Source of the DNA: Methanosarcina sp.
GTDB taxonomy: Archaea > Halobacteriota > Methanosarcinia > Methanosarcinales > Methanosarcinaceae
Reading direction: 5' to 3'
NCBI RefSeq assembly: GCF_028693135.1
Contig: NZ_JAQUVZ010000022.1
Coordinates: 1 to 57,027, forward strand
DNA: 57,027 nucleotides
The notes under the pieces: generated by a model
The model's database searches: none
The model's input: the letters and a program-made list of their open reading frames with translations, nothing else
Told to the model about the DNA's origin: nothing
Made by a program: the position numbers and the translations under genes
In this document: positions 1-57,027 of the stretch, in pieces
Position numbering within the stretch: the stretch's first letter is position 1
How the letters are laid out: every line of letters starts with the position of its first letter

Positions 1-2094
1 AAAACCACATTATCGGACAACCTGTTAGCAGGCGCCGGCATGATTTCAAAGGAACTTGCCGGAAGACAGTTATTCATGGACTCCGATGAAGAGGAACAGG
101 CAAGAGGTATTACAATCGATGCCTCTAACGTTTCCATGGTTCACACTTACGATAATGAAGACTACCTGATCAATCTGATTGACACTCCCGGGCACGTGGA
201 CTTTGGTGGGGACGTTACCCGTGCTATGAGGGCAGTGGATGGTGCAGTCGTGGTCGTGGACGCCGTCGAAGGCACAATGCCCCAGACCGAGACTGTGCTG
301 AGACAGGCTCTCAGGGAACACGTCAGACCCGTACTTTTTGTCAACAAAGTAGACCGGCTAATCAATGAGCTGCAGGTCGATTCTCAGGAAATGCAGGTTC
401 GCCTGGGCAAAGTAATTGACCACGTGAACAAGCTCATCAAGAATATGAATCCGGAGAAGTTCAAGGCAGGCTGGAAAGTAGATGCAGCAGCTGGAACTGT
501 CGCATTCGGCTCTGCCCTTTATAACTGGGCAATCAGTGTGCCTATGATGCAGCAGACCGGGATCTCTTTCAAGGAAGTCTATGACTACTGTAAGGCCGAA
601 GACATGAAGGCTCTGGCAGAAAAGTGTCCTCTGCACTCAACTGTCCTTGATATGGTTATCAGGTACCTGCCAAACCCTCTTGACGCCCAGAAGGGAAGAG
701 TACCTGCTATCTGGCACGGTGATCCTAACTCTGCAATTGGCAAATCCATGGCCAATGCAGATGCAGCCGGTGACCTTGCTTTCATGGTAACGGACATTTC
801 CATAGATCCACATGCAGGAGAAGTTGCAACCGGAAGGCTGTTCAGCGGATCTTTTTCCCGTGGAATGGAAGTTTTCACCTCCGGGACTGTAAAAAAGAGC
901 AGAGTCCAGCAGGTAGGCATCTTCATGGGCCCCGAAAGGCTCGAAGTGGAGAGAATTCCCGCAGGAAACATTGCTGCAGTTACGGGCTTAAAAGATGCAA
1001 TCGTAGGGTCCACAGTTACAACCCTTGAAGGCATGGTGCCTTTCGAAAGCATCAGGCACGTAAGTGAACCTGTGGTGACTGTGGCTGTAGAAGCCAAGCA
1101 CACCAAAGATCTGCCCAAACTGGTCGAGGTTCTCAGACAGGTCGCAAAGGAAGACCCAACTCTTCAGATTACTCTGGACGAGGAAACCGGGGAACACCTG
1201 ATGGCAGGTATGGGAGAACTTCACCTTGAAGTCATCGCCCACAGGATCCAGAGAGATAAGAATGTGGAAATCCTCACAAGCAAGCCTATCGTGGTCTACA
1301 GGGAAACCATCAGGAGAAAGATCGAGCCTGTAGAAGGAAAGTCCCCTAACAGGCACAACAGGTTCTATATTTATGTAGAACCCCTTGATGATGCAATTGT
1401 TGATTTGATCAAGGCCGGCGATATCAGCATGAACATGCCTGAGCTTGAGCGCAGACAGAAGCTCCTCGAACTCGGCATGAGTAAAGAAGAAGCAAAAGGC
1501 ATTGCCGGCATCCTCAAATCCAACATCTTTATAGACGTTACCAAGGGTATCCAGTATCTGAACGAGACAATGGAACTGGTGCTTGACGGGTTTGAAGAAG
1601 TCATGAAGGCAGGCCCTCTCACAAGAGAACCAGTGGCAAACATGAAGTGCGTACTTGTAGATGCAAAACTCCACGAAGACGCTATTCACAGAGGTCCAGC
1701 CCAGGTCATCCCCGCAGCAAGGCAGGCCATTCAGGCAGGGATGCTTATGGCAGACGACGGCCTTCTCGAACCTTATCAGAAGGTCTTTATCCAGGTGCCC
1801 CAGCTTACAATGGGCGGTGCAACAAAGGAAATTCAGGGCCGCCGTGGAATTATCCTTAACATGACCACTGAAGGAGACCTGGCAATTATCGAGGCCAGGG
1901 TACCTGTGGCCGAGATGTTTGGATTTGCAGGAGAAATCAGGTCTGCAACCGAAGGACGTGCTATGTGGAGTACTGAATTCGGAGGCTTTGATATTGTACC
2001 AGCCAGCATCCAGACTGAAGTTGTAGGCCAGATCAGAGAAAGGAAAGGACTCAAGAAAGACCTTCCCAAAGCTTCTGACTACATGTCAATGTAA
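1..2094 (+). CDS. fusA: Translation elongation factor EF-2, 5'-truncated by window edge
   Basis: Archaeal EF-2 is the GTPase that moves tRNA and mRNA through the ribosome in the cytosol. The frame is open from base 1 and begins inside the G1 P-loop (KTTLSDNLL), so about 33 N-terminal residues lie outside the window; the ATG at 40 is internal. Visible motifs are RGITID (switch I), DTPGHVDF (G3) and NKVD (G4). Near the C-terminus [11 protein letters not shown] carries the histidine that archaea and eukaryotes convert to diphthamide. The 697 visible residues fit a family length near 730. EF-1A and S10 follow on the same strand, the usual archaeal str order. Enzymes of the diphthamide pathway are encoded near 34 and 37.5 kb. 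Confidence 0.97.
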
Positions 2095-2120
2095 GCGGAA
2101 TCTTTTCCGCTTTTCCTTAA
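2094..2120 (+). terminator. Hairpin plus T-rich tract after EF-2
   Basis: Just after the EF-2 stop, AGCGGAA and TTCCGCT form a short hairpin, followed by TTTCCTTAA. This looks like a U-tract terminator and suggests EF-1A has its own promoter. Confidence 0.5.
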
Positions 2121-2453
2121 TATTTTAAAGGTAATACCTTTCTCCTTTGGAATTAATAAAAAAGATCTCGACTGACCTGGAAGGGAAAAGAATCCCTATC
2201 GGTTCGAGGATAAGGCCAATCGGAAAGCTTTAAGTCAAGGTATACCTATATTGGGGAAAAATAGTCCGGACCACTGGATATTCATACAGTACCAGTTCAA
2301 GGAAAAAGGCCGGAGAAGGGATAACTTACAATATTGATTTAACAAAAGAATATAGAAATGGATGAATCAATATTGAGATTTGCCCTAATCTTAATATAGT
2401 AAATATTTGATATACGAATTAAACTCATCCAGAATTACAGGAGAATTATAAAT
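2121..2453 (+). promoter_or_regulatory. EF-1A upstream region with TATA-like box
   Basis: This is a gene-free stretch of about 330 bases between EF-2 and EF-1A. A TATA-like TTAATATA sits at 2391-2398, which would place the start of transcription near 2420, and a good SD (AGGAGA) at 2439-2444 precedes the ATG. Farther upstream, 2200-2225 can fold as a bulged hairpin with a GGTTCGAG loop. The loop resembles a tRNA T-loop, but no cloverleaf can be drawn, so it is not called as a tRNA. Confidence 0.4.
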
Positions 2454-4069
<1,616 letters not shown>

Positions 4070-4080
4070 ATGCAAAAAAA

Positions 4081-4111
4081 GACAGGTTACAGAAATCCTC
4101 TGTATCCGGTC
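4081..4111 (+). terminator. Hairpin after rpsJ
   Basis: Outer arms GACAGG/CCGGTC (one mismatch) enclose an inner CAGA/TCTG pair, just downstream of rpsJ. T-rich sequence follows after about 15 bases. It may be the end of the translation operon. Confidence 0.4.
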
Positions 4112-4280
4112 TTGCAAATTCCTTTTCATTTCGTTATTTCAGAATATTTACGTATCCACTTTTTGAGAAATTGCCGGCAGCTATCTACTTGAAAGATTTT
4201 CAGTCCGCCGGAAGTTATTCTGCAAATCTGTTCTGTCTTTCCTTCGGCTCTTTTACTTCATAATTCAGCTTTCACTTTTT

Positions 4281-4357
4281 ACTTTACTTCAGATTTTACT
4301 TCAGATTTCACTTTTTACTTTACTTCAGACTTTACTTCAGATTTTACTTCAGACTTT
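4281..4357. repeat. Degenerate tandem repeat around TTTACTTCAGA
   Basis: About six imperfect copies of a TTTACTTCAGA core lie in the convergent region between rpsJ and the exported-protein gene. The remainder of 4112-4586 is AT-rich with a small duplication (CCCGGTTAAG at 4383 and 4395) and no recognisable gene. Confidence 0.65.
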
Positions 4358-4586
4358 TAGGCTTCTATTTCTTCTGCTGGATCCCGGTTAAGGCCCCGGT
4401 TAAGATCCTGATTAAAAGCGATTCTCTGCTGTGTAGGTAATAGTTTTTGTGCTGTTTGAATGAGATAACCCGAAAAGAGAAAACCCGAAAAGGAGAAAAA
4501 TATGATGCAGAGTTTTGAATCCCATTACCTCTGCATCCAATTTATCCAATGATACTGGATTTAGACAGACTGACCAGGATTGGTTA

Positions 4587-6164
4587 TTATCTCCTGCGCT
4601 TCAGCCCGTATGCGGAAGCCAGCACTGCAACTCCGAGTCCAAACTCGAAAGCTGGCGTGGATTCGGCTTCAGATTCTTCTTCAGTAACTCCCTCTTCCTC
4701 GACTTCTTCTCCAGCCCCTTCTTCTCCGGCTTCTGGCTCCAGGTCAATTACTATTTCGTGCTCAGAAAATTCTGGGATATACACGGCCATGGTGGCGGTT
4801 TCATTTTCCTGCACGAGATAGCAGAGTGGGCGGTTCCCGCCGACAAAGAGTTCATCGATGCTTTCGGCTTTTTCAATTTCCACTCCGTCAAAGCGGAGCC
4901 TGAGGCGATCGGGATTGGAAAGGTTGATGGTCTCGTTGTCCACGTTTACGGTGATGACCCTGCCTTCGGGAAGGTCCGAATCTACCCCGAGCACTATGCG
5001 ATCCCTGTCTCTTTCCATGACCTGCAAGCCCATGGGAGTGTAGTTCACAATGGATGCGTTATCCCCGCCTGCGCGGAGGGCAAGTTCAGCTCCGACACGG
5101 CCATTGGCAATTTCCCGGTTGAGCACCTGGTGCATGTACACAGCACGGGAACCGTAAGTATATCCAGTCTGCATGAAAGCAGGCTCCATAGGAATTGCAC
5201 GGAACATAACCACACTGTTCTCTACAAGGGTTACCGTGACCCTGTCATCCGAAACCTCAACATCAAGTCCTTCGAGAGGCTCTGCATCCGTATCGGAAGC
5301 AAGGTAATTCTTGAAGACGGTAAGGTATCCCTCAAAATTGTTTTTAGTTATCTTTACAACGATCACATCTTTTAAATCATCTGAAAGTGTGGTATCCATG
5401 CTTGCTTCTACTTCGTCTGCAAGGTCAAAAACAATGGTTTTGTCGGCAAAAGCCATTACCTGCATGGTTCCCATCGGGTTGTCGTGAAGTAAAATCTGGC
5501 TCTCAGCGCCCTCATAGACAGCAGTTGCCCCTGCAACCTGCTCTTCTTTAAAGGCAAAATCGGAAACCGTAACCGAATCAAAAATCATATCTCCGCTAAC
5601 CGCAAAGTTACTGACTTCGCCTGCATCGGAATCAAAATTGAAAGTCGTGTAATTCCCGTATGCAAAGCGGCCCTGCCGCATGAAATACATTCCTCTGCTC
5701 ATGCCCCCACCTCTCGCAGCCTGTACGGCCTGCTGGCCCATCAGGAGCCTTTGCCTGGCATTGAGCGAGGTCTGGGCCTGCTTCGTGTTCATGACCATGT
5801 AGCTGACAATTTCCTGCCCTGAAACCTCGTACTGCTCTTCAACCTCCAGGATTGTAAGCTGCGTGCTCATATCCTCCGGAAGCCCGAGGTCGGAAAGCGC
5901 GGTTTTAACCGGGATTCCGAAATTGTTGCAGACTTCTTCGAAAGTCATGGATCCGAAACCCGCAAACCTGTTGTCATACTGGTCAAACCCGTACCCATTC
6001 ATCATGTTCTGGCCCATTACCTGGCCATTTCCTTGCCCCATATTGTTAACGGGTCCGCCACCCTGCCCCATCTGGGCAAGGGCAGGAGATACCCCCAGGA
6101 TCACCATCAAAAGGACACAAAATACAGATAGATCTAAGCTTTTCATTTTCAACTTCATTTTCAT
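4587..6164 (-). CDS. Exported protein with archaeosortase-like C-terminal signal, function unknown
   Basis: I do not recognise a functional domain. The N-terminus has several closely spaced methionines, then a hydrophobic signal peptide ending near SPALAQ, followed by a Gly/Met/Gln-rich stretch of about 30 residues. A segment reading VCNNFGIPVKTALSDLGLPED resembles small helical domains of exported archaeal proteins. The middle is beta-rich. The C-terminus has an acidic Glu-rich linker (about residues 470-500), then TPAFEFG, a hydrophobic stretch, and KRRR. This is the layout of PGF-CTERM surface anchors, with PAF in place of PGF. It is therefore probably cleaved and lipid-anchored on the cell surface. 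The second methionine (6158) has better SD spacing (GGAG, 7 bases) than the first. Confidence 0.75.
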   Translation of the reverse strand: MKMKLKMKSLDLSVFCVLLMVILGVSPALAQMGQGGGPVNNMGQGNGQVMGQNMMNGYGFDQYDNRFAGFGSMTFEEVCNNFGIPVKTALSDLGLPEDMSTQLTILEVEEQYEVSGQEIVSYMVMNTKQAQTSLNARQRLLMGQQAVQAARGGGMSRGMYFMRQGRFAYGNYTTFNFDSDAGEVSNFAVSGDMIFDSVTVSDFAFKEEQVAGATAVYEGAESQILLHDNPMGTMQVMAFADKTIVFDLADEVEASMDTTLSDDLKDVIVVKITKNNFEGYLTVFKNYLASDTDAEPLEGLDVEVSDDRVTVTLVENSVVMFRAIPMEPAFMQTGYTYGSRAVYMHQVLNREIANGRVGAELALRAGGDNASIVNYTPMGLQVMERDRDRIVLGVDSDLPEGRVITVNVDNETINLSNPDRLRLRFDGVEIEKAESIDELFVGGNRPLCYLVQENETATMAVYIPEFSEHEIVIDLEPEAGEEGAGEEVEEEGVTEEESEAESTPAFEFGLGVAVLASAYGLKRRR

Positions 6165-6405
6165 ACTCCGTCACCCACAAACAATAACCTGTCAATGACC
6201 TCTCCAGCCTTAAAAAATAAGAAGCTGAAGCAAAACAGAATCAATAAATCGATAATTCAAACAATTGATTATATGAGCTAATCGTATAAATTCTCTTATA
6301 CTGAAGTCCGGAACACTGCAGAAGCCCTACTCTAAAAAAAGATATTTTGGTCCCTTAAATCCTGATTTAGGGCAGTAAACCCCGGGAAAAACAATAAAAA
6401 AATTG

Positions 6406-6436
6406 ATTACTCCCCATTATGAAAAAAGGGAGTAAT
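6406..6436 (-). terminator. Perfect 9-bp hairpin with flanking T-tracts
   Basis: ATTACTCCC (6406-6414) and GGGAGTAAT (6428-6436) pair perfectly. On the minus strand a T-rich tract follows, so it can terminate the 6490-8010 gene. The rest of 6165-6489 has no recognisable gene. Confidence 0.6.
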
Positions 6437-6489
6437 TTTTGAAACAAGAGAAAGATTCTTTGAATATATTGGTTACTTTCAGTCCGGGC

Positions 6490-8010
6490 TCAATAGCTGC
6501 GTTCCACTGTGAAAGAGACTTTTTTAGAACCGTCTGCAGGCACGGTTACTTCCCATTCGGCAGTGAATGCATCCGTCTTTTTATAAGTCTCGGAACTCGT
6601 GGTAATTTCCCAGTCTCCGTAGAAATGTTCCACGATCCTTATTTTCTGGGCTTCAGTCTTATGGTTCTTTAATTCAATCTCATAGCTTTCCCGCCAGACG
6701 TCAGTGCTCACCTTTTTGTAATCGGTCTGGGTTCTGGTGCCTGTTACATCGAAAGCGTTTCCTACAACTACCTTGACTTCTTCATCTTTTGGGGTGTGGT
6801 CTATACTGTCTTCTCCAAGGAACTGGAGCTGCCCTTCGGAATCAGCTTTGTATACCCTGACAACCCCTGCAGGGAGAGGCATTCCAAGGCCCTTTTCTTT
6901 TGAATTTTCGAGGTTCAGGACTACCTGCACCTTATCACTTTTTGAAACATCAAAGATGAGTTCTTTTTCCACAGGTACAGCGTCTGCAGAGAGCAGGGAA
7001 AGCTGCTTGATCTGGTTGTTTTTCAGGGTAGCTGGCCTTTCCAGGGTGTAGAGGTGGTACTCAAAGAGGGATTCTTCGGAAAAGCTGTCCTTGGCTGTCC
7101 CTTCATACATTTCTTCTTCCACAGGCATCTCATACATAACTCTCGGCTGGGGCACAAAGACCCTGTGGACCTCACCTGCAACGAGCTTTAATTTGGTATC
7201 CTCATAGGTTGTCCCTGCCGCATTGTCGACACTGACCCAGCCCTGGATGTCAGCCTTTGAATCATCAGCATTCGTCTTTACGATGTAGTCTGCCCTCCAG
7301 CTCATGCCGCCCGTAAGATATGAAGTAAGGACATCCCGGGTGCCTGCTACAGGAGAATAGACCTGCCAGACCAGGGTGGGTTTTGTAAGCAGCCCTGCAG
7401 AGTCAGGAAACTCATATTTAGAGATTTCTGTGAGACTTACAACTTTTCCGTCACTCAGACTGAGCACAACCCCCCCGTCATGGCTGAGAAGAGTCCCTGT
7501 GTATGTCTCTCCTTCCTTTTCAGTTGCGGTGATTTCCTTGCCCAGGAATTTATCAAGAAGTTTGTAACTGCTTACCAGGTCATACTCATAGTTTTGTTCA
7601 AGCACGGCAGTATTTTTGTTCTTTGTGTCCTCAAACATGACTGAGGTAGGATCGATAAGTGCAGCAACATCAGTGTATTCGACCCTGTTAACTCCGGTCT
7701 TCAGGTCGAGTTCCCTGCGTTCTTTCACAAGGGCAAGGTTATCGTTGTAAACCGTAACCTCAGTAGCTGCATCAGTTCCCGCGGCTCTGGCAGTAAGAAA
7801 CTCCAGAGGATTTGAAGGTTTTACCTTTGTGATTACACTGGAAGCAGAAGCAATACCATTAGCAGTGATTTCTCTTCCACTAACAGCTATTTCTTGCTCA
7901 TCAGCCTGAACCGTGCCTTCAGTAGATCCAGGGTACGCAAACGCTGCAGCTGTGGCTACAACTCCGATAAAAACCAGAGAAATCCATAGATAACTTTTTC
8001 TCGTTCTCAT
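6490..8010 (-). CDS. Exported DUF4139 domain protein
   Basis: The 506 residues start with a signal peptide (MRTRKSYLWISLVFIGVVA, cleaved near AAAFA). A TEVTVYNDNLALVKERREL segment begins the DUF4139-type region, and a long beta-rich domain follows (SYLTGGMSWRADYIVKTN, WVSVDNAAGTTYED). Members occur as secreted or envelope proteins in bacteria and archaea; the biochemical role is unknown. No C-terminal anchor is visible: the protein ends in KVSFTVERSY. A TATA-like box lies about 27 bases before the ATG and there is no SD, so the mRNA may be leaderless. It is divergent from the PKD surface protein at 8244 and is likely part of the same envelope group. Confidence 0.85.
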   Translation of the reverse strand: MRTRKSYLWISLVFIGVVATAAAFAYPGSTEGTVQADEQEIAVSGREITANGIASASSVITKVKPSNPLEFLTARAAGTDAATEVTVYNDNLALVKERRELDLKTGVNRVEYTDVAALIDPTSVMFEDTKNKNTAVLEQNYEYDLVSSYKLLDKFLGKEITATEKEGETYTGTLLSHDGGVVLSLSDGKVVSLTEISKYEFPDSAGLLTKPTLVWQVYSPVAGTRDVLTSYLTGGMSWRADYIVKTNADDSKADIQGWVSVDNAAGTTYEDTKLKLVAGEVHRVFVPQPRVMYEMPVEEEMYEGTAKDSFSEESLFEYHLYTLERPATLKNNQIKQLSLLSADAVPVEKELIFDVSKSDKVQVVLNLENSKEKGLGMPLPAGVVRVYKADSEGQLQFLGEDSIDHTPKDEEVKVVVGNAFDVTGTRTQTDYKKVSTDVWRESYEIELKNHKTEAQKIRIVEHFYGDWEITTSSETYKKTDAFTAEWEVTVPADGSKKVSFTVERSY

Positions 8011-8032
8011 AACAGATAATAGTGCACTGTTT

Positions 8033-8042
8033 TATTTATATG
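8033..8042 (-). promoter_or_regulatory. TATA box positioned for a leaderless DUF4139 mRNA
   Basis: On the minus strand CATATAAATA is centred about 27 bases upstream of the ATG at 8010. Archaeal transcription starts about 25 bases after the TATA box, so the transcript would begin at or next to the start codon. Confidence 0.45.
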
Positions 8043-8133
8043 TGACTTTAACTGCGGATTCACTCGAAGTTATCCTTCTGCATCCCCGGATTTTCAAAGC
8101 CTTATGACACTGTAAATTACATATTCCTAAAAG

Positions 8134-8142
8134 ATTTAAATA
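8134..8142 (+). promoter_or_regulatory. TATA-like box for the PKD protein gene
   Basis: GATTTAAATA reads as an archaeal TATA element. Transcription would start near 8165, giving a leader of about 80 bases before the ATG at 8244. Confidence 0.35.
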
Positions 8143-8243
8143 AAAGTCAGGCTGTTAACAGTTATAATAATATAGGCCGAAACAGAATATAGAATTTAAG
8201 ATAGATGCCAGATAAACTCGAAAAAACTAAAGGACTAGTTTTC

Positions 8244-9707
8244 ATGAAAACTATTGAGACCCTTAAAGTAAAAAACCGGATAAAAATCTCAAATTTTATC
8301 GCCGGTCTTATACTTATTCTATTTTTTGCAGTAACTATACTTCCAGTTTCGGCTTCCGGAATTGAGGCAAGCAGGGAGATTTCTGCAGGAACAGTTTATG
8401 CAGGTGGAACTTTCACAGTAACCATGCACATACAGACAGACCAGTATATTGAAGCTCTCACCCTTGATGAAAACCTTCCTGTTGGATGGGATATAACTAT
8501 AGTTGATAATGATGGGGCTACGTTCCAGAATTCCGAGACTTTCAAAAAGTCTACCCTGGAATGGATCTGGGTCGAGAGCCTTCAGGCAGGCGGGGAAAAA
8601 ACGGTTGTGTACAGGGTTACAGCGCCTTTAGTTGCTGAACCTGGAAATTTCACAATCTCAGGTAATGTTTCCGCGTATTCCATCTCCGCTGTTCCTGTTA
8701 CAGGAGCTTCGGAAATAATTCTCACATACCCTCCTCCTGAAGCCGGATTTTCTGCAAGCCCTCTCTCCGGCATCGTGCCCCTTACAGTCCAGTTCACGGA
8801 CTTATGTACAGGCAACACGGATTCCTGGGAATGGGATTTTGATGGAAACGGAAGTACCGACTCTACAGAGAAAAATCCGGCATGGACATATGAAATCCCG
8901 GGCACCTATACTGTCACTCTCATAGCAACCAACACTACCTATGGAAACGATGCCGAGACAAAAACAGGTTATATCACAGTCACTGAGAAAACCTCGTCTT
9001 CCGGAGGAAGTAGTGGAGGTGGAGGTGGAGGCTCTTCGGAATCAAGCCGGAACATAGAGCTCAAGGAGATTTCAAATGAGCAGGTCTTCAAAGGAATCCA
9101 CACCTGCTACACCTTCAAAGGAGAGACAAACGAAATAGTTGCTGTGGAGTTTGACCCGAAAAAGAACTTTGGGAAAATAACCACAATTGTGGAGATTCTA
9201 AAGAACACGTCCTCAATAGTGAAAGAACCTGCCCCCGGAACCGTCTACAGAAACCTGAATATCTGGGTTGGAAGCAATGGATTTTCAAGCTCTGAAAACC
9301 TTGAAAATGCCCGGATAAGCTTCAGGGTAAACAAGACATGGCTCTCCGAAAACGGCATTAATGAAAACACAATGATCCTGTACAGGTACAGTGAAAATAT
9401 GTGGGGTGCACTACCCACAACCCTGACCGGAGAAGACCAGGATTACTTCTACTTTAACGCAGAAACCCCGGGATTTTCGCCTTTTGCGATCGCAAGCCCG
9501 GAAAAAAATACACAATTGGTTGAAATAAACCCAATTAGAAATGAAGACAGTACTGTTATGAGCACAGCAGAAATATCCGGAGAAGAAAGTGGAGAAGATC
9601 TGGCTTCGGATAACGAAAAGGAAGATGCCCCCGGAGCTGGAGTTTCATTTACGGTAGCCGGCCTTCTGGCATCATACGCAGCCCTGAAGAGAAGGAAGAT
9701 AAAATAA
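8244..9707 (+). CDS. PKD domain surface protein with PGF-pre-PGF domain and PGF-CTERM-like tail
   Basis: A signal peptide (IAGLILILFFAVTILPVSASG) leads to a beta domain, then one PKD domain (PEAGFSASPLSGIVPLTVQF through WEWDFDGNG to GTYTVTL, roughly residues 165-250). A Ser/Gly-rich linker follows, then a PGF-pre-PGF domain (NIWVGSNGF, WLSENGINENTMILYRY, PGFSPFAIAS). The tail APGAGVSFTVAGLLASYAALKRRK is an archaeosortase-type sorting signal, so the protein is expected on the outer face, lipid-anchored. I chose ATG 8244 because AAGGA lies about ten bases upstream; an in-frame ATG at 8205 adds 13 residues but lacks an SD. Function is probably structural or adhesive. Confidence 0.85.
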   Translation: MKTIETLKVKNRIKISNFIAGLILILFFAVTILPVSASGIEASREISAGTVYAGGTFTVTMHIQTDQYIEALTLDENLPVGWDITIVDNDGATFQNSETFKKSTLEWIWVESLQAGGEKTVVYRVTAPLVAEPGNFTISGNVSAYSISAVPVTGASEIILTYPPPEAGFSASPLSGIVPLTVQFTDLCTGNTDSWEWDFDGNGSTDSTEKNPAWTYEIPGTYTVTLIATNTTYGNDAETKTGYITVTEKTSSSGGSSGGGGGGSSESSRNIELKEISNEQVFKGIHTCYTFKGETNEIVAVEFDPKKNFGKITTIVEILKNTSSIVKEPAPGTVYRNLNIWVGSNGFSSSENLENARISFRVNKTWLSENGINENTMILYRYSENMWGALPTTLTGEDQDYFYFNAETPGFSPFAIASPEKNTQLVEINPIRNEDSTVMSTAEISGEESGEDLASDNEKEDAPGAGVSFTVAGLLASYAALKRRKIK

Positions 9708-9747
9708 GTCTCTCAAGACCGGGGAAGGTTTGGAGAAATCTTCCTTT

Positions 9748-9960
9748 CCCGAATTGCGCCTCTCCCGAATTGCGCATCGGGAGTACGCGGTCCTTTTCGC
9801 TGCGCTCAAGAGGACTACTTTTTGGTATTTAGTAGTGAGATTCGCTCAAGAGGACTACTTGATGGATTATAGTAGTGAGCTTCATTCAAGAGGACAGAAT
9901 TATAAATATTTCTGATCCGTACAACCTTATTCACTATACTGAGTCGTTCTTGTCACGCTC
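9748..9960 (+). repeat. Dispersed repeat block A, copy 1
   Basis: Two copies of CCCGAATTGCGC (9748, 9764) are followed by TCGGGAG, making a 7-bp perfect hairpin (9762-9783). After that comes a 38-base core that matches 53037-53074 at 36 positions. A 40-bp tandem unit starting GCTCAAGAGGACTACT repeats at 9804, 9844 and 9884 (last copy partial). The second copy of the whole block is at 53005. No plausible protein is encoded. It may be a mobile or RNA-encoding element; the kind is unknown. Confidence 0.75.
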
Positions 9961-10050
9961 GACGCAGGAGAGCGGCCTTCAGACAAAAAGAAAGAAGAAA
10001 AGAGAGTAAGAAGAGATAAACCAGAAGTAACAGCGACCAAGTAAACCGGT

Positions 10051-10390
10051 AAGAGACTCACAGATAACCAACAGAGAACTAACAGATAACCAACAGAGAA
10101 CTAACAGATAACCAACAGAGAACTCACAGATAACCAACAGAGAACTAACAGATAACCAACAGAGAACTAACAGATAACCAACAGAGAACTCACAGATAAC
10201 CAACAGAGAACTAACAGATAACCAACAGAGAACTAACAGATAACCAACAGATAACCAACAGATAACCAACAGATAACCAACAGATAACCAACAGATAACC
10301 AACAGAGAACTAACAGATAACCAACAGAGAACTAACAGATAACCAACAGAGAACTAACAGATAACCAATAGGTAACCAACAGGTAACTGA
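10051..10390. repeat. 11/22-bp minisatellite
   Basis: About 31 copies of an 11-base unit occur in two main versions, AACAGAGAACT and AACAGATAACC. They mostly alternate as a 22-base unit, with a run of pure AACAGATAACC near 10245-10305. A long minus-strand reading frame across it is a by-product of the periodicity (33 bases equal three units) and is not called as a gene. The array sits between blocks A and B of the dispersed repeat. Confidence 0.9.
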
Positions 10391-10520
10391 TAAGTAAAAG
10401 CAACCGAAAAAAATGTGTTGAATACAAACAAAGTAAATACTGCCTGCAAAACACTCTTTTTCAACTATCTTTTTTATTGCTATTATATTTTATCCAAATT
10501 ATTTTTCTTCTTTCTTTTTT

Positions 10521-10585
10521 TGACCGGCCGCCAGACAAGCTGGTGGGGGGTGTTATATACAGATGGGAATTGAAAACCGCCTCCC
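10521..10585 (+). repeat. Dispersed repeat block B, copy 1
   Basis: Starting at TTTGACCGGCCGCCAG, this block aligns with 53276-53330 with about 70% identity by eye. CCGCCAG and CTGGTGG can form a 7-bp stem (one G-U) with loop ACAAG. A G-run follows. Confidence 0.6.
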
Positions 10586-10634
10586 TGGAAGGAAAAAAAT
10601 ATTTCTCAGGCAGGGAGGGGGATTTCTAGCAATA

Positions 10635-11585
10635 TCATATATGTCCGCACTTCTCAAGCCAGGTAAGGGACCTTATCCATTCTCCTTTTGGCTCCCTTGA
10701 GGTGCCAATGACAAGCCGCTTCATATCTCCGAATTCTTCAACCACACCGCGGGCTTCTATGATCTCGCCGGGGAGAGCCTGGCCTGCATAGGTGTGGGTA
10801 TAGGAGAGTACATGGTCGATCTCATCATGTTCTACTTTGTAATAGGAAGGGCTGTCAAAGGCAAAATCAGCGTTTTTGACCTCGGCTTCGATTTTCATTT
10901 TGACAGTGTCTTTTCCCCTCGGTAGAGGCTCTTTGATCTGATCCCACTCCCGCACGAAGAGAAGGTCAAAATAAGTGCCCTCTACCATGCCACGGTTGCC
11001 TTTCCTGGACTCGTGCAGCATGAATTCGTCAAAAGAAATCTCAGGGATTCTTTTCCTGTAGATTCTTTGCCACATATCCTCATCGAGCTCTTTGATAGGG
11101 CCCTCCTGTTGTTTTGCAACGGCTATGGCATCCCTTGCCCTGAACCACATAGGACCGTAAACAACAAAATCGACATCAGAGCTCTCATTTTGCAGACCTG
11201 CAAGCATTGAACCCGTAACTCCCATACTTGTCCTGGGAATTTCTGCCATATCAAGCACCTTTACGATCGCCCTTACCCGGCTGTCGGAATTCACAAGCTC
11301 CGGGATGCAGTCAGAGGGGCGCAGTACCTTCTTTACCTCAGGCTCCGGGACAACGTGCACGTCCTGGACCCATTCAGGCCTGTTTTCTTTCATGAATTCA
11401 AAAGCAGGGCCAAAATCGTATTTTTTGTACCGTTTCCCATTTAACTCCCTCTCCCCGTTTTCATCCGGAACGTAGCGGAGTGTGGCTCTTATTCCATCGG
11501 TACGGAAGTAGTCAGAAACCGCAAAAAGCCAGTCATCTTTTGTAAGAAGAAAATCCCTCAGGCGTGTTTTAAGCATTTGTATCAT
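10635..11585 (-). CDS. Predicted archaeal nucleotidyltransferase-domain protein
   Basis: The centre of this 316-residue protein has GVTGSMLAGLQNESSDVDFVVYG. The GS motif with a D-x-D pair is the signature of the nucleotidyltransferase superfamily (metal-binding aspartates in DVDF). An N-terminal region (LTKDDWLFAVSDYFRTDGIRATLRYVPDENG) and a C-terminal beta region (ALPGEIIEARGVVEEFGDMKRLVIGTS) flank it. It resembles the uncharacterised archaeal group called predicted nucleotidyltransferase (COG1665). The substrate is unknown. It is transcribed toward the dispersed repeat, with no partner gene. A second in-frame ATG at 11576 is possible. Confidence 0.8.
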   Translation of the reverse strand: MIQMLKTRLRDFLLTKDDWLFAVSDYFRTDGIRATLRYVPDENGERELNGKRYKKYDFGPAFEFMKENRPEWVQDVHVVPEPEVKKVLRPSDCIPELVNSDSRVRAIVKVLDMAEIPRTSMGVTGSMLAGLQNESSDVDFVVYGPMWFRARDAIAVAKQQEGPIKELDEDMWQRIYRKRIPEISFDEFMLHESRKGNRGMVEGTYFDLLFVREWDQIKEPLPRGKDTVKMKIEAEVKNADFAFDSPSYYKVEHDEIDHVLSYTHTYAGQALPGEIIEARGVVEEFGDMKRLVIGTSREPKGEWIRSLTWLEKCGHI

Positions 11586-11639
11586 CCCTGGAAAATGTGA
11601 CGAATATTAGGATCTGCTGAAAGTAACCACGGCAGATTG

Positions 11640-11709
11640 ACCTTCAGTAAATTGACCTTCAGTAAATTGACCTTCAGTAAATTAACCTTCAGTAAATTGA
11701 TCTTCAATT
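11640..11709. repeat. 15-bp tandem repeat
   Basis: Four full copies and one partial copy of ACCTTCAGTAAATTG lie upstream of the nucleotidyltransferase gene. Between this and 11984 the region is AT-rich, with no recognisable gene. Confidence 0.85.
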
Positions 11710-11983
11710 AAGAACACTTTTAATTTCAGTTGAGAACACTTTAAAATTACATTACAATGACTTTATAATGACAGTAATAACGAACAACGAACTTAAATAT
11801 GACAGATTAATAACCCTTTAACTGCCAATACTTTAACTGTCATTATTTTAAAATGAATAACATAATAAAATGTATTGTACCATTCATGTATTTAACTATC
11901 AGTATTTTAATTCTTAATTTATGAATAAGAAAATGGAATAATATATACCTGGAGTAATATCTACTGAATGAGTAAAATAAATG

Positions 11984-12042
11984 AACTGAACATTATCGAA
12001 AAAACTGAACATTATCAAAAAAACTGAACATTATCGAAAAAA
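11984..12042. repeat. 19-bp tandem repeat upstream of the M20 amidohydrolase
   Basis: Three copies of AACTGAACATTATCGAAAA end about 45 bases before the TTG start of the amidohydrolase. Confidence 0.85.
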
Positions 12043-12086
12043 TATACGGAATAAGCTGCATATGTAGAAAATCCGAGGTAATACGT

Positions 12087-13310
12087 TTGAGAGATGATCC
12101 GAGTGCAGAAGCGCTTGAAGCCTGGATTATCCGGCTGAGGCGAGAATTTCATCGATACCCCGAACTCAGTTTCGAAGAATATGAAACCCAGGAACGAATC
12201 CTGAAAATCCTTGGAGAACTGGGAATCGAAGCCAGGAAGATTGCGGATACTGGCGTGCTTGTAAGTATCCGGGGCACATTGCCTGGTCCCTGCATTGCCC
12301 TTCGTACGGACATGGACGGGTTGCAGGTACAGGAAGAGGCGGGAGAAAGGAACGGGGACTATATCTCCAGGAATGAGGGAATTATGCACGCCTGCGGGCA
12401 CGACGGGCATATGGCAATGATTTTTGGAGCTGCCCGGCTCTTTTTAGAAAACAGAGACTTTCCAGGGGAAGTTCGCCTGATCTTCCAGCCGGCAGAAGAG
12501 ATCCCTCCCGGTGGTTCGGAGAGGGTTATTGCCGAAGGAGGGCTTGAGGGCGTGGATGCAGTCATCGGCATGCACCTCTTTACCCACCATGAATCAGGCA
12601 GTGTGGGTTTCCGTCCCGGACCGTTTATGGCAAGCACCAACCGTTTTGAAGTCATCTTTAAAGGAAAAGGAGGCCATATCTCATTACCTGAAAGATGCAT
12701 TGATACCGTCAGGATGGCAACTGACTTCATAATCAGCATCTACCCTGCCCTGCAAGCGAACCTCGAGCCTGAAAGGTACGTCCTGGGTGTGGGCAGGATC
12801 CAGGGAGGAGCCCAGTTTAACAGGACCCCGGACACTGTCGAAATCCTTGGGAGCTATAGGACCTTTGACAACGAGACCACGGAGATCATCGACAGGACAA
12901 TAAAGGGCTGTCTGGACGAAGTCATGGGAAAATATGTAAAAGCAGGAGAAGAGTTTTCGGGTTTTCCTGCCTATGATCTCGACATCTACCACGGATATCC
13001 TGTCCTGGTCAATGATCCCGTATTCACCGAAGCTGCGCATTCAAAACTGAAGGAAAGTTTCCCGGAACTTGTACTCTACCCGGAAATGGAAAAGACCTTT
13101 GCCGCCGAAGACTTTGCAAGCTACCTGCAAAAAGTGCCCGGAATCTTCCTCTCCCTGGGCACCCGGAATCCCGAAAAAGGAATCCTGGAAATCAATCACT
13201 CTTGCCGGTTTGACATTGATGAAGAGATCCTCCTGACGGGTACAAAGATCTTTCATACCCTTGCCCTTGACTTCTTGAAAAATCCGGCTAGGTACCTGGG
13301 AACCGCCTGA
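12087..13310 (+). CDS. M20-family amidohydrolase (N-acyl amino acid / hippurate hydrolase type)
   Basis: A zinc-dependent amidohydrolase that removes acyl groups from N-acyl amino acids or similar amides in the cytosol. The 407 residues have the family layout: REFHRYPELSFEEYET near the N-terminus, RTDMDGLQVQE, the metal motif HACGHDGHMAM (near residue 105), PAEEIPPGG, GMHLFTHHESGSVG, and AAEDFASYLQKVPG near the C-terminus. The start is TTG, with GAGGT eight bases upstream; the nearby ATG at 12094 is out of frame. A GNAT acetyltransferase follows after 145 bases, and the two could act on related acylated compounds, but this is only inference. The natural substrate cannot be told. Confidence 0.92.
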   Translation: MRDDPSAEALEAWIIRLRREFHRYPELSFEEYETQERILKILGELGIEARKIADTGVLVSIRGTLPGPCIALRTDMDGLQVQEEAGERNGDYISRNEGIMHACGHDGHMAMIFGAARLFLENRDFPGEVRLIFQPAEEIPPGGSERVIAEGGLEGVDAVIGMHLFTHHESGSVGFRPGPFMASTNRFEVIFKGKGGHISLPERCIDTVRMATDFIISIYPALQANLEPERYVLGVGRIQGGAQFNRTPDTVEILGSYRTFDNETTEIIDRTIKGCLDEVMGKYVKAGEEFSGFPAYDLDIYHGYPVLVNDPVFTEAAHSKLKESFPELVLYPEMEKTFAAEDFASYLQKVPGIFLSLGTRNPEKGILEINHSCRFDIDEEILLTGTKIFHTLALDFLKNPARYLGTA

Positions 13311-13455
13311 AAATCCTGCAAACTGACCGGAATAGAAGGACAAATGGAACGGTAGAACCTGCCTGAAGGGCCAGCGCCGACAGACAAAAACCGGAAGAAA
13401 AGAATACCAGGAAAGCTGAACAGGAAACAGGAATGCTGCACGCCTGCAGGAGATA

Positions 13456-13899
13456 ATGCACATGATAATCCAGAGGTACGACGAGTCCAGAAAAGAAGAG
13501 GTCAGGGACGTTGTCCTTGAAGTCCTGCTTGAACACGGCTTTGAGTACGACAGGCTTAAAGATTCGGACCTGAAAGACATCAAAGGTTACTATTTTGCAA
13601 AAGGAGGCACCTTTTTTGTAGGCCTGGCCGATGGCAGAGTAGTGGGCACTGCAGGAGTCCGTAAACTTGATGGGAACCTCTGTGAAATCAGGCGCATCTA
13701 CCTTAAAAAGGGCTTCAGAGGCAAAGGTAATGGAAAAAAGCTTTTTCTGGCAGCTCTGGATTTTGCCGGAAAAAACTGTTCAGGTGCCGTGCTCAAAACC
13801 GATTCGACCCTTAAAAAAGCGATAGGCATGTATCTTAAGCACGGTTTTACTTTTGTAAAAGAAGAAGAAGGATACCTGTACTATGAGAAACGGTTTTAA
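13456..13899 (+). CDS. GNAT-family N-acetyltransferase
   Basis: The 147 residues carry the GNAT core: GLADGRVVGTAGVRKLDGNLCEIRRIYLKKGFRGKGNGKKLFLAAL, in which the R-x-x-G-x-G acetyl-CoA loop reads RGKGNGK. A late YLKHGFTFVKEEEGYLYYEK strand ends the fold. It transfers an acetyl group from acetyl-CoA to an unknown amine. The ATG at 13456 has AGGAGA eight bases upstream. It follows the amidohydrolase on the same strand and converges on the GH15 gene. Confidence 0.85.
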   Translation: MHMIIQRYDESRKEEVRDVVLEVLLEHGFEYDRLKDSDLKDIKGYYFAKGGTFFVGLADGRVVGTAGVRKLDGNLCEIRRIYLKKGFRGKGNGKKLFLAALDFAGKNCSGAVLKTDSTLKKAIGMYLKHGFTFVKEEEGYLYYEKRF

Positions 13900-13942
13900 C
13901 ATAAGCTGATTTTGTATACTTTTGTATTGAAACCGTGTTGCA

Positions 13943-13982
13943 GAAACCGTTTTACAGAAACGGATCTAAAATAAACGGTTTC
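13943..13982. terminator. Perfect 10-bp inverted repeat between convergent genes
   Basis: GAAACCGTTT (13943-13952) and AAACGGTTTC (13973-13982) pair perfectly across a 20-base loop that contains a further GAAACGG. It may terminate the GNAT and GH15 transcripts from both sides. Confidence 0.45.
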
Positions 13983-14067
13983 ATCAACAAGCACGGGTTT
14001 TTCATTTAACTTTTTTACGTTTTCATTTAATTCCTGAACATTCTCGTTTGATTTTCGAAATTGATTT

Positions 14068-16086
14068 TTATTTTGCCGGTAAACTGCATGACCCACCTTC
14101 TCTTTTCTCAAGAGCCTGCAGATACTCCAGCACAGCAAGCACAAAAGCTGAGTGAGACCAGGCAAGCGGTAGGACCGAAAGAGGCCTGCCTTTATCGTCC
14201 ACCTGTTCGGACATAAGGCCTGTCGGGTGGGTATGAGCTGCACACCACTCAAGAAGCTCAAGAGCCCTTTTCAGGTTCCCTGTTGCAGAGTGCCACTGGG
14301 ACAACCAGAGAGTACAGATTATCCAGCTGTTCATGTAACCGTAGTAATTGTCATTGAGATATCGGGCGATTCCGCCTGAGGGTCGGATGAGTTCGCTTTC
14401 AATTGCCTCCATTGTGCGGACGACTTTGGGATCATCAGGCGGGAGAAGCCCGAAGTACCAGACTGCAAACACCGAAGAGTCCAGGGTCGGGTCGTCGAGG
14501 GAACGCCGGAACCGCTTTAGTTCCTTATCGTAGAGCTTTTCCAGGACCGCCTGCTTAACACGGTTTGCGGCTTCCCCCCAGACGTCTGCGTTGTCATAAT
14601 CTCCAAGAGAACGGGAGAGTTCACATGCTCCGTAGAGACCGGCATAGACAGTGCAGGCGCTGTAGGTATGCACACCTTTTCGCTCTTCCCAGAGGTCAAA
14701 GCTTGAAATGGGAAGGTTTGTTTCTCTGTCCAGGGCTTTTGTAAGGTAATTGGCTGCGGGAAGGACAAGCCCTCTGTAATACCTGCCTGTAGTCCACACA
14801 CTCCTTTCAAGCTCCCAGTTGTTGTAGAGGGCATAGAGGGGAAGCCCTGTTTCATCAATCTGGATCATGGGAACAGGATGCCAGGTGCTCCCGAAATCTC
14901 CAGCAGGGGTATACTTGTGAAGAAAGTTGCCTCTATGTGTGATGGTTCTGGAGAAAAACTCAAATATCTCCGTACTCAGGTGGTGGTACCGCGCTCTATC
15001 AAGCGCAAGGCAGACCCAGGCTGCGTCTCTGGGCCAGCAGTAGGAGTAGAGGTCTGCCCCAAACTGCTTTATATCCGAGTCGCAGGAAGCAATCACCGAA
15101 CCCGTGATATCCATGTGGGCGACAACTGTAAGGAGGCTGCGGTAAAAACACTTTGAGACGCTTTCCGGAAGCTGCGGCATCCAGGCATACTCAGAGAGGA
15201 CGGACACCCTCTCGACAAAAGAATTCCAGAAATTGAAGCTATGGTGAAAAAGAGCACTTCTTCCGGCTGCCTTTACCCTTTTATGGATCTTGAGCACATT
15301 GCAGTACTTTTTTCCAAAAACGATCCAGAAATGTACCCTTGTTGACTCTCCGGCTTTCAGCTCAGGCAGGGTCCAGCCTAGAGTGGAATCTACCGAGCCG
15401 TGAGCTACGGGGTTTCCACTGAGACTTGCATCATCTTCCATGTCTTTCCAGGTGCCTTCAAGCCCTTTCCACTCTGCAGTCCCTACCGCATGCTGGTCAA
15501 AGGGAGGGTCACTCGCATGCAGGAAATAGCGGTCGCGCTTGTAGTGGATAAGGGTCTGTTTATCAATTACAGCGGTTTCTCCGATCTTGTTTTCAAGGAT
15601 CCGGTAGTTCTGGTTGGAAAAAAGACGCAGGTGCCTGGGAGAATTCGAGATATTTTTTACTTCATAGGTCCTGTAGAAAATGTTTACCGACGGATGGACG
15701 GTTTCCCATACCGTAATTTTGAGCCCGAGCTCAGGGTTTTCGAATACAGTCTCCCCTATATTTGAAGTAACTTCCATACAGATTTCAGGCATTTTTCCAT
15801 TAGCCGGATCTTCTTTTTTTGTTTCGTTTTCCTCCTGTGTCCCTGAGATCTCAAGTACCCGGCTGCAGAAATTTTCTTCGAAATCTGATTTATACCGCTG
15901 CCGGATCTTCCAGTTTTCAAGCCAGCTGCAGTAAAGGGAATCGAGGTCACATACACCGACCCTTATCGAGTTTCCGTGATTCTCGAGCCCTACATATGGG
16001 AAATAGATATCCCTTATAGTCCCGGTCTCATCTTCACAAATCAGGATTTTTCCATTTCCGAAAATCAGCGGCCTAATTCCGGACAC
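14068..16086 (-). CDS. Glycoside hydrolase family 15 (glucoamylase-like) protein
   Basis: GH15 enzymes release glucose from alpha-glucans, or split trehalose-type sugars, by inversion. The N-terminal beta-sandwich begins RPLIFGNGKILICEDETG and the (alpha/alpha)6 barrel follows from about residue 300. Barrel motifs include YSYCWPRDAAWVCLALDRA, SFDLWEERKGVHTYSACTV (acid Glu region), and PLAWSHSAFVLAVLEYLQ. Length (672) is normal for archaeal members. No signal peptide is visible, so it likely acts on cytosolic glycogen-like polymer. The start is unclear: GTG at 16086 overlaps the SD GGAGG, whereas ATT at 16077 lies 8 bases after it and aligns with the expected first residue before RPL. Confidence 0.92.
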   Translation of the reverse strand: MSGIRPLIFGNGKILICEDETGTIRDIYFPYVGLENHGNSIRVGVCDLDSLYCSWLENWKIRQRYKSDFEENFCSRVLEISGTQEENETKKEDPANGKMPEICMEVTSNIGETVFENPELGLKITVWETVHPSVNIFYRTYEVKNISNSPRHLRLFSNQNYRILENKIGETAVIDKQTLIHYKRDRYFLHASDPPFDQHAVGTAEWKGLEGTWKDMEDDASLSGNPVAHGSVDSTLGWTLPELKAGESTRVHFWIVFGKKYCNVLKIHKRVKAAGRSALFHHSFNFWNSFVERVSVLSEYAWMPQLPESVSKCFYRSLLTVVAHMDITGSVIASCDSDIKQFGADLYSYCWPRDAAWVCLALDRARYHHLSTEIFEFFSRTITHRGNFLHKYTPAGDFGSTWHPVPMIQIDETGLPLYALYNNWELERSVWTTGRYYRGLVLPAANYLTKALDRETNLPISSFDLWEERKGVHTYSACTVYAGLYGACELSRSLGDYDNADVWGEAANRVKQAVLEKLYDKELKRFRRSLDDPTLDSSVFAVWYFGLLPPDDPKVVRTMEAIESELIRPSGGIARYLNDNYYGYMNSWIICTLWLSQWHSATGNLKRALELLEWCAAHTHPTGLMSEQVDDKGRPLSVLPLAWSHSAFVLAVLEYLQALEKREGGSCSLPAK

Positions 16087-16115
16087 CTCCTACTCTATTT
16101 TCTATTATTTCGTTT

Positions 16116-16170
16116 TCGATTCTGTAATTTTTAATTCGATTCTGTAATTTCTAATTCTATTCTGTATCCT
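16116..16170. repeat. 20-bp tandem repeat upstream of GH15
   Basis: Nearly three copies of TCGATTCTGTAATTTTTAAT lie about 30 bases upstream of the GH15 start, where its promoter would be expected. Confidence 0.8.
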
Positions 16171-16860
16171 TCCTTGATCAAGTTATATTTATGAGAAATC
16201 AACGCAAACCTGATATGGGTTATGGTTTACCCGGATAACTATACCTTACTTTTAGAGCTTAATATTCTTTTTTGATCCTGAAATATAAATAAACCTGTAC
16301 CATCCTCTAATAAACCTTTATCATCCCGGATCAAGAATTCATAAATCCTCTGCAGGAAACCCGTTAAATTTTTAGATTTAGCGAATAGTTAACTAAAGCT
16401 GAACCATTTTACAGCTATTTCTGTAAAGGTTGAACTGTTTTTAATATTCTACCGGTGTGCTGAGCATGCTCAGGTTTTAAGTTTGAAAAGTAAAGTTTTT
16501 GTCTCAGATGGTCAGTGAAATCAGATCAATTTTTGAACTGAAATTCCTATAAGAATTGAATTTGTCGCTGAGATATTTAAGAGGAAGGACCGATCTGTGA
16601 ACATAACAACTTTAGGTTTAAAAACTGTCTTCCCCAGGGGCAACAGTGCAAAATAATTTGGATTCCAAATATCAGGGATGAAAAAGCATGCATTTAACGT
16701 ATATTATTTTTGGAAATATTGCATGTCCAGCATGTTGAATTTTATTTTATTTCTTACTAATAATATTTACTCTCGTCATACGAAAGTTTATATTTAGTTG
16801 TGTTCTTGTTAGTATGGCTTATAAAAACTAAGTCTTTAAAGAAAGTATCCACATACAAAA
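16171..16860. other. Gene-free region before the zinc-ribbon gene
   Basis: This is AT-rich DNA with no recognisable gene. Possible TATA elements (TTTATATTTA near 16788, TATAAAAA near 16822) precede the small zinc-ribbon reading frame. Confidence 0.5.
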
Positions 16861-17031
16861 ATGTGCGTGTTTACTATGGTTTACGTAAAAAAAATATGTC
16901 CCGTTTGCGGGAAAGAATTCTTTGTCCTCAAGAGTGCAGAGGAAAAGGCAGTATACTGTACTCTGGCTTGCCTGGCAACAGCCCAGGATAAGTTTGAACG
17001 CAGAGGCAGAGCTTTATCAGGCTTTAGCTAA
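16861..17031 (+). CDS. Small zinc-ribbon protein (56 residues)
   Basis: This short frame reads MCVFTMVYVKKICPVCGKEF, then a central VLKSAEEKAVYCTLACLATA, and ends RRGRALSGFS. CPVCG (residues 13-17) and CTLAC (33-37) make two C-x2-C/C-x3-C knuckles about 16 residues apart, enough for one zinc site. Such small proteins usually bind nucleic acid or another protein; no specific role can be given. It could also begin at the second methionine (16876). No convincing SD is seen for either start. The paired cysteines at the right spacing make it unlikely to be a chance frame. Confidence 0.7.
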   Translation: MCVFTMVYVKKICPVCGKEFFVLKSAEEKAVYCTLACLATAQDKFERRGRALSGFS

Positions 17032-17126
17032 ACACTCTTATTACAGGCAAAAGAACTCCGAAAACTGAAAGGAAAACACCCCGAGAGAAGGGAACGTTTT
17101 CCGTCTCTTTTTATTTTTAAAAGCTT

Positions 17127-17756
17127 TTATTTTCCAGCGATTTTCTTTGCAATCTGAGTTACGTGCCTTCCCTGGTAACGGGCCATTGCAAGTTCATTTT
17201 CTGACGGCTGGCGGCTCCCATCTCCTCCGGCAATTGTTGAAGCTCCATATGGGCTGCCGCCTGTAATTTCATCCATTCTAGTCTGCCTCTTTTCAGCATA
17301 CGGTAAGCCCACTATGATCATTCCGAGGTGAAGAAGGGTAACATGAAACGTGAGGATAGTTGATTCCTGCCCCCCATGCTGGGTTCCACTGGACGTGAAA
17401 ACACTTCCTACCTTCCCTACAAAGGCATCCCTGTTCCACAGGCCTCCGAGACCGTCAAGGACTGCACGCATCTGGGCAGTCATCATCCCGTAGCGCGTAG
17501 GAGTTCCGAATATCAATGCATCGGCTCCAGCCAGTACATCTTCATACATGTCCCGGGTCAGGACAGGAATATGAGCAAAGAGCTTTTTAGTCTCTATTGC
17601 CCCCATTTTTTCAAGAATTTCATCCGTCAATGTTTCAGGAACCTGGTAAATCTCTACCTCAGCCCCTTCGACTTCCTTTGCTCCTGCAGCGACAGCTTCT
17701 GCCATCCTGTAGATGTGCCCGTACATACTGTAGAATATTATATTTACCTTAACCAT
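17127..17756 (-). CDS. wrbA: WrbA-type NAD(P)H:quinone oxidoreductase (flavodoxin fold)
   Basis: WrbA is an FMN-binding tetramer that reduces quinones by two electrons and is linked to oxidative stress. The 209 residues are the normal length. The FMN phosphate loop reads IIFYSMYGHIYRMAEAV, and further family motifs are GTPTRYGMMTAQMRA and SGTQHGGQESTILTFH. The C-terminus (GGSPYGASTIAGGDGSRQPSENE) is typical. The ATG follows GAGGGGG. The gene is divergent from a glycosyltransferase across an intergenic region that carries a 20-bp repeat array. In methanogens WrbA is reported to be active with NADH, but this was not tested here. Confidence 0.95.
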   Translation of the reverse strand: MVKVNIIFYSMYGHIYRMAEAVAAGAKEVEGAEVEIYQVPETLTDEILEKMGAIETKKLFAHIPVLTRDMYEDVLAGADALIFGTPTRYGMMTAQMRAVLDGLGGLWNRDAFVGKVGSVFTSSGTQHGGQESTILTFHVTLLHLGMIIVGLPYAEKRQTRMDEITGGSPYGASTIAGGDGSRQPSENELAMARYQGRHVTQIAKKIAGK

Positions 17757-17900
17757 TCGACCCCCTCTGTCAAAAAATAGTTAAATATGTTCCCAGGTTG
17801 TTTGAGTTCCAAACATTAAACTTTTTCAGCTTACAAAATGTGCTGAAATGAATTGTGAGTTCCGGAGCAATCCAAACTCCCCCCCTTAAAAAAGTTTTCT

Positions 17901-18010
17901 GATACATTATATAGCTTGTTATCATAAGTTATATCCTGTTAACATAAGTTATATCTTGTTAACATAAGTTATATCTTGTTAACAGAAGCTATTTATTGTT
18001 AATAGAAGTC
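17901..18010. repeat. 20-bp tandem repeat in the wrbA / glycosyltransferase divergent region
   Basis: Five and a half copies with a period of exactly 20 bases. The best unit is AACATAAGTTATATCTTGTT (17941, 17961); outer copies are degenerate. It lies between two divergent genes and contains TATA-like sequence in each unit. Confidence 0.85.
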
Positions 18011-18165
18011 CGGCTCCTTTTATTTGCTTTATTTTCCATCCCCCTTGTCCCTGTTTCAAACCGCACGGTATTAAAGAACACTGTAAAAAATATGCTGGGG
18101 AAGTAACTCCTGATAAATGTGAGGTATCAAAATAGTTATTAAGAGATATGCTGTATTAGCTGGGC

Positions 18166-19293
18166 ATGCCCTCTCTTTCTATTGTAATGCCTTCCATGAA
18201 TGAGGAAGAAACTATTCGTATTTGCATACAGAAAGCCCAGACCATATTCCAAAAATATGGCATTGAGGGGGAAATTATTATTGCTGACAATTCTTCGGAT
18301 AAAACCGCAGAGATTGCAGCATCCATGGGTGCAAAGGTTATAGGCCCGATAAAAGGTTATGGGAATGCCTATCTCAAAGGGCTAGCCGAAGCGAAGGGTG
18401 ATTATATTGCTATTGCAGATGCAGACAACACATATGATCTCCTTGAGCTGGATAAATTTCTGGACCCCCTTATGGCAGGGGAAGCAGATTTCATAATGGG
18501 TTCCCGACTCAAGGGTGAAATCAAAAAAGGGGCTATGCCCTGGCTGCACCAGTATATTGGCAACCCTATCCTGACCGGCATGCTCAATTTCCTGTTCAAA
18601 ACAAAAATTTCGGATGCACACTGTGGGATGAGGGCTTTTACTAAAGAAGCCCTTGAAAAAATGAACCTTAAAACTCACGGCATGGAACTTGCGTCCGAGA
18701 TGATAATTGAAGCTGCAAGATGCGGGCTGAGGATTACAGAAGTCCCCATAACCTATTACTCACGCAGAGCTCCCTCCAAGCTGCGCTCTTTTCAGGATGG
18801 CTGGCGGCATGTAAGGTTTATGATGCTATACCGTCCAGTCCCTTTCCTCTATCTTCCCGGAGCTTTTGTGTTTATTCTGGGTTTTCTCATAACCGTCTCT
18901 CTTCTTTTTACGGAAAGTGCTGCATATAACCGGTTGCACTCCTTTATTTTGGGCAGCATGCTCTTAATCATTGGAGGGCAAATCCTGGCTACTGGTGGAT
19001 ATATGAAGACCTATGGCATGATCCACGGCATGTACCGGGATGACAGAAAAGGTAAGAAGCTGCTTAGTTACCATTCCCTTGAAAAAGAACTGCTCGGAGG
19101 CTCCCTTATCCTGGGCTCAGGGCTTGTTCTTGGGCTGAAAGTCACCTATACCTGGATCAGTTCCGGATATGGCTCCCTTGAAGAAGTAGAATCCGCAGTT
19201 ATTTCAATGGTTCTTGCAGCAGTTGGGCTCCAGCTGATTTTTTCTGCAATCTTCGTAAGCGTAATGCTCCTCGAAGTTGATACTGATTGGTAA
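18166..19293 (+). CDS. Family 2 glycosyltransferase with C-terminal membrane segments
   Basis: A GT-A fold enzyme of the dolichyl-phosphate glucose/mannose synthase type. Seen: SIVMPSMNEEETI at the start, ADNSSDKT, the metal-binding DADNTYD (about residue 84), SRLKGEIKKGAMP, and the acceptor region DAHCGMRAFTKEAL. After about residue 220 come four hydrophobic segments, so it is membrane-anchored with the catalytic domain in the cytosol. It probably loads a sugar onto a polyprenyl phosphate for surface glycan or glycolipid assembly. The next glycosyltransferase begins 9 bases after its stop, so the two form an operon. The SD is weak. Confidence 0.92.
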   Translation: MPSLSIVMPSMNEEETIRICIQKAQTIFQKYGIEGEIIIADNSSDKTAEIAASMGAKVIGPIKGYGNAYLKGLAEAKGDYIAIADADNTYDLLELDKFLDPLMAGEADFIMGSRLKGEIKKGAMPWLHQYIGNPILTGMLNFLFKTKISDAHCGMRAFTKEALEKMNLKTHGMELASEMIIEAARCGLRITEVPITYYSRRAPSKLRSFQDGWRHVRFMMLYRPVPFLYLPGAFVFILGFLITVSLLFTESAAYNRLHSFILGSMLLIIGGQILATGGYMKTYGMIHGMYRDDRKGKKLLSYHSLEKELLGGSLILGSGLVLGLKVTYTWISSGYGSLEEVESAVISMVLAAVGLQLIFSAIFVSVMLLEVDTDW

Positions 19294-19302
19294 AGTGATT
19301 AA

Positions 19303-20478
19303 ATGAAAATTGCCTTCGTATACGATGCTGTCTACCCCTGGGTCAAAGGGGGCGCAGAAATGCGCATTCATGAGCTGGGGAAGCGGCTTTCTTCACAGGG
19401 GCACGATGTGCACCTTTTCGGGATTAAATGGTGGGAAGGTGGAGATGTTATTGAATATGAAGGCATGACCCTCCACGGCGTCTGCAAAGCAAGGGAACTC
19501 TATGCGGCTGGCAGAAGATCAATTTCCGAAGCACTTGTTTTCTCGGTGAAATTGTTTCCGTACCTCCGTCGGGAAAAATTTGACCTTATAGATGTAAGTG
19601 TATTTCCCTATTTTTCCTGTATTACCGTAAAGCTTGTCTCAGTTTTAAAAAGGAGTCCTGCAATCTTTACGTGGCATGAAGTCTGGGACGACTACTGGTA
19701 CGAATATATGGGAAAGGCGGGCTTTTTCGGAAAAGTGATCGAAAAAGCGGTTTCTAAAATAGCGGACAATAATATCGCGGTTTCGGACTGGACTAAGAAG
19801 AGGCTTGAAGCCCTCGGGGTCCCTGAAGAGAAGATTGTGGTTATCCTTAACGGAATCGATCTTAAAAAGATTTCTGAGATTGAATCGGAGGGTGGACTGG
19901 CTTCTGTCGGGCTTGAGGGGAAAATTTATGACATCATTTTTGTCGGCCGGCTTATAAAGGAAAAAAATGTTGATGTGCTATTTAAAGCAGTGGCTCTCCT
20001 TAAGGCTGATTTTCAGGACCTCAGGTGCTGCATTGTTGGGGACGGCCCTGAAAAGGAAGCGCTTGTGGGGCTTGCAAAGAAGCTGGGAGTTTCTGAAAAC
20101 GTCAAGTTTGAAGGGTTTCAGGAATACGGTGCTCTGATCGGGAAAATTAAGGCCTCAAAGACGCTTGTGCTGCCTTCTTCAAGGGAAGGTTTCGGGATGG
20201 TTGTAATCGAAGCTTTTGCCTGCCTGGTGCCTGTGGTGACGGTAAGGAAAAAGTACAATGCGGCGCAGGGGCTTGTTGAGGATGGAGTGGACGGGTTTGT
20301 TGTGGAGCTGGAGGAGAGGGAGATCGCAAAAGCCGTGGGAAAAATAATTGTAAAGAACTCAGGGAACAGAAATATTTCAGAAGCTGCATTTAACAAAGCT
20401 AAAAAATATGATTGGGACGAAATATTTGAGAATATTAGTTTAGTGTATGATGGATGTGTAAAGAAAAGTTTAAAGTGA
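19303..20478 (+). CDS. Family 4 glycosyltransferase
   Basis: A GT-B fold retaining glycosyltransferase of 391 residues. The N-terminal domain has YDAVYPWVKGGAEMRIHELGKRL (acceptor side, with the GGAE motif). The C-terminal donor domain has GRLIKEKNVDVLFKA, GDGPEKE, and SSREGFGMVVIEAFACLVPV, the E-x7-E region that binds the nucleotide sugar. It is soluble or peripheral. The 9-base gap after the previous gene points to joint action in building a surface glycan; donor and acceptor are unknown. Confidence 0.93.
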   Translation: MKIAFVYDAVYPWVKGGAEMRIHELGKRLSSQGHDVHLFGIKWWEGGDVIEYEGMTLHGVCKARELYAAGRRSISEALVFSVKLFPYLRREKFDLIDVSVFPYFSCITVKLVSVLKRSPAIFTWHEVWDDYWYEYMGKAGFFGKVIEKAVSKIADNNIAVSDWTKKRLEALGVPEEKIVVILNGIDLKKISEIESEGGLASVGLEGKIYDIIFVGRLIKEKNVDVLFKAVALLKADFQDLRCCIVGDGPEKEALVGLAKKLGVSENVKFEGFQEYGALIGKIKASKTLVLPSSREGFGMVVIEAFACLVPVVTVRKKYNAAQGLVEDGVDGFVVELEEREIAKAVGKIIVKNSGNRNISEAAFNKAKKYDWDEIFENISLVYDGCVKKSLK

Positions 20479-20626
20479 GACGTCATGTCTTTGCAAACAA
20501 ATAAAAAGACGTCAGAGGACTCTCCCTATTAAAGTATTTCGGAGTAAGGCAGGAAGGCAAACAATAGCTCTTTTTTATAAGATAAATAATTAAGTCATAA
20601 CTTATATAGAATGGTTTTATAAGAAA

Positions 20627-20779
20627 AGTAGTTAAAGCCCTATTTCCATTATTTGGTGGGGGAGCAAATAAAAAGGGACTAAAATTGTAGCATTTAGCTT
20701 CAGTAGTTAAAGTCCTATTTCCATTATTTGGTGGGGGATCAAATAAAAAGGGACTAAAATTGTAGCATTTAGCTTCAGT
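20627..20779. repeat. Two 75-bp direct repeats, each able to form a hairpin with a G-rich loop
   Basis: Copies start at 20627 and 20702 and differ at two positions (GCCC/GTCC and GAGC/GATC). In each, AGTCCTATTTCCATTATTTG pairs imperfectly with CAAATAAAAAGGGACT around a GTGGGGGA-type loop. The rest of 20479-21028 holds no recognisable gene. Confidence 0.85.
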
Positions 20780-21028
20780 CGTCTAGGCGTTTGATGATGA
20801 GATTGCTCTGACATTCTAGCCATGGCTACTTAATATAAGTCATAAACAGGATTTAGTTTGCAAGAAATAACTATATATTAGTATATTATTAGTCCTATAT
20901 AATCCTGCTTTTCAGAATTAAAAGGAGATTTCAGATACATACGAAAAACCACCGGAAAAACGAGGAGTTTATACAACAGAAGCTTCACCATATTTTCCAG
21001 GAATGCATTCCGTCTCAGAGGATTATAC

Positions 21029-21970
21029 ATGTCTAATAAACCCTGTATTTCAATTATAATCCCAGTTCATAATGAAGAGGAAAATATACTTGAGTTATAC
21101 GAGAAATTATACAGTACTCTTTCACTAATGGAAAAAACATATGAGATTATTTTTATTGATGATGGATCTACAGATAATACTTTTGAAAAAATAGGAAGCA
21201 TAAAAGATTGTAAGGTCAAAGTTGTAAGATTTCAACGAAATTATGGGAAAGCTGCAGCTCTTTCCTGTGGATTTAAAAAATCAAAAGGAGATATTGTTAT
21301 TACCCTGGACGGGGATCTGCAGGACGATCCGAAAGAGATCCCGAGATTTATAGATGAGTTAAAAAAATATGACATGGTATCCGGCTGGAAAAGTAAAAGG
21401 CAAGATCCTATTTCAAAAACTCTACCTTCAAGGTTCTTTAACCGGTTAACTCGATTCATAAGCGGGGTCAAAATCAACGACTTCAACTGTGGGTTTAAAG
21501 CATACAATAACTATGTTGTAAAAAACATAAATCTATATGGGGAGCTTCATCGTTACATCCCGGCTCTTGCTTCCTGGAAAGGTTATACTGTAGGAGAGAT
21601 TGAAGTCGAGCATCACCCTAGAATACATGGAGAGTCAAAATATGGGGTCGAAAGGTTATTGAAAGGGACATTGGACCTTATAACAGTTACATTTCTGATG
21701 ATGTACAAGAAGAGGCCTCTGCATATGTTTGGAGGTATAGGATTCCTTCTTGGTTTTTCCGGAGTATTTATATCAGTTTATTTGATGTTTTTATGGGTTA
21801 CAGGAGTGGAAATAGGGGACAGGCCCCTTCTCATGTTCGGGATCTTACTTACGGTCATCGGAGCCCAGTTTGTTTCCCTTGGTCTGATCGGAGAACTGAT
21901 CACAAGCTCGAGAAACAATGATGACTATATTATAAAGTACGATAGCTATGAACTGGAAAACGGCAGGTAA
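21029..21970 (+). CDS. Family 2 glycosyltransferase, dolichyl-phosphate sugar transferase type
   Basis: The 313 residues begin ISIIIPVHNEEENILELYE and contain IDDGSTDNT, DGDLQDDPKEIP (metal-binding DGD) and SRFFNRLTRFISGVKINDFN. Two hydrophobic segments (about 230-250 and 265-290) anchor it. It resembles ArnC/GtrB and AglD-type enzymes that move a sugar to polyprenyl phosphate. Its last 23 bases overlap the next gene, so the two are translationally coupled. AGAGGA lies 7 bases before the ATG. The pair resembles haloarchaeal AglD, which carries both domains in one chain. Confidence 0.92.
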   Translation: MSNKPCISIIIPVHNEEENILELYEKLYSTLSLMEKTYEIIFIDDGSTDNTFEKIGSIKDCKVKVVRFQRNYGKAAALSCGFKKSKGDIVITLDGDLQDDPKEIPRFIDELKKYDMVSGWKSKRQDPISKTLPSRFFNRLTRFISGVKINDFNCGFKAYNNYVVKNINLYGELHRYIPALASWKGYTVGEIEVEHHPRIHGESKYGVERLLKGTLDLITVTFLMMYKKRPLHMFGGIGFLLGFSGVFISVYLMFLWVTGVEIGDRPLLMFGILLTVIGAQFVSLGLIGELITSSRNNDDYIIKYDSYELENGR

Positions 21971-22841
21971 AATTGCAGTTACTTCGGGATTAATGCTTTA
22001 CCTCATAAGCAAACTCGACTTAAAGGCAATTTATGAAACCTTTACTCAAATGGATCTGGCATTTCTTTCTCTCTCACTACCGTTTATTGCCCTGATGTAC
22101 CTGATAAAAGCAAGAAAGTGGCAGACCCTGCTTAATTGTATAAATGTTCAAATCCCTATCAAGCGATCATTGGAAATAATTTTGATAGGGACTTTCTATG
22201 GGGCGCTCACCCCTGGCCGAGCCGGAGAGGTTTCAAGAGCATTTTATATTGATACCGAAAAATCGAGAAGTATCCCCACTGTAATAATGGACAGAGTAAT
22301 AGATATTGTCTGTCTTCTGGCACTCAGTGTTTTGTCAACAGCTCTCTTTTTTAAAGACAGAAATCTGATTTATTTAATGGTTTTAGTCGTGCTGCTTTTT
22401 ATTGCTGGAATAATTATAATCATTAATGAGAGGATAATAACCTTTGTTTTCAAAAGCTTTTCTCAAAGAAAGGAACACAAAGAAAATTACATCAAAACAA
22501 TTAGAGAGATTACAGGGAACAGAAAAGCATTGTTTATTGTTTTTTCCTTAACCTTTGGGTACTATATATTAAATCTAATCGTTTACTGGATAGTGATTAA
22601 ATCCTTAAGTCCGGCTTTAAACAATATTCTTACATTTTCCCTGCCGATAATCGTAGTTTTAGGCAATCTTCCAATATCGATATCAGGGTTCGGAGTTAGA
22701 GAGTTTGCAAGTGTTACTATCTTCAGAATGCTGAACGAAAACTCAGCTTATGGGTTCTCATGCCCTATAGTTCTGTATTTTTTAACATCCCTATCTCCTG
22801 CATTACTCGGATTTCTACTTACTTTAAGGAAAAAGTCTTAA
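21948..22841 (+). CDS. UPF0104 / lysylphosphatidylglycerol synthase-type membrane protein
   Basis: An integral membrane protein of 297 residues with about seven hydrophobic segments. Family features are YLISKLDLKAIYETFTQMD near the start, FYGALTPGRAGEVSRAFYI, the VIMDRVIDIVCLLAL segment, and LPISISGFGVREFA near the end. Relatives include the C-terminal domain of archaeal AglD and bacterial flippase-like proteins; they are often linked with polyprenyl-phosphate sugar transfer. It starts inside the end of the glycosyltransferase gene, which strongly suggests that the two proteins act together at the membrane. Confidence 0.9.
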   Translation: MNWKTAGKIAVTSGLMLYLISKLDLKAIYETFTQMDLAFLSLSLPFIALMYLIKARKWQTLLNCINVQIPIKRSLEIILIGTFYGALTPGRAGEVSRAFYIDTEKSRSIPTVIMDRVIDIVCLLALSVLSTALFFKDRNLIYLMVLVVLLFIAGIIIIINERIITFVFKSFSQRKEHKENYIKTIREITGNRKALFIVFSLTFGYYILNLIVYWIVIKSLSPALNNILTFSLPIIVVLGNLPISISGFGVREFASVTIFRMLNENSAYGFSCPIVLYFLTSLSPALLGFLLTLRKKS

Positions 22842-22912
22842 AAAACAAAGCAGCTTTAAAAATAAATGGTTTTAAAACAATATAAGCGCTGAAACTTAAA
22901 TGAGAGGTTTGG

Positions 22913-23500
22913 ATGAATCAAAATTCAGAAAGTGGGAACTATAAAAAGTATACTTCCAAAAACCCGCTTATGGGAATAGTCATATCTAAATTCATGAAAG
23001 ATTTGAGTGAAACTATAGCTCCATTAGAAGATCTAAACAGCATCATCGATATCGGCTGTGGAGAAGGGTTCATCATCAATTGTCTCAACAGACCGGATAT
23101 TACAGGTGTAGATATCTCAAAGAAAGCATTGAATATCGCAAAGCGAAAAAATCCAGAATGTAACTTTTGTACAGGAAGTGTATATGACCTCTCTTTCAAA
23201 AAAAACAGTTTTGACCTTGTACTTGCTACAGAAGTTCTGGAACACCTTGAAAACCCGGAGAAAGCCCTTCAGGAAATCAAAAGGATCTCTAAAAACTACT
23301 GCTTATTCAGCGTACCCAATGAACCTTACTTCCGCACAATGAATCTCTTAAGAGGTAAAAATCTGACACGTTTCGGGAATGATATCGAACATGTTCAGAA
23401 CTGGAGTTCACGAGAGTTTGTGAAACTGGCAAAAACATATTTTGATGTGGTGGAAGTAAAGAAACCGTTTCCATGGACCATGGTATTATGCAGAAAATAA
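22913..23500 (+). CDS. Class I SAM-dependent methyltransferase
   Basis: The 195 residues show the Rossmann motif IIDIGCGEGFIINCLNRPDITGVDIS (motif I and the acidic end of strand 2), then VYDLSFKKNSFDLVLATEVLEHLENPEKALQEI (motifs II-III, typical of the UbiE/type 11 group). The substrate is unknown; its place after a membrane glycosylation pair suggests a sugar or lipid-linked glycan. GAGAGGT precedes the ATG. The gap to the previous gene is 71 bases. Confidence 0.88.
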   Translation: MNQNSESGNYKKYTSKNPLMGIVISKFMKDLSETIAPLEDLNSIIDIGCGEGFIINCLNRPDITGVDISKKALNIAKRKNPECNFCTGSVYDLSFKKNSFDLVLATEVLEHLENPEKALQEIKRISKNYCLFSVPNEPYFRTMNLLRGKNLTRFGNDIEHVQNWSSREFVKLAKTYFDVVEVKKPFPWTMVLCRK

Positions 23501-23921
23501 GAATAAAAGCATGCAGAAAATAAGAATAGAAGCGAGATGAAGCCAAAAATGTAACCTGGAAGCTGAAGGAAAACAGTTTAAAAAACGTTTATTAACTTTT
23601 TAGGGTTTCATTTTATGTGAATTCTTTGTCAGTTGACTCTTACTTTTTTAATTCAATATATAGGTTTAACTTCATTATTAGGGAAATTGTTTTTTACAAA
23701 GCTTCTTTTTTCAGGTAATTATCCAGTCATTTATTGCTCAAATAACAGTTGTAGAGGCATCTATTCAATTCAACCTTATAAAAACAATATTTATGATTCA
23801 TAATATATAATAAAAAATTACAAAGTATCAAAGTTTAAATAAAGAAATGAAGTAAAGCTTAACATTATATGGACAAAAAGGTTTAAATTTTTAATAATTC
23901 CGATCTTATGAAGGAGTAAAT
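23501..23921. other. Gene-free AT-rich region
   Basis: I see no gene here. It holds the upstream region of the HsdR-N gene, whose SD (GAAGGAG) lies just before 23922, and a short direct repeat (GCAGAAAATAAGAATA at 23492 and 23515) after the methyltransferase. Confidence 0.5.
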
Positions 23922-25013
23922 ATGGATTTCATAGATCAAATTCAAGAACTTGCAGCAAGGATTCCAAAGCTACGGGAAAACATTAAAACCGAAGAGGCTA
24001 CAAAAAATGCTCTCGTAATGCCTCTAATTAACATATTGGGCTACAATGTTTTTGATCCCGGAGAGGTAGTTCCCGAGTACACCGCAGACTTTGGAACCAA
24101 AAAAGGAGAAAAAGTTGATTATGCTATTTTCAAGGATGAAAAACCTGTCATACTAATCGAATGTAAAACTATTGATGCTGACCTGGACAGAGAGCATGCT
24201 TCTCAACTATTCAGATATTTCAGTGTAACTGATGCAAAAATAGGAATCTTGACAAACGGCATAATCTATCGGTTTTATACTGATCTTGATTCTCCAAACA
24301 AAATGGACGATAAGTCTTTCCTTGAGGTCAATTTCCTGGATATTAAAGAACCATTAATAAATGAGCTTAAAAGGTTCAGGAAAGAATCCTTTGATATTGA
24401 TGATCTTGCTACTGTGGCCTGTGAATTGAAGTACACAAGAGAGATAAAACAGATTCTTGCGAGAGAGATTAATTCTCCCTCAGAAGATTTTGTGAAATAC
24501 TTTGCAAAACAGGTACATAACGTACCATTCACTCAGAATGTCCGTGAGAAATTTACAGGAATCACAAAGAACGCACTTGGTCAATTTATAAATGAAAAAA
24601 TCAACGAGAGACTGAAACTCGCTATGTCAGAAGGATCTGTCGAAGCCATATCAGACAAAAATAACGGACAGGAAACCCCCGATATAATGGAAGTATTAAA
24701 TGATGGTGTCGTGACAACGGAAGAAGAAATTGAAGGATACCATATAATAAAATCAATCCTGCGCTCAACCATTGATCCAAAAAGAATCGTAATGAGAGAC
24801 AAAAAGAATTATTGTGGGATATTGCTGGATAATAACAATAGAAAACCCATCTGCAGGTTGCACTTTAGTACCAGGCAAAAGTATCTTGAACTTTTTGTCG
24901 ATGAAGACCGAAAATCTGAAAAAACTCCAATCAACGAGTTGAATGATATATACAGTTATTCGGATCAGTTAATAACCACATTAAATAGTTACGAGAACGA
25001 CGTCCATAAGTAA
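23922..25013 (+). CDS. Stand-alone HsdR-N domain protein (type I restriction R-subunit-like nuclease domain)
   Basis: Residues 1-150 match the N-terminal nuclease region of type I restriction R subunits: TEEATKNALVMPLINILGYNVFDP, then VDYAIFKDEKPVILIECKTID, which supplies the PD-(D/E)XK residues (Asp in VDYA, Glu and Lys in IECK). HASQLFRYFSVTDAKIGILTNG follows. No DEAD helicase domain is present: the rest (about residues 160-363) has no recognised motor motifs and ends in a beta region. Neither HsdM nor HsdS is nearby. It could be a DNA-directed defence or repair nuclease; that is inference. The SD is strong (GAAGGAG). Confidence 0.85.
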   Translation: MDFIDQIQELAARIPKLRENIKTEEATKNALVMPLINILGYNVFDPGEVVPEYTADFGTKKGEKVDYAIFKDEKPVILIECKTIDADLDREHASQLFRYFSVTDAKIGILTNGIIYRFYTDLDSPNKMDDKSFLEVNFLDIKEPLINELKRFRKESFDIDDLATVACELKYTREIKQILAREINSPSEDFVKYFAKQVHNVPFTQNVREKFTGITKNALGQFINEKINERLKLAMSEGSVEAISDKNNGQETPDIMEVLNDGVVTTEEEIEGYHIIKSILRSTIDPKRIVMRDKKNYCGILLDNNNRKPICRLHFSTRQKYLELFVDEDRKSEKTPINELNDIYSYSDQLITTLNSYENDVHK

Positions 25014-25214
25014 GGAACAGGGATAACATTACTGGTATTATGGATTTTTGACTGGAAAATCTCTTATTCTAATACTTTGAAGAACCACCCCAAAAATTAA
25101 GGGCGTTTCGATTAGGCTTATCAAAATGGTCCGGCCAGTAAAAAATAAAAAACAAGACTTAAACATAGAGCAAATGGGTCAATAATCAATTAATCCGGAA
25201 GAAAGAGGGGAACG

Positions 25215-25670
25215 GTGAATAAAAGAATATTAATATGTATTTTATTTTTCTTCGTTTGCATTGCCATACTAGCTGCGGGGTGCCTGGAAAAAGAGTTTGT
25301 TAGGGAGAGGCAGGTAGCTACTTACCAGGATGTATACGAGGGGGAAAGTGAGAACTGGAAAGCAAAGTTTGTGCAAAACGTAACGGAATTTACCCTGCCT
25401 GCGGATGATGAAATACTTTATTATGTAGATGGTGAGATAATCCTTACATATAAAGGCAATCTTTCAGAGTTGTCTTCCGTACAAGTAATTGAATATTCTT
25501 ATGTGCGTAATTCGGGCGAAGGAGGATGGACGGAGGCGAACCCCCACAAAAGGGTTTATGGGGGTAAATTCTCTTACGGTGGGAGTCTGATAGACAGAAG
25601 TGAGGCATTCAATGTTATAGTTGGTCTGGACGGAAAAAAAGAAACAATTGAAGTAAAAAAGATTGGATGA
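25215..25670 (+). CDS. Predicted lipoprotein, function unknown
   Basis: A 151-residue protein that starts at GTG behind AGAGGGG. The N-terminus is a lipoprotein signal: NKRILICILFFFVCIAILAAGC, with the lipobox LAAGC placing the lipid-modified cysteine at about residue 23. The exported part has no motif I recognise; it is polar and beta-rich. No partner gene is evident: the upstream neighbour ends about 200 bases away and the next gene is convergent. Confidence 0.75.
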   Translation: MNKRILICILFFFVCIAILAAGCLEKEFVRERQVATYQDVYEGESENWKAKFVQNVTEFTLPADDEILYYVDGEIILTYKGNLSELSSVQVIEYSYVRNSGEGGWTEANPHKRVYGGKFSYGGSLIDRSEAFNVIVGLDGKKETIEVKKIG

Positions 25671-25760
25671 ACTTTGAAGATCAAATTAATTTTTAAGACC
25701 AATTAATTTTTGTGTGCTGTATTTTCTGAGATCTTATTTTAAACGCCTTCCGGGAAAAGC

Positions 25761-25778
25761 CGCTCGTATTGGCGAGCG
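25761..25778. terminator. GC-rich hairpin between convergent genes
   Basis: CGCTCG and CGAGCG pair perfectly around a 6-base loop. The hairpin stands out in AT-rich surroundings between the lipoprotein and ligase genes. Confidence 0.4.
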
Positions 25779-25842
25779 TGATAGGGTACTGGGACTGGAA
25801 ATCAACTTACTTCCGATCGACAAAATCGAATCGATTTGACCT

Positions 25843-26748
25843 TCATTTTTCCCCCACTTTTTCCCTTATAAAATCATAAATCATGCCTGCAACATTGACG
25901 TCACAGCACTCTTCTATGCCCTCGAAGCCCGGAGAAGAATTCGCCTCGCAGACTTTGAAGTGGTCGCCGTCGAAGAGAAGGTCGATGCCGGCTATGTCAA
26001 GGCCGAAGGTGCGGGCGGTTTCGGTTGCCAGCTGTTCTATCTCAGGGGTCATGTCGAATTTGCGGACTGCTCCGCCTCTGGAATAGTTGGACTTGAAACT
26101 GCCTGCGGGGGCAATCCTTTCCATGCAGGCGACTGCTCGCCCTCCGATTACAAGGACGCGGAGATCCCTGCCGAGGCTGGATTTTATGAACTCCTGAAGG
26201 ATTATATTTGCATTGGGGTTGGTTACATGGATCAGTTCCATGATGTCCCGTAAATTGTCGTGGTTTTCCGAGAGGAAAATGCCTTTGCCCATAGAGCCTG
26301 AGAGGGCTTTTACTATAAGGGGGAAACCCAGGTATTTTTCAACCAGGCTTATGTTTACCGGGTTTTTGGCAAACATTGTATTGGGAGAAGAGATCCCTCT
26401 CTCAGCCAGGATCTGCTGGGAATAGAGCTTGTCTTTGACGGTGTCAATGCTCTGTGAAGAGTTAAAAACGCGGACTCCGAGGCGTTCCAGGTGTCGGATA
26501 ACCGCAAGTGCGAAGTAGGTAGTGCCTGCGCCCATTCTCGGCAGGAGAAAGTCCGGAAGGGGGACAACTTCTCCGTCCAGAAGAATGCTTTTTCGGTCAT
26601 CCCTTGTTACAATCAGGTCAAACTGGTCAGGCTTTACAACCCTGAGCTCTATTCCCTTCTCACCCGCAACCTCGATGAAGCGGTGAATCTCGTACAGGTC
26701 GGGCCTTAATTCGGCAGCCGTACTCTTGTAAAGAATCCATCCTTTCAT
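25843..26748 (-). CDS. RimK-type ATP-grasp ligase (alpha-L-glutamate ligase family)
   Basis: ATP-grasp ligases of this group add L-glutamate to a carboxyl group. In methanogens the close relatives MptN and CofF modify tetrahydromethanopterin and coenzyme F420; which of these this is cannot be decided by reading. Motifs: FNSSQSIDTVKDKLYSQQIL, FPLIVKALSGSMGKGIFL (ATP lysine and glycine loop), ILQEFIKSSLGRDLRVLVIGG, and the metal-binding GIDLLFDGDHFKVCEANSSPGF. I start it at ATG 26748. A longer frame to 26955 would add 69 residues, but these are Lys/Asn/His-rich and come from a 12-bp repeat, so they are probably untranslated. Confidence 0.88.
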   Translation of the reverse strand: MKGWILYKSTAAELRPDLYEIHRFIEVAGEKGIELRVVKPDQFDLIVTRDDRKSILLDGEVVPLPDFLLPRMGAGTTYFALAVIRHLERLGVRVFNSSQSIDTVKDKLYSQQILAERGISSPNTMFAKNPVNISLVEKYLGFPLIVKALSGSMGKGIFLSENHDNLRDIMELIHVTNPNANIILQEFIKSSLGRDLRVLVIGGRAVACMERIAPAGSFKSNYSRGGAVRKFDMTPEIEQLATETARTFGLDIAGIDLLFDGDHFKVCEANSSPGFEGIEECCDVNVAGMIYDFIREKVGEK

Positions 26749-26834
26749 TCTTTCATCCACTCCGTTCTGGGGAGAAGTGTTACTAAATTTAAAAGAAGAT
26801 AGATGTCTATTTGAAAAGCGTTTCCGGTATATAG

Positions 26835-26882
26835 AATTATGCTTATAATTATGTTTAGAATCATGCTTTGAATTATGTTTTT
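26835..26882. repeat. 12-bp tandem repeat upstream of the ATP-grasp gene
   Basis: Four copies of AATTATGCTTAT-like units start at 26835, 26847, 26859 and 26871, about 90 bases upstream of the ligase start. Confidence 0.8.
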
Positions 26883-27237
26883 CGCTGTTGAATCCTGTAT
26901 TTTTACTGGATTTCCTATTTTTACGATTTTTGAATTTTTCGGTTTTGTGGGACATTTCGGAAAACCGGAAATGAATATAAAAAACGAGGCACAGTCAAAG
27001 ATAAATAATGGAGTTCCTGACAAAATGCCTGGTAACGATCCGGGAAATATTCGTTTTTACCCTTTTCCTTATCTTCTGACTTCTCAAGAGGTGGCAACCC
27101 TTTTTTATTCGGTGTTTGCCGTGCTTTCCGTGATTTACCTTTCATTTTGAGATTAGGGAAGGAAACTTCGGTACTTGACTATAGTTAAAAGAAAAAAGTG
27201 AAAAGTAAGATCCGGAAAGGGAAAGATCCCTCCGGAT

Positions 27238-28434
27238 TTACTGAGTGCCCCCTCCGATCTCAGCATATCTGGGTTCAATTTCCACAGCCTTTCGATATGC
27301 GTCCTCAGCTTCTTCTTCACGCTCGAGGAAACTCAGGCAGACAGCTTTCCCAAACCAGGAGTCTGCAGCATTCGGATCGAGGTTAAGTGCCTTTTCGTAG
27401 GTTTCCAGGGCTTCTTCAAAGCGTTTGAGCTGAGCCAGCACAAAACCGAGGCTTGTGTAGGCTTCCAGATATTCAGGGTCAAGTTGTGTGGCTTTTCGGT
27501 ATGCTTCGACAGCTTCTTCAAACCTCTTCATCTGGCTGAGGGTAAAGCCTTTGTTATACCAGACATCGGAGTTTTCCGAATTGATTTCTATTGCTTTTTC
27601 AAAAGCATTAACTGCTTCTTCATACCTTTCCAGGTTTTCCAGGTCTATGCCCATATTATTCCAGGCATCATCATTTTTAGGGTCAATTTCCACAGCTTTT
27701 TCATAGGCTTTCAGAGCCTGCTTGTAACTGCCAAGGCTATCAAGGTCCACTCCTTTGTAATACCAGGCTTCAAGAAAACCAGGGTCAATTACGATTGCTT
27801 TATCATATGCGATTATTGCTTCATCGTAGTTTCCCATCTGTCCGAGAGCTATACCCTTTCCAGTCCATGCCTCTTTATAATCCGGATTTTCCTCAAGGAC
27901 TTTTTCATAGGCTTCAACAGCCTCTTCGTATTTTTCTGCATGGCTGAGGTTCAGGGCTTTTCCATACCATGCATTAGGATAGTCCGGCTTGAGCTCAAGA
28001 GCTTTCCCATAGGCTTCGACTGCTCTGTCATATTCTCCTACCTGGGAGTAAGAAAAAGCCATGTTGTTCCAGAGGTCTGCATCTTCAGAATCGATCTCAA
28101 CAGCTTTTTGATAGAGTGTGAGAGCTTCTTCAAAATCTCCAAGGTTTTCAAGAGCTGCAGCTTTATTATTCAAAAGATAGATATTCTTCGGGTCTTTGTC
28201 GATCGCCTTATCAAAGGCAACAATTGCCTCTTTTAACTTGCCAAGCCTGAGAAGATCAAGGCCGCACTCGTTAAGTTCGGCTGCAAGAATTTCGTTGCTG
28301 ACCTCCTCCCCTGCCACGCTCTCCGAGTCATCCAGTACATACATATCATCGGAAACCGTTCCCTCTCCGGTTTCAGTTTTCTCTCCTTTTCCTTCTCTTG
28401 TGAAGGTTTCGTCCTTTTGTTCTCCAGAGTTCAT
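27238..28434 (-). CDS. Tetratricopeptide repeat (TPR) protein
   Basis: After an acidic, low-complexity N-terminus of about 45 residues come ten or so TPR units of 34 residues (for example AWYGKALNLSHAEKYEEAVE). TPR arrays form a superhelix that binds other proteins; the partner is unknown. No signal peptide is seen, so it is likely cytosolic. I prefer ATG 28434 (AAAGGA ten bases upstream) to the frame extended to 28488. Another TPR gene lies at 29605 with a HAD phosphatase gene between them. Confidence 0.9.
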   Translation of the reverse strand: MNSGEQKDETFTREGKGEKTETGEGTVSDDMYVLDDSESVAGEEVSNEILAAELNECGLDLLRLGKLKEAIVAFDKAIDKDPKNIYLLNNKAAALENLGDFEEALTLYQKAVEIDSEDADLWNNMAFSYSQVGEYDRAVEAYGKALELKPDYPNAWYGKALNLSHAEKYEEAVEAYEKVLEENPDYKEAWTGKGIALGQMGNYDEAIIAYDKAIVIDPGFLEAWYYKGVDLDSLGSYKQALKAYEKAVEIDPKNDDAWNNMGIDLENLERYEEAVNAFEKAIEINSENSDVWYNKGFTLSQMKRFEEAVEAYRKATQLDPEYLEAYTSLGFVLAQLKRFEEALETYEKALNLDPNAADSWFGKAVCLSFLEREEEAEDAYRKAVEIEPRYAEIGGGTQ

Positions 28435-28686
28435 GTCAAAATTTCCTTTACTGTTTCCTTTACTGTCTTTTACAATTAAGACCCGCAATTTTTCAAGTAT
28501 TCGCGTTCGTTATATACTTAAGTCTATTGTCCGTTATGACCTATACATCTGTCCTTTATGGCTTTTATAGCCTCTCCCTAAAAGTAGTCTTAAAAGTCTG
28601 GAAAAGGGAAATCGAAATAGAAGACGGTCAGAAAGATCCAAAAAATGTACCCTATATCCTAAAGTATGAACCAGATCAGGAAAACT

Positions 28687-29445
28687 ATGGAAAGTATACG
28701 GAATAATGTACCGCAAAATCGCCAGAAAACTCTAAAAGCTGTTCTCTTTGATATGGATAATACCCTTTTTGATTTCATAGCCGTAAAACTCATAGCATGC
28801 AGGGAGGTCCTCTCCTATCTTGGAGAGGGAAATAGGGGCCTTAAGAAGGATCCTGCGGAACTTTTCAGGTACTTCCTCAGGGGAACTTACGGATTTGAAG
28901 ACTATGAAAATATAAAGGACTACATGCAGGAGAGAAAGCTTTTCACAGAGCAGGCATACAGGCAGTGCTGTGAGATCTATGACAGGGAAAAACTGCAAAA
29001 TCTCGAACTATATCCCGGGGTAAGAGACACCCTTGAGGAACTGAAGAAACTTGGCCTCAGGCTTGTAATAATAACAGATGCCGACAGGTACCATGCCCAT
29101 GCAAGGCTTACGAAAGTCGGGCTTCTTGAGTCCTTTGAGTTCCTTGTGTCTGCGGATATGACATGTACGAAAAAGCCGGACCCTGCCCATTTTCTCTTTG
29201 CTCTTGATGCCCTCGGGCTAAAGCCAGAAGAAAGCCTGGTGGTGGGGGATAGCATCAAAAGAGATATGGCTCCCGCACGCAGACTAGGCTTAAAAACAGC
29301 ATATGCTTCCTATGGGGACTGGAGACCCGCAGAAGAAACAGAACAATGCTTTGACTTTCAGCTCAACACATTTCATGACCTGATGGGATACATCGGTACC
29401 CTGAACGGCACTCATGTTCAGACAGATTCGCAAAACAAAAATTAA
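28687..29445 (+). CDS. HAD-superfamily hydrolase (subfamily IA)
   Basis: A haloacid dehalogenase-like phosphatase. Motif I is VLFDMDNTLFDF, motif II VIITDADRYH, motif III KKPDPAHF, and motif IV VVGDSIKRDMAPARRLG. An alpha-helical cap lies between motifs I and II. The substrate is unknown (phosphoglycolate-type and nucleotidase members look alike). ATG 28687 has AGGA at a good distance; a possible ATG at 28666 does not. Confidence 0.9.
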   Translation: MESIRNNVPQNRQKTLKAVLFDMDNTLFDFIAVKLIACREVLSYLGEGNRGLKKDPAELFRYFLRGTYGFEDYENIKDYMQERKLFTEQAYRQCCEIYDREKLQNLELYPGVRDTLEELKKLGLRLVIITDADRYHAHARLTKVGLLESFEFLVSADMTCTKKPDPAHFLFALDALGLKPEESLVVGDSIKRDMAPARRLGLKTAYASYGDWRPAEETEQCFDFQLNTFHDLMGYIGTLNGTHVQTDSQNKN

Positions 29446-29604
29446 ATTGATCATTAAATAAAAGTCAGTCCAGATAAAAGATTTAGAGAAAAATATAATT
29501 TTAGCCGCTATGCCTGTTAATCCCTTAATGAGTTTTTCTGGCTAACGGCTTTTTCTGGCTCCTTTCTGCAGTTTTTCTGGAAATTTGCTCTATATTAAGG
29601 TTGG

Positions 29605-30483
29605 TTAAATAAGGTCTGAGTATATTGGGTTTATATCGACTGCCCTTTCGTAGGATTCCATTGCTTTCTGATGTTTATTAACCCTGTCGTATACTATTCC
29701 TTTGCCAATCCAGGCTTTTGTAAAGCTGGGGTTGATGTCTATAGCCTTTTCAAAAGCTTCAAGTGCTTCTTTGTATTTCTCAAGGTCTCTCAGGGCAATT
29801 CCTTTGTTGTACCAGAACCTTGCATTCTCAGGATTTGCTTTTATCTTGTTGTCAAAAATCTCTACGGCTCTCTCAATGTATAATTTTGCTTCATCGTTCT
29901 TCCCGAGCCAGCGCATAACAACTCCTTTGTTGTAAAGGGCTTTTCCGTTGGTCGGGTTTAACTCAAGTGCCCTGTTAAAAGCATCAAGAGCTTCCTGATA
30001 ACTCTTTATTTTACAGAGCCCCATTCCTTTCTTGCACCATTCGCTTGCGCTCATAGAGCCCATGTCGTAATTCGTTGAATAGAGCCGGATAGCTTTCTCA
30101 AGGTCATCCATTGCATCTTCGTATGCTTTCATTTCCCTGAGGGCCATTCCCCGCCTGTACCAGACTTCCGGGTCTTCAGGAGCAAGGGCCACCGCCCGGG
30201 AGAATGCATCCAGGGATTCCTCGTACTGCATGAGGCTCAGGAGAAGTTCCGCTTTGAAACACCAGGTTTTAGCATCAGAAGGGTTGATCTCAAGAGACCT
30301 GTTAAAAGCATCAAGAGCTTCCTCGTACCTCATGAGGTTTTTGAGGACAATCCCTTTGCTAAACAGGATTTTTGCATTATCAGGGCTTATTTCCAGAGCC
30401 TTCTCGTATGCATCCAGAGCTTCTGTAAACCTTTTTAATTCATGGAGTGCAACGCCTTTATTGTACCATTCATTTAAACTCAT
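29605..30483 (-). CDS. Tetratricopeptide repeat (TPR) protein
   Basis: About eight TPR units follow directly on MSLNEWYNKGVALHELK. One unit (residues 130-170) contains an insertion, YSTNYDMGSMSASEWCKKG. No signal peptide or catalytic motif is visible. ATG 30483 has GGTGTGG upstream and begins exactly at the first TPR, so the longer frame to 30549 is unlikely. It probably forms a protein-binding scaffold. Its units resemble those of the gene at 27238, so the two may be old duplicates. Confidence 0.9.
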   Translation of the reverse strand: MSLNEWYNKGVALHELKRFTEALDAYEKALEISPDNAKILFSKGIVLKNLMRYEEALDAFNRSLEINPSDAKTWCFKAELLLSLMQYEESLDAFSRAVALAPEDPEVWYRRGMALREMKAYEDAMDDLEKAIRLYSTNYDMGSMSASEWCKKGMGLCKIKSYQEALDAFNRALELNPTNGKALYNKGVVMRWLGKNDEAKLYIERAVEIFDNKIKANPENARFWYNKGIALRDLEKYKEALEAFEKAIDINPSFTKAWIGKGIVYDRVNKHQKAMESYERAVDINPIYSDLI

Positions 30484-31295
30484 AATTTTACCACACCTTT
30501 TTTTGGATACGTTTTTCCACCGCTTTACCACATCTACCTTGAACAACAATATGCTTTCAGAGCATTAATTCGGTTTTGTACTTTAATTCCTTATCAGAAA
30601 TAAGGACGGAAAAACAGTTACGCACAATAATCTACGTTTTATTCTTTTTTAAACATTTTGAAATATTCATAAACATTATTATTTTAAAAATAGAGTTTTT
30701 AAATTATGCTCATGACCAGAGAATCTATTTATCAACCTTTTAATATTTTATCTAATAAATAAACAAATTTAATACTATTCGACTAAAATATGACTAATAT
30801 ATGTACATTATGGTCGTAATAGCTCATTCATCGCTGCAATGTTCCGCTTTCGCCAAAAAGTTCTCCCGGTTCTCCCTGAAAAGCAAATGGGTTAAGGTCG
30901 GACAGATATCTTCTGGATAATAAGAAGCCGATTTCTATGCGCGACCAGTATGGAGATAATTACTTGTTTCCCTGATCTCGAAGTTGCGGCAGAGTTCTCA
31001 AGGAACTCTCAACGAAGCTATGTAATTTTTACGGAAAATCTCATTTTAGCGGATAAACTTGATTTTAACGGGAAAATGTAATTTTAAAAGAATCTGTAAT
31101 TTTTACGAATATACCCATTTTACGAAGTGATATAATAGGATTTGTAAAAAGTGGTCTTTATTGAAATAATTAAAAACTAACGTAGATATATCTGGGGTAC
31201 AATATAATTAAATTCATTAAGATGCATTTCAAGTAATTTTTGAGTAAAAGTAATAAACATGATTGATAAGCATATTAACTGACTATAAGTAAAAA
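30484..31295. other. Gene-free region with a degenerate periodic motif
   Basis: No intact gene is visible. GTAATTTTTACG, a near-palindrome, occurs near 31022 and 31109, and degenerate ATTTTA-CG versions lie between them about every 20 bases. A stretch near 30830-31030 has higher GC and could be an old gene remnant, but no family could be recognised. Confidence 0.4.
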
Positions 31296-31337
31296 AGGCA
31301 TCTTAATAAGTGTGTAAATAAAAATATTAAGATGCCT
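31296..31337 (-). terminator. Perfect 13-bp inverted repeat with T-tract on minus strand
   Basis: AGGCATCTTAATA (31296-31308) pairs fully with TATTAAGATGCCT (31325-31337). On the minus strand TTTTTTAC follows, which fits a terminator for the response-regulator transcript. A third half-site, TTAAGATGC, lies near 31217. Confidence 0.55.
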
Positions 31338-31489
31338 CAAAGGAATCTGGTGAATTTCAACCTCCTGAAAAGTCTCGTAAAGTATGCAGGATCTGAAAAG
31401 GAGAAATAAAAGGAAATTTCACCTTTTAATAAGTCTGATTCCTTTATGGGAGTTTTATTGCTTATCAGAAAGCAAATTTCCTCCCTGAT

Positions 31490-32002
31490 TCAAATCTGGC
31501 TACGTCTCATGACCATTCCGACCCTTGCTTTCAATTCTAATGGATTAAAAGGTTCAGCAATGTAGTCGTCAGCTCCTGATTTAAAGGCTTTAAGAGAACC
31601 TTCAGCTTTATCCCTTTCACTCAGCATCATAACAGGAATCCAGCAGCACTTTGGGCTGGCTTTAATCTGTCTGCAGATTTCAAAACCATCTGTATTCAGA
31701 AAAGCCGTATCAATCAGTACCAGGTCTGGTCTTTCTGTATTTACTGTTTCAAGGGCTGAAAAGCTATCCGGGGTATTGACAACATTGTAGTTTTCAGCTT
31801 CAAGAACCTTCTTTAGGGTATTGTGGACCTTATGCCCATTACCCATTATCAGGATTTTTTCCCTGATATCATGAAGGTTTGCAATCCGAACTTTTACTAA
31901 CTCTTCCGTAACTGAAAGAGTTCGGGCAATATCTCTTTCGCTTATTTCAGGTTGTTCTTCTATAAGCTTTAAAATTTCACGGTCAAGATTAATGTTATGC
32001 AT
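31490..32002 (-). CDS. Response-regulator-like protein with N-terminal helix-turn-helix and degenerate receiver
   Basis: Residues 1-45 (ILKLIEEQPEISERDIARTL) look like a winged-helix start, and a receiver domain follows. The receiver keeps the phospho-acceptor aspartate (LVLIDTAFLNTDGFEI) and the Ser (VMMLSERD). The acidic pair after strand 1 is replaced by GNGH (KILIMGNGHKV), and the usual Lys before Pro-Phe is Glu (YIAEPFNPLEL). Normal phosphorylation is therefore doubtful. The order HTH-receiver is the reverse of most bacterial regulators. ATG 32002 lies just after GGTGGAGGG. A small winged-helix gene is divergent from it. Confidence 0.8.
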   Translation of the reverse strand: MHNINLDREILKLIEEQPEISERDIARTLSVTEELVKVRIANLHDIREKILIMGNGHKVHNTLKKVLEAENYNVVNTPDSFSALETVNTERPDLVLIDTAFLNTDGFEICRQIKASPKCCWIPVMMLSERDKAEGSLKAFKSGADDYIAEPFNPLELKARVGMVMRRSQI

Positions 32003-32239
32003 TTCCCTCCACCTCATACAGTATACATTTTCTTAGGTATTAAACATTTCTCAAATATTAAAACGAAAAGTGTAGTTAAAAATATACACAGTATATTGAG
32101 GGGGGCGCGGATTCATCCAAATATTTCTAAGATTTTGTATGGATCGCCTGGCTAACCAATAATGAGATAAGTTTATAACCCTAAATAGCAAGTTAATAGT
32201 GGAAATAAGAATCACTTACGGAGAACAGCCACCTCTGAG

Positions 32240-32530
32240 ATGATAACAATGGATCCACTTGAAAAAATCTTTGGAAAAACCGCACAGATGACCGTCCTTA
32301 AAAATCTAATTGGGCACCAGAACGAATCGACCTACCTATCAGGGATAGCAGAAGAGACCGGTCTGTCTCATTCCAGTGTATCAAGAGTCATTACCCCTCT
32401 AATAGAGTCGGGTATTGTCATAGAAAAACCTCTTGGGAAGCAGATCCGAACTTTTCAGCTGAATATGGAAAGCGACGCAACAAGATTGATCATAGATTTT
32501 TACAATAAAATTAACCAGATGCTGGAATAA
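32240..32530 (+). CDS. Winged-helix DNA-binding protein (MarR/ArsR-like)
   Basis: The 96 residues hold a single winged helix: TVLKNLIGHQNESTYLSGIAEETGLSHSSVSRVITPLIESGIVIEKPLG, in which SHSSVSRVI is the recognition helix. The C-terminal part (LIIDFYNKINQMLE) is a likely dimer helix. No effector domain is present. It may start at the third codon downstream (ATG 32249). It is divergent from the degenerate response regulator, which suggests that one may control the other. Confidence 0.82.
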   Translation: MITMDPLEKIFGKTAQMTVLKNLIGHQNESTYLSGIAEETGLSHSSVSRVITPLIESGIVIEKPLGKQIRTFQLNMESDATRLIIDFYNKINQMLE

Positions 32531-32562
32531 GCCTTAAAGCGCATTCCTGAATGCTTAATTTA

Positions 32563-32594
32563 GGGACAGAGCAATTTTACTGTCCCCTTTTTAA
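32563..32594 (+). terminator. Hairpin and T-tract after the winged-helix gene
   Basis: GGGACAG (32563-32569) pairs with CTGTCCC (32580-32586), then CTTTTTAATTTTTT. This is a clear stem plus U-tract. Confidence 0.65.
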
Positions 32595-32717
32595 TTTTTT
32601 CATGAATAGTGTTGACTATATGATTCTGGAAAGAACATGGCAAGGACCTTAATCAAAAGAACCGTGTTTTCAGGCCAGGTTCTGGTTTAAGCCCTTCCCG
32701 AATCTTTTTATTCAATT

Positions 32718-32789
32718 CTGTCTATATTATTCAAAGCTGTCCATATCATTCAATGTTGTCTATATTATTCAAGGCTGTTTATATATTCG
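32718..32789. repeat. 19-bp tandem repeat that includes the 3' end of trxB
   Basis: Units start at 32718, 32737, 32756 and 32775 (CTGTCTATATTATTCAAAG type). The last lies over the trxB stop codon and last codons; the others are outside, so the gene's 3' end was copied downstream. Confidence 0.8.
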
Positions 32790-33682
32790 TTTGCAGCCGT
32801 GGCGGCGATTGCTCCATCACTCACCGCTGCTACAAGCTGCCAGATAGGGGTGTCGCGGCAGTCTCCGGCGGCATAAATTCCCTTCTCTGAGGTTTCCATC
32901 CAGCGGCCGGTCTTGATGAAGCCTTCATTATTTTTTTCCACACTAACGAATTCGGTATTTGGGTGGATGCCCACATAGATAAAAACTCCGTTAGTAGAAA
33001 GCTCCCTTGATTCTTTGCTGTTGAGATCTTGCAGGATAACTTTTTCGACCTTTTTTATCCCTTCCCCGCTTCCTACTATTTCCAGGACAAGAGTATTGAG
33101 GATGAGCTCAATGTTTGGAGTTGCAGACGCCCTGTCCTGAAGGACTTTTGCAGCCTTCAAACGGTCCCGCCTGTGGACAAGATATACCTTCTGGGCAATC
33201 TTTGAAAGAAGAAGAGCATCTGCAACTGCAGAGTTGCCGCCTCCTACAACAACTACAGTTTTGTTTTTGAAAAAAGGTCCATCACAGATTGCGCAGTAGG
33301 AGACTCCCTTACTGATAAGTTCTTTCTCTCCGGGCACGTTCAGATGCTTTGGATTTGCGCCTGTGGCAATGATTAAGGCTTTTGCTTCCAGGTCCCCGCC
33401 ATCCGTTGAGACTATTTTTTTTGTCCCTTCGGTCCGGACCGAGAGAACTTCAGCAATTCTGGTCTTAACCCCGACTTCCTGAGCATGTGTTCTATATTTT
33501 TCCATCAGTTCAAGTCCGGAAATTGACGGAAAACCAGGATAGTTTTCTACAATATCTGCCATCGAAATCTGACCGCTGATCTCGTTTCTTTCAAGAATAA
33601 GGGTCTCAAGCCCGAAACGCACAGCGTAAATTCCCGCCGCAAGCCCTGCAGGCCCCCCTCCTATAATAATCAGGTCGTACAT
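32765..33682 (-). CDS. trxB: Thioredoxin reductase
   Basis: A flavoenzyme that reduces thioredoxin. The 305 residues carry IIGGGPAGLAAGIYA (FAD), the redox pair CAIC in YCAICDGPFF, VVVGGGNSAVADALLL (second nucleotide site), and YAAGDCRDTPIWQLVAAVSDGAIAA. It follows the small thioredoxin gene by 54 bases on the same strand, a natural substrate-enzyme pair. The electron donor (NADPH, NADH or F420H2) cannot be told from the sequence: the second nucleotide site is followed by VHRRDRLKAA. The last codons and stop are part of a 19-bp tandem array. Confidence 0.95.
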   Translation of the reverse strand: MYDLIIIGGGPAGLAAGIYAVRFGLETLILERNEISGQISMADIVENYPGFPSISGLELMEKYRTHAQEVGVKTRIAEVLSVRTEGTKKIVSTDGGDLEAKALIIATGANPKHLNVPGEKELISKGVSYCAICDGPFFKNKTVVVVGGGNSAVADALLLSKIAQKVYLVHRRDRLKAAKVLQDRASATPNIELILNTLVLEIVGSGEGIKKVEKVILQDLNSKESRELSTNGVFIYVGIHPNTEFVSVEKNNEGFIKTGRWMETSEKGIYAAGDCRDTPIWQLVAAVSDGAIAATAANEYINSLE

Positions 33683-33736
33683 ACTTACCTCCCATAAACA
33701 GAAAATGAGTTCAAAAAATAAAGTTTTACCGTGCCT

Positions 33737-33979
33737 TCACTTAATGCGGGCTACAGCATCGGCTTTTTTAGGAAGGCCCGTAAAAGCAGTTTCCCCGTCG
33801 ATAAGAGTTGTAGGGACCCCTACTATGCCATACTTATCAGTAAGAGCCTGACCCTCCGGGGTCTCCACATCAACTTCCTCGTACTCGAAATCGTATTCCG
33901 ATTTAAGATCTTTCCAGAACCTGCGTGTTGCCGGGCATGCCGTACACCAGCTGGCGTGAATGAGCGTAACCTTTACCAT
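33737..33979 (-). CDS. Small thioredoxin-like protein (CTAC active site)
   Basis: An 80-residue protein with a short thioredoxin/glutaredoxin fold: TLIHASWCTACPATRRFWKDL contains the active site CTAC (residues 12-15), and GIVGVPTTLIDG supplies the cis-Pro. Classic thioredoxin has CGPC. Short archaeal members of this kind act as thioredoxins with their neighbouring reductase. It is the first gene of a two-gene operon with trxB. Confidence 0.9.
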   Translation of the reverse strand: MVKVTLIHASWCTACPATRRFWKDLKSEYDFEYEEVDVETPEGQALTDKYGIVGVPTTLIDGETAFTGLPKKADAVARIK

Positions 33980-34144
33980 GAAAATACATCTCCAAAAACT
34001 ACGATTGTAAGCCTTATTTCTGTTATTAATTTTCTATATATAAATACGTTGAGCGTATCCGTAAATCTAAAAATAAATCCCCAGATTCCCCGATAAGCCT
34101 GCGGCGCCAAAAGCTTTAAACCAATAAGCTCCTAAAGCGGGGGT

Positions 34145-34945
34145 ATGCTCACATTTATAGGGCTGGGCCTTTTTGATGAATATGATATCTCCTTAAAAGG
34201 ACTTGAGGCTATCCGGGAAGCCGACCTTGTATACGCTGAGTTCTATACTTCCTGCCTTATGGGAACAAACCCTGAAAAAATGGAAAAACTCTACGGAAAG
34301 AAAGTCCATTTACTCTCAAGGGAAGATGTGGAGCAGCAACCTGATTGGCTGGACGAAGCAAAAGACAAAAATGTCGCCTTCCTCACAGGCGGAGATACAA
34401 TGGTCTCCACAACTCACGTTGACCTGCGCCTCAGGGCGGAAAAGCTAGGGATAGAAACCCGCCTGGTTCATGGGGCGTCAATCGCCTCAGCCGTCTCAGG
34501 GCTTACTGGGCTTCAGAACTACCGCTTCGGAAAATCCGCAAGTATTCCATACCCCTACGAAAGTCGCCGAGGAGCCCGGATAATTTCGGAAACTCCCTAT
34601 GATATCATAAAACAAAACTCCGAACTTGGCCTCCATACCCTTGTCTTTCTGGACATCGATAAAGAAAAAGGATATATGACCGTTAACCTTGCTCTTGAAC
34701 TCTTGCTTGAGGTTGAGGAAAAAAAGGGGGAAAAAGCAATGAACAGGGCGGTTGCTGTGGGAATAGCAAGGGCAGGCTCGGAGAAACCCGTGGTAAAAGC
34801 TGACTACGCAGAAAACCTGAAGGATTTTGATTTTGGAAAGCCTCTTCATATCCTGGTAGTTCCCGGAAAACTGCATTTCCTTGAAGCTGAAGCTCTTGTG
34901 AAACTTGCAGCCGGTCCTGAGGAACTTATGGAAGACATAAACTAA
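34145..34945 (+). CDS. dphB: Diphthine synthase
   Basis: This SAM-dependent methyltransferase (Dph5 family) methylates the modified histidine of EF-2 to diphthine, the second stage of diphthamide formation. The 266 residues match the family: MLTFIGLGLFDEYDISLKGL at the start, AEFYTSCL, GGDTMVSTTHVDLRLRA, and HGASIASAVSGLTGLQNYRFG. It has the tetrapyrrole-methylase fold. The substrate EF-2 is encoded at the start of this window. A 15-bp repeat array and a DUF357 gene follow. The start has no strong SD; AAGCGGGGGT lies immediately upstream. Confidence 0.96.
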   Translation: MLTFIGLGLFDEYDISLKGLEAIREADLVYAEFYTSCLMGTNPEKMEKLYGKKVHLLSREDVEQQPDWLDEAKDKNVAFLTGGDTMVSTTHVDLRLRAEKLGIETRLVHGASIASAVSGLTGLQNYRFGKSASIPYPYESRRGARIISETPYDIIKQNSELGLHTLVFLDIDKEKGYMTVNLALELLLEVEEKKGEKAMNRAVAVGIARAGSEKPVVKADYAENLKDFDFGKPLHILVVPGKLHFLEAEALVKLAAGPEELMEDIN

Positions 34946-34960
34946 GACCAGATAAAAACT

Positions 34961-35036
34961 GATAGAGGGTAACAGATAGAGGGTAACAGATAGAAAATAA
35001 CAGATAGAAAATAACAGATAGAAAATAACAGTTATA
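34961..35036. repeat. 15-bp tandem repeat after dphB
   Basis: Two GATAGAGGGTAACAG units (34961, 34976) are followed by three GATAGAAAATAACAG units. The change from GGG to AAA splits the array into two sub-families. Confidence 0.9.
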
Positions 35037-35062
35037 ATAAATATTACAAAAAGGACTCCCTG

Positions 35063-35353
35063 GTGGTTAAGATGCCTGCCGATTTGAATGAAAAGGTCAA
35101 CCGATACGAGAATATGTTAAAAAGAGCACTGCAGAAAGCAAAGTATGCTCCAATCCCCGCTTCCCATATGCATGCAGTAGCAGAAGATTACTACACAATG
35201 GCAGAAGCCTACTATAAAGACGGAATATACTTTCTTGATAACGGGGACCCTGTAAATGCCCTTGCTTCCTTCAGCTATGGGCACGCCTGGCTTGACGCGG
35301 GAGCAAAACTTGGGGTCTTTGCTGTGGATGATGAGACTCTTTTTACGATATAA
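35063..35353 (+). CDS. DUF357 domain protein
   Basis: A 96-residue, mainly helical archaeal protein: EKVNRYENMLKRALQKAK, then AEDYYTMAEAYYKDGIYFL and the conserved ALASFSYGHAWLDAGAKLG. Function is unknown. A GTG start (35063) has AAAGGA at a fair distance; the ATG at 35072 is also possible. It is downstream of dphB on the same strand, about 118 bases away. Confidence 0.88.
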   Translation: MVKMPADLNEKVNRYENMLKRALQKAKYAPIPASHMHAVAEDYYTMAEAYYKDGIYFLDNGDPVNALASFSYGHAWLDAGAKLGVFAVDDETLFTI

Positions 35354-35744
35354 GGGCCTGGAAGATCAGATCCATAATAAAAGAATCGAAAACATCGTAA
35401 CCCTTACATATATACAGGAACAGAAGGTAAGGGGTCCTAAAAAAGAAACATGAAAGGTTAAAAAGTTAATAACTAAAAAATAAACGCTAAAAGCTGAAAA
35501 AGAAACGCTAAAAGCTGAAAAATCAACGAATAATAAGAAGTAATAAGGTAAAACTTATAAGTGAAACTTGAGAACTTAAAAGCTTAAACTGAAAAACCAT
35601 ATAATAAGTAAAGTTTATAACTAAAAACGCTTATTCGAAGCCAAAACAATTAATAGACTTTATTCTATTCTTAAGATTTTGTAGTATTTCCCTGCTCCGG
35701 GAATATTCTTAAAAACGTATAATGAATAACTACGGTGGATAATT
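35354..35744. other. Gene-free region with a 21-bp duplication
   Basis: AAACGCTAAAAGCTGAAAAA occurs at 35482 and 35503 (period 21). The remainder is very AT-rich; no gene was seen. Confidence 0.55.
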
Positions 35745-36134
35745 ATGAAGAACTTTCATGTGGTACTTGAAGCAGCTTGGTTGGTTAGAGATGTAAAAAC
35801 GGCTGATGATGCAATAGGGGTTGCGATTTCTGAGGCTGGAAAACGCCTGAACCCCAAATTGGATTTTGTAGAGGTTGATGTGGGATCTACGTCCTGCCCA
35901 GCATGTGGTGAGCCTTTCAGCAGTGTTTTCATAGCGGCAAATACTGCTCTTGTAGGGCTTGTTTTTGAAATGAAGGTTTTTGATGCCGAATCTGCGGAAC
36001 ATGCGGAACGGATCGCAAAATCCGTCATTGGGAAATCTCTCCGCGATATTCCGTTGACAGTTGTTGAAGTCACGGAATTCGAACGGTCAGTCGATAAAGG
36101 CGAACAGCAGCAGAAAGGCAAGGTACATAAATAA
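35745..36134 (+). CDS. UPF0212 / DUF555 family protein
   Basis: A 129-residue archaeal protein with [20 protein letters not shown] at the N-terminus, [19 protein letters not shown] (a C-x2-C pair likely to bind metal) and [18 protein letters not shown]. The function is unknown. GGTGG precedes the ATG. Two hairpins lie at and just after its stop codon. Confidence 0.9.
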
Positions 36135-36235
36135 CAGGTTTCTTTCACTGAACCTGTTGAAAATGCCAGAGCGGAGGAAGTCGTATCTGTACGACTTCTT
36201 ACCTGTGCGGCTTCTTACCTTTACGGCTTCTTATA
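36133..36235 (+). terminator. Two hairpins and a 16-bp repeat after UPF0212
   Basis: AACAGGTT/AACCTGTT (36133-36158) and GAAGTCGTA/TACGACTTC (36177-36198) are perfect stems. The second overlaps three copies of a 16-base unit (TGTACGACTTCTTACC at 36188, 36204, 36220). Terminator or processing site is inferred. Confidence 0.5.
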
Positions 36236-36419
36236 AGACAACTATTCTACAGCCAGGGTTTAAGAACCTCTGGCTAAAAAAAGAAGCACCTTTCACGGCA
36301 GAAATGGATAAATCAGTAATTTTATCTTTTCCTGAATTTTTTCTTGACTCAACTTTCAAGAATATATTCTACCCAAAAAACTCCCGGGCCCTCCATACCC
36401 ATAAAAAAGAGGAAACTGC

Positions 36420-37319
36420 ATGGACAGAATAATTTCCGTAGTGGGGCATACTGCCCTTGATTACATTGTAGATGTTGAACAAATAGCAGGAAAAAACGAG
36501 TCTTCCCCTGTAATTGACTATGAAGAATATCCCGGCGGAGGGGCTGCAAATATTGCAGTTGCCATTGCAAATCTTGGAGGAAAAAGCCAGCTGATATCTC
36601 CTGTAGGTGTGGATTTTTCAAGCTCGGGGTATGAGAAGCTCCTTAAGGAAGCCTGCGTTGACCTATCTCGCCTTTACAGTATTGAAGACCTGAAGCTTTC
36701 AAAGGCTTTCATTTTCACAGACAGGGAAGACAATCAGACCAGCTATTTTTACTGGGGAGCGTCCTCAAAATTCAAAGAGCTTGAGCCTGAACCTGCAGAT
36801 TTTGTCCACCTGGCAACAGCAGATTGCGTCTACAATGCAAAGATCGCGCAGATTGCCGGTTTTGTCTCATTTGATCCGGGTCAGGATCTGGTGACTTACT
36901 CAAAGGAAACACTCGAGACAATCCTTGCCCATACTGATATTCTCTTTGCAAACAGGCACGAAATCCGGCGGGTTTCAGAGATGACCGGAAAAAGCTTTTC
37001 CGAACTCAGGGCTATGATTGACGTTATTGTTGTTACCTATGATGCGGAAGGCAGCAGAATTTACACAGGCAACGGAGAATGGGCAATTCCTGTAGTTTCC
37101 GTAAAGGCTGCAGACCCTACCGGAGCAGGAGATGCTTACAGGGCAGGTTTTCTGCTGGCCTACACCAGAGGCTATTCCCTTCCCACATGTGGGGAAATAG
37201 GGGCTACTGTAGCTTCCTTTGCCGTACAGACCCGAGGCTGCCAGACCAGTCTTCCAACCTGGGAAGAGATGAAATCTCGCTATGAAGCCAGCTTCGGAAA
37301 ACTGGATGTCGAGAGCTAA
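36420..37319 (+). CDS. PfkB-family carbohydrate/nucleoside kinase
   Basis: A ribokinase-fold sugar or nucleoside kinase of 299 residues. Motifs: EEYPGGGAANIAVAIANLGG (first PfkB signature), ISPVGVDFSSSGYEKLL, and DPTGAGDAYRAGFLLAY (second signature; Asp of GAGD is the catalytic base). The substrate could be ribose, a nucleoside or another sugar. AGAGGA precedes the ATG. No neighbour narrows the role. Confidence 0.9.
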   Translation: MDRIISVVGHTALDYIVDVEQIAGKNESSPVIDYEEYPGGGAANIAVAIANLGGKSQLISPVGVDFSSSGYEKLLKEACVDLSRLYSIEDLKLSKAFIFTDREDNQTSYFYWGASSKFKELEPEPADFVHLATADCVYNAKIAQIAGFVSFDPGQDLVTYSKETLETILAHTDILFANRHEIRRVSEMTGKSFSELRAMIDVIVVTYDAEGSRIYTGNGEWAIPVVSVKAADPTGAGDAYRAGFLLAYTRGYSLPTCGEIGATVASFAVQTRGCQTSLPTWEEMKSRYEASFGKLDVES

Positions 37320-37384
37320 GGCCGCTAAAAATCCATGGGAAGCAGGCCGACCTGAGACATATATATCTTATGTTATATACTAAT

Positions 37385-37482
37385 CTCGGAACTATAATCC
37401 CCTAACTATAATCTCGGAACTATAATCTCGGAACTATAATCCCCTAACTATAATCTCGGAACTATAATCCGCGAATTATAAC
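37385..37482. repeat. 14-bp tandem array with TATAAT in each unit
   Basis: Seven units of exactly 14 bases: CTCGGAACTATAAT (A), CCCCTAACTATAAT (B) and a degenerate last one, in the order A B A A B A C. It ends 40 bases before the Dph6-like gene, where its promoter should be. Confidence 0.9.
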
Positions 37483-37521
37483 CTGGAATTACGAACAAAT
37501 AGAACACAGAAGAGGATGCAG

Positions 37522-38193
37522 ATGAAACTAGCAGCACTGATTTCTGGCGGCAAGGACTCGGTCTTTACCATCCACAAAGCCCTTGAAGAGGGACACGAGG
37601 TTACCCACCTCATCAGTATTATCCCCGCAAGGGATGATTCCTACATGTACCACTCAATCAACCTCCATATGGTAGAACTGATCTCTGCCGCCAGTGAAAT
37701 CCCTCTGATCCAGCAGCAGTCAAGTGGAATCAAGGAGCTTGAGCTGGACGACCTTACTCTTGCTCTAAAGAAGGTGAACGTGGATGGTGTGTGTGTAGGC
37801 GCTATTGAGTCGCAGTACCAGGCAAGCAGGGTACAGAAGATCTGCGATTCCCTCGGGCTTAAAGTCTATGCCCCTCTCTGGCACAGGGACCCTGAAGAAC
37901 TCCTGAATGAGATGGCAAAAGTTCTCGATATAAGGATTGTTAGAGTTGCAGCCAATGGAATGGATCAGTCCTGGCTTGGTCGCCCTATCAATGTGAACTC
38001 AATCGAAAACCTCAAAGCCCTGAATCGCAGGTACATGGTCCATATGGCAGGGGAAGGCGGAGAATACGAAACAGTAGTCCTTGATGCTCCTTTTTTCAAA
38101 AAACGCATAGAAATTGTAAAAAGTGAAGTTGAATGGGAAGGCGATGCCGGCTCCTTAAAGATTCTGGATGCAAGACTGGTCGACAAGAACTGA
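37522..38193 (+). CDS. Dph6-like diphthine-ammonia ligase (MJ0570 family PP-loop enzyme)
   Basis: A PP-loop ATP pyrophosphatase: LAALISGGKDSVFTIHKALEEGHEV carries SGGKDS at the N-terminus. The family region YQASRVQKICDSLGLKVYAPLWHRDPEELL and the MAGEGGEYETVVLDAPFF box are those of the archaeal group related to yeast Dph6, which amidates diphthine to diphthamide on EF-2. The activity is inferred from the family. The 223-residue form starts at ATG 37522 with GAGG six bases upstream; ATG 37516 adds two residues. The upstream DNA is a 14-bp repeat array. Confidence 0.88.
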   Translation: MKLAALISGGKDSVFTIHKALEEGHEVTHLISIIPARDDSYMYHSINLHMVELISAASEIPLIQQQSSGIKELELDDLTLALKKVNVDGVCVGAIESQYQASRVQKICDSLGLKVYAPLWHRDPEELLNEMAKVLDIRIVRVAANGMDQSWLGRPINVNSIENLKALNRRYMVHMAGEGGEYETVVLDAPFFKKRIEIVKSEVEWEGDAGSLKILDARLVDKN

Positions 38194-38209
38194 TTTTTCA
38201 TAACTGGCA

Positions 38210-38246
38210 GAAGCCTGAAGCAGCCCTGTTCCTGCATTCGGGCTTC
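38210..38246 (+). terminator. Hairpin after the Dph6-like gene
   Basis: GAAGCCTGAA and TTCGGGCTTC form a 10-bp stem with one G-U pair. The rest of 38247-38880 is AT-rich with a C-rich patch near 38575-38620; no gene was seen. Confidence 0.45.
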
Positions 38247-38880
38247 CCGGTCTCAGCGAATCTGTGCAGGTAGAGATATGTGAAATCCAGTAAGCATCTC
38301 AATAAGCACGCTTTTCTTGTCTTAATTGAAAAGTTACTGTAAGATATCTGAAACAGGAGACTATTTTCTATAGGGAAATCCCTTTTCCAACAATTTCTGA
38401 GTCTATCGAGTTATATTCTAAGAAGAGGCTCTTACCCGAAAAATGTCGGTACTGCAAGTATATCCTGAAACGCTGCAGTATATGCGCATTTTTATATATG
38501 ATTATCTATATTTATAAAATCAGGCATCTGAGAAGAATTAGCTTTTCTCGCTGTAAACTTCAGCCAACTCTTTTACCCCCATTCCCCCCACTCCCAATAC
38601 TCAGATGCCCTATCCCCCAATACAATTTACTGATTATTCTATACCTTTTTTCCATTCTGATTTTTCCATTCTGATTTTTCTATTCATATGCGATCTTTTC
38701 TTACTAACGGTCTTTTCTTAATAGAGTATTTTGAAGAATTTCGTGTTTGTTTTTACTCAAAAGTAGCGGTTCTGTAGAAGTGAAATAACAAAACTATGAT
38801 AATATATGGAAATATATTAAAAAAGAAGTTTCAGGAATTAAATTCCTGAAGTGGACAAGTTAAAACCAGGGTTCTTGAAA

Positions 38881-39279
38881 TTATTGAGGGGTTTCGATTA
38901 AATCCAGAATTCTCAGGGCAAGGTATGCACCGTTTGCTCCATTGTCAATCCCTACACTCCCTACAGGCACTCCAGGGGGCATCTGGGCTATGGAGAGAAG
39001 GGCATCAAGCCCACCGAGTTTTGCGCTTACAGGTACACCTATTACAGGTTTTTTTGTCCTGGAAGCCACAACTCCGGGGAGAGCTGCCGATAGGCCTGCT
39101 ATTGCGATGAAAACTTTTGCGTCTGTACCTGAAATATAGCTATCAAGCTCATCAGGGTTTCTGTGGGCAGAAATAACCATTACTTCGTAAGTGTATTTGC
39201 TTTTTTCAAGTACAGAAACCGCGCGGTTGGCGATTGATCTGTCGGACTCAGAGCCCATAATCAGTGAGATGTCTACCAT
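38881..39279 (-). CDS. purE: PurE, phosphoribosylaminoimidazole carboxylase / mutase catalytic protein
   Basis: PurE acts in purine synthesis and moves a carboxyl group onto aminoimidazole ribonucleotide. The 132 residues contain [31 protein letters not shown] (active-site His) and [27 protein letters not shown]. No purK is nearby, so either the CO2-using (class II) or the mutase (class I) form is possible. AAAGGAG precedes the ATG. It is the last gene of an operon with chorismate mutase and shikimate kinase, with a 20-base gap. Confidence 0.95.
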
Positions 39280-39299
39280 TTGTTCTCCTTTGAGGGCAG

Positions 39300-39587
39300 T
39301 TAGGGCATGCTTCCCTTTCCACTTAATTCTTTCTGGCGTTCGATACTCATCCTGATAAGAATTTCATAAATATCCTTTACTGATCCTACATCAAGGTTCA
39401 GCTCGGTTGCAGTGTTTAATGCCCTGTTAATTACAACCTCGTTTTGCTTACGGTCATTTATGGAAGTTCCATTTATTTTTTTTGATTCAAGCACTTTCTC
39501 AGCAAGTTTAACTCTTCTATCAATAAGGGAAAGGATTTCCCTGTCAATCTCTTCGATTTCTTTGCGGACAGCTTCAAGTTCACTCAA
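39300..39587 (-). CDS. Chorismate mutase (AroQ class)
   Basis: Converts chorismate to prephenate for Phe and Tyr synthesis. The 95 residues form the helical AroQ fold: [31 protein letters not shown] contains the active-site Arg and Lys, and [35 protein letters not shown] complete the helices. The start is TTG at 39587 with GGAGG seven bases upstream; it overlaps the shikimate kinase stop by four bases, so translation is coupled. Confidence 0.93.
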
Positions 39588-40468
39588 AAGGACCCCTCCC
39601 TGTAAAAGGATATCGCATCTCTGTTATTTATACTGGTCTCTATGACCTTTCCTTCCATACCGCAGCTTTCCCAGGCAGATTTAAGCTCTTTTACCTGCTC
39701 TGCCTTCACCAGTGCCGCGTAGGAAGGGCCAGTTCCGGAAAGGCTGACTCCTTTTACTCCGCATTCCAGAGCCCTGAGCATGTGTTCCGTATCAAAACCA
39801 AGGGCTCCGCAGTAGAGAAAGCCATTAAGTGTCATTGCACGTTCGTATTCACCTTCAAGGGCAAGCCCGTATGCCATTTCCACATATGGTGCAATCAGTT
39901 GGGAACGTTTCACATTTGTGTCCGCACTGAAAGCTTTTTTTGCAGGGGCAAATATCAGGACTTTTGAATCGGCTTCTTCGCGCCTGATAAGTTCCATTTT
40001 TCGGTTGTCGGTGACAACAATCCCTCCTAAAAAGGAGGCACATGCATCGTCAAAAGCTCCTGTTACCGTAACTCCCACTTCTTTTGCAGCCCTTACACCC
40101 AGTTTTACGATCTCAAGGGGGGGCAGAGTCTCGCCAACTGCACGGAGGGTGGCAAGGACTGAAGCGTTTGCTGCAGCACTGCTGCTCTTGAGCCCTCCTG
40201 CAAGAGGGATTTCACTTCCGGTCCTTATCGTACCTCCTAGTTCAAGCCCGAATCGCTCAAGGACGAGTTCTACGCAGTGCTCTATAAGGCGAGTGTCTCC
40301 TTCAGGCATCTCCTCTATTGAGCCCGAAATGCCCGCTTTACCCTCAAAGAGTTCCACCTTTGCAAAGGTTTTTAAATCTATCCCGAATGCTGCACCTTTC
40401 CATGTAGCTATGGCGTTTATTATGGTTCCAGCCCCGAAAGAGCAGGCGCGCCCTTCAAGTGTCATCAT
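39584..40468 (-). CDS. aroK: Shikimate kinase, archaeal GHMP type
   Basis: Phosphorylates shikimate in the chorismate pathway. Archaea use a GHMP-superfamily enzyme unrelated to bacterial AroK. The ATP loop PLAGGLKSSSAAANA is near residue 88. Other family sequence includes EGRACSFGAGTIINAIATWKGAAFGID at the start, VTGAFDDACASFLGGIVVTDN and GVSLSGTGPSYAALV near the end. The 294 residues are full length. It begins the operon with chorismate mutase and PurE. Two ATGs are adjacent at the start and no SD is seen. Confidence 0.94.
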   Translation of the reverse strand: MMTLEGRACSFGAGTIINAIATWKGAAFGIDLKTFAKVELFEGKAGISGSIEEMPEGDTRLIEHCVELVLERFGLELGGTIRTGSEIPLAGGLKSSSAAANASVLATLRAVGETLPPLEIVKLGVRAAKEVGVTVTGAFDDACASFLGGIVVTDNRKMELIRREEADSKVLIFAPAKKAFSADTNVKRSQLIAPYVEMAYGLALEGEYERAMTLNGFLYCGALGFDTEHMLRALECGVKGVSLSGTGPSYAALVKAEQVKELKSAWESCGMEGKVIETSINNRDAISFYREGSF

Positions 40469-40697
40469 GTTCAGAATGCTCTGATCTTTAATATTTTTTA
40501 CCTCCCTTCAGGGCAAAGAGTGAGGTAGATTTAAATACAGGGTTCAGGATTTTATCCGCCAAAAAGGAAGATACCTCAGAATATAAATAGTAATGCCAAA
40601 TTGTATATACTGCGTCTTTATCTAAACACTAATAAATACTAATAAATACTGTGAACTACCGCTAAGCTAAAGATTTCATGGGTTTTACGCTTATTCC

Positions 40698-40705
40698 TAT
40701 AAATA
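40698..40705 (+). promoter_or_regulatory. TATA box for the AbrB-PhoU gene
   Basis: TATAAATA preceded by CC. Transcription would start near 40725-40730, about 40 bases before the presumed start of the coding frame. Confidence 0.4.
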
Positions 40706-40766
40706 TGGAGCGAGCATTATCTAACTTCCAGGCCTGGCCTGAGCAATCGAAAATGGGGGAATCCAC

Positions 40767-41762
40767 ATAGAAACCAGAAAAGTACAGCAGACAGGCGGAT
40801 CCACTTATATTATTTCTCTCCCTAAACAGTGGGCCGAAAAAGTAGGAATCAAAACAGGGATGAGAGTATCTATTCAGGCTCAGCCAGACGGAAAACTGTT
40901 AATTGACCCTATTCTGGAAGGGCGCACGATAAAAACGAAAAAGATCGATGTGACAGGCTATGAGGCAAAAGCTCTGGAAAGGGATATCATTGCTGCATAC
41001 CTCTATGGTTATGACAGGATGGAGTTTTCCTCAAAAAGGATACTTGCCGAACAGAAACAGGTCATTCGGAAGGTCTGTTATAAGCTCATAGGCCCTGAAA
41101 TCATTGAGGAAAGCTCAAACTGCGTGGTCATGCAGGATCTTCTTAACCCCAATGAACTCCATATAAAAAAGGGTCTACACAGGATGTTCCTGATTACAGG
41201 CTCCATGCAAAAAGATGCCATCCGTGCCCTCAAAACCGTTGATCACGACCTTGCTCTTGATGTAAGCCAGAGGGATGACGAGGTCGACAGGTTGTTTCTC
41301 CTGATTTCCAAACAGTTCCGTTCTGTTCTCTGCGGAGGAAAAATGCCCGACTCCTCGGAAACAAGTATTGAGGAATATCATGATTTTAGAATGGCAGCAA
41401 CCCCTCTAGAAAGAATAGCAGATCATTCACAGAGGATTGCAAATGTTGCCTCCAAAATAAAGGAGCCAATAAGGGAAGACGTGATGGATGTAATAGAGGA
41501 CCTCAACAACACCTACATGGAACTTGTTAAGCAGGCAGTAGATTCCCTTTATAGTGCTGATACCTCTCTTGCGAACCAGGCAATAGACAATATAGACGGT
41601 ATACGCTTACGTGTAACAGAACTGCACGCATCTATTCTCAAACTTGAGTCTCATGAAATCATGATCTCTCTGGGCACGATCGTAGACAGCCTCTTAAGAA
41701 TAGGAGACCTTGGTTCTAACATAGCCGAAATAGCCATAAATTCTGCGATTAAAGATAAATGA
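40767..41762 (+). CDS. AbrB-domain PhoU-like phosphate uptake regulator; non-standard start or frameshift
   Basis: The N-terminus reads ETRKVQQTGGSTYIISLPKQWAEKVGIKTG, an AbrB/SpoVT DNA-binding domain, followed by two PhoU-type helical bundles (FRMAATPLERIADHSQRIA, MISLGTIVDSLLRIGDLGSNIAEI). Archaeal proteins of this type regulate phosphate uptake. The first in-frame ATG (40860) is past the AbrB domain, and a stop at 40740 limits the frame. No ATG, GTG or TTG exists between them. ATA at 40767 lies six bases after GGGGGA, which can pair with the anti-SD with one G-U. Alternatively one more G in the 40755-40759 run would join ATG 40753 to the frame. Confidence 0.75.
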   Translation: METRKVQQTGGSTYIISLPKQWAEKVGIKTGMRVSIQAQPDGKLLIDPILEGRTIKTKKIDVTGYEAKALERDIIAAYLYGYDRMEFSSKRILAEQKQVIRKVCYKLIGPEIIEESSNCVVMQDLLNPNELHIKKGLHRMFLITGSMQKDAIRALKTVDHDLALDVSQRDDEVDRLFLLISKQFRSVLCGGKMPDSSETSIEEYHDFRMAATPLERIADHSQRIANVASKIKEPIREDVMDVIEDLNNTYMELVKQAVDSLYSADTSLANQAIDNIDGIRLRVTELHASILKLESHEIMISLGTIVDSLLRIGDLGSNIAEIAINSAIKDK

Positions 41763-42882
41763 AGGAATAAATGAATATTCTGCGGGAAAATCAGGTCGTT
41801 TCTGATAAACCATTTTTAATAAAAACCTGTAAGATGGAAAAAATAACGTCATAAATGGAAAATAAATTGATTTTACTTTTTAATGATAAACATTTCTCTT
41901 TTACTCTGAGGGACAAGTAAATGTCCATTTTTTCAATATCATGTGACTAAGGACCCACCGCAAAATAACAGAGGCAACTTTTTAGACTGTACTCGCCCAT
42001 TTTCACAAGCAAGCCACTCGATTAACTTCCAAAATAATTGTGCGTTACCTAGGTTATTTCGTAACGAGTCCTAAACGATTTTTTTAACAAAATATTTCTA
42101 ATTAAATAAACTGTGTAAATACATATTTACATCCTTGAAACCAGGGCAAACACTCTCCTTTTAATGCCCCCACATCTCCGAAATGCCTCAAGACTTAATT
42201 CCGGGATACCTGTAGTGACTTTACCTGAGGTAGACACATGAAGTGACTTTACATGAAGTAGTTTCAGGGTTATACGGAAAATGTGCAGAGTAACAAAAAT
42301 AGCAGTTAATATATGATGCTGTGAGTTAAGTTAAGGGCCTGAGATTCAGCACCTCAGGTTTTTCGAAACACGGTGGCAAAAGAGGCAGGATGAAAATAAA
42401 AGAAGTAACAGGCTGCGAAATACTTCCTAAGATAAAAATCATTTATATTTTTAAAGTCTGATGAATAAAAATAGGAAAAAATATAAAGGAAAGTACAGAA
42501 CATCAGTACAAACATAAAAATTTAGTAGAAAATGAAAAGAGTTACATATGGGCTGAAAATTTTCATTATAAATAAGTTTTTTGTTAAATCTATCCGGAAA
42601 TCAGGCGATAATAAGTAATTTATTTATATTCTGGTGTTATTTCACGGAGGCACTTTCTATTTTTCACATAGAAAGAATGCAAGGTTTGCTATTTATTCCA
42701 GATATATCGGAAAAGAGATGTCAGTATCTCCAGTTTCTCTGGTTTCCGCAGCTTAACAAATGGAAATTATTTATATGCATGGATCACTTAAATGAAAAGG
42801 TCACGAAAACACCAGTAGACCCATAAAGGAAAGCAATCCGAGAAATCCTTTGGTGTTATGCTTTTCCCAATGGAGGGAAGTC
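41763..42882. other. Long gene-free region
   Basis: AT-rich DNA of 1.1 kb. A 28-bp imperfect repeat (AGTGACTTTAC at 42214 and 42242) is present. An 81-codon frame at 42581 has no recognisable motif or SD and is not called. A 23-codon frame at 42389 follows a GCAGG sequence but is too short to trust. Confidence 0.45.
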
Positions 42883-43524
42883 ATGAATATGATAAAACGA
42901 TTTAAGGTAAGCTTTTCAAAAGTGTTTAATAAATTGTTCAAGAAAAAAGGAGCATGCATTGGTATCTACGGCCCCCCCAATGCCGGCAAGACAACCCTTA
43001 GCAACCGCATCCTCAGGGACTGGGTCGGAGGCGAGGAAACCATGGGCTCGGTTTCACATATCGCCCACGAAACCAGGCATGCAAAAAGAAGAAACGCAGT
43101 CACTATCGAAACTAACGGGCATACCATCAGCCTTGATATTGTGGACACTCCCGGGCTTGCAACAAAGATCGATTTCCATGACTTTATGGAACAGGGGATG
43201 AGTGACTCTGAATCAAAGAAAAGGTCCAAAGAAGCGACAGAAGGTGTAATTGAAGCTGTCAAATGGTTGGATGACCTTGACGGGGTCATATTGGTAATGG
43301 ATTCCACCGAAAATCCTTATACTCAGGTTAACGTAACTGTTATAGGGAACATGGAAGCCAGGAACCTGCCGCTTCTTATTGTGGCAAACAAAGTAGACCT
43401 TCCTGACGCCGATCCTGGGGTCATAAAGGAAGCATTTCCTCAACACCCTATGGTACCTGTCTCGGCGCTTGAAGGAGTGGGAATGGACTCATTCTACGAA
43501 GCTCTGGCCAAACAGTTCGGGTGA
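42883..43524 (+). CDS. Era-like small GTPase (OapA/ArvA-like)
   Basis: A 213-residue GTPase: GIYGPPNAGKTTLSNR (G1), VDTPGLATK (G3), VANKVDLPD (G4), PVSALEG (G5). A basic N-terminus of about 25 residues (KRFKVSFSKVFNKLFKKKG) could touch membrane. The next gene (DUF2073) overlaps by 4 bases. In haloarchaea the same gene pair is known as OapA-OapB (ArvA-ArvB), and ArvA is reported to drive extracellular vesicle formation. A similar role here is inference. ATG 42883 follows GGAGGGAAG; a TTG at 42850 would add 11 residues. Confidence 0.9.
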   Translation: MNMIKRFKVSFSKVFNKLFKKKGACIGIYGPPNAGKTTLSNRILRDWVGGEETMGSVSHIAHETRHAKRRNAVTIETNGHTISLDIVDTPGLATKIDFHDFMEQGMSDSESKKRSKEATEGVIEAVKWLDDLDGVILVMDSTENPYTQVNVTVIGNMEARNLPLLIVANKVDLPDADPGVIKEAFPQHPMVPVSALEGVGMDSFYEALAKQFG

Positions 43525-43889
43525 TCAAAATGCAGGGAATCCAACTTGATCTGATATCCGAAGCCAGGATTTCTCAGATGGCTTCTATGGAAAAAGTCCG
43601 ATACATAATCGATGAGGTGCGGAAAGGCAAAATCCTTGTGCTTGAAAAGGGTCTCAACCCTATGGAGGAAGCAAAACTCATTGAGATGACAATGTCAGCA
43701 ATTCAGCCGGATGTGTTTTCAGGAATTGAGATGCAAAGTTACCCTGCAAACACAGACGGTTCCTTGCTGGGTAAGTTATTCAAAAAACAGAGTAACAAGA
43801 GACTTACGGTCATAGGGCCCGCAAATCAGCTCAAAACTCTTAAAAAGGACAGGAATTTGATCAGTGCACTTGTCTCTGCAAGTAAGTAA
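43521..43889 (+). CDS. DUF2073 (OapB/ArvB-like) protein
   Basis: A 122-residue archaeal protein with MEKVRYIIDEVRKGKILVLE, GLNPMEEAKLIEMTMSAI, DVFSGIEMQSYP and KRLTVIGPANQLKTL. This is the DUF2073 family, found beside the Era-like GTPase in many euryarchaea. Its biochemical role is unknown; the overlap of four bases with the GTPase gene implies coupled synthesis and a shared complex or pathway. Confidence 0.88.
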   Translation: MIKMQGIQLDLISEARISQMASMEKVRYIIDEVRKGKILVLEKGLNPMEEAKLIEMTMSAIQPDVFSGIEMQSYPANTDGSLLGKLFKKQSNKRLTVIGPANQLKTLKKDRNLISALVSASK

Positions 43890-43894
43890 ACGAA

Positions 43895-44416
43895 GTGGAA
43901 ACAATGTGTGCTCAGAAGACCCAAGACCTGGAAGCAAAAATATCCCCTCCCCAGTCCCTAGGCTCCTTTGAGATGGGCAGGAACGACGTTAACGTAGTCT
44001 GCACCTACGGGAAAATTGCAGTATGGTTCGGACGGAAGGTTCCTGAGTATATCATAGCGCAGGTACTCATAGGAATCTCAAAGGTAGACTCGTCTACTGT
44101 TCACGAGTTTGAGATCATCTGTGAATTTGATGAAATCACGGAGTATGAAAGCAAAGGGTACATACTGGTTTCCTATGGTAAAACAGCCGGCGGTTATCGT
44201 GTAAATTATAGTATTCCGTTTTCCAACAAAAAAGCCCTATTTCATCTATCCAGGTTCGTACTTGAAGAACTCCATAAAGGAGATGTACGTAAGGACTTCT
44301 ACTGGAACGGGAGTGACTGCGCTATCCAGCGGCTCTACCAGGAATTCAGAAACAATATTGACAACTGGGAATTAAAAACTATTAATTATAAGAATGAGCC
44401 GCAAACAAGCCGATAG
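43895..44416 (+). CDS. Unknown protein in the GTPase/DUF2073 operon
   Basis: The 173 residues have no motif I recognise. The fold looks mixed alpha/beta (VNVVCTYGKIAVWFGRKVPEYIIAQVLIGIS; EFDEITEYESKGYILVSYGK; ALFHLSRFVLEELHKGDVRKDFYWNG). It lacks the C-x2-C pairs of the zinc-ribbon OapC that occupies this position in haloarchaea. It starts 5 bases after DUF2073 at GTG 43895; ATG 43904 is another option. The operon place suggests a role with the GTPase. Confidence 0.75.
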   Translation: METMCAQKTQDLEAKISPPQSLGSFEMGRNDVNVVCTYGKIAVWFGRKVPEYIIAQVLIGISKVDSSTVHEFEIICEFDEITEYESKGYILVSYGKTAGGYRVNYSIPFSNKKALFHLSRFVLEELHKGDVRKDFYWNGSDCAIQRLYQEFRNNIDNWELKTINYKNEPQTSR

Positions 44417-44522
44417 AGTTCCGGTGCAGCAGTGGGATGAAAAGAAGCTTCCAGAAATTCCTCCTGAAATCCTTACCAATACGTTTAAAAAAAGGTTATT
44501 TTGGAAGGATTTCAGGCCTTAA
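44394..44522 (+). CDS. Possible 42-residue basic protein overlapping the operon's third gene
   Basis: Reads MSRKQADRVPVQQWDEKKLP, then EIPPEILTNTFKKRLFWKDF. It overlaps the end of the upstream gene by 23 bases. No SD or known motif is visible. The amino-acid mix looks protein-like, but the frame could be chance. Confidence 0.4.
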   Translation: MSRKQADRVPVQQWDEKKLPEIPPEILTNTFKKRLFWKDFRP

Positions 44523-44751
44523 AATTTCAGTATTACAGTAAATATTATCCAATAATACGGTAAGTATTATACAATTAATATTATCCAACACGTTTTATAC
44601 TATAAGTTTTATCCAACAAGTTTTATGCAACAAGTTTTATATAATAACTCGTCTCAGGACCTCCGCCTGTGTTTTGAGATTATTATCAGTTATCCGGTAG
44701 ATTTAAGTAAATAAATAGTTAAGGAATGGTCAATTACCCCTGAGATAAAGG

Positions 44752-44874
44752 GGCTGTCCAGCAATTCAATTTCAGGGCAAAAACATGTGCAAAATAAGGC
44801 ACCTAACGCCTTTAAGTCGAAAACAAAGGAATTCATTTAATTCAGTTATTACTGAAAGTAATTGTCGGACAGCC
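44752..44874. mobile_element. MITE-like element, 123 bp
   Basis: The ends GGCTGTCCAGCAATT (44752-44766) and AATTGTCGGACAGCC (44860-44874) are inverted repeats with 13 of 15 matches, and weaker similarity runs to about 24 bases (TTTCAG on both sides). No protein is encoded. Such short elements move with the transposase of a related full-length insertion sequence. No clear target duplication was found. The flanks 44523-44751 hold degenerate ATCCAACAAGTTTTAT repeats, and 44875-45101 has no gene. Confidence 0.65.
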
Positions 44875-45101
44875 TGTAAAGATTCGGGGGTTTCCTGCTG
44901 AGGTTTATATGAAAATATAACTTCAAATTTTCAGTTCGGGAATTGCTCTATAATTCCAGTTCCCCAAATAATCATTCATAGTATCAAAAATTCTGGATAT
45001 TATATTTGAATCATTCTAAGCAATTATTATCATATTATCTTTATTATCATATTATTATCAATTTGTTGAGAACTCAACTCAATACTTTTTGGAGAACTTA
45101 T

Positions 45102-45788
45102 ATGAAAAAAGATCAGGTAAAAGATTACGAAGGTGTAATCTCCTCAACGGAATTAAGAGACGGCGAAGATGTAATTTCCTCAATGGAATTAAATGGCTGC
45201 GAAGATGTAATCTCCTCAATGGAATTTATCGTGAAAAACATCACTGGAGTGATTAAGCTACTTGACTGCGAAGCTATAAATCGAATGCTTCAGAAGATCA
45301 TGGAAGGGGACAGGATCTTTTTAATGGGGGCAGGGCGGTCTGGGCTTGTTGCCAAAGCTTTTGCAATGAGGCTGATGCATCTCGGGTTCACTACGTACGT
45401 TGTAGGAGAGACCACGACCCCTGCTGTCCATAAACAGGATGTCGTGATTGCTATTTCGGGGTCTGGAGAAACCCGTTCTATAGCAGACCTGGGAAAAATA
45501 GTAAAGGATATCGGCTCAACCCTTATAACTGTCACTTCCAAAAAGGAGTCCACACTTGGCAGAATTTCGGATATAGTCCTGGTTCTTCCGAGCAGGACCA
45601 AAAATGATCCGGATGCAAGCACCTTTCTTGAAAAAAATATGCGGGAAGATTACAAAAAATTACCTCCGCTGGGCACTTCTTTCGAAATCACCTCACTTGT
45701 TTTCCTTGACTCGGTAATTGCTCAGCTGATGACGCTTACAGGTGCTTCGGAAGCAGCACTTAAGTCCATGCACACAAATATCGAATAA
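45102..45788 (+). CDS. hxlB: 6-phospho-3-hexuloisomerase (SIS domain)
   Basis: Interconverts 3-hexulose 6-phosphate and fructose 6-phosphate; in archaea it serves pentose formation by the reverse ribulose-monophosphate route. The SIS domain has DRIFLMGAGRSGLVAKAFAMRLMHLG, VIAISGSGETRSIADLGKI and PPLGTSFEITSLVFLDSVIA. The partner hexulose-phosphate synthase is not in the window. ATG 45102 follows GGAG. The first 45 residues are unusual: a 12-residue unit (EDVISSMELNGC type) occurs three times, and the third runs into the normal start of the fold. Confidence 0.92.
   Translation: MKKDQVKDYEGVISSTELRDGEDVISSMELNGCEDVISSMEFIVKNITGVIKLLDCEAINRMLQKIMEGDRIFLMGAGRSGLVAKAFAMRLMHLGFTTYVVGETTTPAVHKQDVVIAISGSGETRSIADLGKIVKDIGSTLITVTSKKESTLGRISDIVLVLPSRTKNDPDASTFLEKNMREDYKKLPPLGTSFEITSLVFLDSVIAQLMTLTGASEAALKSMHTNIE
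45129..45230 (+). repeat. 36-bp in-frame tandem repeat in hxlB
   Basis: Units begin at 45129, 45165 and 45201 (GAAGATGTAATCTCCTCAAT type). They encode a 12-residue repeat at the protein's N-terminus. Confidence 0.9.
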
Positions 45789-45915
45789 TGGAATGAGTAT
45801 TGAATAATGGCTTTAAAATAATCGTTAAAATAACCGGGAACCGGAATAGTGGGTAACTTAAGAAAAAACAGGGATTTTAAATGATATAATTTCAGGGATA
45901 TAAGGAGGGCTCAAT

Positions 45916-47028
45916 TTGAAGGAAATTAAGTTTTCAGAAAACGTATCCAGGATAGATACATCCGGAATCAGAAAGATTTTCGAAGCTGCAGGCTCAAATG
46001 CCATTAACCTCGGGCTCGGGCAGCCTGACTTCGATACTCCTGAACACATAAAAGCCGCAGCAATCAAAGCCATAAATGAAGGTTTTACAGGCTATACCGT
46101 AGGTTCCGGAATCCCTGAACTGAGGGAAGCCCTTAGCCACAAATTTCAGGAGGAAAATGGGTTTTCAGTCTCTCCTCAGGAAATAATTGTAACTTCAGGG
46201 GCATCTGAAGCCCTTACCATTGCCCTTGCAGCCCTCCTCAATACGGGAGACGAGGTCCTGATCTCAAATCCCGGATTTGTGTCCTACAATGCCCTGGCTG
46301 AGATCCTGAATGGAAAGGTGGTAAGTGTCCCCCTTGCAGAAGACCTTACTATGAAGCCGGAATCCGTGCTTGAGAGAATTACCCCTAAGACAAAAGCCAT
46401 TATCCTCAATTCCCCGTCCAATCCCACCGGCGCTGTCTCAAGCAAGGCAGATATCAAAGCTCTTGCCGAAATTGCAGACGATAACAACATAACCATAATT
46501 TCTGACGAGGTCTACGAGTACTTCATCTATGAAGGCGAACACGTAAGCCCTGCCAGCTATTCGGATAATGTGGTCACTGTAAACGCGACCTCAAAAAGCT
46601 ATGCAATGACAGGCTGGAGGCTCGGGTACCTTGCAGGCAGAAAAGAGTACATAGCCCAGATGCTCAAAGTGCACCAGTATATACAGGCGTGTGCAAACTC
46701 AGTTGCCCAGAAGGCTGCCTACGCCGCAGTGACCGGACCAAAAGACTCTGTCAATGTCATGCGTGAAGAGTTCCGGAAACGCAGGGACGTGCTTGTAAAA
46801 GGTCTCAACGACCTGGGGATGGAGTGTGCTCTTCCTAAAGGGGCTTTCTACGCTTTCCCGAAAGTTTCAGACTCCGCAGAGGTCGCCTCAAAGCTGATCT
46901 CAAATGGCGTTGTCGTTGTCCCGGGAACAGCCTTCGGAAGCGAGGGTGATGGCTACATAAGGATTTCCTATGCAGCTTCAATGAAAGATATTGAAAAATC
47001 CCTGAGCATTATGGAAAAAGTGCTCTAA
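45916..47028 (+). CDS. Class I/II PLP-dependent aminotransferase
   Basis: A 370-residue fold-type I aminotransferase, aspartate or alanine type. Features: NAINLGLGQPDFDTPEHIK, TSGASEALTIAL, NSPSNPTGAVSSK, ISDEVYEYF, and the PLP lysine in NATSKSYAMTGWRLGYLAG. GYIRISYAAS carries the substrate-carboxylate Arg. The start is TTG with AGGAGGG 7 bases before it. The amino-acid specificity cannot be told. Confidence 0.93.
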   Translation: MKEIKFSENVSRIDTSGIRKIFEAAGSNAINLGLGQPDFDTPEHIKAAAIKAINEGFTGYTVGSGIPELREALSHKFQEENGFSVSPQEIIVTSGASEALTIALAALLNTGDEVLISNPGFVSYNALAEILNGKVVSVPLAEDLTMKPESVLERITPKTKAIILNSPSNPTGAVSSKADIKALAEIADDNNITIISDEVYEYFIYEGEHVSPASYSDNVVTVNATSKSYAMTGWRLGYLAGRKEYIAQMLKVHQYIQACANSVAQKAAYAAVTGPKDSVNVMREEFRKRRDVLVKGLNDLGMECALPKGAFYAFPKVSDSAEVASKLISNGVVVVPGTAFGSEGDGYIRISYAASMKDIEKSLSIMEKVL

Positions 47029-47318
47029 GACATTTTGAAGAGAAAGATATTTTCCTTTCTCTTTTCTCTTCCTTTTTTCCAGCTACTTTTCTGTTGTCTA
47101 CCTTTTCCTTCTCTTTACAAAATCCAAATCTTATTTAGTTTCCCTCTTCCTGGAAAACACCGTCAACTTTGGGAATATTTATATTGAGGCATCCAGATAC
47201 TTGATATAATGAAAAGGGCTTTTTGTAAATGTTCCGCTGCCTGCTAATCATATTATGTTGCAACGAGCCTTTTTTTAACCTGTGAGATTTCCAAATACAG
47301 TTCTGTTCATTGAAGTTA

Positions 47319-47374
47319 TTCTCTGAAAACTGTCTGTATCTAAAAATTCTCTGAAAACTGTCTGTATCTAAAAA
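47319..47374. repeat. 28-bp tandem duplication upstream of ccdA
   Basis: Two identical units beginning TTCTCTGAAAACTGTCTGTA at 47319 and 47347. The array ends about 60 bases before the ccdA start. The rest of 47029-47436 has no gene. Confidence 0.85.
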
Positions 47375-47436
47375 TATGTGTCACCGATAAGGGGAATTTC
47401 TGGCTATGGTCAAAAAAATAGTTTCGGAAGTGGAGT

Positions 47437-48372
47437 ATGAAAAAGCGATCTGTGTGCCTGCTGCCTGTAACTAAAGGAGCTCTTGTGTTCATATCTATTT
47501 TTTTGTTGCTGAGCCCTGTTTCCGGTTCGGCCATATCAGATGCAAACAGATCAAATGGCTATTTTTATGGAAGTGTAAACACAATCGAAGTTCTTCTGCT
47601 GGAAACCCTCGAAACACCGGCTTTGCTTTTCACCCCGGAATCCTCAGATCTTCTCACAGGAAGCAGAGAAGGCAAAAATAAAAACCTGGGGAAAATAAGC
47701 CCCTTCTTAATCCTGGTTGCAGGCATCCTTGCCGGTTTTAATCCCTGCCTGCTTGCAGTAATGGCTTTCCTGGCTTCTGCCACCCTTGCCCAGCAGGGGG
47801 GAAGAAAAGAGATGCTCAAAATCACCCTGGGCTTTTCTGCAGGAATTTTCACCATGTATATGTTTGCAGGGATAAGCATTTTGAGTACTGTCAGTTTCCT
47901 GCCTGAAGTCCGGAGTTATTTTACATCAATTACAATCCTGCTGACTGCCCTGCTGGGTCTCTGGCACATTTATGATGCCTACTTGCTGAGAACACACGCA
48001 AAATCGACTTTCAGGACTCCGGAATCCCTGAAGGACTTTATGAGAAGGATGGGCGAAAAAAACCTCCTGCTTCTGTCCTTCCTTGCAGGAAGCATGTTTT
48101 CCCTTGTCAAAGCCCCCTGTATCGGAGCGATCTATCTCTCTATCCTGAGTATGCTGGCAATAAAAACCGATCTTGTAAGAGGAATAGCATACCTGGGAAT
48201 ATACAACTTTGGACTTCTACTGCCTGCAATGTGCCTTGGCCTTTTGCTGGCTTTCGGGCTTAGCCCTAAAAAAGTTACGGAGTTCAGAGAAAAAAGAAGA
48301 GTGGAGATAAGGTTGATAACAGGGCTGATACTTCTTATCCTTGCCCTGCTGATGCAGCTCAGGATACTCTGA
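47437..48372 (+). CDS. ccdA: CcdA/DsbD-type thiol-disulfide transmembrane protein
   Basis: Carries reducing equivalents across the membrane for cytochrome c or exported thiol proteins. A signal-like segment (residues 12-32) and a polar exported region of about 60 residues precede the membrane core. The core has about six segments with the two redox cysteines in GFNPCLLAVMAF and VKAPCIGAIYLS, the CcdA hallmark. Methanosarcina make c-type cytochromes, a plausible client. The N-terminal extension is longer than in minimal CcdA. Confidence 0.9.
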   Translation: MKKRSVCLLPVTKGALVFISIFLLLSPVSGSAISDANRSNGYFYGSVNTIEVLLLETLETPALLFTPESSDLLTGSREGKNKNLGKISPFLILVAGILAGFNPCLLAVMAFLASATLAQQGGRKEMLKITLGFSAGIFTMYMFAGISILSTVSFLPEVRSYFTSITILLTALLGLWHIYDAYLLRTHAKSTFRTPESLKDFMRRMGEKNLLLLSFLAGSMFSLVKAPCIGAIYLSILSMLAIKTDLVRGIAYLGIYNFGLLLPAMCLGLLLAFGLSPKKVTEFREKRRVEIRLITGLILLILALLMQLRIL

Positions 48373-48511
48373 GTAGCCGAAGAATATCTGAAAATAGGGT
48401 TCTCTAAAATAAAATGTTAGCTAAAATAAGATTCTAGCCGATACAAATCCTGCATGGGACAGAGTTCTAGCTAAAACATATCTTAAAACTAAATAAAGGT
48501 AAGATAAGGAA

Positions 48512-49525
48512 TCAGAGAGTTAATTCCTCATCAGGATCATCTGAAGATGCCTCTTCTAAAGACTGAAGGCGCTTTTCTTCAATCATCTCCAGAAGCTTTT
48601 CCATTACCTCTTCCATTCCTTCTCCGGTAATTGTAGATATGTTCAGCTCGACCTCATCCATATTCCTGAACTCCGGCCTGTCAGATTTGTTAGCAACCAC
48701 AAGCAGGGGAAGGTCAAAGTTTTCCCGAATTTCAGCAAGCAGGCGTTTCTGGTCCTCAATTTCATATCCGCAGCTCTCACTCGGGTCAATAATGAACATT
48801 ACAACTGCATCCAGGAAGTGGATTGCGGTAATTGCTTGCCTTTCAATATTGTTTCTCTCAGCCATGGGGCGGTCAAGGAGACCCGGGGTGTCCATAACCT
48901 GATAACGGATGTCGTTCCGTATGAAGTGACCTATGGCTACTCCTTTTGTTGTGAAAGGATATGCAGCAATTTCAGGGGTTGCACCTGTAATCTTTGAAAC
49001 AAAACTTGACTTCCCCACATTGGGATAGCCAGCGATTACAATCGTTGGCTCGTCATGGACATCAGGGAGTTTTCTGAGAATGTTTCTGGCTTCATTCAGG
49101 AAGAGAAGGTCCTTATTGATGGATTTGACAATGGATGCAATCCTTCCGAAGGCTTCTTTTCGGACAGGCTCGGGAAGATCGGCATCCCGGATTTTTCCAA
49201 CATAGCTTCTTGAAACTTCATGGATCTTCCTGCTTGCCCAGTCCACGGATGCCAGAGACATCTTGAGCTTTTCGATGCCTACAAGGACGTCGGCCAATTC
49301 ATAATAGAATGTAGGCAACTGTTCAAAACTTGGAAAACGCCTGACTATATTTGCAAGGTTATCAGTGAAAATGTTTGCAGCAGTCAGTACCATGGACTCG
49401 TTGGCTCTGAGCCGGCTGTCCCTCCCCTCAATAGTTTTCCCGGACATAGCTCTTGCTGCCCGTTTAAAAGCTTTATTAGTTAACTCATCTGAAGTAGGAA
49501 CTGTGTGAATTTTCTCGAAGATCAT
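48512..49525 (-). CDS. NOG1-family GTPase
   Basis: Nog1 GTPases assist large ribosomal subunit assembly. The N-terminal helical domain (about 1-155, TSDELTNKAFKRAARA) is followed by the G domain: IAGYPNVGKSSFVSKITG (G1), YPFTTKGVAIGHF (G2), VMDTPGLLDRP (G3) and VANKSDRPEF (G4). It ends in an acidic tail. The length of 337 is typical of archaeal NOG1, which lacks the eukaryotic C-terminal region. It converges on ccdA. Confidence 0.94.
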   Translation of the reverse strand: MIFEKIHTVPTSDELTNKAFKRAARAMSGKTIEGRDSRLRANESMVLTAANIFTDNLANIVRRFPSFEQLPTFYYELADVLVGIEKLKMSLASVDWASRKIHEVSRSYVGKIRDADLPEPVRKEAFGRIASIVKSINKDLLFLNEARNILRKLPDVHDEPTIVIAGYPNVGKSSFVSKITGATPEIAAYPFTTKGVAIGHFIRNDIRYQVMDTPGLLDRPMAERNNIERQAITAIHFLDAVVMFIIDPSESCGYEIEDQKRLLAEIRENFDLPLLVVANKSDRPEFRNMDEVELNISTITGEGMEEVMEKLLEMIEEKRLQSLEEASSDDPDEELTL

Positions 49526-50159
49526 AATTTTCTAACCCTCTGGGGGCTCTTTTTATTTATATAATAGTTTTTCTGAGTGAAGAAGTTTAACCGAAAAATC
49601 TAAAGTCCGTAAGCAAAAGTTTCGCAAAAGTCCCTGAGCGGATTTTCTTTGCTTTTCTGGTCCGGATTTTCTGAACCGCTTCAGTTCTGTTTTTTCTGCC
49701 CAAAACTTACAATACCGGAAAATTGGCCGGGAAAATAATTAAGCTCTGGTCTTAAAATACCGCAACATACAAAATTTTAATCTAAGTTGGGGGTATTCTT
49801 AACAAGCTTGAAGTATTCTTATTTGCTTTCTTAAGATTGATTTGGAGCGATATTTGATAACTGTAATATTACTGTTTAATTTACTTTTGTCTATTACATG
49901 ATTTTGTCTATTACATGAAAGAATCGAAATAATATGGTTCTATCAGGAGTTTTAATTATAATTTATTAGAATAACTTAAATAAAGGCATGAAACAAGCTG
50001 CACTTTTTACCTGAACCGGACTTTATTTATATTTGTAATTGTAATTTGTATTAATAATTTATAATCATTAATTATGGTAAATTAAATAATGCACTATTCT
50101 TGATGTATAGATATTATACCTCATCCTGATGCAAGGTATATGAAATTGATGGTGGTAGT
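49526..50159. other. Gene-free region upstream of the CBS regulator
   Basis: AT-rich; a 17-bp duplication TTTTGTCTATTACATGA occurs at 49885 and 49902. No gene seen. The final bases hold GGTGG, the SD of the CBS gene. Confidence 0.5.
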
Positions 50160-51035
50160 ATGGAACTCACTCCGATTCAAAAAGATATTATAATTACATT
50201 AATCAACCTTCAGCGGCAAAAAGACCGGGCAATTAAAGGTGAAGAAATTGCTGAAGTTATCCAGAGAAATCCTGGGACAGTCCGTAACCAGATGCAATTA
50301 TTAAAGGCTCTTGGACTGGTTGAAGGTGTGCCTGGGCCAAAGGGAGGGTATAAACCAACAGGGGCAGCATATGATTCTTTACGCATCCAGCAGTTGAAAA
50401 ACGAATCAGTCGTCCCTCTCTACAGGAATAATGTAATCGTTAATGGGGCAACAGCTGCAGAAATCAGCTTTACGACCGTCCGGAATCCCGATGCCTGCAA
50501 CGGGGTTATCAGGGTGATAGGAAATATCAAGGACTTTGTAATGGACGATAAGATTCAGGTAGGTCCAACACCCGTAAACCGTCTCATAGTCCGTGGAGAA
50601 GTTACAGGAAGGGACGATACCAATAACTCAATCCTTTTTAACATTACAGAAATGATATCCCTGCCTAAAAAACATGTCAAACATTATATGAAGTATCCTC
50701 CGTTGCTTGTGAACTTTAATGCCAGTATTCAGGAAGCAACAAGGCTTTTTATTCGGAATAACGTACACGGAGCCCCTGTGGAAGACAAAGGGAAAATCGT
50801 AGGGATAATTACCTATACTGACATTGCACATGCCATTTCCCAGGGAAAACCCAATGTAAAGGTTAAGGATATAATGACAAAAGAGCTGATAACTGTTGAT
50901 GGAGACATGCAGCTCTATGATGTGGTAAAACTCTTCCATAAATATAATGTGGGAAGGCTTATTGTAACAATCAACGGAGTTCCCAAAGGAACCCTGTCAA
51001 AAACCGATGTGCTAAATGAGCTTGCAGTGTATTGA
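50160..51035 (+). CDS. Helix-turn-helix regulator with two CBS domains
   Basis: Residues 1-75 are a winged helix (IAEVIQRNPGTVRNQMQLLKALGLVEGVPGPKGGYKPT). A middle beta region (residues 95-170) follows. The C-terminal half holds a CBS pair: PLLVNFNASIQEATRLFIRNNVHGAPVEDKGKIVGIITYTDI and IMTKELITVDGDMQLYDVVKLFHKYNVGRLIV. CBS pairs usually bind adenosyl ligands, so this is likely a ligand-sensing transcription regulator. Targets are unknown. GGTGG precedes the ATG. Confidence 0.9.
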   Translation: MELTPIQKDIIITLINLQRQKDRAIKGEEIAEVIQRNPGTVRNQMQLLKALGLVEGVPGPKGGYKPTGAAYDSLRIQQLKNESVVPLYRNNVIVNGATAAEISFTTVRNPDACNGVIRVIGNIKDFVMDDKIQVGPTPVNRLIVRGEVTGRDDTNNSILFNITEMISLPKKHVKHYMKYPPLLVNFNASIQEATRLFIRNNVHGAPVEDKGKIVGIITYTDIAHAISQGKPNVKVKDIMTKELITVDGDMQLYDVVKLFHKYNVGRLIVTINGVPKGTLSKTDVLNELAVY

Positions 51036-51131
51036 AACTGCAGTTCTATTAAGGGCATGCCAGACCGGAGGACAGAAGTCCTGGGTCTTCAAACCCCTCC
51101 GCCTCTTTTAAAATTTCTTCTTCGCTTCTTC

Positions 51132-51189
51132 AGCTCTTATTTTGACTCTAAGCTCTTATTTTGACTTTAAGCTCTTATTTCGACTCTAT
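51132..51189. repeat. 19-bp tandem repeat
   Basis: Three copies of AGCTCTTATTTTGACTCTA type at 51132, 51151 and 51170, between the CBS regulator and hisE. Confidence 0.85.
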
Positions 51190-51233
51190 ATTTTGTCTCT
51201 GTTCATACGTTATCATGTTTTAAATATCTTTAT

Positions 51234-51548
51234 TCAGTCTCTTTTCATTTCTTCGTGCCTGGCACTTAGCTCACTTGCAATTTCATCAAGGGTAACGTTG
51301 TTTGCGGCAAGCATTACCAGCAGATGGAAAATCAGGTCCGAGCTCTCCGAGACAATTTCTTTATGGTCTTCGTTCCTGACTGCAAGTATGGTTTCAATGG
51401 ATTCTTCGCCCACTTTCTCAAGGATTTTATTCATGCCTTTGCGATGGTTCAAAAGTTTACAGACATATGAATTTTCGTCATAGTTCTCTTTTCGGTCCAG
51501 GATGATCTCATACACCCTGTTTAAAATGGATAAGTCGGCCTCCGGCAT
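51234..51548 (-). CDS. hisE: Phosphoribosyl-ATP pyrophosphohydrolase
   Basis: Second step of histidine synthesis. The 104 residues contain [33 protein letters not shown], the metal-binding helices of the all-alpha NTP pyrophosphohydrolase fold. Length is typical of a stand-alone HisE. AGGTG precedes the ATG. It is downstream of the dehydratase gene on the same strand (70 bases apart); no other his gene is near. Confidence 0.95.
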
Positions 51549-51618
51549 TCTAACACCTGTTTAAGATCTATTATAAGTTATGGAAAAATTCAAAAGAAGT
51601 AAAATACAGGAGGGTTTT

Positions 51619-52914
51619 TCAAACCTTCCTGGGGTCGGTAATTTCTCCTGTGAGGGCGGATGCTCCTGCTGTTGCAGGGGAAGAAAGGTACACAAAAGAC
51701 TCTGCACTTCCTTCTCTGCCCTTGAAGTTGCGGTTGGACGTCGCAAGGCCAACTTCTCCCGGGCCGAGAAGGCCGAAAGAGCCGCCCATGCATGGTCCAC
51801 AGCAGGGGGATTCTACGATTGCGCCGGCGTTCATGAGTTTTTCAATATACCCGGCTTTTAACAGTTTCATGTATTCTGTCCTTGAAGCGGGCACAACAAG
51901 GAGACGCACGCCTTTTGCAACAGGTTCATCGCCCATGATATCTGCCATGATCTTAATGTCTTCGAACCTGCCGTTCGTGCAGGAGCCCATAAAGATCTGG
52001 TCAATTTTCGTGCCTTCAACTTCAGTTACCGGCTTTACGTTATCGACATTGTGGGGGCAGGCTATCTGAGGTTCAAGGTCAGATACATCATAATGCCTGA
52101 AATCCGCGTATTTAGCGTCTTCATCGGACTTCCAGTAAGGATCAAGTTTGTAGCCTGGAACCCTCTCTTTAAGGTATGCTTCGGTAACCTCATCGGCTTC
52201 AATGATTCCTGCCTTTCCTCCCATCTCGATTGCCATATTGGACATTGTCATGCGCTCGGGAATGGAGAGGGAGCGAATTGTCGAACCTGCAAACTCAGCT
52301 GCCATATACCTGGCACCTTCTACCCCGACATCCCCTATAAGATGCAGGATAAGGTCTTTGGAGTAAACGTGCTTTGGCAGTTTACCTTCGACTTCAAAAC
52401 GGAAGGTTTCAGGAACCCTGAACCAGAGTTTGCCTGTGGCAAAAACGGCTGCCATGTCAGTAGACCCTATACCTGTAGAAAATGCCCCCAAAGACCCGTA
52501 TGCACAGGTATGGGAGTCAGAACCAACAACCAGGTCTCCGGGCAGTACATGCCCTTTTTCGGGCAGAACCTGGTGGCAGACCCCTTCATACACATCATAA
52601 TTTAAAATGTCCTGCTCTTTCGCAAACTTCCTGAGCATGATATGGTTTTGTGCGGCATTAATTGAATCTGCAGGGACCTGATGATCAAATATGATTACGA
52701 TTTTGCTGGGATCCCAGACTTTTTTTTCTTCCTCATCTCTCATGATTTCGTAAAAACCCTGGACTGCCAACGGACCTGTAATGTCATGGGTCATTGCCAG
52801 GTCTATGTTTGCCAGTACGAAATCCCCGGCTTTCACGGGAGTTCTGGAGGCCTTCGAAAAGATCTTCTCCGAAACGGTCATCGGGCGATTGTCACTACCA
52901 GACATTCCGGTCAT
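51619..52914 (-). CDS. Aconitase-family dehydratase large subunit (LeuC / AksD type)
   Basis: An iron-sulfur hydro-lyase large subunit that acts on 3-isopropylmalate (leucine) or on homocitrate-type acids (coenzyme B). The 4Fe-4S cysteines are in [12 protein letters not shown] and [13 protein letters not shown]. Other family sequence: [40 protein letters not shown]. The small subunit is not adjacent, so substrate is open. The start is uncertain; ATG 52914, 52905 and 52884 are all possible and none has a strong SD. A longer frame to 53172 runs into the dispersed repeat and is discounted. Confidence 0.92.
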
Positions 52915-53004
52915 GGGGAATAACTGGCGCTTTCTAATTAATAAATTTAATTGATGATTAAGAAAAGAAATAAGGTTCAGGGCAGGAATAACATCGTTTT
53001 TCCG

Positions 53005-53165
53005 CCCGAGTTTCGCCGCCCGAGTTTCGCTTCGGGAGCACGAGGTCCTTTTCGCTGCGCTCAAGAGGACTACTTGATGGATTTTAGAAGTGAAATTTGC
53101 TCGAGAGAACCAATTTTCAAATTTTTCTGACCAGTGTAATAGTAATTCTCCATACCGGGTTGTTC
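53005..53165 (+). repeat. Dispersed repeat block A, copy 2
   Basis: CCCGAGTTTCGC occurs at 53005 and 53019, then TCGGG closes a hairpin (53019-53036). The core 53037-53074 matches 9782-9819 at 36 of 38 bases, and the 40-bp unit appears at 53059 and, degenerate, at 53099. The hairpin stem is kept although its loop differs from copy 1. Confidence 0.75.
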
Positions 53166-53275
53166 CGGTCACTACACGGCTTTTTAGTGTGTTTTATTAC
53201 TTTTTAAAGCCATTTATTGCTTTTTACAGTTTTTTAAGACTTTTAAAAACGGTTTTACTCCAAATCTGTCTTCTC

Positions 53276-53330
53276 TTTTGACGGGCCGCCAGAAAAGTTG
53301 GAGGGAGCGTTTATATTTACATGTGAATTG
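53276..53330 (+). repeat. Dispersed repeat block B, copy 2
   Basis: TTTTGACGGGCCGCCAGAAA and what follows align with 10521-10585. Block A to block B distance is about 270 bases from start to start; in copy 1 it is about 770, of which 340 is the minisatellite. Confidence 0.6.
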
Positions 53331-53529
53331 AATATCGGTTTTCGGGGTTAAGGGAAGTATTTTTTTAGCTCAGGGGACACTTTTTAAGTATATTATTTCT
53401 TTTAATTGAGGTACTGGTTTGAAGGTCATTTTTTCTAGCTGGCAGGCTGGCTCAGTTCCGAGCAGTGCGGGGAGATAAAATGAAAAATCTCCTCCCGGAT
53501 TCCGGAATAGATCAAACAATTAATCAGGG

Positions 53530-53558
53530 GGCACAAGGGTATCCTGATATCCCGTGCC
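53530..53558 (-). terminator. Strong hairpin immediately after the cysteine-cluster gene
   Basis: GGCAC...GTGCC outer arms and GGG-TATC/GATA-T-CCC inner arms with a 2-base loop abut the stop codon at 53559. No T-tract follows, so it may be a processing or stability element. Confidence 0.45.
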
Positions 53559-54383
53559 TCAATCGATGATTTTTGTAATTCCTCTGCTATCGTGGACTAT
53601 ATATGTGCACATGTCCTTTTCCAGATTATCTCTTGCAATATCCGGATCTTCTTTCCCTCTTTCAAAATCTTCGTATTTTTCGTACATGGCAAGTGTGTCC
53701 TCAAGTTCTGAGATATATCTGGAAAGCAGGGTCTCTGCGAGTTTTCGGCTCTCTTCCGCAGAGATGTGGTTCCCAAGCCCTTCACATTCGCATGTGTACA
53801 GTTTAAGCCCTTCAATGTAAAAAGGATAGGTGCTGCAGAGCATCGGGCGCACGGGATAAATCCTGCACCGGTTTGTGTCTTTTTCGAGGAAAACGCAGTC
53901 TCCATTTTTTTTCCGCCTGAGCATCCAGCCATAGGCATGGATATTGCCTTCGGAGTCAATATCCTCCTTTGGGAGCTCAAACAGCTGAGAGGATTCTAAG
54001 ATCGTTTTTTCATCTGGTTCTGATATTTCTGGTTGCACGGAAGAACCTTCTTTGTCCCTGTCTTCGTCCTCGTTTTCGGTTTCTTCGGGCTGGCAGGCTT
54101 CAGGGACAAGAGGACCGGCAACCTCAAGTTTTGAAAGCCCTGTATGTTTCTGGATTTTCTCAATCTCCGGGGGAGTCAACACTACCCGGTTGTCCCCAAA
54201 AGCCCGTTTGCAGCACTTTCCGCAGAGCCGGCAGGAAAAACCTGTTTTTTCAATTTCGGATGCAAGCTTTTCAGGGTCAAGCCTGTGAGCCATTTCAATT
54301 TCTTTTTTGAGGGCGGCAATAAGAATAAGCTGATACTTTGTTTTTTCAGGTTTTTGCTTACTGCCTGAACTGGGGTCTTCCAT
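53559..54383 (-). CDS. YkgJ-family cysteine-cluster protein
   Basis: Contains FSCRLCGKCCKRAFG, the C-x2-C-x2-CC cluster of the YkgJ/UPF0153 group, and later CVFLEKDTNRCRIYPVRPMLCSTYPFYI. These cysteines are thought to bind zinc or an iron-sulfur centre. Between them is an acidic insert (residues about 85-130) of low complexity. The function is unknown. I start at ATG 54383 (MEDPSSGSKQ); ATG 54293 (just before HRLDPEKL) is another option, and the longer frame to 54482 looks random. Confidence 0.82.
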   Translation of the reverse strand: MEDPSSGSKQKPEKTKYQLILIAALKKEIEMAHRLDPEKLASEIEKTGFSCRLCGKCCKRAFGDNRVVLTPPEIEKIQKHTGLSKLEVAGPLVPEACQPEETENEDEDRDKEGSSVQPEISEPDEKTILESSQLFELPKEDIDSEGNIHAYGWMLRRKKNGDCVFLEKDTNRCRIYPVRPMLCSTYPFYIEGLKLYTCECEGLGNHISAEESRKLAETLLSRYISELEDTLAMYEKYEDFERGKEDPDIARDNLEKDMCTYIVHDSRGITKIID

Positions 54384-55221
54384 ATACAGGTTCCTGTCTT
54401 GCAGGTACATCAAACTAACGCAGGGGTTACTTGATGGCAGAAAGAGGGGTATGGGAAGTAGACATGGCAAAGGAATCTTCATGCTCTACGTCCCTCAAAT
54501 GGCTATATTTCTTAAAGTAGTTAAATTCTAAGAATTTATGAGCATGGAACCGTAAACATATAAATTATTTTTGCTTTTTTCTTGCTCTGCGATCCCGAAT
54601 ATCCTCCGATAGAATGTGACCTTTAAATATGATTTATTTTTTATTGTTTGACATTATGAGCTAAGATCGAATGATTTTATGGTTATTAAATGTTATTCTA
54701 CTATAAAAAAATAATACTTAATATTAAATTATGAGATTAATATTAGTGAGCTTTTTATTATTTGAACTCTCCCTGAAGTAATGGGTCGAAGATAAAATCT
54801 TCAAGGTAAAAAAAGGTTCTAATCGGCAGAATTTGATATATGTAAAGCAGGTGCACAGTAGAACTGTGATCTAAAGTAACATACTAATTTGGTTCTAAGT
54901 ACTCTTATGGGTCATTTAGAAAGGTTAATATATCTAATAAATTGTGAATAATGTGCTTATTTGTGTTAAATATTAAGTATACACTGGGAAGATTTATGAG
55001 AAAACATTCTTGAGGGATATATGTCAAAATGAATCCTATCAGAGGCAGGAACATGTTTGATCCCCCATCTGCCAAAAAATAGGTGCATGAGGTATTTTTT
55101 ACTAAAAATAGTGACAATTTATTGATTCTGATTTTACTGGCAACATCCCTGATTCCTGTTATCCCTCTGGCAGGAAATAATTGTACACAGAACTCAGGAA
55201 TTTTTTCTCTAACCTAAGTAC
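54384..55221. other. Gene-free region upstream of the DUF3344 protein
   Basis: Very AT-rich with no recognisable gene. It ends in an AGGAGG SD at 55222-55227, seven bases before ACG 55235. Confidence 0.5.
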
Positions 55222-55234
55222 AGGAGGAAAATTT

Positions 55235-57027
55235 ACGAACAGAAAAATAATTTTGGTATTGTTAACTCTGATTCTGAGCAGTGGTGTCTGCTTGGCTGAT
55301 AGTTATGTAGGCGGAATCCCTCTTACCTCTGTCCACAGCGGAACAGTAAGTGGTGGGGTATATTGTGACAGCTATTATGGAATGGAAGACCAGCAAGCAA
55401 AAGTGTCCAATACTATCGAAAAGACATTTACGATTCCAGATAATGCCGAGGTCGAATGGGCAACGCTGCTCACAACCGTTTACTGTGGGCATATGCAAAA
55501 CAATTATCAAGGGACCGCAAAAGTAGATCTTAATGGACAAACCCTAGGAACCGAAACTCTGAACGTTCCATTTACATATTCTTACAACGGAGGAAACGGG
55601 TATGTTCAGGTTAATGATCATGTGAACAGGGTAACAAGTGACTACATGATGAATTATGATGTCACAAGCCTTGTAAAATCCGGGGAAAACACAGCTGTAG
55701 TAAAAACCGATCCTCTTGATAGTTCATTCGATGGAAGGATAAGACTGATCACCCTTGTTGTGGCTTACAATGACGGCAGTGAGAAAACAATCTGGTATCA
55801 GGTCAACCGTGGACATGATGCAGATAGTTATTATAGTGACGATGAACTGGGTAAAAATTATGTGGGAAGTACGGTTTTTCAGGCGGCTTTACCTGAAGAC
55901 TCTTCTCTGACTGATGCAGAGCTTACACTTGTATACCAGGCAAGCGCAGACGCAGCATACACTTTTAATGGAAATACCATTACTTCAGGCACGCCTCAAG
56001 GAACTTTTACCGGGTCCGATACATGGGATGTTAAGGATTCCTTAAAATCGTCTGGCATGAATACTTTGACCTATGATAGAATGGGCTCGTTCTATAAAAA
56101 TGTCCTTGGCATTCTGACAGCAGAATACACTACATCGTCCTCGGATGACACCACTGATGATACATCTGCAGACAACACTACCGATGATAAATCCTCAGCT
56201 GACCTTGGTGTACAGGCAATAAAAGTCTCGCACAATAGTGCAGCAAAAGCCTGGGAAAACCTGGACAACACCGTAAATGTTACTGTAATAAACAATGGGC
56301 CGAAAGATGCAGGCAGTTTTGTCCTCGAACTTTATTCCGATGAGTCTCTACTTGAAAGTAAACCGATTACTGGACTTGCAAATGGAGCTACAGAAGCAGT
56401 TGAATTTGCCTGGAAGCCTGTAGAAGTAAAGAATTATACCCTCAAGGCAGTTGTCGTTCCAGGCTCTACTATAAGCGATACGAATGCGACAAATGATGAA
56501 CTGAGCAAAATCCAGGAGGTTATGCATAACGGTTATGCTGGGGACAAACCCCTTGAAACCTATACCCACGGCACTGTTAAAGGAAACATTATTTACGACT
56601 ATGGAAACAGCAGTTACATTAAGATATCCTCCGGTGGTACATGCACAGTAAGCCACTCCCTGGAGCTTCCTGAAGGGGCAACTGTGAAGTTTTCAAGGCT
56701 CTATAATTTCTGGACCTGGAGTGCAACAGGTAATACTGGAGTCATTCCTTCCATGAGCCTGGAGTTCGAAGGCAGTTCCCTTACTCCAGAAGCTGAATAC
56801 AGTGATCAGAAAGGTTGGGGTTCATATGATTACCCAACCGGGACATGGGCTTATGATGTAACAAAGCTTGTGAGCGGAAGCGGAAATTATACCACAACAA
56901 TCACAAACACCAATAGCGATTTGCAAAACAATTTCTGCGTTGATGGGATAGCCCTGCTCGTAGTGTATGAAGATGCCTCAGGAAAGGAAATCGAATACTG
57001 GATTAATGAAGGCTGCGATGCGGTAAG
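55235..57027 (+). CDS. DUF3344/CARDB surface protein, 3'-truncated; apparent ACG start
   Basis: Open to the end of the window (597 codons visible). The N-terminus would read MNRKIILVLLTLILSSGVCL, a good signal peptide, if ACG at 55235 is used; the SD AGGAGG is 7 bases upstream and no ATG is in place. A DUF3344 region (SYVGGIPLTSVHSGTVSGGV, YDVTSLVKSGENTAV) covers about residues 20-290. An Asp/Thr linker (DDTTDDTSADNTTDD) leads to a CARDB-like domain (LDNTVNVTVINNGPKDAGSF), then a second DUF3344 region (TYTHGTVKGNIIYDYGN). It is probably an exported, cell-surface repeat protein of the kind abundant in Methanosarcina. Confidence 0.82.

Follow-up and report, generated by a model that had tools for sequence, protein, structure and literature searches.

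A non-autonomous transposon family in Methanosarcina intergenic DNA that probably carries a captured hairpin motif

MITEs are known in archaea, and those of prokaryotes typically measure less than 500 bp (PMC10969869). The element family described here shares with several prokaryotic MITEs (e.g., QMITE of Coxiella, Chunjie, and the Correia elements; PMC10969869) its terminal inverted repeats (TIRs), short target duplications, and absence of a transposase gene, as well as its many intergenic copies, the truncated ones of which resemble hairpin repeats. It differs from these MITEs in its length (0.54–0.94 kb), in an interior that is not derived from an insertion sequence (IS) and is built of tandem hairpin units, and in containing an interior motif, here designated T, that is found in another genus in the absence of the MITE. 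Members of the IS1 family (PF03400) have matching ends and the same 8-bp duplication, whereas the present element is without transposase sequence and its ends agree with theirs at no more than 26 of 34 positions. REP and BIME palindromes with RAYT are likewise dispersed intergenic hairpins, and T alone is similar to them in size; unlike them, the element has 8-bp duplications and long TIRs. The element also has T-rich tracts at the exit of its spacer in each direction, as do archaeal U-tract terminators (PMC8716108, PMC7515710), but here the hairpin of block B comes after the U-tract rather than before it, and the structure is at most a putative terminator. No published description of this repeat was found by sequence or by topic (most subscription papers lay outside the search, and an earlier description is possible). 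While MITEs themselves are known, what appears to be new is a MITE-type element whose interior holds a conserved motif living independently elsewhere. The two loci that drew attention to the family lie in a 57,027-nt stretch of DNA, referred to below as the window, which is contig C28 of a Methanosarcina genome (4.22 Mb in 89 contigs); they are very probably old, end-less copies of a Methanosarcina non-autonomous transposon family that carries T as a captured motif.

A sequence-only reading of the window had described a two-block repeat (blocks A and B) at about 9.75 kb and 53.0 kb. Inspection of the sequence and TRF found the duplicated CCCGA boxes, the GGTCCTTTTCGCTGCGCTCAAGAGGACTACTT core, the 40-bp tandem unit, and the CCGCCAG hairpins at both loci where that reading had placed them, with identical block order and orientation. 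The blocks are real, but they belong to a longer element that has further conserved parts beyond those noted, including T in copy 1 (9911–9981) and a right end in copy 2 (approximately 53500–53535). Copy 1, on the forward strand, begins 40 nt past the stop codon of an upstream neighbour gene (8205–9707, forward strand) and faces a convergent downstream gene (10635–11585, reverse strand; own gene calls). Its duplicated CCCGA boxes (9748–9788) start at 9748 and 9764; the second box makes the P hairpin (CCCGA 9764–9768/TCGGG 9777–9781), as indicated by the sequence and by compensatory variants across copies, and variants of the same kind indicate that the loop bases TTGCG (9770–9774) are able to pair with CGCGG downstream (9786–9790). 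These boxes are followed by the core of block A with its 40-bp tandem unit (GGTCCTTTTCGC..CAAGAGGACTACTTGATGG; 9789–9895, with the TRF call at 9803–9895 and more than 60 matches in the own genome), by T with its invariant hairpin core (GTCACGCTCGACGCAGGAGAGCGGC; 9952–9976, located by core pattern matches), by a variable A-rich to T-rich spacer (9985–10505; TRF and a flip in AT skew over 48 copies), and by block B (10506–10640), in which a T-run precedes the hairpin CCGCCAG/CTGGTGG (10527–10546) and which stops short of the right inverted repeat. An 11-bp tandem array (ACAGATAACCA, about 30 copies) occupies window positions 10060–10387 of this spacer according to TRF; the ortholog of copy 1 in the close species G008 has a different array (TAACTAACAAA type) in the corresponding position.

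Copy 2 is also on the forward strand and contains duplicated CCCGA boxes (53005–53043, starting at 53005 and 53019), a P hairpin (CCCGA 53019–53023/TCGGG 53032–53036) with the loop TTTCG and the downstream partner CGAGG, and the block A core together with a degenerate T (53044–53172); an nhmmer match to T positions 3–85 covers only the 5′ half of T, the T hairpin being lost. Block B of this copy (53243–53435, hairpin at 53285–53304) was recognised by profile and hairpin-pattern matches, and a degenerate right TIR (GGAATAGATCAAACAATTAATCAGGGGGCAC; 53500–53535, reverse strand) by comparison by eye with the right ends of other copies. This right end is the only one that copy 2 has kept, and copy 1 has lost both of its ends; since neither window copy has both, their membership in the family rests on the interior.

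The repeat extends well beyond these two loci, the case that they might be the only copies having been raised by the sequence-only reading; the own genome contains about 60 or more copies of each block. The matches listed numbered more than 60 for block A and more than 40 for block B, while the B hairpin pattern matched 65 times (reversed-pattern control, 0) and the T core pattern 68 times (control, 0), all genome-wide counts being derived from searches and sequence stretches. These counts exclude chance for the repeat blocks. Wherever a locus that was read contains two or more parts, they stand in the fixed order A, tail motif T, spacer, B, in one orientation.

Beyond block B the element terminates abruptly in ..GAATAATATCAACCGATTAATCAGGAACCACC, and the inverted counterpart of this right end (GGTCGTCCACTGTTACATGGTTGATATTTTTGAA) opens several copies; full-length copies, i.e., those with both ends, span 538–943 bp and have TIRs of about 34 bp. 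The TIR pattern matched 46 times in the own genome and its reversed-pattern control not at all, and the control of a genus-wide search was likewise without a match. Perfect 8-bp target duplications (8/8) flank three copies (C25, AAACGATA; C13, CTTGTTTT; C18, ATTAATCA), two other copies have duplications of 7/8 and 6/8, and none is left in older copies. One 727-bp copy (C18:75720–76446) is absent from the same place in G008 (near 1,395,550), where the flanks are about 90% identical; when one of the two 8-bp copies is taken out, the alignment of the joined flanks has one 1-nt gap over 279 positions, whereas leaving both in opens an 8-nt gap at the junction. A copy on C55 is also missing from G008, less cleanly. 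The TIRs, the 8-bp duplications, the empty site, and the matching IS1-type ends described below show that the family is a MITE-type non-autonomous transposon, although its length from TIR to TIR exceeds 500 bp, a size limit that is typical of MITEs rather than strictly defining. Among the three explanations first offered (i.e., an RNA gene family, a non-autonomous mobile element, or a regulatory repeat), these features establish the mobile element for the family. An RNA gene family finds no support in folding or Rfam, considered below, and a regulatory role is possible, T keeping one place behind the same gene in two genera. No coding capacity was found in the element, the coding check of the spacer covering some of the copies. 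The reading frame through T gave no Pfam match and no coding signal, the entropy of its three codon positions being equal (0.655/0.608/0.671) and stops occurring in 19 of 84 sequences; a short T-encoded protein (SDPYNLI..FLSRSTQESGL) is ruled out by this lack of a codon-position signal, the frequent stops, and the absence of a database match.

A candidate source of transposase was found in the 800 kb of G008 that were examined, where an element of 1165 bp has similar ends, a perfect target duplication, and an IS1-family transposase (PF03400, E = 4.4e-9) encoded in two overlapping reading frames of 146 and 227 aa. Across the genus this IS subgroup measures 1162–1166 bp and has 8/8 target duplications, and one copy is present in the own genome (C34, about 24196–25361). 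Its ends agree with those of the MITE at up to 26 of 34 positions (shuffled sequences, 19 at the 99.9% level and 23 at most) and are similar, not identical, whereas the ends of a 740-bp IS1 group agree at 15 of 34. We infer that an IS1-type transposase moves the MITE in trans. The suggestion that the blocks might align to the end of a known insertion sequence holds in part, in that neither block is itself an IS end, but the element containing them is bounded by ends of the IS1 type. Another Methanosarcina genome (G002) shows a very large expansion of the IS1 family, with 48 transposase matches mostly of the group of about 740 bp, and has a single T copy.

Comparison of orthologous sites shows that the window copies are old and are decaying part by part. 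G008 has the same upstream gene and the element at the equivalent place (L081), which makes copy 1 an old insertion. At the site of copy 2, T still stands between the left flank and B in G008, and in the relative G011 the left flank and B directly abut, block A being missing. Sequence identity at orthologous sites was 87% for T, 85% for B, 79% for the rest of the element, and 89% for the mostly coding flank, and whole parts of the element are gone at some sites; constraint after insertion is weak, T and B changing only somewhat more slowly than the rest of the element and not more slowly than the flank. In G008, the site of the own-genome copy on C88 (C1 near 1,019,850; G8a 19,850) has kept B, and T and block A are replaced there by a stretch that we take to resemble the tail of an IS200/IS605 element.

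The spacer and the placement of the copies relative to genes bear on whether the element is also a bidirectional transcription terminator, in which the A-rich to T-rich spacer would stop transcripts arriving from both sides and which hosts would tolerate or use between convergent genes. In 48 copies the AT skew between T and B changes sign, from +0.58 to −0.60, and 23 of 72 elements lie at convergent sites, whereas 42 of the 237 intergenic regions of comparable kind (long ones) are convergent (odds ratio 2.2, p = 0.013); since archaeal transcription termination depends on U-tracts (PMC8716108, PMC7515710), both observations fit such a role. The enrichment is modest, however, with 49 of the 72 sites not convergent, and T occurs without spacer and B in other species. 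A terminator function is possible on this evidence, and we regard it as tentative.

Motif T has a distribution of its own. Its core (GTCACGCTCGACGMAGGAGAGCGG) was found in 29 of 31 Methanosarcina genomes, in up to 68 copies (control, 0). Each of the four genomes from a sister genus (g5) has it, it occurs once in another, and the 76 further genomes searched in the family lack it. There was no match to the T core pattern in viruses and none to the T peptide in plasmids, and database records with the exact core belong to Methanosarcina or to MAGs of related or mixed origin. Three bacterial MAG contigs labelled Candidatus Cloacimonadota STD2_63 (L227, L237, and L241) carry the Methanosarcina T core and are probably misbinned archaeal contigs. 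In the sister genus and in low-copy Methanosarcina species, no MITE ends were found near T, and B was present in only one of 20 stretches (L299, a Methanosarcina). T sites take several forms, in which the upstream 40 nt differ while a core of about 30 nt stays, and the flanks are entirely unlike between sites right up to the edge of the core. In seven genomes from two genera, the own genome included (G000, G008, G015, and G036–G039), T lies on the strand of a zinc-ribbon gene, 104–142 nt past its stop; this gene (..CKRCKYTEFYQADSSMLGNIFDLFT*) is so named from its CxxC pattern and not from a family search. T stands behind it in further genomes too, and four genomes (G006, G014, G019, and G024) have the gene without an adjoining T. 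By our own gene calls, which leave many neighbours uncalled, T was located 3′ of a co-oriented gene 39 times versus 16 (p = 0.003). That T occurs apart from MITE ends both in the sister genus and in low-copy Methanosarcina, and stands behind the same gene in two genera, indicates that it predates the MITE's spread or is independent of it. In three low-copy species (G028, G003, and G004; L313, L332, and L337, respectively), tandem arrays were observed that consist of two or three units of about 300–420 nt with one T each.

These MITE-free sites might instead be very old MITE copies with decayed ends and no function, the conservation of T being an artefact of the bait. Because the set was collected with the core as search pattern, the conservation of the core is in part a matter of ascertainment, and most T sites have no gene in common, as this explanation would predict. 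Nevertheless, conservation extends past the search pattern on both sides (TT before and CCTT after it), the stem-foot positions 0 and 24 covary (GC 65, GU 6, AU 4) although position 24 lies outside the pattern, and one site stays in position and on its strand across two genera while the preceding 40 nt differ, so we consider decayed, functionless copies unlikely. T looks constrained, and is most likely a structured RNA element of the 3′ region.

Structure is also the subject of the compensatory changes seen among copies. The loop difference between the two window copies (ATTGCGCA against GTTTCGCT), from which selection on structure had first been suspected, is present and is matched by a downstream difference (TACGCGG against CACGAGG). 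The suspicion gains support from the family at large, which shows compensatory changes in the P hairpin, in its loop-downstream pair, and at the foot of the T stem. The P hairpin CCCGA-loop-TCGGG has a variant GCAGA-loop-TCTGC in which two of five pairs are changed on both sides, and the loop-downstream (pseudoknot) pairs include TTGCG/CGCGG, TTTCG/CGAGG, TTCCG/CGG, TCCCG/CGG, and, once, CCT/AGG. In a set of 60 anchored sequences that includes about 10 chance matches, pairing is seen in 84% of stem cells and 81% of loop-downstream cells, more than in any of 500 shuffles or any slid register. An extra inserted module forms a hairpin in three versions (GTTGCAC..GTGCAAC, GTTTCAC..GTGAAAC, and GTTGCGA..TCGCAAC). 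These changes are those expected under structural selection and support it, with the qualification that the events are few, that related copies are counted repeatedly, and that exchange between tandem units could spread them. Running RNAalifold over the full sets of B or T copies yielded little; the B hairpin is nearly invariant and its changes are single-sided, so B neither supports nor refutes RNA. In one place in the own genome (C41:1319–1475), several 39-bp copies of the P hairpin and the start of the core stand head to tail.

The structured modules with their compensatory changes, the presence of T without MITE ends in two genera, and the tandem T units of about 416 nt in low-copy species could together be read as free-standing genes for small RNAs, every copy having a promoter of its own, that spread by duplication instead of transposition. 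We consider this very unlikely, because the TIRs, 8-bp duplications, and empty site show that the high-copy form transposes, no conserved TATA-like column was found upstream of T, and eleven full copies fold better than dinucleotide shuffles to the same degree on both strands (mean z of −2.21 and −2.25), which does not favour RNA over structured DNA. A known RNA family is ruled out by the absence of any match of the element to the covariance models of Rfam 15. Y1 transposition does not produce long TIRs or 8-bp duplications; as the mobile unit has both, and the empty site covers the whole unit from TIR to TIR, there is similarly little to recommend a REP-like DNA element whose T and B hairpins are single-stranded substrates of a Y1 (IS200/IS605 or RAYT) transposase with the IS1-type ends secondary, even though the family consists of short dispersed palindromes in intergenic DNA, its hairpins are equally good on both strands, and T flanks are wholly different up to the core edge.

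A MITE mobilised by an IS1-type transposase remains the preferred explanation. Under this model, the transposon would have captured T and then multiplied it, T and its variant, hairpin P, would be a structured element, most likely RNA, at or near transcript 3′ ends, and the tandem units (i.e., the CCCGA boxes, the 40-bp unit, and the spacer arrays) would expand and contract by slippage and recombination. A more far-reaching proposal, which we put forward as speculative, is that T is an undescribed structured RNA element of the Methanosarcinaceae that two or more genera retain behind particular genes. An IS1-type MITE would have captured this element and carried it to some 50–70 places per genome in several Methanosarcina species, rewiring the 3′ regions of many genes. 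The MITE family makes up a visible share of the intergenic DNA in a model methanogen genus and accounts for many unexplained repeats; if T is a functional 3′-region element copied by a transposon, the family would be a clear example from archaea of ready-made regulatory structure being distributed by a mobile element.

The own genome also contains short sister MITEs of 180–220 bp (C58:127516–127734, C80:20346–20564, C50:13312–13491, C71:25956–26137, and C64:15102–15281), which have similar ends, 8-bp duplications, and a different but partly related interior.
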